Shown here: positions 1 through 35,431 of the stretch, piece by piece | How positions within the stretch are numbered: the stretch's first letter is position 1 | Layout of the letters: every line of letters starts with the position of its first letter | Origin: a virus | Virus record (IMG/VR): IMGVR_UViG_3300049734_000023 | Coordinates: 1 to 35,431 of that record | Strand: one strand, 5' to 3' | Length of the DNA stretch: 35,431 nt | The notes under the pieces: model-generated | The model's input: only the letters and a program-made list of their open reading frames with translations | What the model was told of the DNA's origin: nothing | Database searches by the model: none | Made by a program: the position numbers and the translations under genes

Positions 1-1
1 C

Positions 2-1219
2 GGCCCCATTCTGGTTATTGCCCCGATTCGCCCCATGTACATGGTATGGCCCAAGGAGATAGCTAAGTGGGACGAATTTAAGCATCTCTCATACACCATC
101 CTTCATGGTGACGAGAAAGATGACAATCTTAATAAGATGGTCGACATTTACCTCATAAATCCCGAGGGTCTCAAGTGGTTTATGAAAATGGGAGGGATGG
201 AGAAGATCAAACCTGAGTTGCTCATAGTGGATGAGTCCACGAAATTCAAGGATTACGCTACGGCCAGGTTTAAGCTCATGAAACCATACCTGAGCTACTT
301 CAAGCGTAGAATGATCCTAACGGGGGAGCCTGCTCCTAATGGGTACATAGACCTATTCGGTCAGTGCTTCGTAATGGACCAGGGCCGCACTTTAGGCCGT
401 TACATAACCCACTATCGTGCGAATTACTTTGTCGAGTCCGGATATGGCGGTTACGACTACAAGTTGCGGCCGGGAGCGGACAAGGAGATTCAGGAGAAGT
501 TGAAGCCCTCCGTTATGCGGCTCGCCGCCGAGGACCACCTCGAGATGCCGGAGCTAATTTTTGACGACATCTTCATCGAACTTGATCCAGCGAGTCGCAA
601 GATTTACAAGCAATTCGAGGATGATTTCTTAGCAGAAATTGGGAGCGCAACTATCGCTGTGTTTAATGCGGCGGCTAAGGGCACTAAGTGTAGACAAGTA
701 GCAAATGGTGGGGTGTATGACGAGTTCAAGATAGCCCACCACGTCCACGATATCAAGACGGCAGCGATAGTTGACCTCGTGGAGCAGCTCCAAGGAAATC
801 CGTTGCTCGTAGCTTATGAGTTCGAGCATGATCTTGAGAGACTGCGAAGAGTGTTCCCCCAGGCTCCTTGCCTTACGGGAATGACAGGGAAGAAATTGGA
901 GGAAGTGATCAATGGTTTCAACGAAGGAACAATTCCAGTTTTACTTGCGCACCCTCTCTCAGCGGGTCATGGGCTTAATCTACAAGAAGCTTGCCACCAC
1001 GTATGCTACTATGGACTCACCTGGGACCTTGATTTGTACCATCAGTTTTACAAACGTGTGTGGAGACAAGGTAACCCACATAACAGAGTTTTCGTTCACC
1101 GAATACTCGCTAACAAGACACTCGACAGAAAGGTCGCTCGTGTCCTCCTACAGAAAGACTCTGATCAGAAGGCTCTCCTAGCAGCCCTTCAAGTCAAGAA
1201 AGATGAGGAAGATGAATGA
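2..1219 (+). CDS. SNF2/DEAD-like helicase, 5' end cut by window edge
   Basis: The reading frame is open from the left window edge, so this is the C-terminal 405 residues of a superfamily 2 helicase of the SNF2-like phage type. The Walker A segment lies outside the window. Visible motifs in order are VIAP (motif Ia region, first residues), LLIVDEST (motif II, about residue 75-82), MILTGEPAPN (motif III, about 104), a C-terminal LLAHPLSAGHGLNLQ segment (motif V) and QFYKRVWRQGN (motif VI with the arginine finger). Such proteins remodel or unwind DNA using ATP in phage replication or recombination. Its stop overlaps the next start as ATGA, which suggests one operon with the kinase. An internal ATG at 35 exists, but the conserved residues before it argue against it being the start. 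Family confident; precise role inferred. Confidence 0.9.
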   Translation, partial: GPILVIAPIRPMYMVWPKEIAKWDEFKHLSYTILHGDEKDDNLNKMVDIYLINPEGLKWFMKMGGMEKIKPELLIVDESTKFKDYATARFKLMKPYLSYFKRRMILTGEPAPNGYIDLFGQCFVMDQGRTLGRYITHYRANYFVESGYGGYDYKLRPGADKEIQEKLKPSVMRLAAEDHLEMPELIFDDIFIELDPASRKIYKQFEDDFLAEIGSATIAVFNAAAKGTKCRQVANGGVYDEFKIAHHVHDIKTAAIVDLVEQLQGNPLLVAYEFEHDLERLRRVFPQAPCLTGMTGKKLEEVINGFNEGTIPVLLAHPLSAGHGLNLQEACHHVCYYGLTWDLDLYHQFYKRVWRQGNPHNRVFVHRILANKTLDRKVARVLLQKDSDQKALLAALQVKKDEEDE

Positions 1220-1791
1220 ATGTAATCGTCAAGTTACACGGAACGTCAGGATCAGGTAAGACCACGGTAGCTCGTGGTCTTATGGAGACAGGTCGTACAG
1301 AAACTATCCTCAACTCAGCTAATCGCAAGCCTGAGGCATATAAAACCATAGTCCCCTTTTTGAAGGAACCTCTCTATGTCCTCGGCCCCTACACCGCCAC
1401 CTGCGGTGGACTTGACAGTTTGTCTGACGTCGAAGATCATATTAGACTCCTCAATACTTATGGTCAACTCGGGCATGTATTCTATGAGGGACTCCTTGGC
1501 TCCGAGTATTATGGCCGAATTGGAGCGGTCTCTGAAGCGTTTGGGCGAAGACATGTCTTCGCCTTTCTTGATACACCCATTGAACTCTGTCTTGAACGGA
1601 TTAAGACCAGGAGAGAGGCGAGAGGTAACACTAAGCCTCTCAATCCAACTAATACCGTCGGGCGAGTCGCCAAAATCGAGCGGCTAAAGCATCGACTTCT
1701 CGACATGGGTCGTGAAGTAGAGGTGATTGACCATCGGTACCCAGTTGACCACATTCTAACCATTTACAAGAACTACGATGCTCAACCTTGA
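1216..1791 (+). CDS. P-loop kinase, likely 5-hydroxymethyl-dU DNA kinase
   Basis: A 191-aa P-loop protein. Walker A is GTSGSGKTT at residues 9-17. A YTATCGGLDSL segment at 60-70 matches the GxYxTxCGGxD signature I associate with phage kinases linked to thymine hypermodification. The hydrophobic-FYEG segment (88-92) sits at the Walker B position, FLDTP is at 117-121, and basic lid residues (RIKTRREARG) are near 128-137. Family members phosphorylate 5-hydroxymethyluracil already in DNA, activating it for displacement. It overlaps the helicase by 4 nt and the following pyrophosphorylase by 14 nt, so the three are co-transcribed and probably translationally coupled. The neighbours are the strongest support; without them it could be a generic nucleotide kinase. 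Biochemical substrate is inferred. Confidence 0.8.
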   Translation: MNVIVKLHGTSGSGKTTVARGLMETGRTETILNSANRKPEAYKTIVPFLKEPLYVLGPYTATCGGLDSLSDVEDHIRLLNTYGQLGHVFYEGLLGSEYYGRIGAVSEAFGRRHVFAFLDTPIELCLERIKTRREARGNTKPLNPTNTVGRVAKIERLKHRLLDMGREVEVIDHRYPVDHILTIYKNYDAQP

Positions 1792-2596
1792 ACTGTTAGA
1801 CAAGTTAAGGTATTGGATTGCCGAACGGGAGAGCATTCGTATTCGGAAGGATGCGGCCCTCCCACGCCCATGGACCCGTGACCCTATTCTCCAGAGCTAC
1901 AAGTTCTGTAACGTCCATCGAGAGGATGATCGAGTGACTCGATGGTTCGCCCAAAACTGGAGAAATGAGAAATACTGGGGTGAAAGTACATTTGTTTCGG
2001 CAATAATCTTTGGACGGACCATTAATTGGCCCGCAACGCTGGAAGCGATTGGCTTCCCCCATATATGGAATAAGGATGAGGTTTGCGACGTAATGGATCG
2101 ACTCCAGGCTATGGGGAAGAAAGTGTATACTGGAGCTTACATGATAACGGCGGGGCCGACTGGCGTTCGTAAGAACAAATGGGTAACGGACAACGCTGAT
2201 TCATACTTCCAGAAACCACCGTTGATTGATCCCAAATCAATTAGAGTGAGTTGGGAACGGATTGTTGGAAACGAGTATCCGTGCGTGGGCCCGTTTATCG
2301 CAGGACAGGTTATCGCTGATCTAAAACAGACTCCACTTCTGGCTAAGGCTGAGGATTGGTGGGATTGGGCAGCGTTAGGCCCAGGTTCGGCCCGAGGCTT
2401 GAACAGACTCCATGGTCGTGATCTCAAATTCTTAATTCCGCAGCCCAGGGGGCTAACAGAAATGCGAGAGGTGAAGTCAGTATTGAAGTTGGAACTCTGT
2501 CTTCAAGATGTGCAGAATTGTCTCTGCGAATTCGATAAGTACATGCGAGTTAAGCTGGGGCAAGGGAAGCCAAGATCAGGTTACCACGGAGCATAA
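1778..2596 (+). CDS. Putative alpha-glutamyl/putrescinyl-thymine pyrophosphorylase (clade 3-like)
   Basis: A 272-aa protein recognised from its N-terminal architecture: a WIAERESIRIRKD helix (13-25), PRPWTRDPILQSYKF (29-43) and the signature NVHREDDRVTRW (45-56). A GNEYPCVGPFIAGQVIADL segment (164-182) resembles the helix-hairpin-helix and following acidic residue of DNA glycosylases, and LGPGSARGLNRL (200-211) follows. Enzymes of this group are proposed to displace pyrophosphate from activated 5-hydroxymethyl-dU in DNA with an amino acid or amine. It overlaps the kinase gene upstream, as expected for consecutive steps. The clade assignment is from memory of sequence signatures, not a search. 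The nucleophile used cannot be predicted. Confidence 0.8.
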   Translation: MLNLELLDKLRYWIAERESIRIRKDAALPRPWTRDPILQSYKFCNVHREDDRVTRWFAQNWRNEKYWGESTFVSAIIFGRTINWPATLEAIGFPHIWNKDEVCDVMDRLQAMGKKVYTGAYMITAGPTGVRKNKWVTDNADSYFQKPPLIDPKSIRVSWERIVGNEYPCVGPFIAGQVIADLKQTPLLAKAEDWWDWAALGPGSARGLNRLHGRDLKFLIPQPRGLTEMREVKSVLKLELCLQDVQNCLCEFDKYMRVKLGQGKPRSGYHGA

Positions 2597-2597
2597 C

Positions 2598-2861
2598 ATG
2601 GCACATGAATCTATACAGCCAGAAGTTATAAATGTAATGAATCGTTTGGGCAACGTTATTGACGAAGCATTCAATGGTAAACCCTTGCCTAAAAACAGAA
2701 GGTGGGGATTTGTTCTACTCTGCTTCGAATTTGGTCCAGATGATGGAACTCATAGAATGAATTACATAAGTAATGCAGAGCGAGAAAACATGCTAACGGC
2801 TCTCAAAGAATTAATTGCTAATTTTGAGGGTCGCATGATTGATAAGGGGGGTACAGCGTAA
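2598..2861 (+). CDS. Hypothetical protein inside modification cassette
   Basis: An 87-aa protein I do not recognise. The ATG at 2598 follows the stop of the pyrophosphorylase by one base and has GGAGC upstream, so it is preferred to an upstream in-frame start at 2508 that would overlap the previous gene by about 90 nt. The protein is mixed alpha/beta in composition (NRLGNVIDEAFNG, WGFVLLCFEFGPDDG), soluble and mildly acidic, with no cysteine pair or membrane segment. The FVLLCFEFG strand with a terminal acidic stretch is the only distinctive part. Its position between two base-modification genes makes an accessory role in that pathway possible, but this is inference from context only. Confidence 0.75.
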   Translation: MAHESIQPEVINVMNRLGNVIDEAFNGKPLPKNRRWGFVLLCFEFGPDDGTHRMNYISNAERENMLTALKELIANFEGRMIDKGGTA

Positions 2862-2862
2862 C

Positions 2863-3027
2863 ATGGAATGTTTAGCCGCAATACCGTGGTATGTGTATTC
2901 CATTTTTGGAGTCATAATAGCTGTAGCATATGGCATGGGAATTGTGCATGGCATAGTGATAGCTAAGAGGGCATACGATAGGGTAATCGACGAGCATATC
3001 GCTCAAAGAAGGAATCAGAGAACATGA
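2863..3027 (+). CDS. Small membrane protein
   Basis: A 54-aa protein with one strong transmembrane segment (IPWYVYSIFGVIIAVAYGMG, about residues 7-26) followed by a charged, Arg-rich tail. The ATG at 2863 lies one base after the previous stop, with a GGGGGG purine run upstream; an earlier start at 2839 would overlap the previous gene. The stop overlaps the next start. Function unknown. It is too far from the late genes to be assumed a lysis protein. Confidence 0.65.
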   Translation: MECLAAIPWYVYSIFGVIIAVAYGMGIVHGIVIAKRAYDRVIDEHIAQRRNQRT

Positions 3028-4010
3028 TGCCATTAATTTTGATCTACAACGATGTAAATGAAGCTTACACTGAGCTTCAAACTATCAAGAAGCACTACAC
3101 TCTCTTAGAAAACACCCGTAACGGGGAGGCATTAGTCTTCCAGAAGCCAGTACTGATAGAGCATACGATGCCGTACCGTCGAGTGCTCTTCGATCCCAAC
3201 CGTAACGCCAATCCTTTCTTCCATTACATGGAAGCTATCTGGATGCTCTCCGGCGACAATTACGTGAAGTTCCCTGCCTCATTCGCCCAGAATATCAAGA
3301 ACTATTCTGACGATGGACATACACTCTACGGGGCTTATGGCTTTAGGTGGAGACAACATTTTATCTTGGATCAGATCGAGTCGGTAATAGGCACCCTCGA
3401 GGGTGACCCACATAGTCGCCGAGCTGTTATTGCTATGTGGGACCCCAAGATGGATGCTGGTTCTGCGACTAAGGACTTGCCTTGCAATACTCATTTGTAC
3501 TTTAGGCTTCTTGAAGGCAAGCTAACTATGACGATCTGCAACCGTAGCAATGACCTCGTATGGGGCATGCTAGGTGCGAACATCGTTCATATGTCGATAC
3601 TTCATGAGTACATCGCTAACGCGAGTGGCCTCCCCATTGGATCACTTTTCCAGTTCACGAATAATCTTCATGTATACAAAGGGTGGGACGGGGAGGACAA
3701 GTATACCTATCGCCAGGATGATTGGTATTCTTTGAATCCCAATATAAGGCGATGGCCGTTTAGCGTGGAAAATTTCGACTGGCTTGAGGCCAGTGAGTTC
3801 ATCGACGACTATCCCCATTGCGACGCTCATACTTACAAGTGCCGCATCCTACGGGATAATGCTCTCCCGATGAGTCTCGCGTGGGGAGCCCATAAAAAGG
3901 GTGAAAATGAGAAAGCTCTTCATTATGCTCGCAAGATTCACGATGAAGATTGGCAAAGGGGGTGTGTACAGTGGTTGGACAGGGCGGGCGCTCGCGCTCC
4001 GAGCGGTTAA
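3024..4010 (+). CDS. Thymidylate synthase-fold enzyme, probable dUMP hydroxymethylase
   Basis: A 328-aa member of the thymidylate synthase/pyrimidine hydroxymethylase family. Visible landmarks: phosphate-binding SRRAVI (Arg132/133), catalytic Cys154 in KDLPCNTHLYF, NRSNDLVWGMLGAN (173-186) matching the RSxD region, and NNLHVY (213-218) matching the DxHxY element. Asn186 occupies the position that is Asn in dUMP-using enzymes and Asp in T4-type dCMP hydroxymethylase, so a uracil substrate is likely. It would make dTMP or 5-hydroxymethyl-dUMP from dUMP and methylene-tetrahydrofolate. The nearby HMdU-kinase-like and pyrophosphorylase-like genes favour the hydroxymethyl product. The start is a double ATG overlapping the previous stop, with AAGGAA upstream. 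Family certain; product inferred. Confidence 0.85.
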   Translation: MMPLILIYNDVNEAYTELQTIKKHYTLLENTRNGEALVFQKPVLIEHTMPYRRVLFDPNRNANPFFHYMEAIWMLSGDNYVKFPASFAQNIKNYSDDGHTLYGAYGFRWRQHFILDQIESVIGTLEGDPHSRRAVIAMWDPKMDAGSATKDLPCNTHLYFRLLEGKLTMTICNRSNDLVWGMLGANIVHMSILHEYIANASGLPIGSLFQFTNNLHVYKGWDGEDKYTYRQDDWYSLNPNIRRWPFSVENFDWLEASEFIDDYPHCDAHTYKCRILRDNALPMSLAWGAHKKGENEKALHYARKIHDEDWQRGCVQWLDRAGARAPSG

Positions 4011-4125
4011 CTTGAGAACGTATCTAGGAGGTCTGTAGGGACTTGCTGCGACTTGCTACGGGCGACCGGCTCTAAGACCCTTACCCGAGCCCGTCAATCC
4101 GCAGCAGCCGTTTTAAGAGGTTTAT

Positions 4126-4368
4126 ATGTCTGCACTTACATCTGCTAAACGAGCCCGTGCGATCAAGCGGGTTCTTCGACAGTTAGCCAAGGAACCCGGA
4201 AACGTGATCCATCTAGCTGAATTCAGGCAACTTGTGCCCGAACGAATTTGTCCCCAGTGTGGGATGAAATTTGATCGATACAGGGTTAACCAGATCTACT
4301 GCTCGGAGAGGTGTCGAAACCTAGCAGGGGTCAAACGACACAGGGAAAGACATGCCAGCGAACGATAG
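4126..4368 (+). CDS. Small zinc-finger protein
   Basis: An 80-aa basic protein. An N-terminal Arg/Lys-rich helix (SAKRARAIKRVLRQLAKE) precedes a four-cysteine module: CPQCGMKFDR (about residues 43-52) and YCSERCRNLAG (about 63-73), a zinc-ribbon or treble-clef pattern with C-x2-C spaced about 17 residues from C-x3-C. The tail is Arg/His rich. Such proteins usually bind nucleic acid. AAGAGG precedes the ATG. It overlaps the DUF3310 gene by 17 nt. Specific function unknown. Confidence 0.75.
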   Translation: MSALTSAKRARAIKRVLRQLAKEPGNVIHLAEFRQLVPERICPQCGMKFDRYRVNQIYCSERCRNLAGVKRHRERHASER

Positions 4369-4867
4369 GCAAGTGGGAGGGAAGCACTACGGCCTGAAGG
4401 AATACCAACACTGGGATATGGTCTGGGATAATGACCTGGATTACTTCCAGGGCCAGATCACGAAATATGTGATGCGATGGAAAGAGAAGAATGGACTCGA
4501 TGATCTCAGGAAAGCCCAGCATTTCCTTGAGAAATACATCGAGCTAAATGAACAGAAGGCAGGAAGATTCGTCAAAACCGAAATTCCTGTACCACCAGAG
4601 GGAGTTACTCAACCGGCGGAATACACCTTAGTTCAAAATCCGGCGGTGATCGAAGATCAACTAGCAAAATCTGCGGCCGAATTTCTACAGTACGTGAAGC
4701 CAACTGGGTGGATCAACTTCTCTTTTGAAGGCGCTGACTCTAACGGGTTTCTGTATACATGTGGTTTATGTAAAACGGAGGTCCGCTGTGCACAATTCGA
4801 ACCTCCGTGGAATAAACACGATGCAAATGATTGTATTAGGGAACAGAAGGCGCGGGCGGCACGTTAG
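4352..4867 (+). CDS. DUF3310-domain protein
   Basis: A 171-aa protein. The N-terminal 65 residues carry the DUF3310 pattern: DRQVGGKHY (5-13), a QHWDMVWDNDLDYFQGQ segment, ITKYVMRWKEKNG and DDLRKAQHFLEKYIE. The C-terminal half (about 75-171) is a separate region with CGLC at about 137-140 and two later cysteines, possibly metal binding. DUF3310 proteins are common in tailed phages near nucleotide-metabolism genes but their activity is not established. This is the last rightward gene before the convergent late block; its 3' end overlaps the 3' end of the opposing lipoprotein gene by 32 nt, with no terminator visible between them. Confidence 0.8.
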   Translation: MPANDRQVGGKHYGLKEYQHWDMVWDNDLDYFQGQITKYVMRWKEKNGLDDLRKAQHFLEKYIELNEQKAGRFVKTEIPVPPEGVTQPAEYTLVQNPAVIEDQLAKSAAEFLQYVKPTGWINFSFEGADSNGFLYTCGLCKTEVRCAQFEPPWNKHDANDCIREQKARAAR

Positions 4868-5465
4868 TGTTGTCGTGACTGTTATCCGTGTTGGTGGTTA
4901 CTGGTTTATTGATTTCGCCATCACGCCCGGCAACTACGCCGTCGCCCCCAATGGTAATATTTGGTCGGACCACTTGCCCCAATCCCGCCCAGTCGAACGG
5001 CACTGGCTTGAACTGTCCTATGGTGTCGAACGCCTTGCCCGATACACCTACTATCGCGCCGTAGCTGGCCTGCGTAGTGTAGGCTTGATTGTTGCTCTGT
5101 GTTACGCCAAGCCTGTAGCCATAGTACCCCGAGGCTACAGCTGTAATGGAGGGGAGAAGCACTGCCGCCCACTGTAAGGCGTTGTCCCGTGGTGGCTCGA
5201 TGGGAGTTGTACTCGGCCCATTATTCAGAGCTAACATCATGACTGCGATGCTCTTCGCAGTAGAGTCGCCGTGTTGGGCTATGGCTGCGATCGCGGCGGC
5301 ATTAGCTTTTCTGATCTCCGCGTTAGCCATCGCTTGAGACTGTGCTGCTACGAGGTACTGATCATACCCCGGAGTAGCACATCCTGTAAGTGCAGCTACT
5401 AAGCAGATAAGTGGGCGCATGGTAAATTGGAGGACAGGGCTACGGAAGTAGCCCTGTTTCCTCAC
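4836..5465 (-). CDS. Lipoprotein, possible outer-membrane lysis or envelope component
   Basis: A 209-aa protein with a lipoprotein signal: a hydrophobic stretch CLVAALTGC with lipobox LTGC and a following ATPGYDQYL. The mature part has an Ala-rich helical region (AMANAEIRKANAAAIAAIAQ), a hydrophobic stretch with YYGYRLGV, then an Asn/Thr/Pro-rich tail. The GTG at 5465 overlaps the upstream stop as GTGA, a junction this phage uses repeatedly, and GAGGACAA precedes it. An ATG at 5420 would give a shorter, more classical signal peptide but has no ribosome binding site. A hairpin lies between the two starts. An o-spanin role is possible but the protein is long for that. The start is uncertain. 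Confidence 0.7.
   Translation of the reverse strand: MRKQGYFRSPVLQFTMRPLICLVAALTGCATPGYDQYLVAAQSQAMANAEIRKANAAAIAAIAQHGDSTAKSIAVMMLALNNGPSTTPIEPPRDNALQWAAVLLPSITAVASGYYGYRLGVTQSNNQAYTTQASYGAIVGVSGKAFDTIGQFKPVPFDWAGLGQVVRPNITIGGDGVVAGRDGEINKPVTTNTDNSHDNTNVPPAPSVP
5434..5457. other. Perfect hairpin between lipoprotein gene start candidates
   Basis: A 10-bp perfect inverted repeat (ACAGGGCTAC / GTAGCCCTGT) with a GGAA tetraloop. Only a weak T run follows on the plus strand and none on the minus strand, so it is a poor terminator. It may be an mRNA-stability or translational-control hairpin for the lipoprotein gene, and it becomes non-coding if the ATG at 5420 is used. Confidence 0.6.
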
Positions 5466-5659
5466 TTGTCCTCTTCTTCGTCGTCGTCATCTTCCTTGGG
5501 CTCATTTTCGCCCAAGGGGACAACACCTTCGGAATTGGTGCTGTCAATACGACCAGCCCGTTCGTGACCTTGATCCTGGTTCGGACCCTTGTCCTTTGGG
5601 GCGGGAGCCTGCTCCGGCTTCTTGGCAGGAGCCGGAGCAGGAGTCTTTGTTGCAGTCAT
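5462..5659 (-). CDS. Pro/Ala/Lys-rich protein with acidic tail
   Basis: A 65-aa protein of low complexity. The N-terminal third is PAPAPAKKPEQAPAPKDK and the C-terminus is a run of Asp/Glu (KEDDDDEEEDK). It is predicted to be disordered. TAGGAG precedes the ATG with good spacing. Its stop overlaps the GTG of the lipoprotein gene. No family is recognised. It resembles flexible linker or chaperone-like phage proteins only in composition. Confidence 0.7.
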   Translation of the reverse strand: MTATKTPAPAPAKKPEQAPAPKDKGPNQDQGHERAGRIDSTNSEGVVPLGENEPKEDDDDEEEDK

Positions 5660-5707
5660 CGTGGTCTCCTATGTTGTGCTACGTTATCCACCCCGGACGG
5701 GACTGGA

Positions 5708-6118
5708 TTAAATCTTGCCCTTCGCCTTGTTGGCGACCGCCGTCTGGTTGTTACCGTGCAACCAGATGTTGAGGACGTGCCTTTCGAACAACATCGCGGC
5801 CTCGCGGCTGATGCCGTTCCACTCGCCCCTTGCCTTTTCCGTCCCATCGACCTTCATGAACATGACGATGTCGAATTGCTGGTTCTTGGGCTTGTCACCC
5901 TTGAATCCCAGGAAATTGGCCTGGTCGACCGTCATGCCCATGATTGATGCGACAATGGAATCGTCGCAGTGATGGTAGGTATTGACGTGATCCGAGAACG
6001 GTTGCCCGTCCTGCTTGACGTGAAACTCAACGTCTACCTTGTGAAACGTCACGGCCGCATCGGGCGTGGGATCGGTTGTGTTGCCGAGATCAATCGGCTT
6101 TGGTGCAGCTGCGGTCAT
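5708..6118 (-). CDS. Conserved-looking hypothetical protein, late region
   Basis: A 136-aa protein I cannot assign. The start at 6118 (MTAAAPKPIDLG) is chosen because AAGGAG sits 6-7 bases upstream; a longer in-frame reading to 6220 overlaps another small gene and has no such site. The sequence has a Pro/Thr-rich N-terminus, then TFHKVDVEFHVKQDG (beta-rich), a YHHCDDSIVASIMGM helix and QQFDIVMFMKVDGTEKARGEW. It lies among the last genes of the late block, near membrane and tail-associated genes. A minor virion or lysis-timing role is possible but unsupported. Confidence 0.75.
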   Translation of the reverse strand: MTAAAPKPIDLGNTTDPTPDAAVTFHKVDVEFHVKQDGQPFSDHVNTYHHCDDSIVASIMGMTVDQANFLGFKGDKPKNQQFDIVMFMKVDGTEKARGEWNGISREAAMLFERHVLNIWLHGNNQTAVANKAKGKI

Positions 6119-6240
6119 CAATTTCTCCTTGTCAAATCGTACGGTTTGCCTGTCTTCTCCGCGATTCTCAGCACTCGCTTGCCTACCGTGTACTTCCTCA
6201 GTAGATTGAGGATAGCACACAGCACATCAAGCGAGTGCAT
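6118..6240 (-). CDS. Tiny basic protein (40 aa)
   Basis: A 40-aa frame beginning MHSLDVLCAILNLLRK and ending KPYDLTRRN. Its TGA stop overlaps the next ATG by one base (TGATG at 6116-6120), and it fills an otherwise empty gap, which favours a real, translationally coupled gene. Its own ribosome binding site is weak (TAGG). The N-terminal half is amphipathic helix-like and the rest is basic (YTVGKRVLRIAEKTGK). No family recognised. Confidence 0.45.
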   Translation of the reverse strand: MHSLDVLCAILNLLRKYTVGKRVLRIAEKTGKPYDLTRRN

Positions 6241-6258
6241 GAGCCTACGGATCACTTG

Positions 6259-6939
6259 TTACTTCTTGCCTAGTGCCGGGTTGGGCTTGCCGCCCTCAAA
6301 AGGGCCAATTACGAACAGCCAACCCTCCTGAGTGTAGACCCACTTGTAGTCCGCATCCGGTTCCGTGGGCGGCTCGGTCGGTGGAGGATCGATGGGGCCG
6401 ATCGGCTTGGGCTTGTCATACGGCCCTTGGACATAGTACCAGCCATCTTCCCGCATCTCCCACTTCCCACCACCGACTTGCCAATCCGGCGGCAGCGGAC
6501 GCACCTTGGCGAACGGACCCCAGACGAAGTACCAGCCGTCCTCTTCATGCTCCCACGTGATACGAGGCGGGCCCATTACAGGCGGCTCACCTGGATCGAC
6601 CGGCGGCGGGTCACCAGGACCGGGCTTCTCTTGCGGACCGGCCAAGGCGTAGAACCATCCTCCCTCGACAGACACCCAGTGCCCACCATCGATGGGTACC
6701 GGACGTGGCCGTGCGTACGGGCCAAATCCGAAGTACCAACCCTCGGCGGTGAAGTACCATCGCGGCCCACCAGTTCCGGGTTGATCCGGCGGAACACCGG
6801 GGTCGGGCGGAAGTGGATTGCCCGGGTCTTGCGGGTTGTACGGCGTGATCACTGCGTTGAACGGCAGCACCGTTTGCGATGGCCCCCCATCGGGAGCCAA
6901 CGGCATTACCGTGTAGATACTACGAGTGTTTCTTGCCAT
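6259..6939 (-). CDS. Tryptophan-repeat, proline-linker protein
   Basis: A 226-aa protein built from about five copies of a 20-24-residue unit of the form W-x5-8-GWYF-x2-GP-x3-KP-x-P. Examples are WYFTAEGWYFGFGPYARPRP, WEHEEDGWYFVWGPFAKVRP, WEMREDGWYYVQGPYDKPKP and WVYTQEGWLFVIGPFEGGKP. The units are separated by Pro/Asp-rich linkers (PPVDPGEPP, PPPTEPPTEP). The N-terminal 50 residues are not repetitive. The start MARNTRS at 6939 is used because AAGGATG sits just upstream; it overlaps a small membrane-protein gene by 20 nt. Aromatic repeats with Gly-Pro turns suggest binding to peptidoglycan, polysaccharide or another repetitive surface. Function unknown. Confidence 0.8.
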   Translation of the reverse strand: MARNTRSIYTVMPLAPDGGPSQTVLPFNAVITPYNPQDPGNPLPPDPGVPPDQPGTGGPRWYFTAEGWYFGFGPYARPRPVPIDGGHWVSVEGGWFYALAGPQEKPGPGDPPPVDPGEPPVMGPPRITWEHEEDGWYFVWGPFAKVRPLPPDWQVGGGKWEMREDGWYYVQGPYDKPKPIGPIDPPPTEPPTEPDADYKWVYTQEGWLFVIGPFEGGKPNPALGKK

Positions 6940-7075
6940 TGCTTTCATCCTTCTCAGTTGGTTTGAGGTATACTGCCAGTACTCCCAATGCCCCAATTAC
7001 CAGGGCAAATGGGAGTACCACATACAGTGTTACCATGCCTAGATAGCCTAACATGGCCAACACTGTAAGGTCCAT
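6920..7075 (-). CDS. Small membrane protein (51 aa)
   Basis: A 51-aa protein, MDLTVLAMLGYLGMVTLYVV onward, with one long or two closely spaced hydrophobic segments (about residues 5-20 and 21-37) and a charged C-terminus (KPTEKDESNGKKHS). AAGGAG lies six bases before the ATG, an excellent ribosome binding site. The gene overlaps the Trp-repeat gene start by 20 nt. Adjacent to another TM protein, so it could belong to a lysis cassette as a holin or holin-like protein, but no lysis enzyme was recognised nearby. Confidence 0.7.
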   Translation of the reverse strand: MDLTVLAMLGYLGMVTLYVVLPFALVIGALGVLAVYLKPTEKDESNGKKHS

Positions 7076-7078
7076 CTG

Positions 7079-7264
7079 CTACTCCTTCTTGTTCTTTCGC
7101 CATTCTTCAAGGGCAATAATTCGCCCCACCATCTGCTTCACTTCCTCTCTCAACTGCTTAAGTGATTGGCCTCGCTCAGTTAAAATTAAATAGCCAAGAC
7201 CAACTACTGCAGCACCGAGTAGCCCCACGAGCCACCACAATGCAGATATGACTTGTTCGGACAC
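7079..7264 (-). CDS. Single-TM protein with cytoplasmic coiled coil
   Basis: A 61-aa protein. An N-terminal transmembrane helix (ISALWWLVGLLGAAVVGLGY, about residues 6-25) is followed by a charged heptad-like helix (SLKQLREEVKQMVGRIIALE). The start is GTG at 7264, two bases or less after the upstream stop, without a Shine-Dalgarno site, so coupled translation is likely. Size and topology suit a holin-type or inner-membrane spanin-like lysis protein, but heptad membrane proteins in phages have other roles too. No family recognised firmly. Confidence 0.7.
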   Translation of the reverse strand: MSEQVISALWWLVGLLGAAVVGLGYLILTERGQSLKQLREEVKQMVGRIIALEEWRKNKKE

Positions 7265-7265
7265 A

Positions 7266-7439
7266 TCAAGTCGGGTCTGGTGGTGGTACGAGGTCTTTCA
7301 GTCCTGCCACTTGCTTCTCTAGATCATTGTTCTTCCTCATTAACGACTTAATGATCGCTCCTTGTCGTGCTACTTCATCCATGGCCGTGTCCCTTTGGGC
7401 CTTTAGGATGCCTACCAAATCTTGAGTGTTAAAGTCCAC
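7266..7439 (-). CDS. Small coiled-coil protein (57 aa)
   Basis: A 57-aa frame starting with GTG at 7439, which shares a base with the TAG stop of the upstream Ig-like gene. The upstream sequence GTGAGGCGTA supplies a GAGG site. The protein is a predicted continuous helix (QDLVGILKAQRDTAMDEVAR, then RKNNDLEKQVAGLKDL) ending in PPPDPT. It lies directly between the Ig-like protein and the TM coiled-coil protein, so the two helical proteins may pair. Function unknown. Confidence 0.65.
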   Translation of the reverse strand: MDFNTQDLVGILKAQRDTAMDEVARQGAIIKSLMRKNNDLEKQVAGLKDLVPPPDPT

Positions 7440-8476
7440 TACGCCTCACTGTACATCAATGTATCATCTAATTCTGCCCCTGTACCAATATTATTCTGAG
7501 TAAATGTAGCTGACGTAGCGGGGGAGCATGATGCGACGCAGCCCCAAGCTCCAGGTACTGCGTTCGCTGTAAATGAAAGTGACGTAGCGATACCACTCCC
7601 ATCGGTATTCGCTGTACACACGTTCGATGCATTGCTAAAGAGCGCACTTGCTCCCGAGGCTGGGTTAGTGAAGGTTACAGTCACTCCAGCAATGGCCGCC
7701 CCACCGGCATCCACTACCTTAGCCTTCATGGTAGCTCCGAAGGCAGTAGACACATCAGCGGATTGGTTGTTACCCGCGTTTATCTGTACCGTGGTAGGGG
7801 TGGGTGTGTAGATCGTTTCGTACACGTCACAGTAACAACCATATGGGTTGCCACTAGACCTATCCGCACGTATCTTCGCTGTACCTGCCGTCGCACCTGA
7901 CTCTATGTCTACGGTGAGTCGGCCTATGGAACTGGTGTAAATATTTTGGGCTGCAGTGGACGTAGTACCGTTCATCTTGAAGTCTGCGGGTGTGGGGGAC
8001 AACTTTCTAACCCGCATTTGGAACGAGGGTATTGATCCACCTTTAGTATTGATTACATCGTACACTATATCCGTGAATACAGTGTTTGTTGGCTTACTTT
8101 GGAATTCACCTGATCGTATGCTAATAAGACCTAGCACTACTCCAGAGTCATTCGTATTTCTGAATGGGAGGAGAAGTGAGACTGATGGTTCTGCTACGAG
8201 ACTGGCTGTAAGATTCCATGTTCCTTCGATGCTATTTACAGCACATAGGGCAGGTAGTTGGGCTATGCCGCTTGCATTCGTGGTGGTATTCTGAGGATTG
8301 GAGCCGAACCCAAATGCTCCACTTGGACCTGATGAAGAAGGAAACAACCATTTAACCTGAGTACCGACGTAGGGTGTGCCATCCGCCTTGAGCACCCGGA
8401 CTCTTGGAGAAACAATCCCTAGGGTGATGTTGCGGGCTTGTGGAGCCCCATCAACTAATTCGATAGTGCTAGGCAT
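7439..8476 (-). CDS. Ig-like (Big_1/invasin-type) domain virion protein
   Basis: A 345-aa beta-rich protein. The C-terminal 110 residues (about 230-335) match bacterial Ig-like group 1: VQINAGNNQSADVSTAFG, AKVVDAGGAAIAGVTVTFTN, then TDGSGIATSLSFTANAVPG. The N-terminal part (13-110) is a related module, VRVLKADGTPYVGTQVKW with NASGIAQLPAL. The middle (115-225) is another beta domain. Phage Ig-like domains decorate fibres and capsids and help weak binding to cell-surface carbohydrate. It follows the tail-fibre-like gene, its ATG sharing one base with that gene's TAA, which suggests a fibre-associated protein or an extension of the fibre. Confidence 0.75.
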   Translation of the reverse strand: MPSTIELVDGAPQARNITLGIVSPRVRVLKADGTPYVGTQVKWLFPSSSGPSGAFGFGSNPQNTTTNASGIAQLPALCAVNSIEGTWNLTASLVAEPSVSLLLPFRNTNDSGVVLGLISIRSGEFQSKPTNTVFTDIVYDVINTKGGSIPSFQMRVRKLSPTPADFKMNGTTSTAAQNIYTSSIGRLTVDIESGATAGTAKIRADRSSGNPYGCYCDVYETIYTPTPTTVQINAGNNQSADVSTAFGATMKAKVVDAGGAAIAGVTVTFTNPASGASALFSNASNVCTANTDGSGIATSLSFTANAVPGAWGCVASCSPATSATFTQNNIGTGAELDDTLMYSEA

Positions 8477-9396
8477 TAGTACGCCGTGGCGTTGGCTAGG
8501 TAGTTCGTGCCGTCGTATTCAAGAACGACGATGGCTATGTCAAGCGGACCCGCTGCGAGGTTCGGTTGGGTAAAGGTGGGACCAGGCCATTTTACCGACG
8601 CAGGCCAAGTCACCGCGTTGCCGGTCCCAGTGAAAGTGATGCGGCCAATATTACCTGGTTCTAATCCCGTGATCGAAGTAATCGTCAATGGGGCGGAAAG
8701 TGAGGCGAGCCAAGACTGGGAAACTTGAAAGTTAATTACTGTCGGATCGGCCGCAGAATTGGCATTAATGATGTACTGGAGAACCGTAATGAAGTCACCA
8801 GTAAATTGGGTAGCTTGGACCGTATTGGTAACTACGATGTCTGTGGCGATGGAATCGCCCAGATCAAAATTACCTGTAACCGTTCCGTCAACTTGGAGAT
8901 TACCCGACACGACGATGTTACCAAGCGCGTCTATGGTAATCTCGGCCGCTGCGTTCCAGTCATCCATGTCCGGAGTAAGCGACGGCACGAGCTTTAGGAC
9001 TCCAAGCTCGTTGTAGATACGCCACTTCTCATTCCCGGGATGATTTACAGTCAATCCAACATCGGAAAAGTCCGCGCGCATTGGAGACAACATACGATCC
9101 GTCAAAATTTGGAGTACATCGTCCCCAGAATTGACGAATGACATAACACCTGCAGCGACTCGGCGGATGCCCAGCCCAGTTTCATTGGAGAACGCAAAGC
9201 CAGGAGCAGGTAGCGTACCGTCAGCTACCTTGAAAGGTACTAGCATCCCACCCAAACCTGTGCGCGAAAGTGAATCCGTCAGCGCATCTGCGATATCCAA
9301 CAGCGTAGGGTTAGCCCACGCCGTAGCAATCGTTGTGAATGGAATTACCGGGTTGCTCGGTGGGAGCGTGTATATACCAGCGCCGCTACGGGGCAT
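8476..9396 (-). CDS. Tail fibre-like protein
   Basis: A 306-aa protein with a podoviral fibre-style N-terminus, MPRSGAGIYTLPPSNPVIPF, followed by TIATAWANPTLLDIADALTD. The middle has a beta-helix-like rhythm (ITIDALGNIVVSGNLQVDGT). The C-terminus carries the TGTGNAVTWPASVKWPG pattern common in phage fibre and baseplate tips. It would attach to the tail and contact the host. GGGAG precedes the ATG, which overlaps the preceding stop as TGATG. The protein is shorter than typical fibres, so it may be an adaptor to which the longer 1423-aa fibre or the Ig-like protein binds. Family by pattern only. Confidence 0.8.
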   Translation of the reverse strand: MPRSGAGIYTLPPSNPVIPFTTIATAWANPTLLDIADALTDSLSRTGLGGMLVPFKVADGTLPAPGFAFSNETGLGIRRVAAGVMSFVNSGDDVLQILTDRMLSPMRADFSDVGLTVNHPGNEKWRIYNELGVLKLVPSLTPDMDDWNAAAEITIDALGNIVVSGNLQVDGTVTGNFDLGDSIATDIVVTNTVQATQFTGDFITVLQYIINANSAADPTVINFQVSQSWLASLSAPLTITSITGLEPGNIGRITFTGTGNAVTWPASVKWPGPTFTQPNLAAGPLDIAIVVLEYDGTNYLANATAY

Positions 9397-11726
9397 CAGA
9401 ATCTCCCAGTTAAGGCTTTGATCGTGTTACTGAGTGCTCTCGTGGTATAATTGCTAATTGTATCACCCACGGTACCACCCAACTCTTTAACTTGGAGTCG
9501 CAGAGCTTCGATTTCGCGCATGATGTCTGCGCGTCCCTTCGCTCGTGGAGCCATCCGTGCAACCTGCTGTTCCAACTCAGATATCCTACTTGTGATCGGG
9601 GCTACCTTCAGAAGATTGGCCACCTTACCTAGCACACCACCCTCGGCCGCACCTGTGACGCCTTCCACTACTTGAGCTGTAGCCGAATCAGCTGGTTGAG
9701 CTGCCTTCATTGCACCGGCGTAAGCAGCCCCTCCCACGGGACCCATGAACAAAGCCGGAGCATACTTAACAACATCGGCGATCTTCTTGGCCCCACCATA
9801 AATGGGTTCACTCTCGGCCCGTGCTTCATGTTCCTGAGCTGCCGCTAATGTCTTATCACGGTCACCGAATCCGACCAAATTCTTCGCTCCACCGTAAGTG
9901 TCTGAAGCCACGTCCATTATCGCATCCATAGTCTGCGACAAAGCAGAGTTTGGATTCTTCATGGACCGAGGAACAGCCGGAGTGGGGGCCACACCCGGCG
10001 CAGCCCCTTGAGCTGCCTTAGCCCGATCCTCCTTGGCCTTGATTTCTTGCCATTCCTTGAAGGCTATGTCCTTAGCCTCAGCAAGCACATAGTTACCTTG
10101 GCGAACGAGTACGGGTACACGTTGGTTCGCATACTTCACGAACTCAACTTTCTCCTCCAGGGTATTAATCAGTGCTTCTCTGGATTCTGGATCCATGCGA
10201 GGATTCGGGATACGCATGGTAGCACTACGCATATCTGCGTCGGATATGCCGTTACCTGAGCCATACTGCCTGAGAAGACCAGCAACCAAGTCACCTGAAT
10301 ACTTCTCGAATTGTTCTACATTCTTGCCCTTCTCGGACTTGCCCATCCCTACGGCACCCAGGGTATTCTCCAGTACCATGGGGATTTCGTAGGCACCAGT
10401 ATACATTGGTGACTTATTTAATTGTTTTAACTTAGCGATGGCAGATTCCATCTCCTGTACAGTGGATTCTGTGGACCACTTTTGAAGTGCCTTCTCATTC
10501 TCACTTCTTATGTTCTCGAAATGTTTGACATCAGTAGGCGCAGGAGTGAAGCCCACAGGACCAGTGGGTCGAACCGCCCCAGATGGCGGAAGGCCAGGGC
10601 CACCGGTAGGGGCACCACCAGGAGCGGCAGGAGCAGGACCACCAGCAACACCACCGATACGCCTGAGACCATCTTGGATCGCAGCGATGTTATTCCCATG
10701 TTGACGTACTCCGTTCTCATCACCTACCTGTTGGGCCTGTGCGAGAAGTTGCTGCTCTTCTTGAAGATTAGCCATCAAGACTTGAGCGTTGGCTTGAGGA
10801 GCCCCAGGCTTCATCCCAGGAGGTGGTGGAGGCCCGTTGCCTACTCCTGGGCCTTCGAGCGTCGGACCCGGAGGCGGCGGAACTTGTACCCCGTTGATAG
10901 GGGGCGTAGCAGGACCTGTAGGCGGTTGTAGCGGAGGCGGCGTACCCGGACCCGTCGGCGGCATGATGCCCGTATCAGGCGTTCTAGGGGGAATTTCAGG
11001 CGCTGGTCCCACTAACCTTGCTTGGCCACTCTGGAGGAATGGGAGGGCTTGAGACAGCGGAACGCGCTGCTTGCTCCCGTCACCCATTTCGATTTCGACC
11101 ATTTGACCCTGGGCATTTTGCTGGGCTGCGAGAGCCTGCGGAGCACCGGGTCGAGTAACCATTTGACCAGACGGGGCTACCATCCCAGAATACTTGGGAT
11201 CAACAGGTTTGAGGGATTCAAGGAGTATCTTGCCCCGAGCAGCTACGTTCGGGCGTGTAGACTGGGCCATCTCCAACGCCATCTGGTACTCCTGAGCTGC
11301 ACTAGCTGCGTCGGGAGCCGTGCCCCCAAATCCAGATGGCGCGGAGGTCTTGAGACCAGCTCGTATACGAGCACGTTCGCGTTCGTCAGCTTCCTGAGCC
11401 AAGCGTTCCTTGACTTGACCAAGAGCAAGAGGGGCAGTTTGGGGTTCGGCACCGAGTCGCTTGACTTCTTCTGATTCACCGGCGAGTGCGCGTGCAAGAG
11501 CTTCTTGATACTTCTTCGACAGAGCTGCTCGTTGGCCAGGAATTTCTTCCATAGCAAATTTAGCATTAGCTATCTCGGCAGCATCGTTGAAGCGTGATGT
11601 ATAATCCCCCAACTCACGCGTAGGAGTGCCACGGAGGACTATCGCAAGAGCACGTTTCTGCTTCTCTTTGATGTCCTCTTCTTCAGCCCGGAATGGGTCA
11701 AAGAAGAATCCGAGATCATTTTCCAT
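9396..11726 (-). CDS. Large internal/ejection-type virion protein
   Basis: A 776-aa protein, the largest of the three internal-protein candidates. It has charged helical N-terminal segments (10-170), a Pro/Gly-rich disordered centre (about 240-400, with runs such as PPTGPGTPPPLQPPTGPATP), a helical domain at about 405-570 including FEKYSGDLVAGLLRQYGSG and SDADMRSATMRIPNPRMDP, and a small glycine-rich hydrophobic region (APALFMGPVGGAAYAGAM) near 670. The C-terminus is a coiled coil (ITSRISELEQQVARMAP). Amphipathic plus coiled-coil content suits a protein ejected with DNA. AGGAG precedes the ATG. No transglycosylase or peptidase motif seen. Role inferred from position next to the other internal proteins. 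Confidence 0.8.
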   Translation of the reverse strand: MENDLGFFFDPFRAEEEDIKEKQKRALAIVLRGTPTRELGDYTSRFNDAAEIANAKFAMEEIPGQRAALSKKYQEALARALAGESEEVKRLGAEPQTAPLALGQVKERLAQEADERERARIRAGLKTSAPSGFGGTAPDAASAAQEYQMALEMAQSTRPNVAARGKILLESLKPVDPKYSGMVAPSGQMVTRPGAPQALAAQQNAQGQMVEIEMGDGSKQRVPLSQALPFLQSGQARLVGPAPEIPPRTPDTGIMPPTGPGTPPPLQPPTGPATPPINGVQVPPPPGPTLEGPGVGNGPPPPPGMKPGAPQANAQVLMANLQEEQQLLAQAQQVGDENGVRQHGNNIAAIQDGLRRIGGVAGGPAPAAPGGAPTGGPGLPPSGAVRPTGPVGFTPAPTDVKHFENIRSENEKALQKWSTESTVQEMESAIAKLKQLNKSPMYTGAYEIPMVLENTLGAVGMGKSEKGKNVEQFEKYSGDLVAGLLRQYGSGNGISDADMRSATMRIPNPRMDPESREALINTLEEKVEFVKYANQRVPVLVRQGNYVLAEAKDIAFKEWQEIKAKEDRAKAAQGAAPGVAPTPAVPRSMKNPNSALSQTMDAIMDVASDTYGGAKNLVGFGDRDKTLAAAQEHEARAESEPIYGGAKKIADVVKYAPALFMGPVGGAAYAGAMKAAQPADSATAQVVEGVTGAAEGGVLGKVANLLKVAPITSRISELEQQVARMAPRAKGRADIMREIEALRLQVKELGGTVGDTISNYTTRALSNTIKALTGRF

Positions 11727-11734
11727 GTCGGCTC

Positions 11735-12850
11735 CTAGCGGCCACCCATCTGCATGCCGTATGGATCAAGATTACCGTAGTCCATGCCTCCTAAACCACG
11801 CCAGTTAATGGAGGCACCCACGTTACCAACCGCATTCGTCATCTGATCGTTACCACGGTTGAGGTTAGCAGCGTAGTTCGGGTCTACACCCATATTCTGG
11901 AACCCACCGAAGGACGGGGCGGCTGTAGGATACATCCCTTGCATCGCAAGATTCTGCAATTCGTAGGGCTTGAACTGCATATCCCACATCATGTTGTAGT
12001 CTTGAAGTCTCTCCGCGCTCTCCATTTGCCGTTGGCCGAGAGCCGCTTGCATCTGCGCTGCGGCAGTCTGGGCGCCAGCGATAGCCGCTTGACCCGCGTA
12101 GGCTTGATCGGCCGCGTGACGTTGAGCCTCAATTTGTTTCCACCCTTGTCCTGCGGCTTGCTGTGCGGAGAGAGCTGCGTTATTCAATTGAGCCGAGGAT
12201 AGATTCTGCCCGAACTGCTGACCTCTCGCAGCATTAGCCGCACCTTGAGACGCAAGCTGGTTCTGGAAGTTCTGTTGAGCAGCCTGGTTAGCAAAATTGC
12301 CACCAGCGATGTCCATACCCTGAGCTCGCTGCGCCTCCGCACCTGAGTTAAGGATGGCGGAATTCATGGCTGAACCGTAGGCATCATTCCGGCCACGTTG
12401 GAAGTTAGCCATCTCCCTATCCCACGCTGGAGAGCCACGGCTAATCCCCATGTTAGCCAATTGAGTCTCCATATCTGACTGGCGCGAAGTCCACTGGGGA
12501 TCAAGCCTTGACGTAGCTTGATTCATGTAGGCATCTTGCATATTCTGCATGTACAGCGGCTGCTGTCCTACTTGGCTCACGGGCATTTGAGCAGCCGCAA
12601 TTTGATCCGTGTTCAACATCTCTGATGGGGCCGCACCGTACTGGAAACCCATCGTTTGGAATCCACCTACAGCGTTGGCTGGCTGGGCGTACTCAGGAGT
12701 GGGCTTGAGCCCCGTGCCTTGCATCGGTACCACACCAGCGTCTTTCATTGCAGCCGTGTTATTGTATGTATAACTGCTTCTGTCAGTACTGCCGGTATTG
12801 GCTCCGAACCCAGTAGGTGGGGAGAGAAATTGTCCGCCGAGGCTGGCCAT
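11735..12850 (-). CDS. Gln/Ala/Met-rich virion protein, likely ejectosome component
   Basis: A 371-aa protein very rich in Gln, Ala, Asn and Met. The centre (about 110-150) has DPQWTSRQSDMETQLANMG and SRGSPAWDREMANFQRGRND, a motif I associate with podoviral internal or DNA-transfer proteins. A long Ala/Gln helix follows (about 160-285) and the tail is Gly/Asn/Tyr rich. GGAGG precedes the ATG, which comes one base after the stop of the 192-aa protein. Its place after the nozzle gene and before the 776-aa protein suggests an internal protein ejected into the cell envelope. Exact role inferred. Confidence 0.75.
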   Translation of the reverse strand: MASLGGQFLSPPTGFGANTGSTDRSSYTYNNTAAMKDAGVVPMQGTGLKPTPEYAQPANAVGGFQTMGFQYGAAPSEMLNTDQIAAAQMPVSQVGQQPLYMQNMQDAYMNQATSRLDPQWTSRQSDMETQLANMGISRGSPAWDREMANFQRGRNDAYGSAMNSAILNSGAEAQRAQGMDIAGGNFANQAAQQNFQNQLASQGAANAARGQQFGQNLSSAQLNNAALSAQQAAGQGWKQIEAQRHAADQAYAGQAAIAGAQTAAAQMQAALGQRQMESAERLQDYNMMWDMQFKPYELQNLAMQGMYPTAAPSFGGFQNMGVDPNYAANLNRGNDQMTNAVGNVGASINWRGLGGMDYGNLDPYGMQMGGR

Positions 12851-12851
12851 G

Positions 12852-13430
12852 TTAGCCTCCCATCATCGGAGTTTGTCGTTGCTGAGGCGTATTACCCCAC
12901 GAGTATTGCTGGAACGCCGAGACTGGATTGTTCGCCGAGGGACCGACATATTGAAGTTCACGAAGCATATTCCCACCCATGGACGCATAGGGCGAATCTG
13001 CCCACGGACGCTTACCTGTAGTACCTTGCCCGATACCCGCAGCTGCCGCGAGCGACCCCAGCCCCATCGCGTCATAATTCATCTTCGCGGTGGGTAGATC
13101 GATCATCCCAGCCTTCTCCAGTCTCCCCATCGCAATCTTGCGAAATGCATCAAGCCGAGCTTGATCCTCGGGATTCATGGACACCTTCTGAGTCCAATTA
13201 CCCTTGTCATCTTGGCTCCACTCTAGCCCACCGAATGGGTTGTATTGATTGGGACGGTTAGCTCGCAGGGCATCGATGTATTGTTGTTGCTGAGCTCTGG
13301 CGTTGCTTTTTGTGTTCGCCCCACCCATGAGCCCAGAGGCCAGCCCACTTACAAGTTGGCCACTCCCAGGAAGAAATGAGTTCGCAGCGAAACCAGCGGC
13401 GAGTGGAAGAAGATTCTTGAGAAACTTCAT
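12852..13430 (-). CDS. Internal/tail-associated virion protein (192 aa)
   Basis: A 192-aa protein with a hydrophobic, glycine-rich N-terminus (LLPLAAGFAANSFLPGSGQ, residues 7-25) that could insert in a membrane, then a helical Gln-rich stretch (ARAQQQQYIDALRANRPNQY), and a C-terminus of compact GLGSLAAAAGIGQG and Tyr/Gly/Pro-rich segments. AGGAGG precedes the ATG. The membrane-active N-terminus suits a small internal protein of a DNA-ejection apparatus. No family firmly recognised. Confidence 0.7.
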   Translation of the reverse strand: MKFLKNLLPLAAGFAANSFLPGSGQLVSGLASGLMGGANTKSNARAQQQQYIDALRANRPNQYNPFGGLEWSQDDKGNWTQKVSMNPEDQARLDAFRKIAMGRLEKAGMIDLPTAKMNYDAMGLGSLAAAAGIGQGTTGKRPWADSPYASMGGNMLRELQYVGPSANNPVSAFQQYSWGNTPQQRQTPMMGG

Positions 13431-13438
13431 GGTGCCTC

Positions 13439-15088
13439 CTACAGTCCTATTCCTACTTCGTAGGTGAACTCGTAATCAGTGAAGATTGTTGGACCGGAAC
13501 CACGCATGGCCATCTGCAACGACAATTTCTTTCCAAAACCAGACACACCGAACCACTTATGGAATGATCCAATGAAGGAATCCCATAAAGCGCCGTCCCA
13601 CAGTGCGGAGTCCCACACAGCTGCAGTCGTGTCAACGGGGGAAGGCACTGAGATGAGCTGTTTGAGGTCATACTCTGACTTCATTGTCGCATAAAAAGTG
13701 GGTACGCCATCCGCAAGTCCGTAGACTTTCACCCGCAACGCTCGCTTGTTCTGCGTGTCGGAGTCGTACCCCAAAAAGCTGCCCTGCATTCGCGCAGTGA
13801 CAGCTGCCCCTACCACTGAGCCATCAGACGATACCCCATCATTCGATCCGGTGAAGGCATGAACCACTTGTCCATCGCGGTCGCCTGCTATCATCTTCCC
13901 TTCCCACAGGTCACCGCATAGGAGGTTGAGATCACTAACTGTGCTCCATGCGTTAGTGATAGAATTCATTATGTACGACTGGCGAATCGTTAGTATGTTG
14001 TGAATCAAGGGCGATCCCAGAAACAGAATCTCCTCAGTTGGGAATGGGAGCAAGAACCAAAATTCTTGATCAGAAAGTCGAGATACTTGGCTAGAAAGTA
14101 CAGGATTAACTTTGTACCCGAGCGAACCTGTAATTTGAGCTGTGTGGAGCCGCCCAGAAACAAGGTCGGACATCGACACAATTCCATATTCTGTAACAAG
14201 AAGTAGGTCGCCGCCATGAGTACAGAAACTGCGGCGACCTATCGGTGGGCGCCCCGCATAGAATACGCCCTTCAACTGGAAATCTGTAGCTGAGGTTGGG
14301 TCTGTACCTTGGTAAAGGAGGATGTCTCCATTCGTGGATGCAAGGATTAGTCCGTCATCAACTCCACTACCAGAGTCGTAAGTCCAAGAGGCCCCAAAGT
14401 ACAGATATCCGCCGTGGATAAATTGAGGCCCAAAATCTTGAGCTGAAAGCGTTCCAGCAAACTGTCCTGTAGGTAGGAAATATGCTACAGGCGATTCCTT
14501 CTTACAGAACCAAAGCCTGTTCTTCCATACCCATACGAAAGCCAAATCCTTCGTCGTGGTAGGATCACCACCAGGAAACTGTATCTGTCCCGCCCCACCG
14601 CCAGTAGGTATTTCAGCCCACGAAGTACCATCATATTTGAATACACCAGCTCCTTCAGCTACAGCGATCAAATACGGTTGCGCAGCCGTAACAAACATCG
14701 TGTAGCTGAAGACTCCAGGATTCGTAGCTGGTGTTGCCGGAGTATGTGATATTGATGGGGCGGAATTGGGTGTGGTAACATCCCAAATAGTGGATGCGCT
14801 GTCGCTCTCCGCTGCGAAGAGCTTGTCGGTTCCAGTGCCGGTGACGTACGGCATTATGGTCTTAATAGGATTCGCGAACAGGTCTTCGTCAGGGAGCCAA
14901 CTGCGGTATCCCTTGCGAATCTCCAAACCTTGAGGTGTTACCTTGGCATTGTCGAGAAGATACGCATCCCGAGGGCCCATATCCATAGGACCGGCGGCAA
15001 AGTTCAACCCCCCATTCGGAAATGGCATCCGAACGGATAACAGCGATCTCTTGCGGATCGCCTGGGTCGGCGTACTAACTAGTGCCAT
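13439..15088 (-). CDS. Tail nozzle-like beta-propeller protein (tail tubular protein B type)
   Basis: A 549-aa protein. The N-terminus has the characteristic GGLNFAAGPMDMGPRDAYLL, followed by DNAKVTPQGLEIRKGYRSW, seen in podoviral tail-nozzle proteins. The body consists of repeated beta-strand units with aromatic and Gly-Asp turns (FKYDGTSWAEIP, FVWVWKNRLWF, HGGYLYFGASW, THGGDLLLVTEYG), consistent with a propeller. Nozzle proteins close the tail after packaging and sit under the adaptor. The gene overlaps the adaptor-like gene by 14 nt, a conserved adaptor-nozzle order. Confidence 0.82.
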   Translation of the reverse strand: MALVSTPTQAIRKRSLLSVRMPFPNGGLNFAAGPMDMGPRDAYLLDNAKVTPQGLEIRKGYRSWLPDEDLFANPIKTIMPYVTGTGTDKLFAAESDSASTIWDVTTPNSAPSISHTPATPATNPGVFSYTMFVTAAQPYLIAVAEGAGVFKYDGTSWAEIPTGGGAGQIQFPGGDPTTTKDLAFVWVWKNRLWFCKKESPVAYFLPTGQFAGTLSAQDFGPQFIHGGYLYFGASWTYDSGSGVDDGLILASTNGDILLYQGTDPTSATDFQLKGVFYAGRPPIGRRSFCTHGGDLLLVTEYGIVSMSDLVSGRLHTAQITGSLGYKVNPVLSSQVSRLSDQEFWFLLPFPTEEILFLGSPLIHNILTIRQSYIMNSITNAWSTVSDLNLLCGDLWEGKMIAGDRDGQVVHAFTGSNDGVSSDGSVVGAAVTARMQGSFLGYDSDTQNKRALRVKVYGLADGVPTFYATMKSEYDLKQLISVPSPVDTTAAVWDSALWDGALWDSFIGSFHKWFGVSGFGKKLSLQMAMRGSGPTIFTDYEFTYEVGIGL

Positions 15089-15824
15089 ATCCTGTGTCTG
15101 GGATGTTCTTATTCGCGTCTATGTACGGGTATCCGTATCCAGGTACGAGGTGAAGTGTACCTGCCCCTTGATCGATGCCGATAATGTCGTTGAGCATCCG
15201 ACGGAAATCAGAGTATGCTGCCGTGGAATCGAAACCCTCATTCTCGAGCCATTTCGCCCGAGTGTAGAGGACCATCAATCGCCACGGAAACAAGTGGTAG
15301 TCCGCGCTTGCTACCAACAATTCTTGTGGCGTCCCATCAGCAGCCCGTATCGCCCAGTCCTTAGACAAGTACTCAAAGGACAGCACTTGAGGTGACGTCA
15401 CAGGTGGGGGAGATTTGATCCAAATCTGATTGTTGCGGATGCGCCACATAAACCTGGTCGTAATCATTGCTTGTCGAACGACCAACCACTGCCACTGCTG
15501 CGGGTTAATGGGCCCCACGGCCGGAAGTTGAGTATTCCGGTTCCACTGGGTCTCATCGATCATAGCATGATAGTCAGGAGGTAAATCAAACCCCTTCTCT
15601 TCTTGACCACCGTAGTCTGCGATTACGGTGATCTGAAACGTCTTCATGAGAAACTGCCAATTGTTCATAATCGACAGTTCGTTGCCGCACAGGTTCGTGT
15701 AGTACGCGAACCTACCAATTGCCTCATCTTGAGATGCTGGAACGTCGAGGGTCGTAGGATGTCCTACAGACCTAGCGACTGTATTGACTATCTCGATGAG
15801 CGTGGTGTACGGTGCGGCAGGCAT
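15075..15824 (-). CDS. Head-tail adaptor-like protein (tail tubular protein A type)
   Basis: A 249-aa protein that starts with the short helical TLIEIVNTVARSVGHPTTLD, then WQFLMKTFQITVIADYG, FDLPPDYHAMIDETQWNRN and QQWQWLVVRQAMITTRFMWR, a helix-plus-beta-barrel pattern typical of podoviral adaptors. SFEYLSKDWAIR and ADYHLFPWRLMVLYTRAKWL follow, the latter a conserved C-terminal helical segment in this group. GGGGTGATAA precedes the ATG. Adaptors attach below the portal and hold the nozzle, whose gene is next. Assignment by sequence pattern and order. Confidence 0.8.
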   Translation of the reverse strand: MPAAPYTTLIEIVNTVARSVGHPTTLDVPASQDEAIGRFAYYTNLCGNELSIMNNWQFLMKTFQITVIADYGGQEEKGFDLPPDYHAMIDETQWNRNTQLPAVGPINPQQWQWLVVRQAMITTRFMWRIRNNQIWIKSPPPVTSPQVLSFEYLSKDWAIRAADGTPQELLVASADYHLFPWRLMVLYTRAKWLENEGFDSTAAYSDFRRMLNDIIGIDQGAGTLHLVPGYGYPYIDANKNIPDTGYGTS

Positions 15825-15827
15825 TTA

Positions 15828-16424
15828 TCACCCCTTCTTGGATGGCTCCTTCTTTGAATCTTGGTAGGCTTTCTCAGCATCGTTCTTCACTGCGAGCTGT
15901 TCCGTAAGACGTTTGACTGTCTCTTCCAGTTCAGTCATGCGAGCATTCACACCCGTCGTCTGTTCGAGGAATTTGATCGCCTTGTCTCTGTCCCCGTAGA
16001 AACCTGGAAATTTCTGGCCCACCGAATCACTAGCCGCAGCGAGCTGTTCGACGGTGAGAATGGAGAAGAATTTGTACTCCTCAACTTTTGACCGCGAAAG
16101 CCACGGAACGACCTCCAGTCGAGTACCAACCACGTCTTGGTGCTGCCCTTGTTTGTATTTCGCATAGTGTTCAGGGAAGCGGGAGACATCTTGGTCCGAG
16201 GCAACGCGGTCGATGATAGAGAGCTTATCACCAGGCACCATGATACGGACGTGTGTTACGTCCGCAAAGATGGGGCGACCAGCATCTTCTGATGCTCCAC
16301 GTTGGAGCACAGGTCTGCTGTAGAACTGTACATACAACTTCGAATCGTGTGCGAAACGAGGGTCATCGCCCATAACGGGGGATGCAACTTCATCCCAGTT
16401 AGTGGGTGTAAGGGACTGTTCCAT
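15828..16424 (-). CDS. Virion-associated protein of tail/connector region
   Basis: A 198-aa protein. The ATG at 16424 is used because GGAG lies seven bases upstream; the extra residues of the longer TTG frame lack such a site. The middle pattern FYSRPVLQRGASEDAGRPIF, then VRIMVPGDKLSIIDRVA and RFPEHYAKYKQGQHQDVVGT, is one I recognise from many podovirus genomes as an uncharacterised virion-linked protein. The C-terminus is a coiled coil (RMTELEETVKRLTEQLAVK). It starts two bases after the stop of the preceding small gene. Confidence 0.75.
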   Translation of the reverse strand: MEQSLTPTNWDEVASPVMGDDPRFAHDSKLYVQFYSRPVLQRGASEDAGRPIFADVTHVRIMVPGDKLSIIDRVASDQDVSRFPEHYAKYKQGQHQDVVGTRLEVVPWLSRSKVEEYKFFSILTVEQLAAASDSVGQKFPGFYGDRDKAIKFLEQTTGVNARMTELEETVKRLTEQLAVKNDAEKAYQDSKKEPSKKG

Positions 16425-16426
16425 TT

Positions 16427-16753
16427 TCAAGCTCCATTAACGATTGGCCAACCGTAGAACGTATGCTCCATCACGAATCTAAGAGGTGGATGAAGTACTT
16501 CTGTAAATTTCCCCGTGTTCGTATCCAAATACATTGTGAACACTGGTACCCGAGTTGTTGCCTTAGTTTGGGGCGGATTCGGGTCGATGTAATCGTAGTA
16601 CACATCACCCGCCGCTCTTGGGTCTCCCACTCTCGAATCTTGCGGATCAATTACTCCTTCCCCTTGTACCCAAACAATTGCCCCCTCCTCAATTTCTGCC
16701 TCTTCTCTGGCAGTAGCCTCCACGATTTTGTAAATGTATCGAGTGTAGATCAT
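16427..16753 (-). CDS. Small beta-rich protein between fibre and connector genes
   Basis: A 108-aa protein starting MIYTRYIYKIVEATAREEAE with later segments VYYDYIDPNPP and TRVPVFTMYLDTNTGKF. Beta-rich and acidic. The ATG overlaps the stop of the 1423-aa fibre gene (ATGA) and lacks a strong site, so coupled translation is likely. Could be a fibre-assembly or tail-accessory protein; no family recognised. Confidence 0.7.
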   Translation of the reverse strand: MIYTRYIYKIVEATAREEAEIEEGAIVWVQGEGVIDPQDSRVGDPRAAGDVYYDYIDPNPPQTKATTRVPVFTMYLDTNTGKFTEVLHPPLRFVMEHTFYGWPIVNGA

Positions 16754-19700
16754 AGCGCCGCTATCTCAGCCTCGGTAAGTTGTTCGTAATATGTTCTTAC
16801 ATTACGGACAGTACCGAACAAATAGTTGGTAGCATTGTATCCGATAGCCATAGCGTTCGGAACACCAATGGAACCATCGTACGCACCTTGAGTTCTGTTG
16901 CCATCGCAGTATACAAAGCGTGGGGATACAGATCCTATGCCCCAAGTAGCCGCTGCTTTGAACGGCACTCCAAGTGTTATACCGCTCGCTGTAACTTGCG
17001 TCGTACCATCGTAGCTCGCCACTAATGGGCCAGAGTTAATCCCAAGAGGATTAACAGTTGCAACTGCGATAAGATAGTCTGATATAATGCTGCGGGCCGC
17101 AGATTGGTTAAAGTTAACCATTACTTCTGCTACAAGTGTGCCGGCATTCGGAGCAGGTGGGTAATTTCCTGATGTTTGATAACTGAGCTGATCAGCGTTG
17201 CGAGTAACCGCAGCTGAAGTAGTCGGAATGTACGTGGAAGAGTACACAGCTGTGGTTTCGCATTGAGCACCCCAAGCATAGAGGCTCTTGCCCGTATCTC
17301 CTGCGTAGCTAGGATTCTCCCCACCCGTCCCCGCATCGGACAACTTAACTTGGCAGTTAGCTACAGTACCGGCTCCCTTGGTACCTGCTACGGTGACTCG
17401 ATACCACCCATTGGGGAGAGCACGAATGCCTGCTATTGGATTAGTCCACGAACCACCGCCGACCACTGCTTGCGAAATCGTCCCAGCTACTAAGTCAACA
17501 TACGCGTAGACTGAGCCAGACGTATTATCGCTCATTCCTACCCAAGCATACTGACGGGTATCGTTCTTGAGGTAAACGGAGAAAGAGCAATCTATCGACG
17601 CAGCCGTAACTGTTTGGTTTACAAAGTGTACAGCAGAAGCGGCGACCTCAACGATCTTATCGGCAGTAGTGAGACCATCAGGAGATACCGCAGCATTGGC
17701 CGATATTGTTGTACTTGTCTTCGTCCAATTGGCATGGCTGAAATCTTCACTGTAAGTAAGCGAATTTGTTCTTTGCCCCTCTATGAAGACCCCATATGGG
17801 CCATCTGCGTCACAGATGGTGGAGAAGCCACCGTTAGCTGGGGTAATGGGGAGACCAGTAGCTTCAGTGATCACTCCGTCAGCTACTGTATTACCATTCT
17901 TAGTCGTGAAGTATTTAACCCCATTTATAGCCGAGCCGTGCCACGGAGCACTGAGAACCCCGTTTGATACATATTCACCAGGAGTATCGTCAGCCTGCCC
18001 CGTAACATCCTCTACCTGGGCACCCCAGACCCAAATTGTAGTACCCGTAGCAAGCGTTAGCCCATCTATAGCACGACAGCCTATGATTCCATAGACCGAC
18101 GTATGGGTGCTAACTAGAGCGGCAGGAGACGTGAGTCTTTGCCACGTCCCGTCCATCGTGACCTGAATATTACTGTACGCTCCGTTTGCATCACGAGTCC
18201 AGAAATTAATAGTCTGGCCCGCCGTGCCCTTTACATACAAACTAGCTCGTACTTTGGACCCAACCACAGGAGTGCGAACGCTACCCGCAAAACTTCTCCA
18301 TCCACCTCCGCCAAACACGAGTCGATCAGCAGTAAGAGTACCATCTGGGGCCGATATATTGTTTAGTGTTACAGTACATGTACCGAAATCGGTGGCCCAC
18401 GAGGCAGCATTGGCATTTTCTGAGTCAGGACACAGATTAGACACCCGACGAGCACCCAAGAATCTAGCCTCAGTACTCATCGCTAATCTGAGCATGCCCT
18501 CCCAGTCTACAGCTGTAGCTGCTGACCCACGAGTAAGTGACGGACTGTAGTATGTAGAGGTACCCCACGCACTTTTCGGTACCAAAGTAGCTTGGAGTGG
18601 GGCGTAGAAAATGGCGAATTTCTGTCCATATACTACCACAGGAGTCGTTTCTGGGATGGAGAGGACTTCCTCATCTGTGAGGGCGCTGGTCCATACACGA
18701 ATATCTCGTATCCATCCTTGAACCTGAGAGCTAAAATTTGACATCCCGAAACTGAAGTACGAAATCGCACTCATAGTTCCAGAAAACGTCAAGTCAGCCG
18801 ACTTCACCCCATCTATAAACGTGTGAAGTACATTCGGATTCACACTCCAACGAGAAGCTAGGTTGACTACCTGGTTCTGAGTTGGGGTGTATGTATTACC
18901 CTCTCTGATCGTACCGTCGTAAGCTGATAACTTACCCGTCAAGGATGAAACAAAACATTGCCCATTATTAACTGCGCTCTCACCGCCAAATGCTTGTACG
19001 CCGCCAGATTGTAGGGCTCCCGCGTACGCAGGACGAAATTGGCAATATACCGTTCCTACATGCGTATTCCAATTCTGCGCGAGAATTGATCTCGCTCCAT
19101 CTTGGTTACGAGCGCATTTTGTAGTGCTAGCGTTATGGATGTACGAAGTGGGGAAGGTACCAGTCTCTAGCTGGGCGCACGCGAATACAGCTGATCCCGT
19201 TACGGTGGCGTCAAGTGCCCCGGTAGCTTGTGTCGCGTTCGATGTCGCCGCAGGATATAAATGGGCTGTCCAGGCCGCAGCTGTCGCCGTAAAGGTGACG
19301 AATACACGCCAATAGGAATCGCTCCAATTTTCGCATCCAGCTGCTACCCCAGCCGCTATCGTATTGCCCGTATTCGCTGTCCATGGCGTCGCCACCCCAT
19401 TATTTGTGTCGACGGTAATCATAGCAACTACAGTACCCACCAAAGCTTGTACCACCGGGAATGTAGTTGCCCCAACTGTCTTCTTAACGAAAACAGAAAG
19501 AACATGCGCCGCCGCCGTTAAGGCAGGCGTAACCATACTCACAGACTGGAGAGTAGCCCCATTATCCGCAATCGTATCGGCTGAAAGTGTGTTGTCTGGC
19601 CCGAGTACGTTGTTCGAGGTTACTGTCGGAGCGTTGTTCGCAGTCCAACTACCAAACGCATCCGAAGTCGAAAGCTGGTTTGTAACTGACCTTTCCGCCA

Positions 19701-21021
19701 TGAGGCCATATGGTCCTCGTTCATCAGCAACTCGTGAATCAACCCCAGCTTCATCACTGGTGATCGGAGTGGGGGAGGATGAACGCGTGGCTACATGATT
19801 AGTTACACTGTACGGATTTAGTGTATTAAAATACTGGAATGCATCGACATACGTACCATAGTATGGTGGTTGGAGTCCAAAAGCTTTCGGTACCAACTCA
19901 CTCATATGGTACGACGAACGCATAGTTACACGTTCAACCTGCGCACCGAACAAGTAGATACCTTGGGTAATTACCCCAAGGTACGAAACCTTGCCGCTAG
20001 TGAACGTAGGTACAGCTACGTTCGACAGGGATACTACGCAAACTAAATCACCAGAAGTGTGGGACGCCGTAATGGAAACGCGATACCAACCGTTTCCGAC
20101 TGTCTCGACAGCATAGTCCGCGTTTGCAGGACTCCCTACATTGCCTACAGCCGTCACTAACCCAGTATCCAGATCAACTACTACACCGTACCTCTTAGCA
20201 GCCGCGTCGGGGGCCAACTGAATATACGCCCACTGGCGATTGTATTTCTTGACGTATATCGAGAATGTGTAAACACCCGCTACTTGTACATTTGGAGACA
20301 TAGTATACCAAGAATGCTCATTGGTTACCGCTGTCTCCATCCCCCTGCCGGCTCGGTATTGACCAAACGGGTCTTCATATCCACCCGCATTGCCGGTATC
20401 CGTACCAGTAGAGGCCCAGGCATTAACGTTGCCTGTAACGTGGCTGGTAGTCTTGACGATATTCTCAACAAGTCTACAACCGTACATCTTGATCATGGAA
20501 TTGTTAATGTACCGCATTACCCCCGTATGGTCACGAGTTGTGTCCGACTGATCAGTACGCTGACATGAACTTACGAAGGCAGGATTGGATACAAATTGCT
20601 CTGCTATGAGCCCTCTTGTAGTCATCCAAGCAAAAGAGGGTTCTGGAACGGGAGGGATAGGTGGCTCTACGCCAATCATGGCGAGAGCACCAAAAGCCGT
20701 TATAGGCCAACCAGCGTTAGCCAAGGCTATATCGTCAGTAAGGGAGAATTTGAGGCGACCCTCAGCATCGAAGCCCATCCCACCTCTAACATAGGCAGGA
20801 TCAGTTTCGCTGGAGTCTATGCAAAGAGCACCATTTACATCGAATGCGTAACCATTAGAGATTAATGACACTTCCCCACCATCATTAACGACTATGGCCC
20901 CATTCGAATCGTACAAGAATCCGCTTTGTTGTAAATATTGGCCTTCTTCGTCAAAGGTCGCACCGAGTGCGCGACCAGTCGCCATATCGATGTTTAAACC
21001 ATTGACGAAATTATAGGCCAC
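16750..21021 (-). CDS. Giant modular tail fibre/tail-spike-like protein
   Basis: A 1423-aa beta-rich protein, the largest in the window. The first 120 residues form short repeats about Gly-Asp turns (GLNIDMATGRALGATFDEEG, LYDSNGAIVVNDGGE). Then come four carbohydrate-binding-like modules, at about 180-370, 435-635, 865-1035 and 1085-1260, with recurring features: an entry like YSEDFSHANWTK, an A-x-PDG-T-x-AD loop, a FSVYLKN or FSIYVKK strand and, in copies 1 and 4, NGWYRVT/S. Two lectin-like concanavalin folds follow copies 2 and 4 (about 645-790, ending WIRDIRVWTSALTDEEV, and 1275-1423, ending RNVRTYYEQLTEAEIAAL). The start is GTG at 21021 after GGAGG. Probably surface adhesion. No enzymatic spike motif seen. 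Confidence 0.82.
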   Translation of the reverse strand: MAYNFVNGLNIDMATGRALGATFDEEGQYLQQSGFLYDSNGAIVVNDGGEVSLISNGYAFDVNGALCIDSSETDPAYVRGGMGFDAEGRLKFSLTDDIALANAGWPITAFGALAMIGVEPPIPPVPEPSFAWMTTRGLIAEQFVSNPAFVSSCQRTDQSDTTRDHTGVMRYINNSMIKMYGCRLVENIVKTTSHVTGNVNAWASTGTDTGNAGGYEDPFGQYRAGRGMETAVTNEHSWYTMSPNVQVAGVYTFSIYVKKYNRQWAYIQLAPDAAAKRYGVVVDLDTGLVTAVGNVGSPANADYAVETVGNGWYRVSITASHTSGDLVCVVSLSNVAVPTFTSGKVSYLGVITQGIYLFGAQVERVTMRSSYHMSELVPKAFGLQPPYYGTYVDAFQYFNTLNPYSVTNHVATRSSSPTPITSDEAGVDSRVADERGPYGLMAERSVTNQLSTSDAFGSWTANNAPTVTSNNVLGPDNTLSADTIADNGATLQSVSMVTPALTAAAHVLSVFVKKTVGATTFPVVQALVGTVVAMITVDTNNGVATPWTANTGNTIAAGVAAGCENWSDSYWRVFVTFTATAAAWTAHLYPAATSNATQATGALDATVTGSAVFACAQLETGTFPTSYIHNASTTKCARNQDGARSILAQNWNTHVGTVYCQFRPAYAGALQSGGVQAFGGESAVNNGQCFVSSLTGKLSAYDGTIREGNTYTPTQNQVVNLASRWSVNPNVLHTFIDGVKSADLTFSGTMSAISYFSFGMSNFSSQVQGWIRDIRVWTSALTDEEVLSIPETTPVVVYGQKFAIFYAPLQATLVPKSAWGTSTYYSPSLTRGSAATAVDWEGMLRLAMSTEARFLGARRVSNLCPDSENANAASWATDFGTCTVTLNNISAPDGTLTADRLVFGGGGWRSFAGSVRTPVVGSKVRASLYVKGTAGQTINFWTRDANGAYSNIQVTMDGTWQRLTSPAALVSTHTSVYGIIGCRAIDGLTLATGTTIWVWGAQVEDVTGQADDTPGEYVSNGVLSAPWHGSAINGVKYFTTKNGNTVADGVITEATGLPITPANGGFSTICDADGPYGVFIEGQRTNSLTYSEDFSHANWTKTSTTISANAAVSPDGLTTADKIVEVAASAVHFVNQTVTAASIDCSFSVYLKNDTRQYAWVGMSDNTSGSVYAYVDLVAGTISQAVVGGGSWTNPIAGIRALPNGWYRVTVAGTKGAGTVANCQVKLSDAGTGGENPSYAGDTGKSLYAWGAQCETTAVYSSTYIPTTSAAVTRNADQLSYQTSGNYPPAPNAGTLVAEVMVNFNQSAARSIISDYLIAVATVNPLGINSGPLVASYDGTTQVTASGITLGVPFKAAATWGIGSVSPRFVYCDGNRTQGAYDGSIGVPNAMAIGYNATNYLFGTVRNVRTYYEQLTEAEIAAL

Positions 21022-21036
21022 TTCGACCTCCAGAGG

Positions 21037-21068
21037 AGCGCAGCGGCTGTGGGAGCAACCGCTGCGCT
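21037..21068 (-). other. Hairpin before the giant fibre gene
   Basis: A 10-bp perfect inverted repeat (AGCGCAGCGG / CCGCTGCGCT) with a 12-nt loop, in the 52-nt gap between the decoration-like gene and the fibre gene. No T run follows on the minus strand, so it is not a normal terminator. It ends just before the GGAGG ribosome binding site, suggesting mRNA processing or translational tuning. Confidence 0.65.
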
Positions 21069-21073
21069 TACTG

Positions 21074-21706
21074 CTACGTTACCGCAGCCGACGCGGTAGC
21101 GTTGATACCAAACTGGCTATTCCCCGTTGTCATTGCAACACCGGAGCGATTCGTAAAGCCAGTTTCGATGGCGGCCCCGTTGGCTACCGCACCGGAAGCC
21201 GTCACGACCTTCATGCCAAAGCCCGTGTAAGCAGGTCCAGCACCAGCGTCCCTCAGCCCACCGTTACCGAATGCGAGAAGAGGCTGTACTGCGTACGGGG
21301 AAGGAGCAGATGTACCTTTGGAGTAATCTGATCCAGTCCCCGGCGTGATCGCACTCTTCCCACCACCGATAGCAAGCAGAATAGCCGTGGTAGCAGCCGT
21401 GCCGTCAGGTTTAGTAACACCAGGCGTTGAGTCATCCACGAACCCGTATGTTGGCGGAACGGAGGATGCGCTAAACAGCCCAGCGGAGCCAATTCCGGGC
21501 ACTTTAGTATTGGGGCCGTAACCGATCCCAGTACTGAGTGCTCCAGTAGAGGCGTTGTTCGACGAATCCGTGTCCTTGGGCGAACCCTTCGGGCCAGAGA
21601 ACGGGTCCATAATTACACCCGCCCCCGTGGCTCCAGGGTTAGCCACCGGCGCCGTTGTGGGATCGGTTGCCGTGGACCGCGGAGCACCAGCGTTATATGC
21701 AGGCAT
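21074..21706 (-). CDS. Decoration-like head or tail protein, Gly/Ala/Thr-rich
   Basis: A 210-aa protein directly downstream of the major capsid gene. The ATG at 21706 has GGAG upstream; a TTG further up is less likely. The first 90 residues are low-complexity Pro/Gly/Ser/Thr (ATDPTTAPVANPGATGAG), then GTAATTAILLAIGGG and a compact C-terminal beta region (GFGMKVVTASGAVANGAA, SGVAMTTGNSQFGINATA). The low-complexity N-terminus and position suggest a capsid-decoration or surface protein. Family not recognised. Confidence 0.7.
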   Translation of the reverse strand: MPAYNAGAPRSTATDPTTAPVANPGATGAGVIMDPFSGPKGSPKDTDSSNNASTGALSTGIGYGPNTKVPGIGSAGLFSASSVPPTYGFVDDSTPGVTKPDGTAATTAILLAIGGGKSAITPGTGSDYSKGTSAPSPYAVQPLLAFGNGGLRDAGAGPAYTGFGMKVVTASGAVANGAAIETGFTNRSGVAMTTGNSQFGINATASAAVT

Positions 21707-21722
21707 TGCAGTCTCCAAAAGA

Positions 21723-21747
21723 GCGGGGAGCAGAAGCAGCTCCCCGC
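21723..21747 (-). terminator. Probable partial terminator after the major capsid gene
   Basis: On the minus strand, GCGGGGAGC pairs with GCTCCCCGC across a 7-nt loop, then the transcript reads TCTTTT. It lies 9-30 nt after the capsid stop. The T run is short and overlaps the next gene's ribosome binding site, so partial termination is more likely than a full stop. Such a site would keep capsid mRNA more abundant than the genes that follow. Confidence 0.6.
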
Positions 21748-21755
21748 ATGGGGAG

Positions 21756-22736
21756 TTACGACGTGACCAGCCGACCTTGGAACTGGCTGCCTGAGGTCGT
21801 CAGGTTACCAGCCCATGCCAAGATTTGAACTTCCGCATCCTGGTTGATCGCATACCGGCGATTCGGAGACAGCGGTACCATGTTCCGTGCGCTGTGGGGG
21901 CGCAGGAAGATGTACTTGGTATTGAGGAAGAAACCAGTGCTCGCCGGGCAGAACCCGCCGATACCACCGTCCAGGACGACATCCGCGTCCATGTACTTGA
22001 TGGTCGGGAAGCCCAGCTTGCCAGTCTCGGCCTGCGTGAAACGTTGCATTGCTTGCAGGCTCGACAGGTAGAACTGCCAGAAGTTGTTGTCGAAGACGAT
22101 CAGGTCGGCGCGATCCGAGCCACGGACAAGCTTCGCCCACAGCAAGTTCATCGCTGCCTGGATATTCGTCGCCGACATCACAGGCGCACCCGACAGATCA
22201 GCACTGGAAGTCAGTTTCGACTGCCAGAAAGTCCAGGTCGCTCTGTCGATACCACCATAGGTGCCCGTGGTGGGGGCGGTAGGCACTGCTGCGTTCAGGC
22301 CAGTGAGCTCCTTGCCGCCGGAACCCGTGCCGTCCGCGTAGACACCACCCGCAAGAAGGTTGGCCATCGTGGATTCCGCCACGTTGATCCGACCTTCCAG
22401 CAGATCGATCATCTGCTCCCGCCCCGCATTCTGGAGTTGCTCCAGACCGGACATTACCACCGGGCACGCCAGTTGCTTGATCGCGTACTCGGCTGAACTG
22501 ATGACGTCCTGCGCGGCGACAGGCAGCAAATCGTATCCGCTGTACCACCCACCGTTGCCGTTTTGCGCGAACGACAGTTCTTGCATGATGACGTTGCCGC
22601 CACCAAACGGCTTCACGTTGCCGCGTTGCTGGAGCTTCGCGGACAGCGCGTTGTTCTTTGTTACGTTGTCGGCAATCTGCCGACTACGGTTCTGGATCGT
22701 CGTTGCGACGATGTCCGTAAGATTCGGAAAAGCCAT
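21756..22736 (-). CDS. Major capsid protein
   Basis: A 326-aa protein. The N-terminus has TTIQNRSRQIADNVTKNNAL, then RGNVKPFGGGNVIMQELSF with a WYSGYDLL segment, and AEYAIKQLACPVVMSGLEQL, the pattern of a widespread HK97-fold phage capsid group. The middle DLLEGRINVAESTMANLLAG with ADGTGSGGKELTGLN and the C-terminus IFLRPHSARNMVPLSPNRRY, then VQILAWAGNL, also fit. AGGAG sits before the ATG. It lies directly after the scaffold-like gene, the expected order. Group name not verified by search. Confidence 0.92.
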   Translation of the reverse strand: MAFPNLTDIVATTIQNRSRQIADNVTKNNALSAKLQQRGNVKPFGGGNVIMQELSFAQNGNGGWYSGYDLLPVAAQDVISSAEYAIKQLACPVVMSGLEQLQNAGREQMIDLLEGRINVAESTMANLLAGGVYADGTGSGGKELTGLNAAVPTAPTTGTYGGIDRATWTFWQSKLTSSADLSGAPVMSATNIQAAMNLLWAKLVRGSDRADLIVFDNNFWQFYLSSLQAMQRFTQAETGKLGFPTIKYMDADVVLDGGIGGFCPASTGFFLNTKYIFLRPHSARNMVPLSPNRRYAINQDAEVQILAWAGNLTTSGSQFQGRLVTS

Positions 22737-22745
22737 GGACTACTC

Positions 22746-23831
22746 CTAAGCAGAGGAATGTTCATCGAAGGCTGCTTCAATGGATTCCCTCAGGGACATG
22801 TTCGGCCGCATATTGGTCATTTGAGCCGACCCTTGCGGTGTACCATGTACTGAAGAAGCCGCGTTGGTTGCAGCAGCTGCACGCTTGGTCTTGCTAGTGG
22901 CGCGAGCTTGCGCTTCCCTCTGTAGGAGGATCTTGCGAGTATCGGGGTGAGCCCATATAGCGGCTGCGTAAGCGTCTTCCAGGTTTGTTGCCCGGCCCGC
23001 TTCGATCAGGTCCGCCATTAAGTCCCGAACGTCGCCCAAGAACTCGTTCTTTGGATCAGCAGCGAAAGCAGCGATGGCCCTTTCAGACTCATCAGCATCT
23101 CGCATGTCGAGCTGGGATTGCAGATGTTGCGTTCGGTGTTGCGCGTTTGCTAACTCTCGTTGAGCAGCTATTTGCTGAGGTCCACCTTGGATTCGCTGAC
23201 TTAGAACATGATCGAGCAATCGCAGGTCTACCCCATACGACAATACTACATTTGCGATCACCTCAACTCTGTCCTGCGGATTGGGCGAGGTCAGAGCCTT
23301 AACGGTGTCAAACATGTCCGCAATAAAAGCGGAGGGTGTTACCCCGTTAGCCTTGAGATTCTCCAAGTACGGGGCTACATGCTGATTTACCTCATCGGCA
23401 AGTCGGAGTTTGGGTCCAACCGAACCAATGAGTCGAAGGCTGTCTGCTTCACGCCGCAGTATTTCTTCTTGTGCAGCGCGTGGGATTTTATTCCATTCTT
23501 CCCTTACAGCAGGCTTCCACTGAGGGGGCGCCTTCAGTTCTACAGGTCGTCCATCTCCTCCGGAGGCAGGTTTTGCTCCCACCTCTTTGGAGTCTGGTAC
23601 GGTTTTGTCCTTCTCGGGAGCTTGAACGACAGGAGGCTTTCCCCCAGCGGCAGCATCGGGGGTACTTGGCTCAGGCTCACTCTTGACGGGAGGGGTGGTT
23701 CCGGTGGACTCTGACTTTTCATGCTGCTCTACTGCGGCTGCCAGAGACTCACGGAGTGTTGGAACTGTGGCTGGAGCTTCAGGTGCTTCAACCTGTCCAC
23801 CCTCTACTTGATCGATGACTTCGGGGTCCAT
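22746..23831 (-). CDS. Scaffolding protein
   Basis: A 361-aa acidic, helical protein between portal-side genes and the capsid gene, the normal place for a scaffold. The first 110 residues are Pro/Glu/Lys-rich and disordered (TGTTPPVKSEPEPSTPDAAA). The rest is charged helix, including WKPAVREEWNKIPRAAQEEI and RRADSLRLIG-type heptads, and it ends with NMRPNMSLRESIEAAFDEHS, a helix typical of capsid-binding scaffold termini. Its own promoter-like -10 sits 15 nt upstream, so leader length is very short; the ribosome site (ATAGAG) is weak. Confidence 0.82.
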   Translation of the reverse strand: MDPEVIDQVEGGQVEAPEAPATVPTLRESLAAAVEQHEKSESTGTTPPVKSEPEPSTPDAAAGGKPPVVQAPEKDKTVPDSKEVGAKPASGGDGRPVELKAPPQWKPAVREEWNKIPRAAQEEILRREADSLRLIGSVGPKLRLADEVNQHVAPYLENLKANGVTPSAFIADMFDTVKALTSPNPQDRVEVIANVVLSYGVDLRLLDHVLSQRIQGGPQQIAAQRELANAQHRTQHLQSQLDMRDADESERAIAAFAADPKNEFLGDVRDLMADLIEAGRATNLEDAYAAAIWAHPDTRKILLQREAQARATSKTKRAAAATNAASSVHGTPQGSAQMTNMRPNMSLRESIEAAFDEHSSA

Positions 23832-23845
23832 CTCTATTTGATAAT

Positions 23846-23874
23846 ATTATACGCTCGACCCGGATGAAAGTAAA
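23846..23874 (-). promoter_or_regulatory. Leftward promoter before scaffold/capsid genes
   Basis: On the minus strand, TTTACT (23869-23874) and TATAAT (23846-23851) are 17 bp apart. The block CGAGCGTATAATAT is shared with the promoter at 29618-29646. The predicted start lies only about 8-10 nt before the scaffold ATG, so the transcript would be near leaderless for that gene. It would boost scaffold, capsid and later virion genes. Confidence 0.6.
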
Positions 23875-23894
23875 CAACTACTCAGCGGAAATTC

Positions 23895-24236
23895 TTACTT
23901 TTTTCTGCTCTGTAATTGGTGGATAGCCATCTCGATATCTTGGCGTCGCACCGAACCTGCTCCTGTCTTGCCATGAAAGAGATCAGCCCGCTTCTCTGCG
24001 GCTTTCTTCCATTCCTGAGTAAAATCGTCCGCTGTCGTGAGCCCCCGGTCAGCCATATACTGGCGATGCTTCGCCCGACTATTGATTGCCACACCATCCG
24101 TCGCCTGGAGGCCATCGTAAATCCGGTCATTCCAGAGCAACGCATCCGTAGTCCTGCCCGGCGATGAACAGTAGTCCTCAGAAACTTCAAAGAAGTCATA
24201 TGGGGGTTCCCTGGACTGTATAAATCTGCGTCTCAC
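23895..24236 (-). CDS. Conserved head-region protein (113 aa)
   Basis: A 113-aa protein whose GTG start overlaps the portal stop as GTGA. It contains DALLWNDRIYDGLQATDGV, then SRAKHRQYMADRGLTTADDF, a signature I associate with an uncharacterised phage protein that follows the portal gene in several podoviruses. The C-terminus is helical (QEWKKAAEKRADLFHGKTG). Cytoplasmic head-assembly role inferred from position. Confidence 0.75.
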   Translation of the reverse strand: MRRRFIQSREPPYDFFEVSEDYCSSPGRTTDALLWNDRIYDGLQATDGVAINSRAKHRQYMADRGLTTADDFTQEWKKAAEKRADLFHGKTGAGSVRRQDIEMAIHQLQSRKK

Positions 24237-26338
24237 TTCGGCTGCCTCGCTCCCGCTGCGGTTGCAGTAGCATTTCTCTCTGCGTTCTGGGCCGCCACGT
24301 TATCTCGGCGCATTTTATCCCAAAACATCATGTTGTCTTGTTGGCCCTTCATCTCTGTAGCCCTGAGGGACGCCGCTAGTTGTTGGTTACCTTGCTGTAT
24401 CTTCTGATTTGATTGCTGTTGAGCCATGCGAAGTTTAATATCACCCTCTCTCTGCATCTGTACAAGCTTGAGATTGCCCTCACGAGCTTGAAGAGCCAAC
24501 TTCTGCTGCCCCTCTTGAGCTTTCTGCTTTCCTTCTTGTTCCATAAGCTTGAGTTCACCTTGAACCCGCTGCTCTTCTGGGGAAGGTTTCGGTGGTTGCG
24601 GATGCATGAGATTCTGCTGTACCTGCGCGAACGTCTTATCCAACTCACCCTCGAATTTCTTGCCAACTTTGAACCCAGCAAGCGAGAATTGAAGCAATCT
24701 CATCACAAACGGGCCCATCGTCGGGTCTTCACGAATCAGTGGAAGCATCTCCTTCAAATAATTCGTGATTGTTACCATGTACTCCATCCGATCCTGCTTC
24801 TCGGCTTGGAAATCGATGTCGGAAAGTGTATCTGACTCTACGCGCGCGCGTAGCGTAAATTCTGGGTTCTTGAGGAGTTGCATGGCTGCAATAACCAGCT
24901 GCTGATCCTCATTCATAAATTGTACTTGCGCGAGCTTGGCTATCTCCTCGGGAGCAACGTGCTTCCGCATCAATTGTCCTTGTATGTCGAATACCGTTGA
25001 GCAGTATTCGACCACCGCCTTTTGGCGATCCTGTATTCGCATGGATGCATACTGCGCCTTAATCTTCTGTGCTCCCAGCGTTTCCGATGCCTTTGAGGCC
25101 CCACGGATGATATCCGCCATCCCTGTAACCTCATAAATTTGACTCTTAACATCTTCTCGGTTTTTGAGAAGTTGATCAAGGACCGCAACGATCTGGTCCA
25201 ATGGGAGCCAATCAACCACTCCCTTAAAGCCACCCTTCTCGGCAAAAGCAGCCCATTGGTCAACTGGGATGAGTGTATTCTCCGCAGCATTGTTTGTAAG
25301 CTGTTGAATCTGCGGGGAGGCTTTATCATACGCGCCCGCGACACGACAGGCGCGTACCAACAACGAAATACGTGTATTGATTTCGTTGAGTTCTCTGTAT
25401 TGATCGGAGGCGTAGTGATAGTCAGGAATCGGAATGTATTCCCCATTGCTAACAGTAGCAGTGAGGAATTTGGGACAAGGATAGAACCCTTCCAATCCAA
25501 GAAAGTCGTCCTTCGTATCCAGGATTTTGTCGTGATGCTTGCTAAACCAAAGTACTTGTTTCGCTTCCTTGTCCCAAATCTCATAAATGGTCGCTTGTTG
25601 AAAAACAGTGGATTGAGTTTGTACTTGGAAGTCGGTTTTCTTTGGAGAATAGTCAAGAGGAATTTTGCCAGCAGTTTTCTTGCCAAATCGCTTGATCAAC
25701 TTGTCCTTAGTCATGTATACCTTGCGGGCGATCCATGAGATTTCGTCCCATGTACGAGCGGGAGACCACAACAAGTCCTCCCAGTACACGTATTCGTCGC
25801 AAATGTATTCCTTGACTACCTCGTCGTACTCGACTGGCGCACCGTCTTGTTCGTAGGTGTTTTCCTCCACCTTATGTTCGATATCGCAGCCATAAGTATG
25901 CCACGAAGCCCCTACGCCAGGCACGAGTTGGTCTTGAACTGCCTGACGGAAAATATTGAATGTCTTAAAGTCACGATTATTGTGACAAGACAGTGCACGC
26001 TCCAAGATGAGGCACGCTACACGCGCCACGTCATCTTGCATGTCTTTGAATTCTCTGTTAACAGACGGGTGCGGAGTTTGATTAATCAACGCAGTCGTCA
26101 TTATGTTAATGTTGGCTGCGAAGAGGTTGAACCGTCTCTCCATTGACGGGTCGATGCCACTTGCTTCGTACCTTTCGGCACGAAATTCCTTTACAATCTT
26201 ACGTGCGCGCTTCCTCCAGCGCTCCAAATCCTTCTCTTTCTCAGCATTGGTGATTTCAGACTGCCAACGCTGATAAATTCCACCAGGTTCGGCCTGGAGT
26301 TCCTTCAAACTCTCAATTCTTTGAGAATCAGCCATCAT
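24233..26338 (-). CDS. Portal protein
   Basis: A 701-aa protein, within the size range of P22-type portals. The N-terminus has charged helices (DLERWRKRARKIVKEFRAER), then RRFNLFAANINIMTTALINQ and RQAVQDQLVPGVGASWHTYG. The stem/wing region has YEIWDKEAKQVLWFSKH and CPKFLTATVSNGEYIPIPDY. The later part YRELNEINTRISLLVRACRV plus VTGMADIIRGASKASETLGA is very typical of this portal group, followed by a long Gln/Lys-rich coiled coil (about 580-690) forming the barrel-type C-terminus. It forms the dodecameric DNA channel. Its start overlaps the terminase stop (ATGA). Confidence 0.9.
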   Translation of the reverse strand: MMADSQRIESLKELQAEPGGIYQRWQSEITNAEKEKDLERWRKRARKIVKEFRAERYEASGIDPSMERRFNLFAANINIMTTALINQTPHPSVNREFKDMQDDVARVACLILERALSCHNNRDFKTFNIFRQAVQDQLVPGVGASWHTYGCDIEHKVEENTYEQDGAPVEYDEVVKEYICDEYVYWEDLLWSPARTWDEISWIARKVYMTKDKLIKRFGKKTAGKIPLDYSPKKTDFQVQTQSTVFQQATIYEIWDKEAKQVLWFSKHHDKILDTKDDFLGLEGFYPCPKFLTATVSNGEYIPIPDYHYASDQYRELNEINTRISLLVRACRVAGAYDKASPQIQQLTNNAAENTLIPVDQWAAFAEKGGFKGVVDWLPLDQIVAVLDQLLKNREDVKSQIYEVTGMADIIRGASKASETLGAQKIKAQYASMRIQDRQKAVVEYCSTVFDIQGQLMRKHVAPEEIAKLAQVQFMNEDQQLVIAAMQLLKNPEFTLRARVESDTLSDIDFQAEKQDRMEYMVTITNYLKEMLPLIREDPTMGPFVMRLLQFSLAGFKVGKKFEGELDKTFAQVQQNLMHPQPPKPSPEEQRVQGELKLMEQEGKQKAQEGQQKLALQAREGNLKLVQMQREGDIKLRMAQQQSNQKIQQGNQQLAASLRATEMKGQQDNMMFWDKMRRDNVAAQNAERNATATAAGARQPK

Positions 26339-27663
26339 TGCTCCCTATTCAGACCAGGATTTGTCCGCCAGTCGTTGAATAGGTCTTCAAGATTGAATGC
26401 GTAGGACGGTCCAGCCCTAGCATCCTCTCCTGGAAGAATGATTCTTGAACGAGCAGTTTCAGGAAGATTACCAAATACCACGCCGAGATACCTATGAGCA
26501 TCCGCGATGTGTGAAGACCAATCATGTACCGGCTTATCACGATAGCAACCAAGCTTATCGTCCCATTCTCGCCTGTACGACTTCATTGCTTCAACACCGC
26601 CAGAGCACAGAGGCAAATTCCAGTAGCAATAAGGCAACAACTTGCGCGTAGCAGCTACGCCATCACGAATTTTGTGGTCGGGAATCAAACGGGGGCGATA
26701 ACCACGCTTAATTGTTTGCTCTACAATTGAACGCCCAGTCTGGAGATTCTTGGCTTTCGCATCGTGCGGCAGATACACGTCACGAACATCGCGATTTTCC
26801 ATCTCATCCAAATAGTCATCCCATTCTTTTTCGTTGTTACTATAGACCTCATGGATGAGGACTTGAGATCTGTGCTTTTGGAAGAACAACAAAACCGTAT
26901 CGTCTGTGTATCCAAGGTCGCAGATTACATCAAGAGGAAGGTTGGGGTCAAGGGCAAACTCTTTAATACGACCCTCATTCTCAGCCTTCTCCATATCAAC
27001 GCCGTAGATGGCGCCCTTAAGACTGGCCGTAAACGAGCATTCATATTCTTGCTCATAGTCACTCGCATCCATCTTTGAGCGAATGAGCTCTAGTTCTTCC
27101 TTTGGTAAGATTCCCGACTCGGATGCCTTGAGTACAAGACTGAACTGTAAAGGGTCAGCTTGCGCCTTGCGTAAGGAGTCATAGAAGTGATTTTTACCTC
27201 GTGGCGTACCCCCGTTGACAAGCCATCCTTGTCTATCGCTGAGGCAGGGGAGAATAACTTGTGAAATAGCAGAAGGCCTGATTTGAGCCATTTCATCAAT
27301 GACAGCTCCATCTAAGTACATACCACGGAGAGAGTCTGCCTTTTCCGCACCCAACAGATAAATCTTGGCTGCGTTCTTGAGAGTGACGCGAAGTTCTGAT
27401 TCGTGCGGAGGTGCCGCGAGCAATGGGGCGGCGAATTGCTTCAAATACTCCCATGCCACACGTTTCGCTTGTTGATAATCTGGGGCAATGTACGCAAGTT
27501 GCGGTCGATGCAGCGTACATTCTAGCGCACCGATTATCAAATCATTTACGAATGCTACTGTCTTCCCAGCGCGTCGGTGGCAAACGACAGTAGCAAATCT
27601 GGCCTTCCTGTTATGGAAGGGGATGAAAGCCTTTCTCGGCTGATATGAGAGCTCAGCTTTCAC
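26335..27663 (-). CDS. Large terminase subunit (packaging ATPase/nuclease)
   Basis: A 442-aa terminase. Walker A is CHRRAGKT (28-35); Walker B is AVIDEM (120-125); the coupling motif is NGGTPRG (150-156). The nuclease domain has Asp249 in CDLGYTDDT, Asp301 in LPHDAKAKN and Asp388 in HIADAHRYL, the expected three-acid metal site. It cuts concatemeric DNA and drives it through the portal. GTG at 27663 overlaps the stop of the metallopeptidase-like gene as GTGA. All catalytic residues appear intact. Confidence 0.95.
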   Translation of the reverse strand: MKAELSYQPRKAFIPFHNRKARFATVVCHRRAGKTVAFVNDLIIGALECTLHRPQLAYIAPDYQQAKRVAWEYLKQFAAPLLAAPPHESELRVTLKNAAKIYLLGAEKADSLRGMYLDGAVIDEMAQIRPSAISQVILPCLSDRQGWLVNGGTPRGKNHFYDSLRKAQADPLQFSLVLKASESGILPKEELELIRSKMDASDYEQEYECSFTASLKGAIYGVDMEKAENEGRIKEFALDPNLPLDVICDLGYTDDTVLLFFQKHRSQVLIHEVYSNNEKEWDDYLDEMENRDVRDVYLPHDAKAKNLQTGRSIVEQTIKRGYRPRLIPDHKIRDGVAATRKLLPYCYWNLPLCSGGVEAMKSYRREWDDKLGCYRDKPVHDWSSHIADAHRYLGVVFGNLPETARSRIILPGEDARAGPSYAFNLEDLFNDWRTNPGLNREQ

Positions 27664-28658
27664 TTCAGTTCAGGAAGAATGCCTAGATCGTCACCGTAAA
27701 TCTGTTCCCTGCGGAGCAACTTAGCTAATGGTCTGTCGTATGATTCGGTGGGGTGGATATTTCTGTTATACGCGGGCGAATTCAGTAATCTCCGCTCGAC
27801 CATCCTGGCCTCGGCCTCACCCATAGTTTTTGCGTACAAGTCCTCGCCAATCAAGGTGTCCTTGAACGATTGCGGCTCATTCTTGGAGACTCGCAGGTCA
27901 GAAATCAGCCGCTTAATGAACTCAGGATTCGCACCTGGTTGGAATCCTTCCCGTTGTTGAACTGCATGTTGTATCTCGTGGAGAAGTGATGATCTGAACT
28001 CGTCAAAGTTTGCTCCAGTCACTTCGATGGACTCAGGAAGGTCTACGTCACCCTTCTTAAATGGGGCAAGGTATCCTCCGCCCATCTTCTCGTTGGGGCC
28101 AAATGCACCGGTAACTTGAAGTTTTGCTAGATCAGGATATTGTCTGAAGAGTTCTGGATGCTCGAGAATGTCCTCGAGATTGGCGTCGAAATACTTTTCA
28201 GATTTAGGATCGAACTTGAGCTTTGAAGCTGCGTCGTCAATCTCAAATTTGCGGAGACCTTCTGGACCTATATATGCTCTCTTCTTGGTCCAATCTTCGA
28301 TGGTATTCTCAAGAGGTATTACAGCGTCGCGAACAGCTTGCGGTGGATCGACAGCCTTCGCCCCACCCATGATCTTCCGCAGTGGTCCGGCCAACTTCCC
28401 AAAGGGCAGTAGGGAAGCGGCTGCCAACCCGCCGGCTACTGGGTCTTGAGCCCTACGCGCGCGTTCCATATCTCGGAGGGCCATGACCTGGCCGAGTATC
28501 GGCACGGAGCCTAGAGCCATATCCCCTGCGGTTTGGGGCGAAATGAAGTCCTGCTCAGGCTGAGGGTCGAGTGAGAATTGGCTCTTAAGCCAATTGCCGA
28601 AGCCTTGCCCTCCGCCACCTTGCGTGCGGAGGGCTTGGACTAACCGGTCCGCGTCCAC
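27660..28658 (-). CDS. HExxH metallopeptidase of polyvalent-protein type (LPD23-like)
   Basis: A 332-aa protein. The catalytic core at about 218-290 contains FRSSLLHEIQHAVQQREGF with zinc-binding HEIQH (227-231) and a downstream GEAEARMVERR (280-290) that can supply a third Glu ligand, the pattern of large polyvalent protein-associated domain 23. The N-terminal 100 residues have a Gly/Ala-rich hydrophobic stretch (VAGGLAAASLLPFGKLAGP) that could act in membrane passage. Polyvalent proteins are carried in with phage or plasmid DNA, so a virion-delivered peptidase is plausible. The GTG start follows the previous stop by one base, without a clear ribosome site. Domain name from memory of the motif. 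Confidence 0.75.
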   Translation of the reverse strand: MDADRLVQALRTQGGGGQGFGNWLKSQFSLDPQPEQDFISPQTAGDMALGSVPILGQVMALRDMERARRAQDPVAGGLAAASLLPFGKLAGPLRKIMGGAKAVDPPQAVRDAVIPLENTIEDWTKKRAYIGPEGLRKFEIDDAASKLKFDPKSEKYFDANLEDILEHPELFRQYPDLAKLQVTGAFGPNEKMGGGYLAPFKKGDVDLPESIEVTGANFDEFRSSLLHEIQHAVQQREGFQPGANPEFIKRLISDLRVSKNEPQSFKDTLIGEDLYAKTMGEAEARMVERRLLNSPAYNRNIHPTESYDRPLAKLLRREQIYGDDLGILPELK

Positions 28659-28659
28659 G

Positions 28660-28854
28660 TTAGATTACTATTTTGGGTACGGGCACGCCACCAGTCATCA
28701 TACCCAAGAAAATGAGTAGCATGATGAGACCGGTGATGATACGGACGAGTTTGTTAGCTTTTGGTTCGAGGCCCATCCAATCTACGATGAGTGTTACCAC
28801 GTAGAATATGACAAGCATGAAAACCAGGACGATGAGCAGTGACCATAGGCTCAT
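28660..28854 (-). CDS. Two-TM small membrane protein, holin candidate
   Basis: A 64-aa protein with two hydrophobic helices (WSLLIVLVFMLVIFYVVTLI at 4-23 and VRIITGLIMLLIFLGMMTG at 37-55) separated by a short charged loop, LEPKANKLV. It resembles small inner-membrane proteins often listed as Thivi_2564 family. Two TMs and size also suit a class II holin. Its ATG overlaps the preceding stop. Location near terminase genes rather than a lysis block is unusual but seen in phages. Function inferred. Confidence 0.7.
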   Translation of the reverse strand: MSLWSLLIVLVFMLVIFYVVTLIVDWMGLEPKANKLVRIITGLIMLLIFLGMMTGGVPVPKIVI

Positions 28855-28973
28855 GATTTTCTCCGCAGTGCAGACACCAGATGCTTCCGCTTATCCGCAG
28901 CATGGAACTCCTTGGCGACAGAGACTGAGGGGCCACCGCCTGGTTTCTTCCAACCATGCGCTACTGCGGCCAT
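28851..28973 (-). CDS. Tiny basic protein (40 aa)
   Basis: A 40-aa frame, MAAVAHGWKKPGGGPSVSVA then KEFHAADKRKHLVSALRRKS. AGGAAAG precedes the ATG at good distance and the TGA overlaps the next ATG, so it is a credible coupled gene. The Gly/Pro loop and basic tail are typical of small phage proteins with an unknown, possibly nucleic-acid-binding role. Confidence 0.65.
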   Translation of the reverse strand: MAAVAHGWKKPGGGPSVSVAKEFHAADKRKHLVSALRRKS

Positions 28974-29047
28974 CAGTCTTTCCTGTGCCAAGGACTTTGA
29001 AGGCATCACTTCCCTCGGAAGTTGAAGACTTCAAGACGTCAGAAAGG

Positions 29048-29443
29048 TCAGTCTTCTTGACCTTCCGGAATGACGTCAATCGTTGCTGGGGCCGAGCGAC
29101 CTGATGTATCCCGTGCATTGAGCCAGCTGAGCTCTATCTTCAGAGCCCCGCCATCCGCTCCGGTCACTTGTGCAGGGATCAGCTTGGAGTAAATCTGATA
29201 AAACTTATCTGGATTCTGATGGGCCCAGGTAGCCAGCCGTGGTATCCCACCAATTAACTCAAAAGCATGTTGAAATTGCTGCCTCACGTTCCGGGTCCGT
29301 GTGAACGCAGGTAGTTGCCCACAGGACGCCAGATTGTTGAGGTAATTCTCCACCTCCGCCATTGTAATCGTCGGTGGATTGTCCTCTGAAGCCTTGGCTT
29401 CAGGGAACACTTGCTTCAGTACTGATGTGTTCTGCTCGCTCAC
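29048..29443 (-). CDS. Candidate small terminase subunit
   Basis: A 131-aa protein. Its centre, NVRQQFQHAFELIGGIPRLA then TWAHQNPDKFYQIYSKLIP (about 50-88), is a helical block resembling small-terminase or DNA-recognition proteins of podoviruses, in which a GG-x-LA-x-WA motif precedes a NP-x-xFY-x-xY-x-KLIP helix. The C-terminus is acidic and beta-rich (GALKIELSWLNARDTSG). GTG at 29443 shares GTGA with the previous stop. It lies two or three genes before the large terminase. Assignment is tentative; a DNA-binding regulator is possible. Confidence 0.6.
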   Translation of the reverse strand: MSEQNTSVLKQVFPEAKASEDNPPTITMAEVENYLNNLASCGQLPAFTRTRNVRQQFQHAFELIGGIPRLATWAHQNPDKFYQIYSKLIPAQVTGADGGALKIELSWLNARDTSGRSAPATIDVIPEGQED

Positions 29444-29580
29444 TTGCCCTTCTGTTTGGTTCGTAGAGCTTGCGCCAAGAACTTCTTTGAATGGCTACGT
29501 GCTTCGAGGGCAGGAGTCTCAGACTTCTCGGCTGGTCCTGTGGGGCGAGAACTGGCCGGAGGCTGAGGATTAGACTTCAT
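29440..29580 (-). CDS. Tiny basic protein, first gene of the late block (46 aa)
   Basis: A 46-aa frame, MKSNPQPPASSRPTGPAEKS then ETPALEARSHSKKFLAQALR and TKQKGK. A strong CAGGAGG site sits 6-7 bases before the ATG. Its TGA overlaps the next GTG as GTGA. Pro/Ser-rich then basic helix; no family recognised. It is the first gene after the promoter at 29618-29646. Confidence 0.7.
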   Translation of the reverse strand: MKSNPQPPASSRPTGPAEKSETPALEARSHSKKFLAQALRTKQKGK

Positions 29581-29617
29581 GGGCGTCCTCCTGAGGAATT
29601 TGATTCTATATGATTAT

Positions 29618-29646
29618 ATTATACGCTCGGAGCCCTTGGAAGTCTA
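29618..29646 (-). promoter_or_regulatory. Leftward promoter for the late block
   Basis: On the minus strand, TAGACT (29641-29646) and TATAAT (29618-29623) are spaced by 17 bp. The surrounding CGAGCGTATAATAT matches the promoter at 23846-23874. It lies about 38 nt before the first late gene, a normal leader. Divergent from the candidate rightward promoter at 29699-29726. Confidence 0.65.
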
Positions 29647-29698
29647 GAGTTATTTTCTGATTATGCTGAGCCGAAGGCTGAATAATAGGCACGATAAG

Positions 29699-29726
29699 TT
29701 GAAAATTTAGTACAGTATACTATACA
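29699..29726 (+). promoter_or_regulatory. Candidate rightward promoter for the isolated 168-aa gene
   Basis: TTGAAA (29699-29704) and TATACA (29721-29726) are spaced by 16 bp in AT-rich sequence, good matches to sigma-70 boxes. The transcript would carry a leader of about 260 nt with the two structures described next before the gene starts. Confidence 0.5.
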
Positions 29727-29795
29727 TGTAGCATTTCTATTAGTCATACAGCATTTCGTACAATAAGCTGGAGGGCCTCAGGCAAGCTGCCACGG

Positions 29796-29816
29796 GGGGT
29801 GCCCCGCCGGGGTGCC
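29796..29816 (+). other. GC-rich hairpin and GGGGTGCC direct repeat
   Basis: Two GGGGTGCC copies 13 bp apart (29796-29803, 29809-29816). In RNA, GGTGCCCC pairs with GGGGTGCC across a GCC loop with two G-U pairs. No T run follows, so it is not a simple terminator. It stands out from the AT-rich sequence around it. Confidence 0.5.
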
Positions 29817-29821
29817 GGGCC

Positions 29822-29894
29822 ACCGTTCGTCGGCTGGGATCTGTAACCCATTGATTTTAAAGGAAATTTTATTTCGTGCGAGCCGACGAACGGT
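29822..29894 (+). repeat. 14-bp perfect inverted repeat around an AT-rich core
   Basis: ACCGTTCGTCGGCT (29822-29835) and AGCCGACGAACGGT (29881-29894) are perfect complements separated by 45 nt, of which the last part (TTGATTTTAAAGGAAATTTT) is AT rich. Placed in the leader of the 168-aa gene. It could be an RNA stem, a protein-binding operator or part of an origin. Confidence 0.75.
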
Positions 29895-29992
29895 ACTTTA
29901 CTCTTACGGTGAAAGGAGTAGAATAGTAATCGTTGTGAGGGCGTTAACCGGTGCCCTACCCTTACCGGTGGACTAATCGAAAGGAAGTAGAA

Positions 29993-30499
29993 ATGGCTAA
30001 GAAGTCGAAGATTGCCCCTGCCTCGGAAGCCCCTGTCGCTGACGCGCCTGCGGCTGCCCCTGCCGAAGTCCCGGCGGAAGTGTCCGCGAAGTCGAAGCGG
30101 GCGTCCCTGACCCTGAAGTCCGTGAAGTCCGGTGCCTCGTTTACGTTTAACGTGCGCCCGGAGTCGCGGATGAAGGGTGGCGCCGAAGGCCCGACGCTGA
30201 CGATTAACGATGCCGAAGTGAAGACTAAGGTGTCGTCGAACGAACGCGTGGCGGCCGAAGGCCGTGCTCTGTGGCGGTTCTGGATCGCCCTCCCGAGCGG
30301 CGAGTTTGGGTACGTGATTACCGTGCCCGGCGAGTCGGTCGAGATGTTCGTGGAGGCGAACGGGGATGCGTTTACGACCGAATCGGGGCGTGCCTCCCGG
30401 CCTGACCCGAAGCGCGAGCTGGCGAAGCCGATCGTGCGGAAGCCGAAGGAAGTTGCGGCCGAAGCCCCGGCGGAAGGTGAGGTGGCGACTGCGAAGTAA
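29993..30499 (+). CDS. Isolated, GC-biased Ala/Lys-rich protein
   Basis: A 168-aa protein I do not recognise. The start at 29993 follows AAGGAAG; an upstream in-frame ATG at 29951 lacks such a site. The first 45 residues are Ala/Pro/Lys low complexity (APVADAPAAAPAEVPAEVSA). A folded beta-rich centre follows (ASLTLKSVKSGASFTFNVRP, LWRFWIALPSGEFGYVITVP). The tail is again charged and Ala-rich. Third codon positions are almost all G or C, unlike its neighbours. It stands alone between a structured leader and two strong terminators, which suggests a single-gene, abundantly expressed unit. A nucleoid-like, ssDNA-binding or anti-host protein is possible; unproven. Confidence 0.8.
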   Translation: MAKKSKIAPASEAPVADAPAAAPAEVPAEVSAKSKRASLTLKSVKSGASFTFNVRPESRMKGGAEGPTLTINDAEVKTKVSSNERVAAEGRALWRFWIALPSGEFGYVITVPGESVEMFVEANGDAFTTESGRASRPDPKRELAKPIVRKPKEVAAEAPAEGEVATAK

Positions 30500-30504
30500 G
30501 GATG

Positions 30505-30528
30505 ACCGGGCCGAAAGGCCCGGTTTTT
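30505..30528 (+). terminator. Rho-independent terminator, first of tandem pair
   Basis: An 8-bp stem ACCGGGCC / GGCCCGGT with a GAAA tetraloop, followed by TTTTT. It starts six bases after the stop of the 168-aa gene. Classic strong intrinsic terminator. Confidence 0.95.
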
Positions 30529-30529
30529 C

Positions 30530-30565
30530 AAGCCCAGCGCTGAAAGGCGCTGGGCTTTATTTTTA
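30530..30565 (+). terminator. Rho-independent terminator, second of tandem pair
   Basis: An 11-bp stem AAGCCCAGCGC (30530-30540) / GCGCTGGGCTT (30547-30557) with a TGAAAG loop, followed by TATTTTTA. It lies right after the first terminator, so read-through from the 168-aa gene should be very low. Confidence 0.92.
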
Positions 30566-30643
30566 CTTGCGGATGACTTAAACTCAATCTGGGGTCAATG
30601 GGGCCGGACTCAATGCGCTCGACGCTCAATGCCCCTCGGAAGT

Positions 30644-30787
30644 GGGGTTCCGGTTCCGGGTTCGCCTATTCCTCCCCACTGCCGCTCTTTTCGCTCTATA
30701 ATCCATATTTTTCATGACCCACAGATGGTTCTAAACTACCCGCCTACCCGATACTTTACACTAAACTAACCCGGAACCCGGAACCCC
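30644..30787. repeat. Long inverted iteron-like repeat, GGTTCCGG family
   Basis: GGGGTTCCGGTTCCGGGTT (30644-30662) is the reverse complement of AACCCGGAACCCGGAACCCC (30768-30787) except for one extra base. The unit CCGGAACC recurs further on at 30871-30882 (GAACCCGGAACC), so at least three clusters share it. Confidence 0.8.
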
Positions 30788-30831
30788 ACTATAAAACTCC
30801 TTAAAAATTAAAGACTTACATACGTACCAGC

Positions 30832-30859
30832 CGGTTCCGCTCCCACCGACGCGGAACCG
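30832..30859. repeat. 9-bp inverted repeat CGGTTCCGC / GCGGAACCG
   Basis: Perfect arms at 30832-30840 and 30851-30859 with a 10-nt loop. The core GGTTCC belongs to the same element family as the repeat at 30644-30787. Confidence 0.75.
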
Positions 30860-30937
30860 CATCTCGCTCCGAACCCGGAACCTTCTGCTAACGCCGTTTA
30901 GCCACTAAATTCTTCCCCGTTACACCTCCCGTAAGGG

Positions 30938-30965
30938 TATAATACTTATACCGGCACTCTGCCGG
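30938..30965 (+). promoter_or_regulatory. Rightward promoter with start-site hairpin
   Basis: AGGGTATAATAC holds the -10 (TATAAT, 30938-30943). No good -35 is visible at 16-18 bp, so an activator or an extended -10 may be needed. Eight bases on, CCGGC (30951-30955) pairs with GCCGG (30961-30965) over ACTCT, so the RNA would begin with a hairpin. Same layout as 33166-33200. Confidence 0.6.
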
Positions 30966-30992
30966 CGACGACTAATTCAAGGAGACAAGAGA

Positions 30993-31442
30993 ATGGCAAC
31001 GGTAACTGAACTACGTGCCGCCTTAGCTAAGGCAGAGGAGGCCGAGCGGAAGAGCAATAGAGCCAAGGAAGAGGCAGCATACAAGTCACTTAAAGAGCTG
31101 CTTCTTACTGATCCCTGGGAATACATAATCACCCCATGGGAGTATAAGCAATTCATGAATCCAAATCCCATCAAGGGCGCCACCATCGAGCGGAGGCTCG
31201 GCCCAGAAACAATCGCTGAATGGGAGGCCCGTACCGGCTTCTCTTTCAGGGACGCGTGCAACGCACGTATGGGGGGCCATGACAATACGAAGTGGCATGG
31301 AATGTTCTACTACCGTACTGACGAGAACATTCTTACCCACGATGGAGGTGGGACCCATGTTCTCAGGGATCCAAAGCTCTGCTCTGACGAGGAGTGGGCC
31401 CAAATCCTTTCCGGCAATATTCCCAACAAGTTCAAGAGGTAA
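30993..31442 (+). CDS. First gene of the small-gene run, unknown (149 aa)
   Basis: A 149-aa protein. AAGGAG sits well before the ATG. The N-terminal 35 residues form a charged coiled coil (TELRAALAKAEEAERKSNRA). The rest includes PWEYIITPWEYKQFMNPNP and a Trp/Tyr-rich WHGMFYYRTDENILTHDGGG. A compact domain with several His and Asp is possible, but no known enzyme motif is clear. It is the first gene behind the promoter at 30938. Confidence 0.75.
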   Translation: MATVTELRAALAKAEEAERKSNRAKEEAAYKSLKELLLTDPWEYIITPWEYKQFMNPNPIKGATIERRLGPETIAEWEARTGFSFRDACNARMGGHDNTKWHGMFYYRTDENILTHDGGGTHVLRDPKLCSDEEWAQILSGNIPNKFKR

Positions 31443-31444
31443 AC

Positions 31445-31618
31445 ATGGTAAAGATTGGTACGTACATGGAGAAGCCGACTCTCACGCTTCTCCGCTCCGC
31501 CGACGACAGATACGGCTTTAGCTTTGGTATCCAAAAGGCTAAGCTCATTCTCGAGCACATCGAAGAGATCAAGTCTTTCGTCGCAACCGAAGAAGCAAAG
31601 GAGAAGGACAATGCCTAG
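31445..31618 (+). CDS. Small hypothetical protein (57 aa)
   Basis: A 57-aa protein, MVKIGTYMEKPTLTLLRSAD then DRYGFSFGIQKAKLILEHIE. The ATG at 31445 has AAGAGG upstream and follows the previous stop by two bases; a longer frame from 31394 overlaps that gene. A beta start followed by a Lys/Glu helix. Function unknown. Confidence 0.7.
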   Translation: MVKIGTYMEKPTLTLLRSADDRYGFSFGIQKAKLILEHIEEIKSFVATEEAKEKDNA

Positions 31619-31784
31619 CAACGTAGTGACGATCACTACGTTTGAAGGTAAGTCCATGCAAGTAGTGGACGAGGAGTTTTACAAAATCCTGTCTATGGCC
31701 ATTACGGCCCTCGGCAGGCTCGACGATGCTTCCCCGATGGAGAAGCGTGCTCTTACTGCTGCCCTTAAATTGGAGAATTTATGA
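31611..31784 (+). CDS. Small hypothetical protein (57 aa)
   Basis: A 57-aa protein, MPSNVVTITTFEGKSMQVVD then EEFYKILSMAITALGRLDDA. AAGGAGAAGG precedes the ATG, which overlaps the previous gene by 8 nt. Beta hairpin then helix. Function unknown. Confidence 0.7.
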   Translation: MPSNVVTITTFEGKSMQVVDEEFYKILSMAITALGRLDDASPMEKRALTAALKLENL

Positions 31785-31954
31785 AAAGGTATACTCTGCT
31801 CTGGTTCTGGAGAACGTACGACAACCAACTGAAGAGGGTGGAAACCTCGGCCAATGAACTCTGGCCTCTCCAAATCCTCGCCGCCGAGCTCAAGAAAGAC
31901 CCCGAGAACAATAAGGATGTCGCCATCTACGACGGCATGAATAAGGTGGAATGA
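31781..31954 (+). CDS. Small hypothetical protein (57 aa)
   Basis: A 57-aa frame, MKRYTLLWFWRTYDNQLKRV then ETSANELWPLQILAAELKKD. Its ATG overlaps the previous stop (ATGA) and its own TGA overlaps the next ATG. The continuous chain of overlaps supports translation. Aromatic N-terminus, helical middle. Function unknown. Confidence 0.65.
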   Translation: MKRYTLLWFWRTYDNQLKRVETSANELWPLQILAAELKKDPENNKDVAIYDGMNKVE

Positions 31955-32202
31955 TGAGCTACAATCCTCCGATCTATCCAGTACTCCGGGCGTTCGGTGT
32001 TGATCCTAAGTTGGGAAAACTGCCGAATAACGAGCAGGTCATCTACGGACCTAACGGCATCTTTCTCCTCCCACCCAACGGGAAGGACGACCGAGGCAAG
32101 ACTAAGCGTCAACATCGGCTTATGATCCAATGCCCCCATTGCACCAAGATCGTAAGCTGCGGCCGGTACGGACAACATAGGAAGGTACATGAAAACAGAT
32201 AA
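31951..32202 (+). CDS. Small zinc-finger-like protein
   Basis: An 83-aa protein. A C-terminal CPHCTKIVSCGRYGQHRKVH (about 61-80) has C-x2-C and H-x3-H spacing typical of a C2H2-like finger. The N-terminal half is Pro/Gly-rich (YNPPIYPVLRAFGVDPKLGK). Double ATG start overlapping the previous stop. Probably binds nucleic acid or protein. Confidence 0.7.
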   Translation: MMSYNPPIYPVLRAFGVDPKLGKLPNNEQVIYGPNGIFLLPPNGKDDRGKTKRQHRLMIQCPHCTKIVSCGRYGQHRKVHENR

Positions 32203-32422
32203 GATGATCTACATTGGGGACTTGCCCCAAGAAGTACAGAACCAGCTCTCGGAGTTCTGTAAGGCGAACAGGCCCTACCAACCTGTTCTTTCCACCGTCG
32301 AGAAGTGGTCAATGCAAGAGATCATTGACGCCTACCTGATCTGGAACGGCATTATGGGCTACACGTATCAGATCATTAAGTTGTTCGAAGCAATCGAAGA
32401 AGCACAATCAAAAGGAGAGTAA
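32189..32422 (+). CDS. Small helical protein (77 aa)
   Basis: A 77-aa protein, overlapping the previous gene by 14 nt. Helical, with LPQEVQNQLSEFCKANRPYQ and STVEKWSMQEIIDAYLIWNG. AGGAAGGTAC precedes the ATG. No family recognised. Confidence 0.7.
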   Translation: MKTDKMIYIGDLPQEVQNQLSEFCKANRPYQPVLSTVEKWSMQEIIDAYLIWNGIMGYTYQIIKLFEAIEEAQSKGE

Positions 32423-32424
32423 AG

Positions 32425-32619
32425 ATGGCAGCAGAAGCTGATGTCCTCCAGATGCTAGACATCCGTGGGGGCGTGGTACAGGTCGAGGTAAAGGCCCAAG
32501 ATGGGAAGGCACATACAATCTGGGTTAATGTCGACGGAATCTGTCGTCTAAGGATCCAAAACCCGGAGCATTATCAATACAATCGTTCCAGTTCAACTGT
32601 GAAGGCGGACCCGAAATGA
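32425..32619 (+). CDS. Small beta-rich protein (64 aa)
   Basis: A 64-aa protein, MLDIRGGVVQVEVKAQDGKA and HTIWVNVDGICRLRIQNPEH, mostly beta strands. AAGGAGAGTAAAG precedes the ATG. Function unknown. Confidence 0.7.
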   Translation: MAAEADVLQMLDIRGGVVQVEVKAQDGKAHTIWVNVDGICRLRIQNPEHYQYNRSSSTVKADPK

Positions 32620-32777
32620 AGACATATCTGGGTGATGGAGTCTACGCCGACATCGAGAATAATATGGTCAAACTTACCACTGAGGATGGCATCTCAGTCG
32701 GCAATGTGATATACCTTGAGTCTGAGGTATACGATGCTTTGGTTAACTTCGTAGCAAACAACTGGGAGACAAAATGA
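32616..32777 (+). CDS. Small YLGDGVYA-type phage protein (53 aa)
   Basis: A 53-aa frame with TYLGDGVYADIENNMVKLTT then EDGISVGNVIYLESEVYDAL. This pattern (YLGDGVYA, LTTEDG, IYLE-x-EV-x-xAL) is one I recognise in many unrelated phages, always without known function. ATG overlaps the previous stop (ATGA) and its stop overlaps the next ATG. Confidence 0.8.
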   Translation: MKTYLGDGVYADIENNMVKLTTEDGISVGNVIYLESEVYDALVNFVANNWETK

Positions 32778-32983
32778 GCACCATCGACTTACATAAGCAA
32801 CTAGGCGCCCTAGGCTCCAAGCGTAGCTCCGCAGGAGCGAAGGCAGTTGGCTACCTTCGTGGAGCTCTTAAATGTAATGAGATTCCACCCGAGTCCATTC
32901 CTCAAGTGACAGAGATTATCAAAGAATGGGACGATGCGGTCAAGGACTTCGAAGCATTGATTAATGGAGAGAAAGATGCTTAA
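32774..32983 (+). CDS. Small helical protein (69 aa)
   Basis: A 69-aa protein with a Gly/Ser/Lys N-terminus (LGALGSKRSSAGAKAVGYLR) and a helical acidic C-terminus (QVTEIIKEWDDAVKDFEALI). GGGAG precedes the overlapping ATG. Function unknown. Confidence 0.7.
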   Translation: MSTIDLHKQLGALGSKRSSAGAKAVGYLRGALKCNEIPPESIPQVTEIIKEWDDAVKDFEALINGEKDA

Positions 32984-33158
32984 GAACATATTTCTCTGGG
33001 CCATAACCTACGTTATCCTGTACTGGGTATTCGACTGGCTCTTGAGCCTTCCCCGTTCGTCGCAAGTTATAGCACTGGCCGCTTTCTTCACTCTTCGCGG
33101 AATGATTGATGAAGCAAGAGAGAAAGAAGCCACGAGAAACCCTACCCGCCCACGCTGA
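32976..33158 (+). CDS. Small membrane protein (60 aa)
   Basis: A 60-aa protein with a TM helix LKNIFLWAITYVILYWVFDW, a second shorter hydrophobic stretch (VIALAAFFTLRGM) and a basic tail. The ATG at 32976 is chosen since GGAGA sits five bases before it; a start at 32964 lacks a site. Overlaps the previous gene by 8 nt. Function unknown; could target the host inner membrane. Confidence 0.7.
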   Translation: MLKNIFLWAITYVILYWVFDWLLSLPRSSQVIALAAFFTLRGMIDEAREKEATRNPTRPR

Positions 33159-33165
33159 CTTAGGG

Positions 33166-33200
33166 TATAATACTATTACCGGCACTCGTTGCGAGGCTGG
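33166..33200 (+). promoter_or_regulatory. Second rightward promoter with start-site hairpin
   Basis: TTAGGGTATAATAC includes TATAAT at 33166-33171, with no clear -35. Seven bases on, CCGGC (33179-33183) pairs with GCTGG (33196-33200), enclosing CTCG / CGAG over TTG. Sequence and spacing mirror the element at 30938, so a shared promoter-hairpin module is likely. Confidence 0.6.
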
Positions 33201-33220
33201 TCTAACCAAGGAGCAAATAG

Positions 33221-33562
33221 ATGTCTTACTCACTGAAACACCTAAAGGATATGGTCTCCCGCCAAGCTACTGGGATGACCAAAGATGAGGCGCACGCGAA
33301 GGGAATCTGTATAGCGTGCAAGAAGCCAATCTCGGAGCATGGTCCATCCTCCCCCGCAGGGATTCGGGAATACCAGATCAGCGGTATCTATGGAGACGAG
33401 TGTTGGGACAAGTTCCTCGGTGTCGATGCCGACGGGAACTACACGAACCAAGACCCGGATTTGAAGCCAAGTCCGAAGGTTCCTCATCCAGGGTACTGTC
33501 GCCACCCCGAGAAGTGTGCTGGTCTCTCGGCCTGCCCCCGCGATATCAGCTGCATCGACTAA
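33221..33562 (+). CDS. Cysteine-rich, likely zinc-binding protein (113 aa)
   Basis: A 113-aa protein. CIACKKPISEHGP (about 30-42) followed by GIYGDECWDKFLGV looks like a treble-clef or zinc-ribbon module. A second C-terminal cluster, YCRHPEKCAGLSACPRDISC (about 92-111), adds five cysteines. AAGGAG precedes the ATG after the promoter at 33166. Probably a nucleic-acid or protein-binding phage factor. Function unknown. Confidence 0.75.
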   Translation: MSYSLKHLKDMVSRQATGMTKDEAHAKGICIACKKPISEHGPSSPAGIREYQISGIYGDECWDKFLGVDADGNYTNQDPDLKPSPKVPHPGYCRHPEKCAGLSACPRDISCID

Positions 33563-33563
33563 C

Positions 33564-33812
33564 ATGGCTAAGCGAAAACTGAACGGGCACGATAGCGCCC
33601 GACCATACAGGGTTCGTGATCCCGAGACCATGAAGTTTTTGGTGGGGAGGAACTATGTCCATCCTGACAATGCTCTCGACGGAGCTTGGAAAGCAATCCA
33701 CTGGGCCGCAGTGGGCGACACCCTCGAGGTGATTAACATAAATGACGGCGAACGCTGCCTCGCTCAATACAAATCGCTCGTCAATGGGGCGAGAATTCTC
33801 AAGGGGAAATGA
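33564..33812 (+). CDS. Small hypothetical protein (82 aa)
   Basis: An 82-aa protein starting one base after the previous stop (ATG 33564). MAKRKLNGHDSARPYRVRDP, then LDGAWKAIHWAAVGDTLEVI and NINDGERCLAQYKSLVNGAR suggest a small alpha/beta fold. Basic N-terminus. A longer frame from 33516 would overlap the upstream gene. Function unknown. Confidence 0.65.
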   Translation: MAKRKLNGHDSARPYRVRDPETMKFLVGRNYVHPDNALDGAWKAIHWAAVGDTLEVININDGERCLAQYKSLVNGARILKGK

Positions 33813-33991
33813 TGCCACGCGGTGTATACCAACGTAAGCCGAAGGCCAATACTAAGGCTGTTCGGATCAAGGACAACCTCGCCGTGGCTAAGCACATCGA
33901 GGCGATCACTAAACAACCGAGACAGGGACAACCGATCCCCACCGAGCGGTATCTTGCTCTGGCCTGTCTCAAGATGATACTGGAGATGTGA
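33809..33991 (+). CDS. Small basic protein (60 aa)
   Basis: A 60-aa protein, MMPRGVYQRKPKANTKAVRI then helical TERYLALACLKMILEM. The double ATG overlaps the previous stop. Basic N-terminal half suggests nucleic-acid contact. Function unknown. Confidence 0.65.
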   Translation: MMPRGVYQRKPKANTKAVRIKDNLAVAKHIEAITKQPRQGQPIPTERYLALACLKMILEM

Positions 33992-34305
33992 TGGTAGACC
34001 TACTTGATCCGTGGGACGAAAACGCACCTCATCGTATCATCCCCAAGGAGGACAGACTGCCCGAGGCGGTGTGGGTAGAGGAATGGGCTGACTCGTTCAC
34101 TCCTGGCGAGTGGAGGACAGCTCAAGGTGTAGTATACAAGATTAAGGACATGAGCACCGACCACTTGATCAGCGCTGCCGCCTTCACATGGCGGAAGGGG
34201 ATGCACCTCAGAATCGCGCATCCTCAGTCGTCTTCACTCCTCCCATTGCGGAAGAAGTTGAAGGAATTGTTGGCTATCGTGGCCGACAGGAAGGACCAGA
34301 TCTGA
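33991..34305 (+). CDS. Hypothetical protein (104 aa)
   Basis: A 104-aa protein starting at ATG 33991, overlapping the previous stop by one base; a GTG at 33988 is an alternative. Trp- and acid-rich (VDLLDPWDENAPHRIIPKED, then AVWVEEWADSFTPGEWRTAQ), later a basic helical tail (LLPLRKKLKELLAIVADRKD). CTGGAG lies upstream. Last gene of the small-gene run. Confidence 0.7.
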   Translation: MVDLLDPWDENAPHRIIPKEDRLPEAVWVEEWADSFTPGEWRTAQGVVYKIKDMSTDHLISAAAFTWRKGMHLRIAHPQSSSLLPLRKKLKELLAIVADRKDQI

Positions 34306-34331
34306 GAATGATGTTGACCACTGGAAAGGAG

Positions 34332-34360
34332 TAGACGCTCAGACTGGTTAGGCGTATAAT
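34332..34360 (+). promoter_or_regulatory. Rightward promoter before the leader RNA
   Basis: TAGACG (34332-34337) and TATAAT (34355-34360) are spaced by 17 bp in TTAGGCGTATAATAAATG. The GCGTATAATA core matches the leftward promoters at 23846 and 29618. Transcription would start near 34367 and give a leader of about 125 nt. Confidence 0.65.
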
Positions 34361-34378
34361 AAATGCTCGAATCGGGAG

Positions 34379-34492
34379 AGAGATGCGCATCTCTTTCCAG
34401 ATGTTTGGACGAGGCCAAGTAAGTGATTCCGGGGTGCAATGCCCCTCGCTTACCCAACCAAGTCCCAGATTCGGCATCTGGAGGTACAATAA
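34379..34492 (+). promoter_or_regulatory. Structured leader RNA with competing pairings near the ribosome site
   Basis: This leader contains a 16-nt palindrome AGAGATGCGCATCTCT (34379-34394), CCAGATG (34397-34403), a short TTGG/CCAA hairpin (34405-34418), a GTAAGTG...CGCTTAC stem (34419-34453) that encloses GGGG/CCCC, and CCAGAT (34465-34470). ATCTGG (34476-34481), which overlaps the GGAGG ribosome site at 34480-34484, can pair either with the near CCAGAT or, extended to CATCTGG, with the distant CCAGATG. Two mutually exclusive folds around a start are typical of regulatory leaders. No known riboswitch recognised. Confidence 0.55.
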
Positions 34493-35431
34493 ATGGGGTT
34501 CGATGATGGTGACAATATCCTCCCATTTGAGAGGAAACTCATTACACCCATAGAGCTCATCGGAGAATACTTCCGCATTCGTGGACTCAAACCAGAGATC
34601 ATAAAAGCTGCTGGTATACGTGTAGTAGGAAGCATGAAGGAGATGTTTGATCTTCTTGGGTATAATAAAGCAGTATGGGCAGCTCAGAAAGCTGGATATA
34701 CTTGTGGGATTGCCTACCCATCTACTGGAGATCCAGAATCTAAAGTCTATCGTGTACGCTTACTGCGACCTAACGCTCCTGATCTATTCACTCCAGTAAG
34801 AGATCAAAAAGAATTTAAAGGCAAGTATCTCGGTGTAGTACACGAACTTAATGTACTATACCAAGTCCCCACTAGTATCCTCAAGATTAAAGAACCCCAC
34901 GATGTAATGTTAGTCGAGGGTGCGTTCCAAGTTTTGCGTCTAGCCCAAGATGGGATCGACGCTGTAGGCATTTCTGGTGTTTACAACTTTCGAGTAGGTG
35001 ATAAACGAACAGTCGTAATCCCCAAACTTATCGACCGAGTGCAATCTAAAGAAATGAAACGATTGATTATAGCACTCGATTCTGATCAAGAACATAACCC
35101 GCAAAGTCACGTCGCTATCAATCAACTTGCCATTGAGCTACTTAAACATAAGAAAGATCACGAAATATATGTAGCCTACCCTCCATCGGCAGAGGATGGA
35201 TCAAAACAAGGATGGGATGATTTTCTACAACGGGAGGGTCGAGCAAAGTTTGATGAGCATCTTCGAAGCAATTTACATAAATGGGAGGACAATGAATATA
35301 TGAGAAAATGTATCGCGTGGCAGCGATACATTTTGGTTGAATCCACCGGCAATTTCTTTGACACTCATCCTGAGGTATTCAAAGAAGTGCCACCTGCCAC
35401 GGCGGATCGGACAATGATGCGCGAAGCACAG
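34493..35431 (+). CDS. TOPRIM/DUF3854-type primase-like protein, 3' end cut by window edge
   Basis: The frame runs open from ATG 34493 to the window end (313 residues so far). Visible parts: an N-terminal LIGEYFRIRGLKPEIIKAAG, a KYLGVVHELNVLYQVPTSIL segment, VMLVEGAFQVLRLAQDGIDA (about 137-156, the E-containing TOPRIM start as in DUF3854), a GISGVYNFRVGD element, and RLIIALDSDQEHNPQSHVAI (about 185-204, the DxD acidic pair). DUF3854/TOPRIM proteins act in phage primase or primase-helicase systems. A helicase domain may follow outside the window. The ribosome site GGAGG sits eight bases before the ATG. Confidence 0.8.
   Translation, partial: MGFDDGDNILPFERKLITPIELIGEYFRIRGLKPEIIKAAGIRVVGSMKEMFDLLGYNKAVWAAQKAGYTCGIAYPSTGDPESKVYRVRLLRPNAPDLFTPVRDQKEFKGKYLGVVHELNVLYQVPTSILKIKEPHDVMLVEGAFQVLRLAQDGIDAVGISGVYNFRVGDKRTVVIPKLIDRVQSKEMKRLIIALDSDQEHNPQSHVAINQLAIELLKHKKDHEIYVAYPPSAEDGSKQGWDDFLQREGRAKFDEHLRSNLHKWEDNEYMRKCIAWQRYILVESTGNFFDTHPEVFKEVPPATADRTMMREAQ

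Follow-up and report, generated by a model that had tools for sequence, protein, structure and literature searches.

We consider it very probable that positions 1216-4010 of the window, by which we mean the whole stretch of DNA analysed here (the 35,431-base virus record IMGVR_UViG_3300049734_000023), belong to a thymidine-hypermodification cassette of the M6/PaMx11 type that the record covers in part, with the gene for an amino acid:DNA transferase (ADDT) lying just off the left edge. The kind of pathway is already known; what is new to the known thymidine-hypermodification systems is a clade whose genes are arranged in an order of their own. The initial annotation had proposed that this phage hypermodifies its thymidines, and as to the pathway that proposal is upheld by profiles, active-site residues and synteny with phages of known chemistry, while the roles it gave to the enzymes have to be redrawn.

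The cassette of Pseudomonas phages M6 and SN1 is said, in work by Lee et al. from 2018 and 2022, to make 5-NedU, and that of Pseudomonas phage PaMx11 makes Nalpha-GlyT / 5-NmdU. In the pathway that we propose here, the 328-aa enzyme would hydroxymethylate dUMP, and the triphosphate would enter phage DNA in place of dTTP. The 191-aa P-loop kinase would phosphorylate 5-hmdU in DNA, aided by the 272-aa HMUDK_hel protein, which would most likely grip the duplex and flip out or present the base. The ADDT, a homologue of PaMx11 gp46/PUGT, would swap the phosphate for an amino acid (glycine in PaMx11), and the amino-acid adduct should shield the DNA against host nucleases. The part played by HMUDK_hel in phosphorylation is not secure, because the protein is also found with glycosyltransferases and is absent from complete phages that carry kinase and ADDT.

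Cassette layout and the 272-aa protein

The record has no end overlap, marking it as an incomplete fragment; its right edge cuts a primase-like gene and its left edge an SNF2 helicase gene, from which about 150 nt are missing (full-length orthologues are 449-476 aa in L004-L007, L077-L084 and L087). The three cassette genes were confirmed as plus-strand open reading frames (Table 1), as were their motifs: in the 191-aa protein GTSGSGKTT at residue 9 and TATCGGLD at residue 60, in the 272-aa protein NVHREDDRVTRW at residue 45, and in the thymidylate synthase (TS)-like protein both Cys154 and Asn186. Contrary to what had been supposed, the trio is not strictly adjacent, since two small ORFs separate its second and third members. 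A homologue of the first of these, matching phrog_35296, sits elsewhere in L081/L082, before the PD-(D/E)XK nuclease gene, and the DUF3310 gene occupies the same position in L004-L007, L077-L082, L085 and L087. One further PHROG profile, phrog_2396 (E 1e-49), was matched among the cassette proteins. The order kinase - HMUDK_hel - TS homologue is common to the window, SN1 (very similar to M6), Pam3, RHph_TM26 and PaMx11. At the DNA level, window positions 1000-8000 had no match among named phages, and an exact IMG/VR search returned no longer contig spanning the left edge; contig L003 is 100% identical but begins further right. We reject the idea of a decayed cassette, given this identical contig and the intactness of every ORF.

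Table 1. Features of the cassette region and its neighbours in the window
Feature	Position	Strand	Basis
SNF2-family DNA helicase, C-terminal ~400 aa	1..1219	+	phrog_62 E 4e-108, Helicase_C E 2e-8
P-loop 5-hmdU DNA kinase (HMUDK), 191 aa	1216..1791	+	PF18748 26.9-27.1 bits; family profile E 3e-76
HMUDK_hel (PF18723; formerly aGPT-Pplase clade 1), 272 aa	1778..2596	+	PF18723 138 bits, E 5e-40
Small ORF, 87 aa, function not assigned	2598..2861	+	phrog_35296 E 1e-17
Small ORF, 62 aa, without significant family	2839..3027	+	ORF call; Pfam and PHROG profiles
dUMP-hydroxymethylase-type thymidylate-synthase homologue, 328 aa	3024..4010	+	phrog_5131 E 2e-91; PF00303 E 4e-20
DUF3310 protein, cassette's 3' neighbour in clade	4352..4867	+	PF11753 26.1 bits

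Profile comparison placed two of the three proteins in the kinase and TS/hydroxymethylase families expected of them; the 272-aa protein, taken at first for an aGPT-Pplase of clade 3, belongs instead to PF18723, the old clade 1. Its score lies far over the curated cut-off of 25 bits, a Pfam scan at E up to 1 returned no other family, and its nearest annotated homologues, including those of SN1 and Pam3, are labelled clade 1. The current Pfam name of PF18723 is '5-hmdU DNA kinase, helical domain'. The suggestion that a clade 3 enzyme might make a new product falls away, because the 272-aa protein is a clade 1/HMUDK_hel protein and the transferase belongs to a separate family, PF18724. The AlphaFold model of the 272-aa protein (pLDDT 95.2) predicts a helix-hairpin-helix DNA-glycosylase-like fold: its six top PDB neighbours in Foldseek are 8-oxoG DNA glycosylases (probability 0.99-1.0), against which the structural Z is 10.5-11.4, reaching 11.4 over 186 residues. 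By motif counting rather than residue-by-residue alignment, Phe173 would fall at the position of the OGG1 catalytic Lys, and the invariant Asp193 near the catalytic aspartate.

Could the 272-aa protein nevertheless be the pyrophosphorylase/transferase that attaches the side group, as the initial annotation proposed? The homology between HMUDK_hel and ADDT is distant (hhalign E 9e-4), the two have a similar overall fold (Z 11.3 between the 272-aa model and PaMx11 PUGT, 8z2n), and both were formerly named aGPT-Pplase. The profiles nonetheless separate PF18723 from PF18724: an HMUDK_hel profile misses 8z2m, the 272-aa protein has no sequence-profile match to PF18724 or 8z2m and resembles them in fold alone, and PDB sequence searches with HMUDK_hel gave nothing significant. 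Moreover, HMUDK_hel and ADDT are both present in SN1, Pam3, PaMx11, RHph_TM26 and the relatives of the window, the old clade 2 protein of SN1 and Pam3 being a separate, nearby member of PF18724, 'Amino acid:DNA transferase'. In PaMx11, the solved 5-PmdU glycinyltransferase PUGT (PDB entries 8z2m/8z2n) is gp46, of family PF18724, and the PF18723 protein is gp50; it is ADDT, then, to which the transfer step should be assigned. The 272-aa protein is probably not an amino-acid transferase, and we regard its direct attachment of the side group as quite improbable.

The transferase in relatives and the predicted product

The window, whose left end is cut, contains no ADDT (PF18724). Sixteen related loci were retrieved by way of their helicase, and many others by way of HMUDK_hel. 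Of the close relatives, 12 contigs extend to the left of the helicase (L005, L006, L007, L077-L084 and L087, some of them near-copies, which leaves about 8 separate lineages), and in every one of the 12 the SNF2 helicase is immediately preceded by ADDT. Their gene order, which holds wherever a contig covers each gene, is PD-(D/E)XK nuclease - VRR nuclease - ADDT - SNF2 helicase - kinase - HMUDK_hel - TS homologue - (HD) - DUF3310. The relatives from which we argue are 58-74% identical to the window in the helicase and HMUDK_hel proteins that they have in common with it. Their ADDT proteins score just above the Pfam cut-off where tested (27.7-36.6 bits); their profile matches PaMx11 PUGT 8z2m with E 4e-68, and a model of the L006 protein (pLDDT 93.5) superposes on PUGT 8z2n with TM 0.82 and E 1e-12. 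Because the same helicase is preceded by ADDT in 12/12 close-relative contigs, we predict that this phage has an ADDT gene ending about 150 nt left of the window.

The same evidence bears on the idea that the pathway ends at phosphorylation, with 5-phosphomethyl-dU as the final base. Such an ending would suit a window without ADDT, and phosphorylated 5-hmdU by itself blocks many restriction enzymes (PMC7653180), but with ADDT directly upstream of the window-cut helicase in every close-relative contig long enough to reach it, we find this ending hard to credit.

We favour instead an aminoacylated base, and its further fate can be judged from the tailoring enzymes of the known systems. In M6 and SN1 the genes for the kinase (PF18748), HMUDK_hel (PF18723) and the TS-like hydroxymethylase follow one another as they do in the window, with ADDT in the same gene region, and the cassette proteins of the window are 28-36% identical to theirs; M6-like phages, however, also carry Nmad5, an HD nucleotidase and tailoring enzymes of the PLP and radical-SAM kinds, and the window shows none of these. 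PaMx11 likewise shares the kinase (gp49), HMUDK_hel (gp50), TS (gp51) and ADDT (gp46), and the ADDT of the window's relatives has the PUGT fold, but PaMx11 also has an FAD lyase (gp47) and an acetyltransferase (gp48), and no gp47 homologue was found in the window or its relatives. The window record and the ~40-kb records of two relatives, L078 and L087, were searched for radical SAM, PALP and FAD-lyase genes, with SN1 and PaMx11 as positive controls, and yielded none. One of these two relatives bears a 33-base repeat near both ends and the other none, and either record may be incomplete. A further relative, L007, does carry a radical-SAM gene, and unseen tailoring genes are possible given the incomplete record of the window. 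With no tailoring enzyme of the radical-SAM, PLP or FAD types in evidence, the modification is likely to end at, or close to, a plain, untailored aminoacyl-thymidine. Its amino acid may differ from the glycine of PaMx11, since the relatives' ADDT is ~27% identical to the PaMx11 protein.

A cultured counterpart of the clade is Rhodoferax phage P26218, a short-tailed phage of 36 kb that shares a related replication and modification module with the window. Its order of pol - VRR nuclease - SNF2 helicase - ADDT - kinase - TS - HD - DUF3310 is a near match, but ADDT follows the helicase, instead of preceding it as in the window's relatives, and the genome is without HMUDK_hel. What its published description (PMC4657236) says of the tail includes a size of ~9-nm. 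The portal of the window is nearest that of Mx8. Taken with the short tail of the related P26218, this makes it plausible that the uncultivated virus of the window is a podovirus, i.e. a short-tailed phage.

Kinase and hydroxymethylase

By Pfam alone the 191-aa protein is borderline, at 26.9 bits in one search and 27.1 in a second against a PF18748 cut-off of 27 bits. A family profile built from 28 homologues, SN1 and PaMx11 included, matches it far more strongly (Table 1), and G9, G12, G14, K15, G57, Y59, G65, D67, E91, G92 and R132 are among the columns invariant in those 28; its sequence thus places it among the P-loop 5-hmdU DNA kinases. A label of terminase small subunit (phrog_800) was rejected, and the true terminase large subunit is encoded at 26335-27663. 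A 5hmdU DNA kinase phosphorylates this base within DNA and so confers restriction resistance, and 5-hmdU that has been phosphorylated or decorated further withstands many restriction enzymes (PMC7653180; PMC6449724).

We assign the 328-aa protein, on its residues and matches, as a dUMP-hydroxymethylase-type thymidylate-synthase homologue. It is 36% identical over 97% to the M6 enzyme, its best matches are phage pyrimidine hydroxymethylases (phrog_5131), and two key residues are retained in it, the catalytic Cys154 and Asn186 (position 177 in E. coli TS numbering), which selects uracil. The positions of E. coli Trp80, Leu143 and His147 are Lys, Asp and Asn, and the SN1 TS-like enzyme likewise lacks all three residues. 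When Trp80/Leu143 are lost, water rather than hydride attacks the methylene intermediate. TS homologues from modified and from unmodified phage contigs are best told apart by two positions, 177, which selects the pyrimidine, and 147, which is likewise associated with modified DNA (PMC8670742). Ordinary nucleotide metabolism, with a true thymidylate synthase, a dNMP kinase and no modified base, is a reading that we think very unlikely, for although it could account for the PF00303 match and for general P-loop/thymidylate-kinase matches, it is opposed by the alteration of the Trp80, Leu143 and His147 positions as in the SN1 hydroxymethylase, by best matches to phage hydroxymethylases, and by close co-location with HMUDK_hel and, in relatives, ADDT.

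HMUDK_hel and its partner enzymes

When HMUDK_hel loci were grouped at 80% identity, 68 clusters resulted: 26 with the kinase, 24 with a TET-associated glycosyltransferase (TAGT, PF20691), 18 with neither locally and 0 with both, where 9 co-occurrences would be expected by chance (hypergeometric p 2e-7, relatedness ignored). The glycosyltransferase mostly lies in the kinase's slot. Whole-record searches with positive controls gave the same picture: 20 records with TAGT yielded no kinase, 19 with the kinase yielded no TAGT, and the window record has no TAGT; in the 'neither' group, a kinase was found elsewhere in the record of L063. The kinase/TAGT label must change at least 7 times over a tree of HMUDK_hel, in which the window belongs to a clade of 12 rows (SH-aLRT 99) that all carry the kinase label. 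Either route also occurs without HMUDK_hel: among complete phages, P26218 and MW202557 have ADDT, kinase and TS but lack it, and MW202897 has TAGT and TS but lacks it. No fusion of kinase and HMUDK_hel occurs among all the loci. Pelagiphage (HTVC023P-type) podoviruses resemble the window in having a TS homologue and an HMUDK_hel-type protein (aG/PT-PPlase1) near PolA, but in some clades a glucosyltransferase is reported (PMC9599517), whereas the window belongs to the group with kinase and ADDT. Podoviruses with TS, an HMUDK_hel-type protein and a nearby glucosyltransferase had already been described, although the conclusion of a shared factor was not drawn (PMC9599517).

The likeliest interpretation, though the Pfam name points the other way, is that different modification routes share HMUDK_hel as a dispensable protein that presents the base or selects the site. 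We tentatively go further, in a proposal that we hold with less than even confidence: HMUDK_hel would be no part of the kinase but a general 5-hmdU base-flipping/site-selecting factor that serves kinase and ADDT in some lineages and TAGT or other transferases in others, the decorating enzyme having been repeatedly swapped and the targeting factor and hydroxymethylase kept. M6 and ViI thymidines are modified in TG/TC contexts (PMC6449724), and if the proposal is true HMUDK_hel perhaps explains the modification of only some thymidines.

Regardless of the exact role of HMUDK_hel, the cassette extends the range of phages known to mask their DNA with amino-acid thymidines by a distinct clade, probably short-tailed, and it suggests a minimal version of the cassette, free of tailoring enzymes, whose product is easily predicted. 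The partner-switching of HMUDK_hel matters more than the cassette itself. If HMUDK_hel is a shared 5-hmdU-presenting factor, its present name is misleading, and one DNA-binding module could serve both the phosphorylation and the glycosylation of 5-hmdU.

A companion protein apparently shared with a glycosyltransferase

HMUDK_hel (PF18723), the companion protein of the window's 5-hmdU kinase, recurs near a TET-associated glycosyltransferase (TAGT, PF20691) and a thymidylate-synthase (TS) homologue in L008, L015, L016, L042, L051, L055, L060, L086, L088 and others, which are virus loci related to the window through the SNF2 helicase, HMUDK_hel or both. The 5-hmdU kinase is absent from the entire records of these HMUDK_hel and TAGT loci (L008, L015, L042 and so on). 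Loci combining HMUDK_hel, TAGT and the TS homologue apparently represent a sugar-on-hydroxymethyluracil route, one that employs the same companion protein as the kinase route.

Duplicated genes occur close together within single loci: HMUDK_hel is present twice in L065 and L067, and TAGT twice in L070 and L072. In L035, the TS-like ORF is 629 aa, about twice the normal length, and the PCN motif of the catalytic site is where its family match is interrupted, so that the ORF may contain an intein or some other insertion.

Naming of the kinase family

PHROG 800 and many RefSeq phage records label the 5-hmdU kinase family 'terminase small subunit', a name that concerns the window gene (1216-1791), gp49 of Pseudomonas phage PaMx11 and the M6-group phages, and that looks like a propagated mislabel.

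Other enzymes and possible tailoring

Neither kinase nor TAGT is found at the L028 locus or at the L012 locus. The L028 gene set is a candidate for a different modification, and the L007 ORF may serve base tailoring in that phage's lineage.

Genes in L028, L012 and L007
Locus	Coordinates	Feature	Position	Remark
L028	10879-13672	group-1 glycosyltransferase-like gene and radical-SAM/SPASM gene	between HMUDK_hel and TS homologue	
L012	10834-11616	sulfotransferase-like gene	directly after HMUDK_hel	weak match, 21.7 bits, below cut-off
L007	3989-5053	radical SAM-matching ORF, 354 aa	between polymerase and ligase	relative of the window phage
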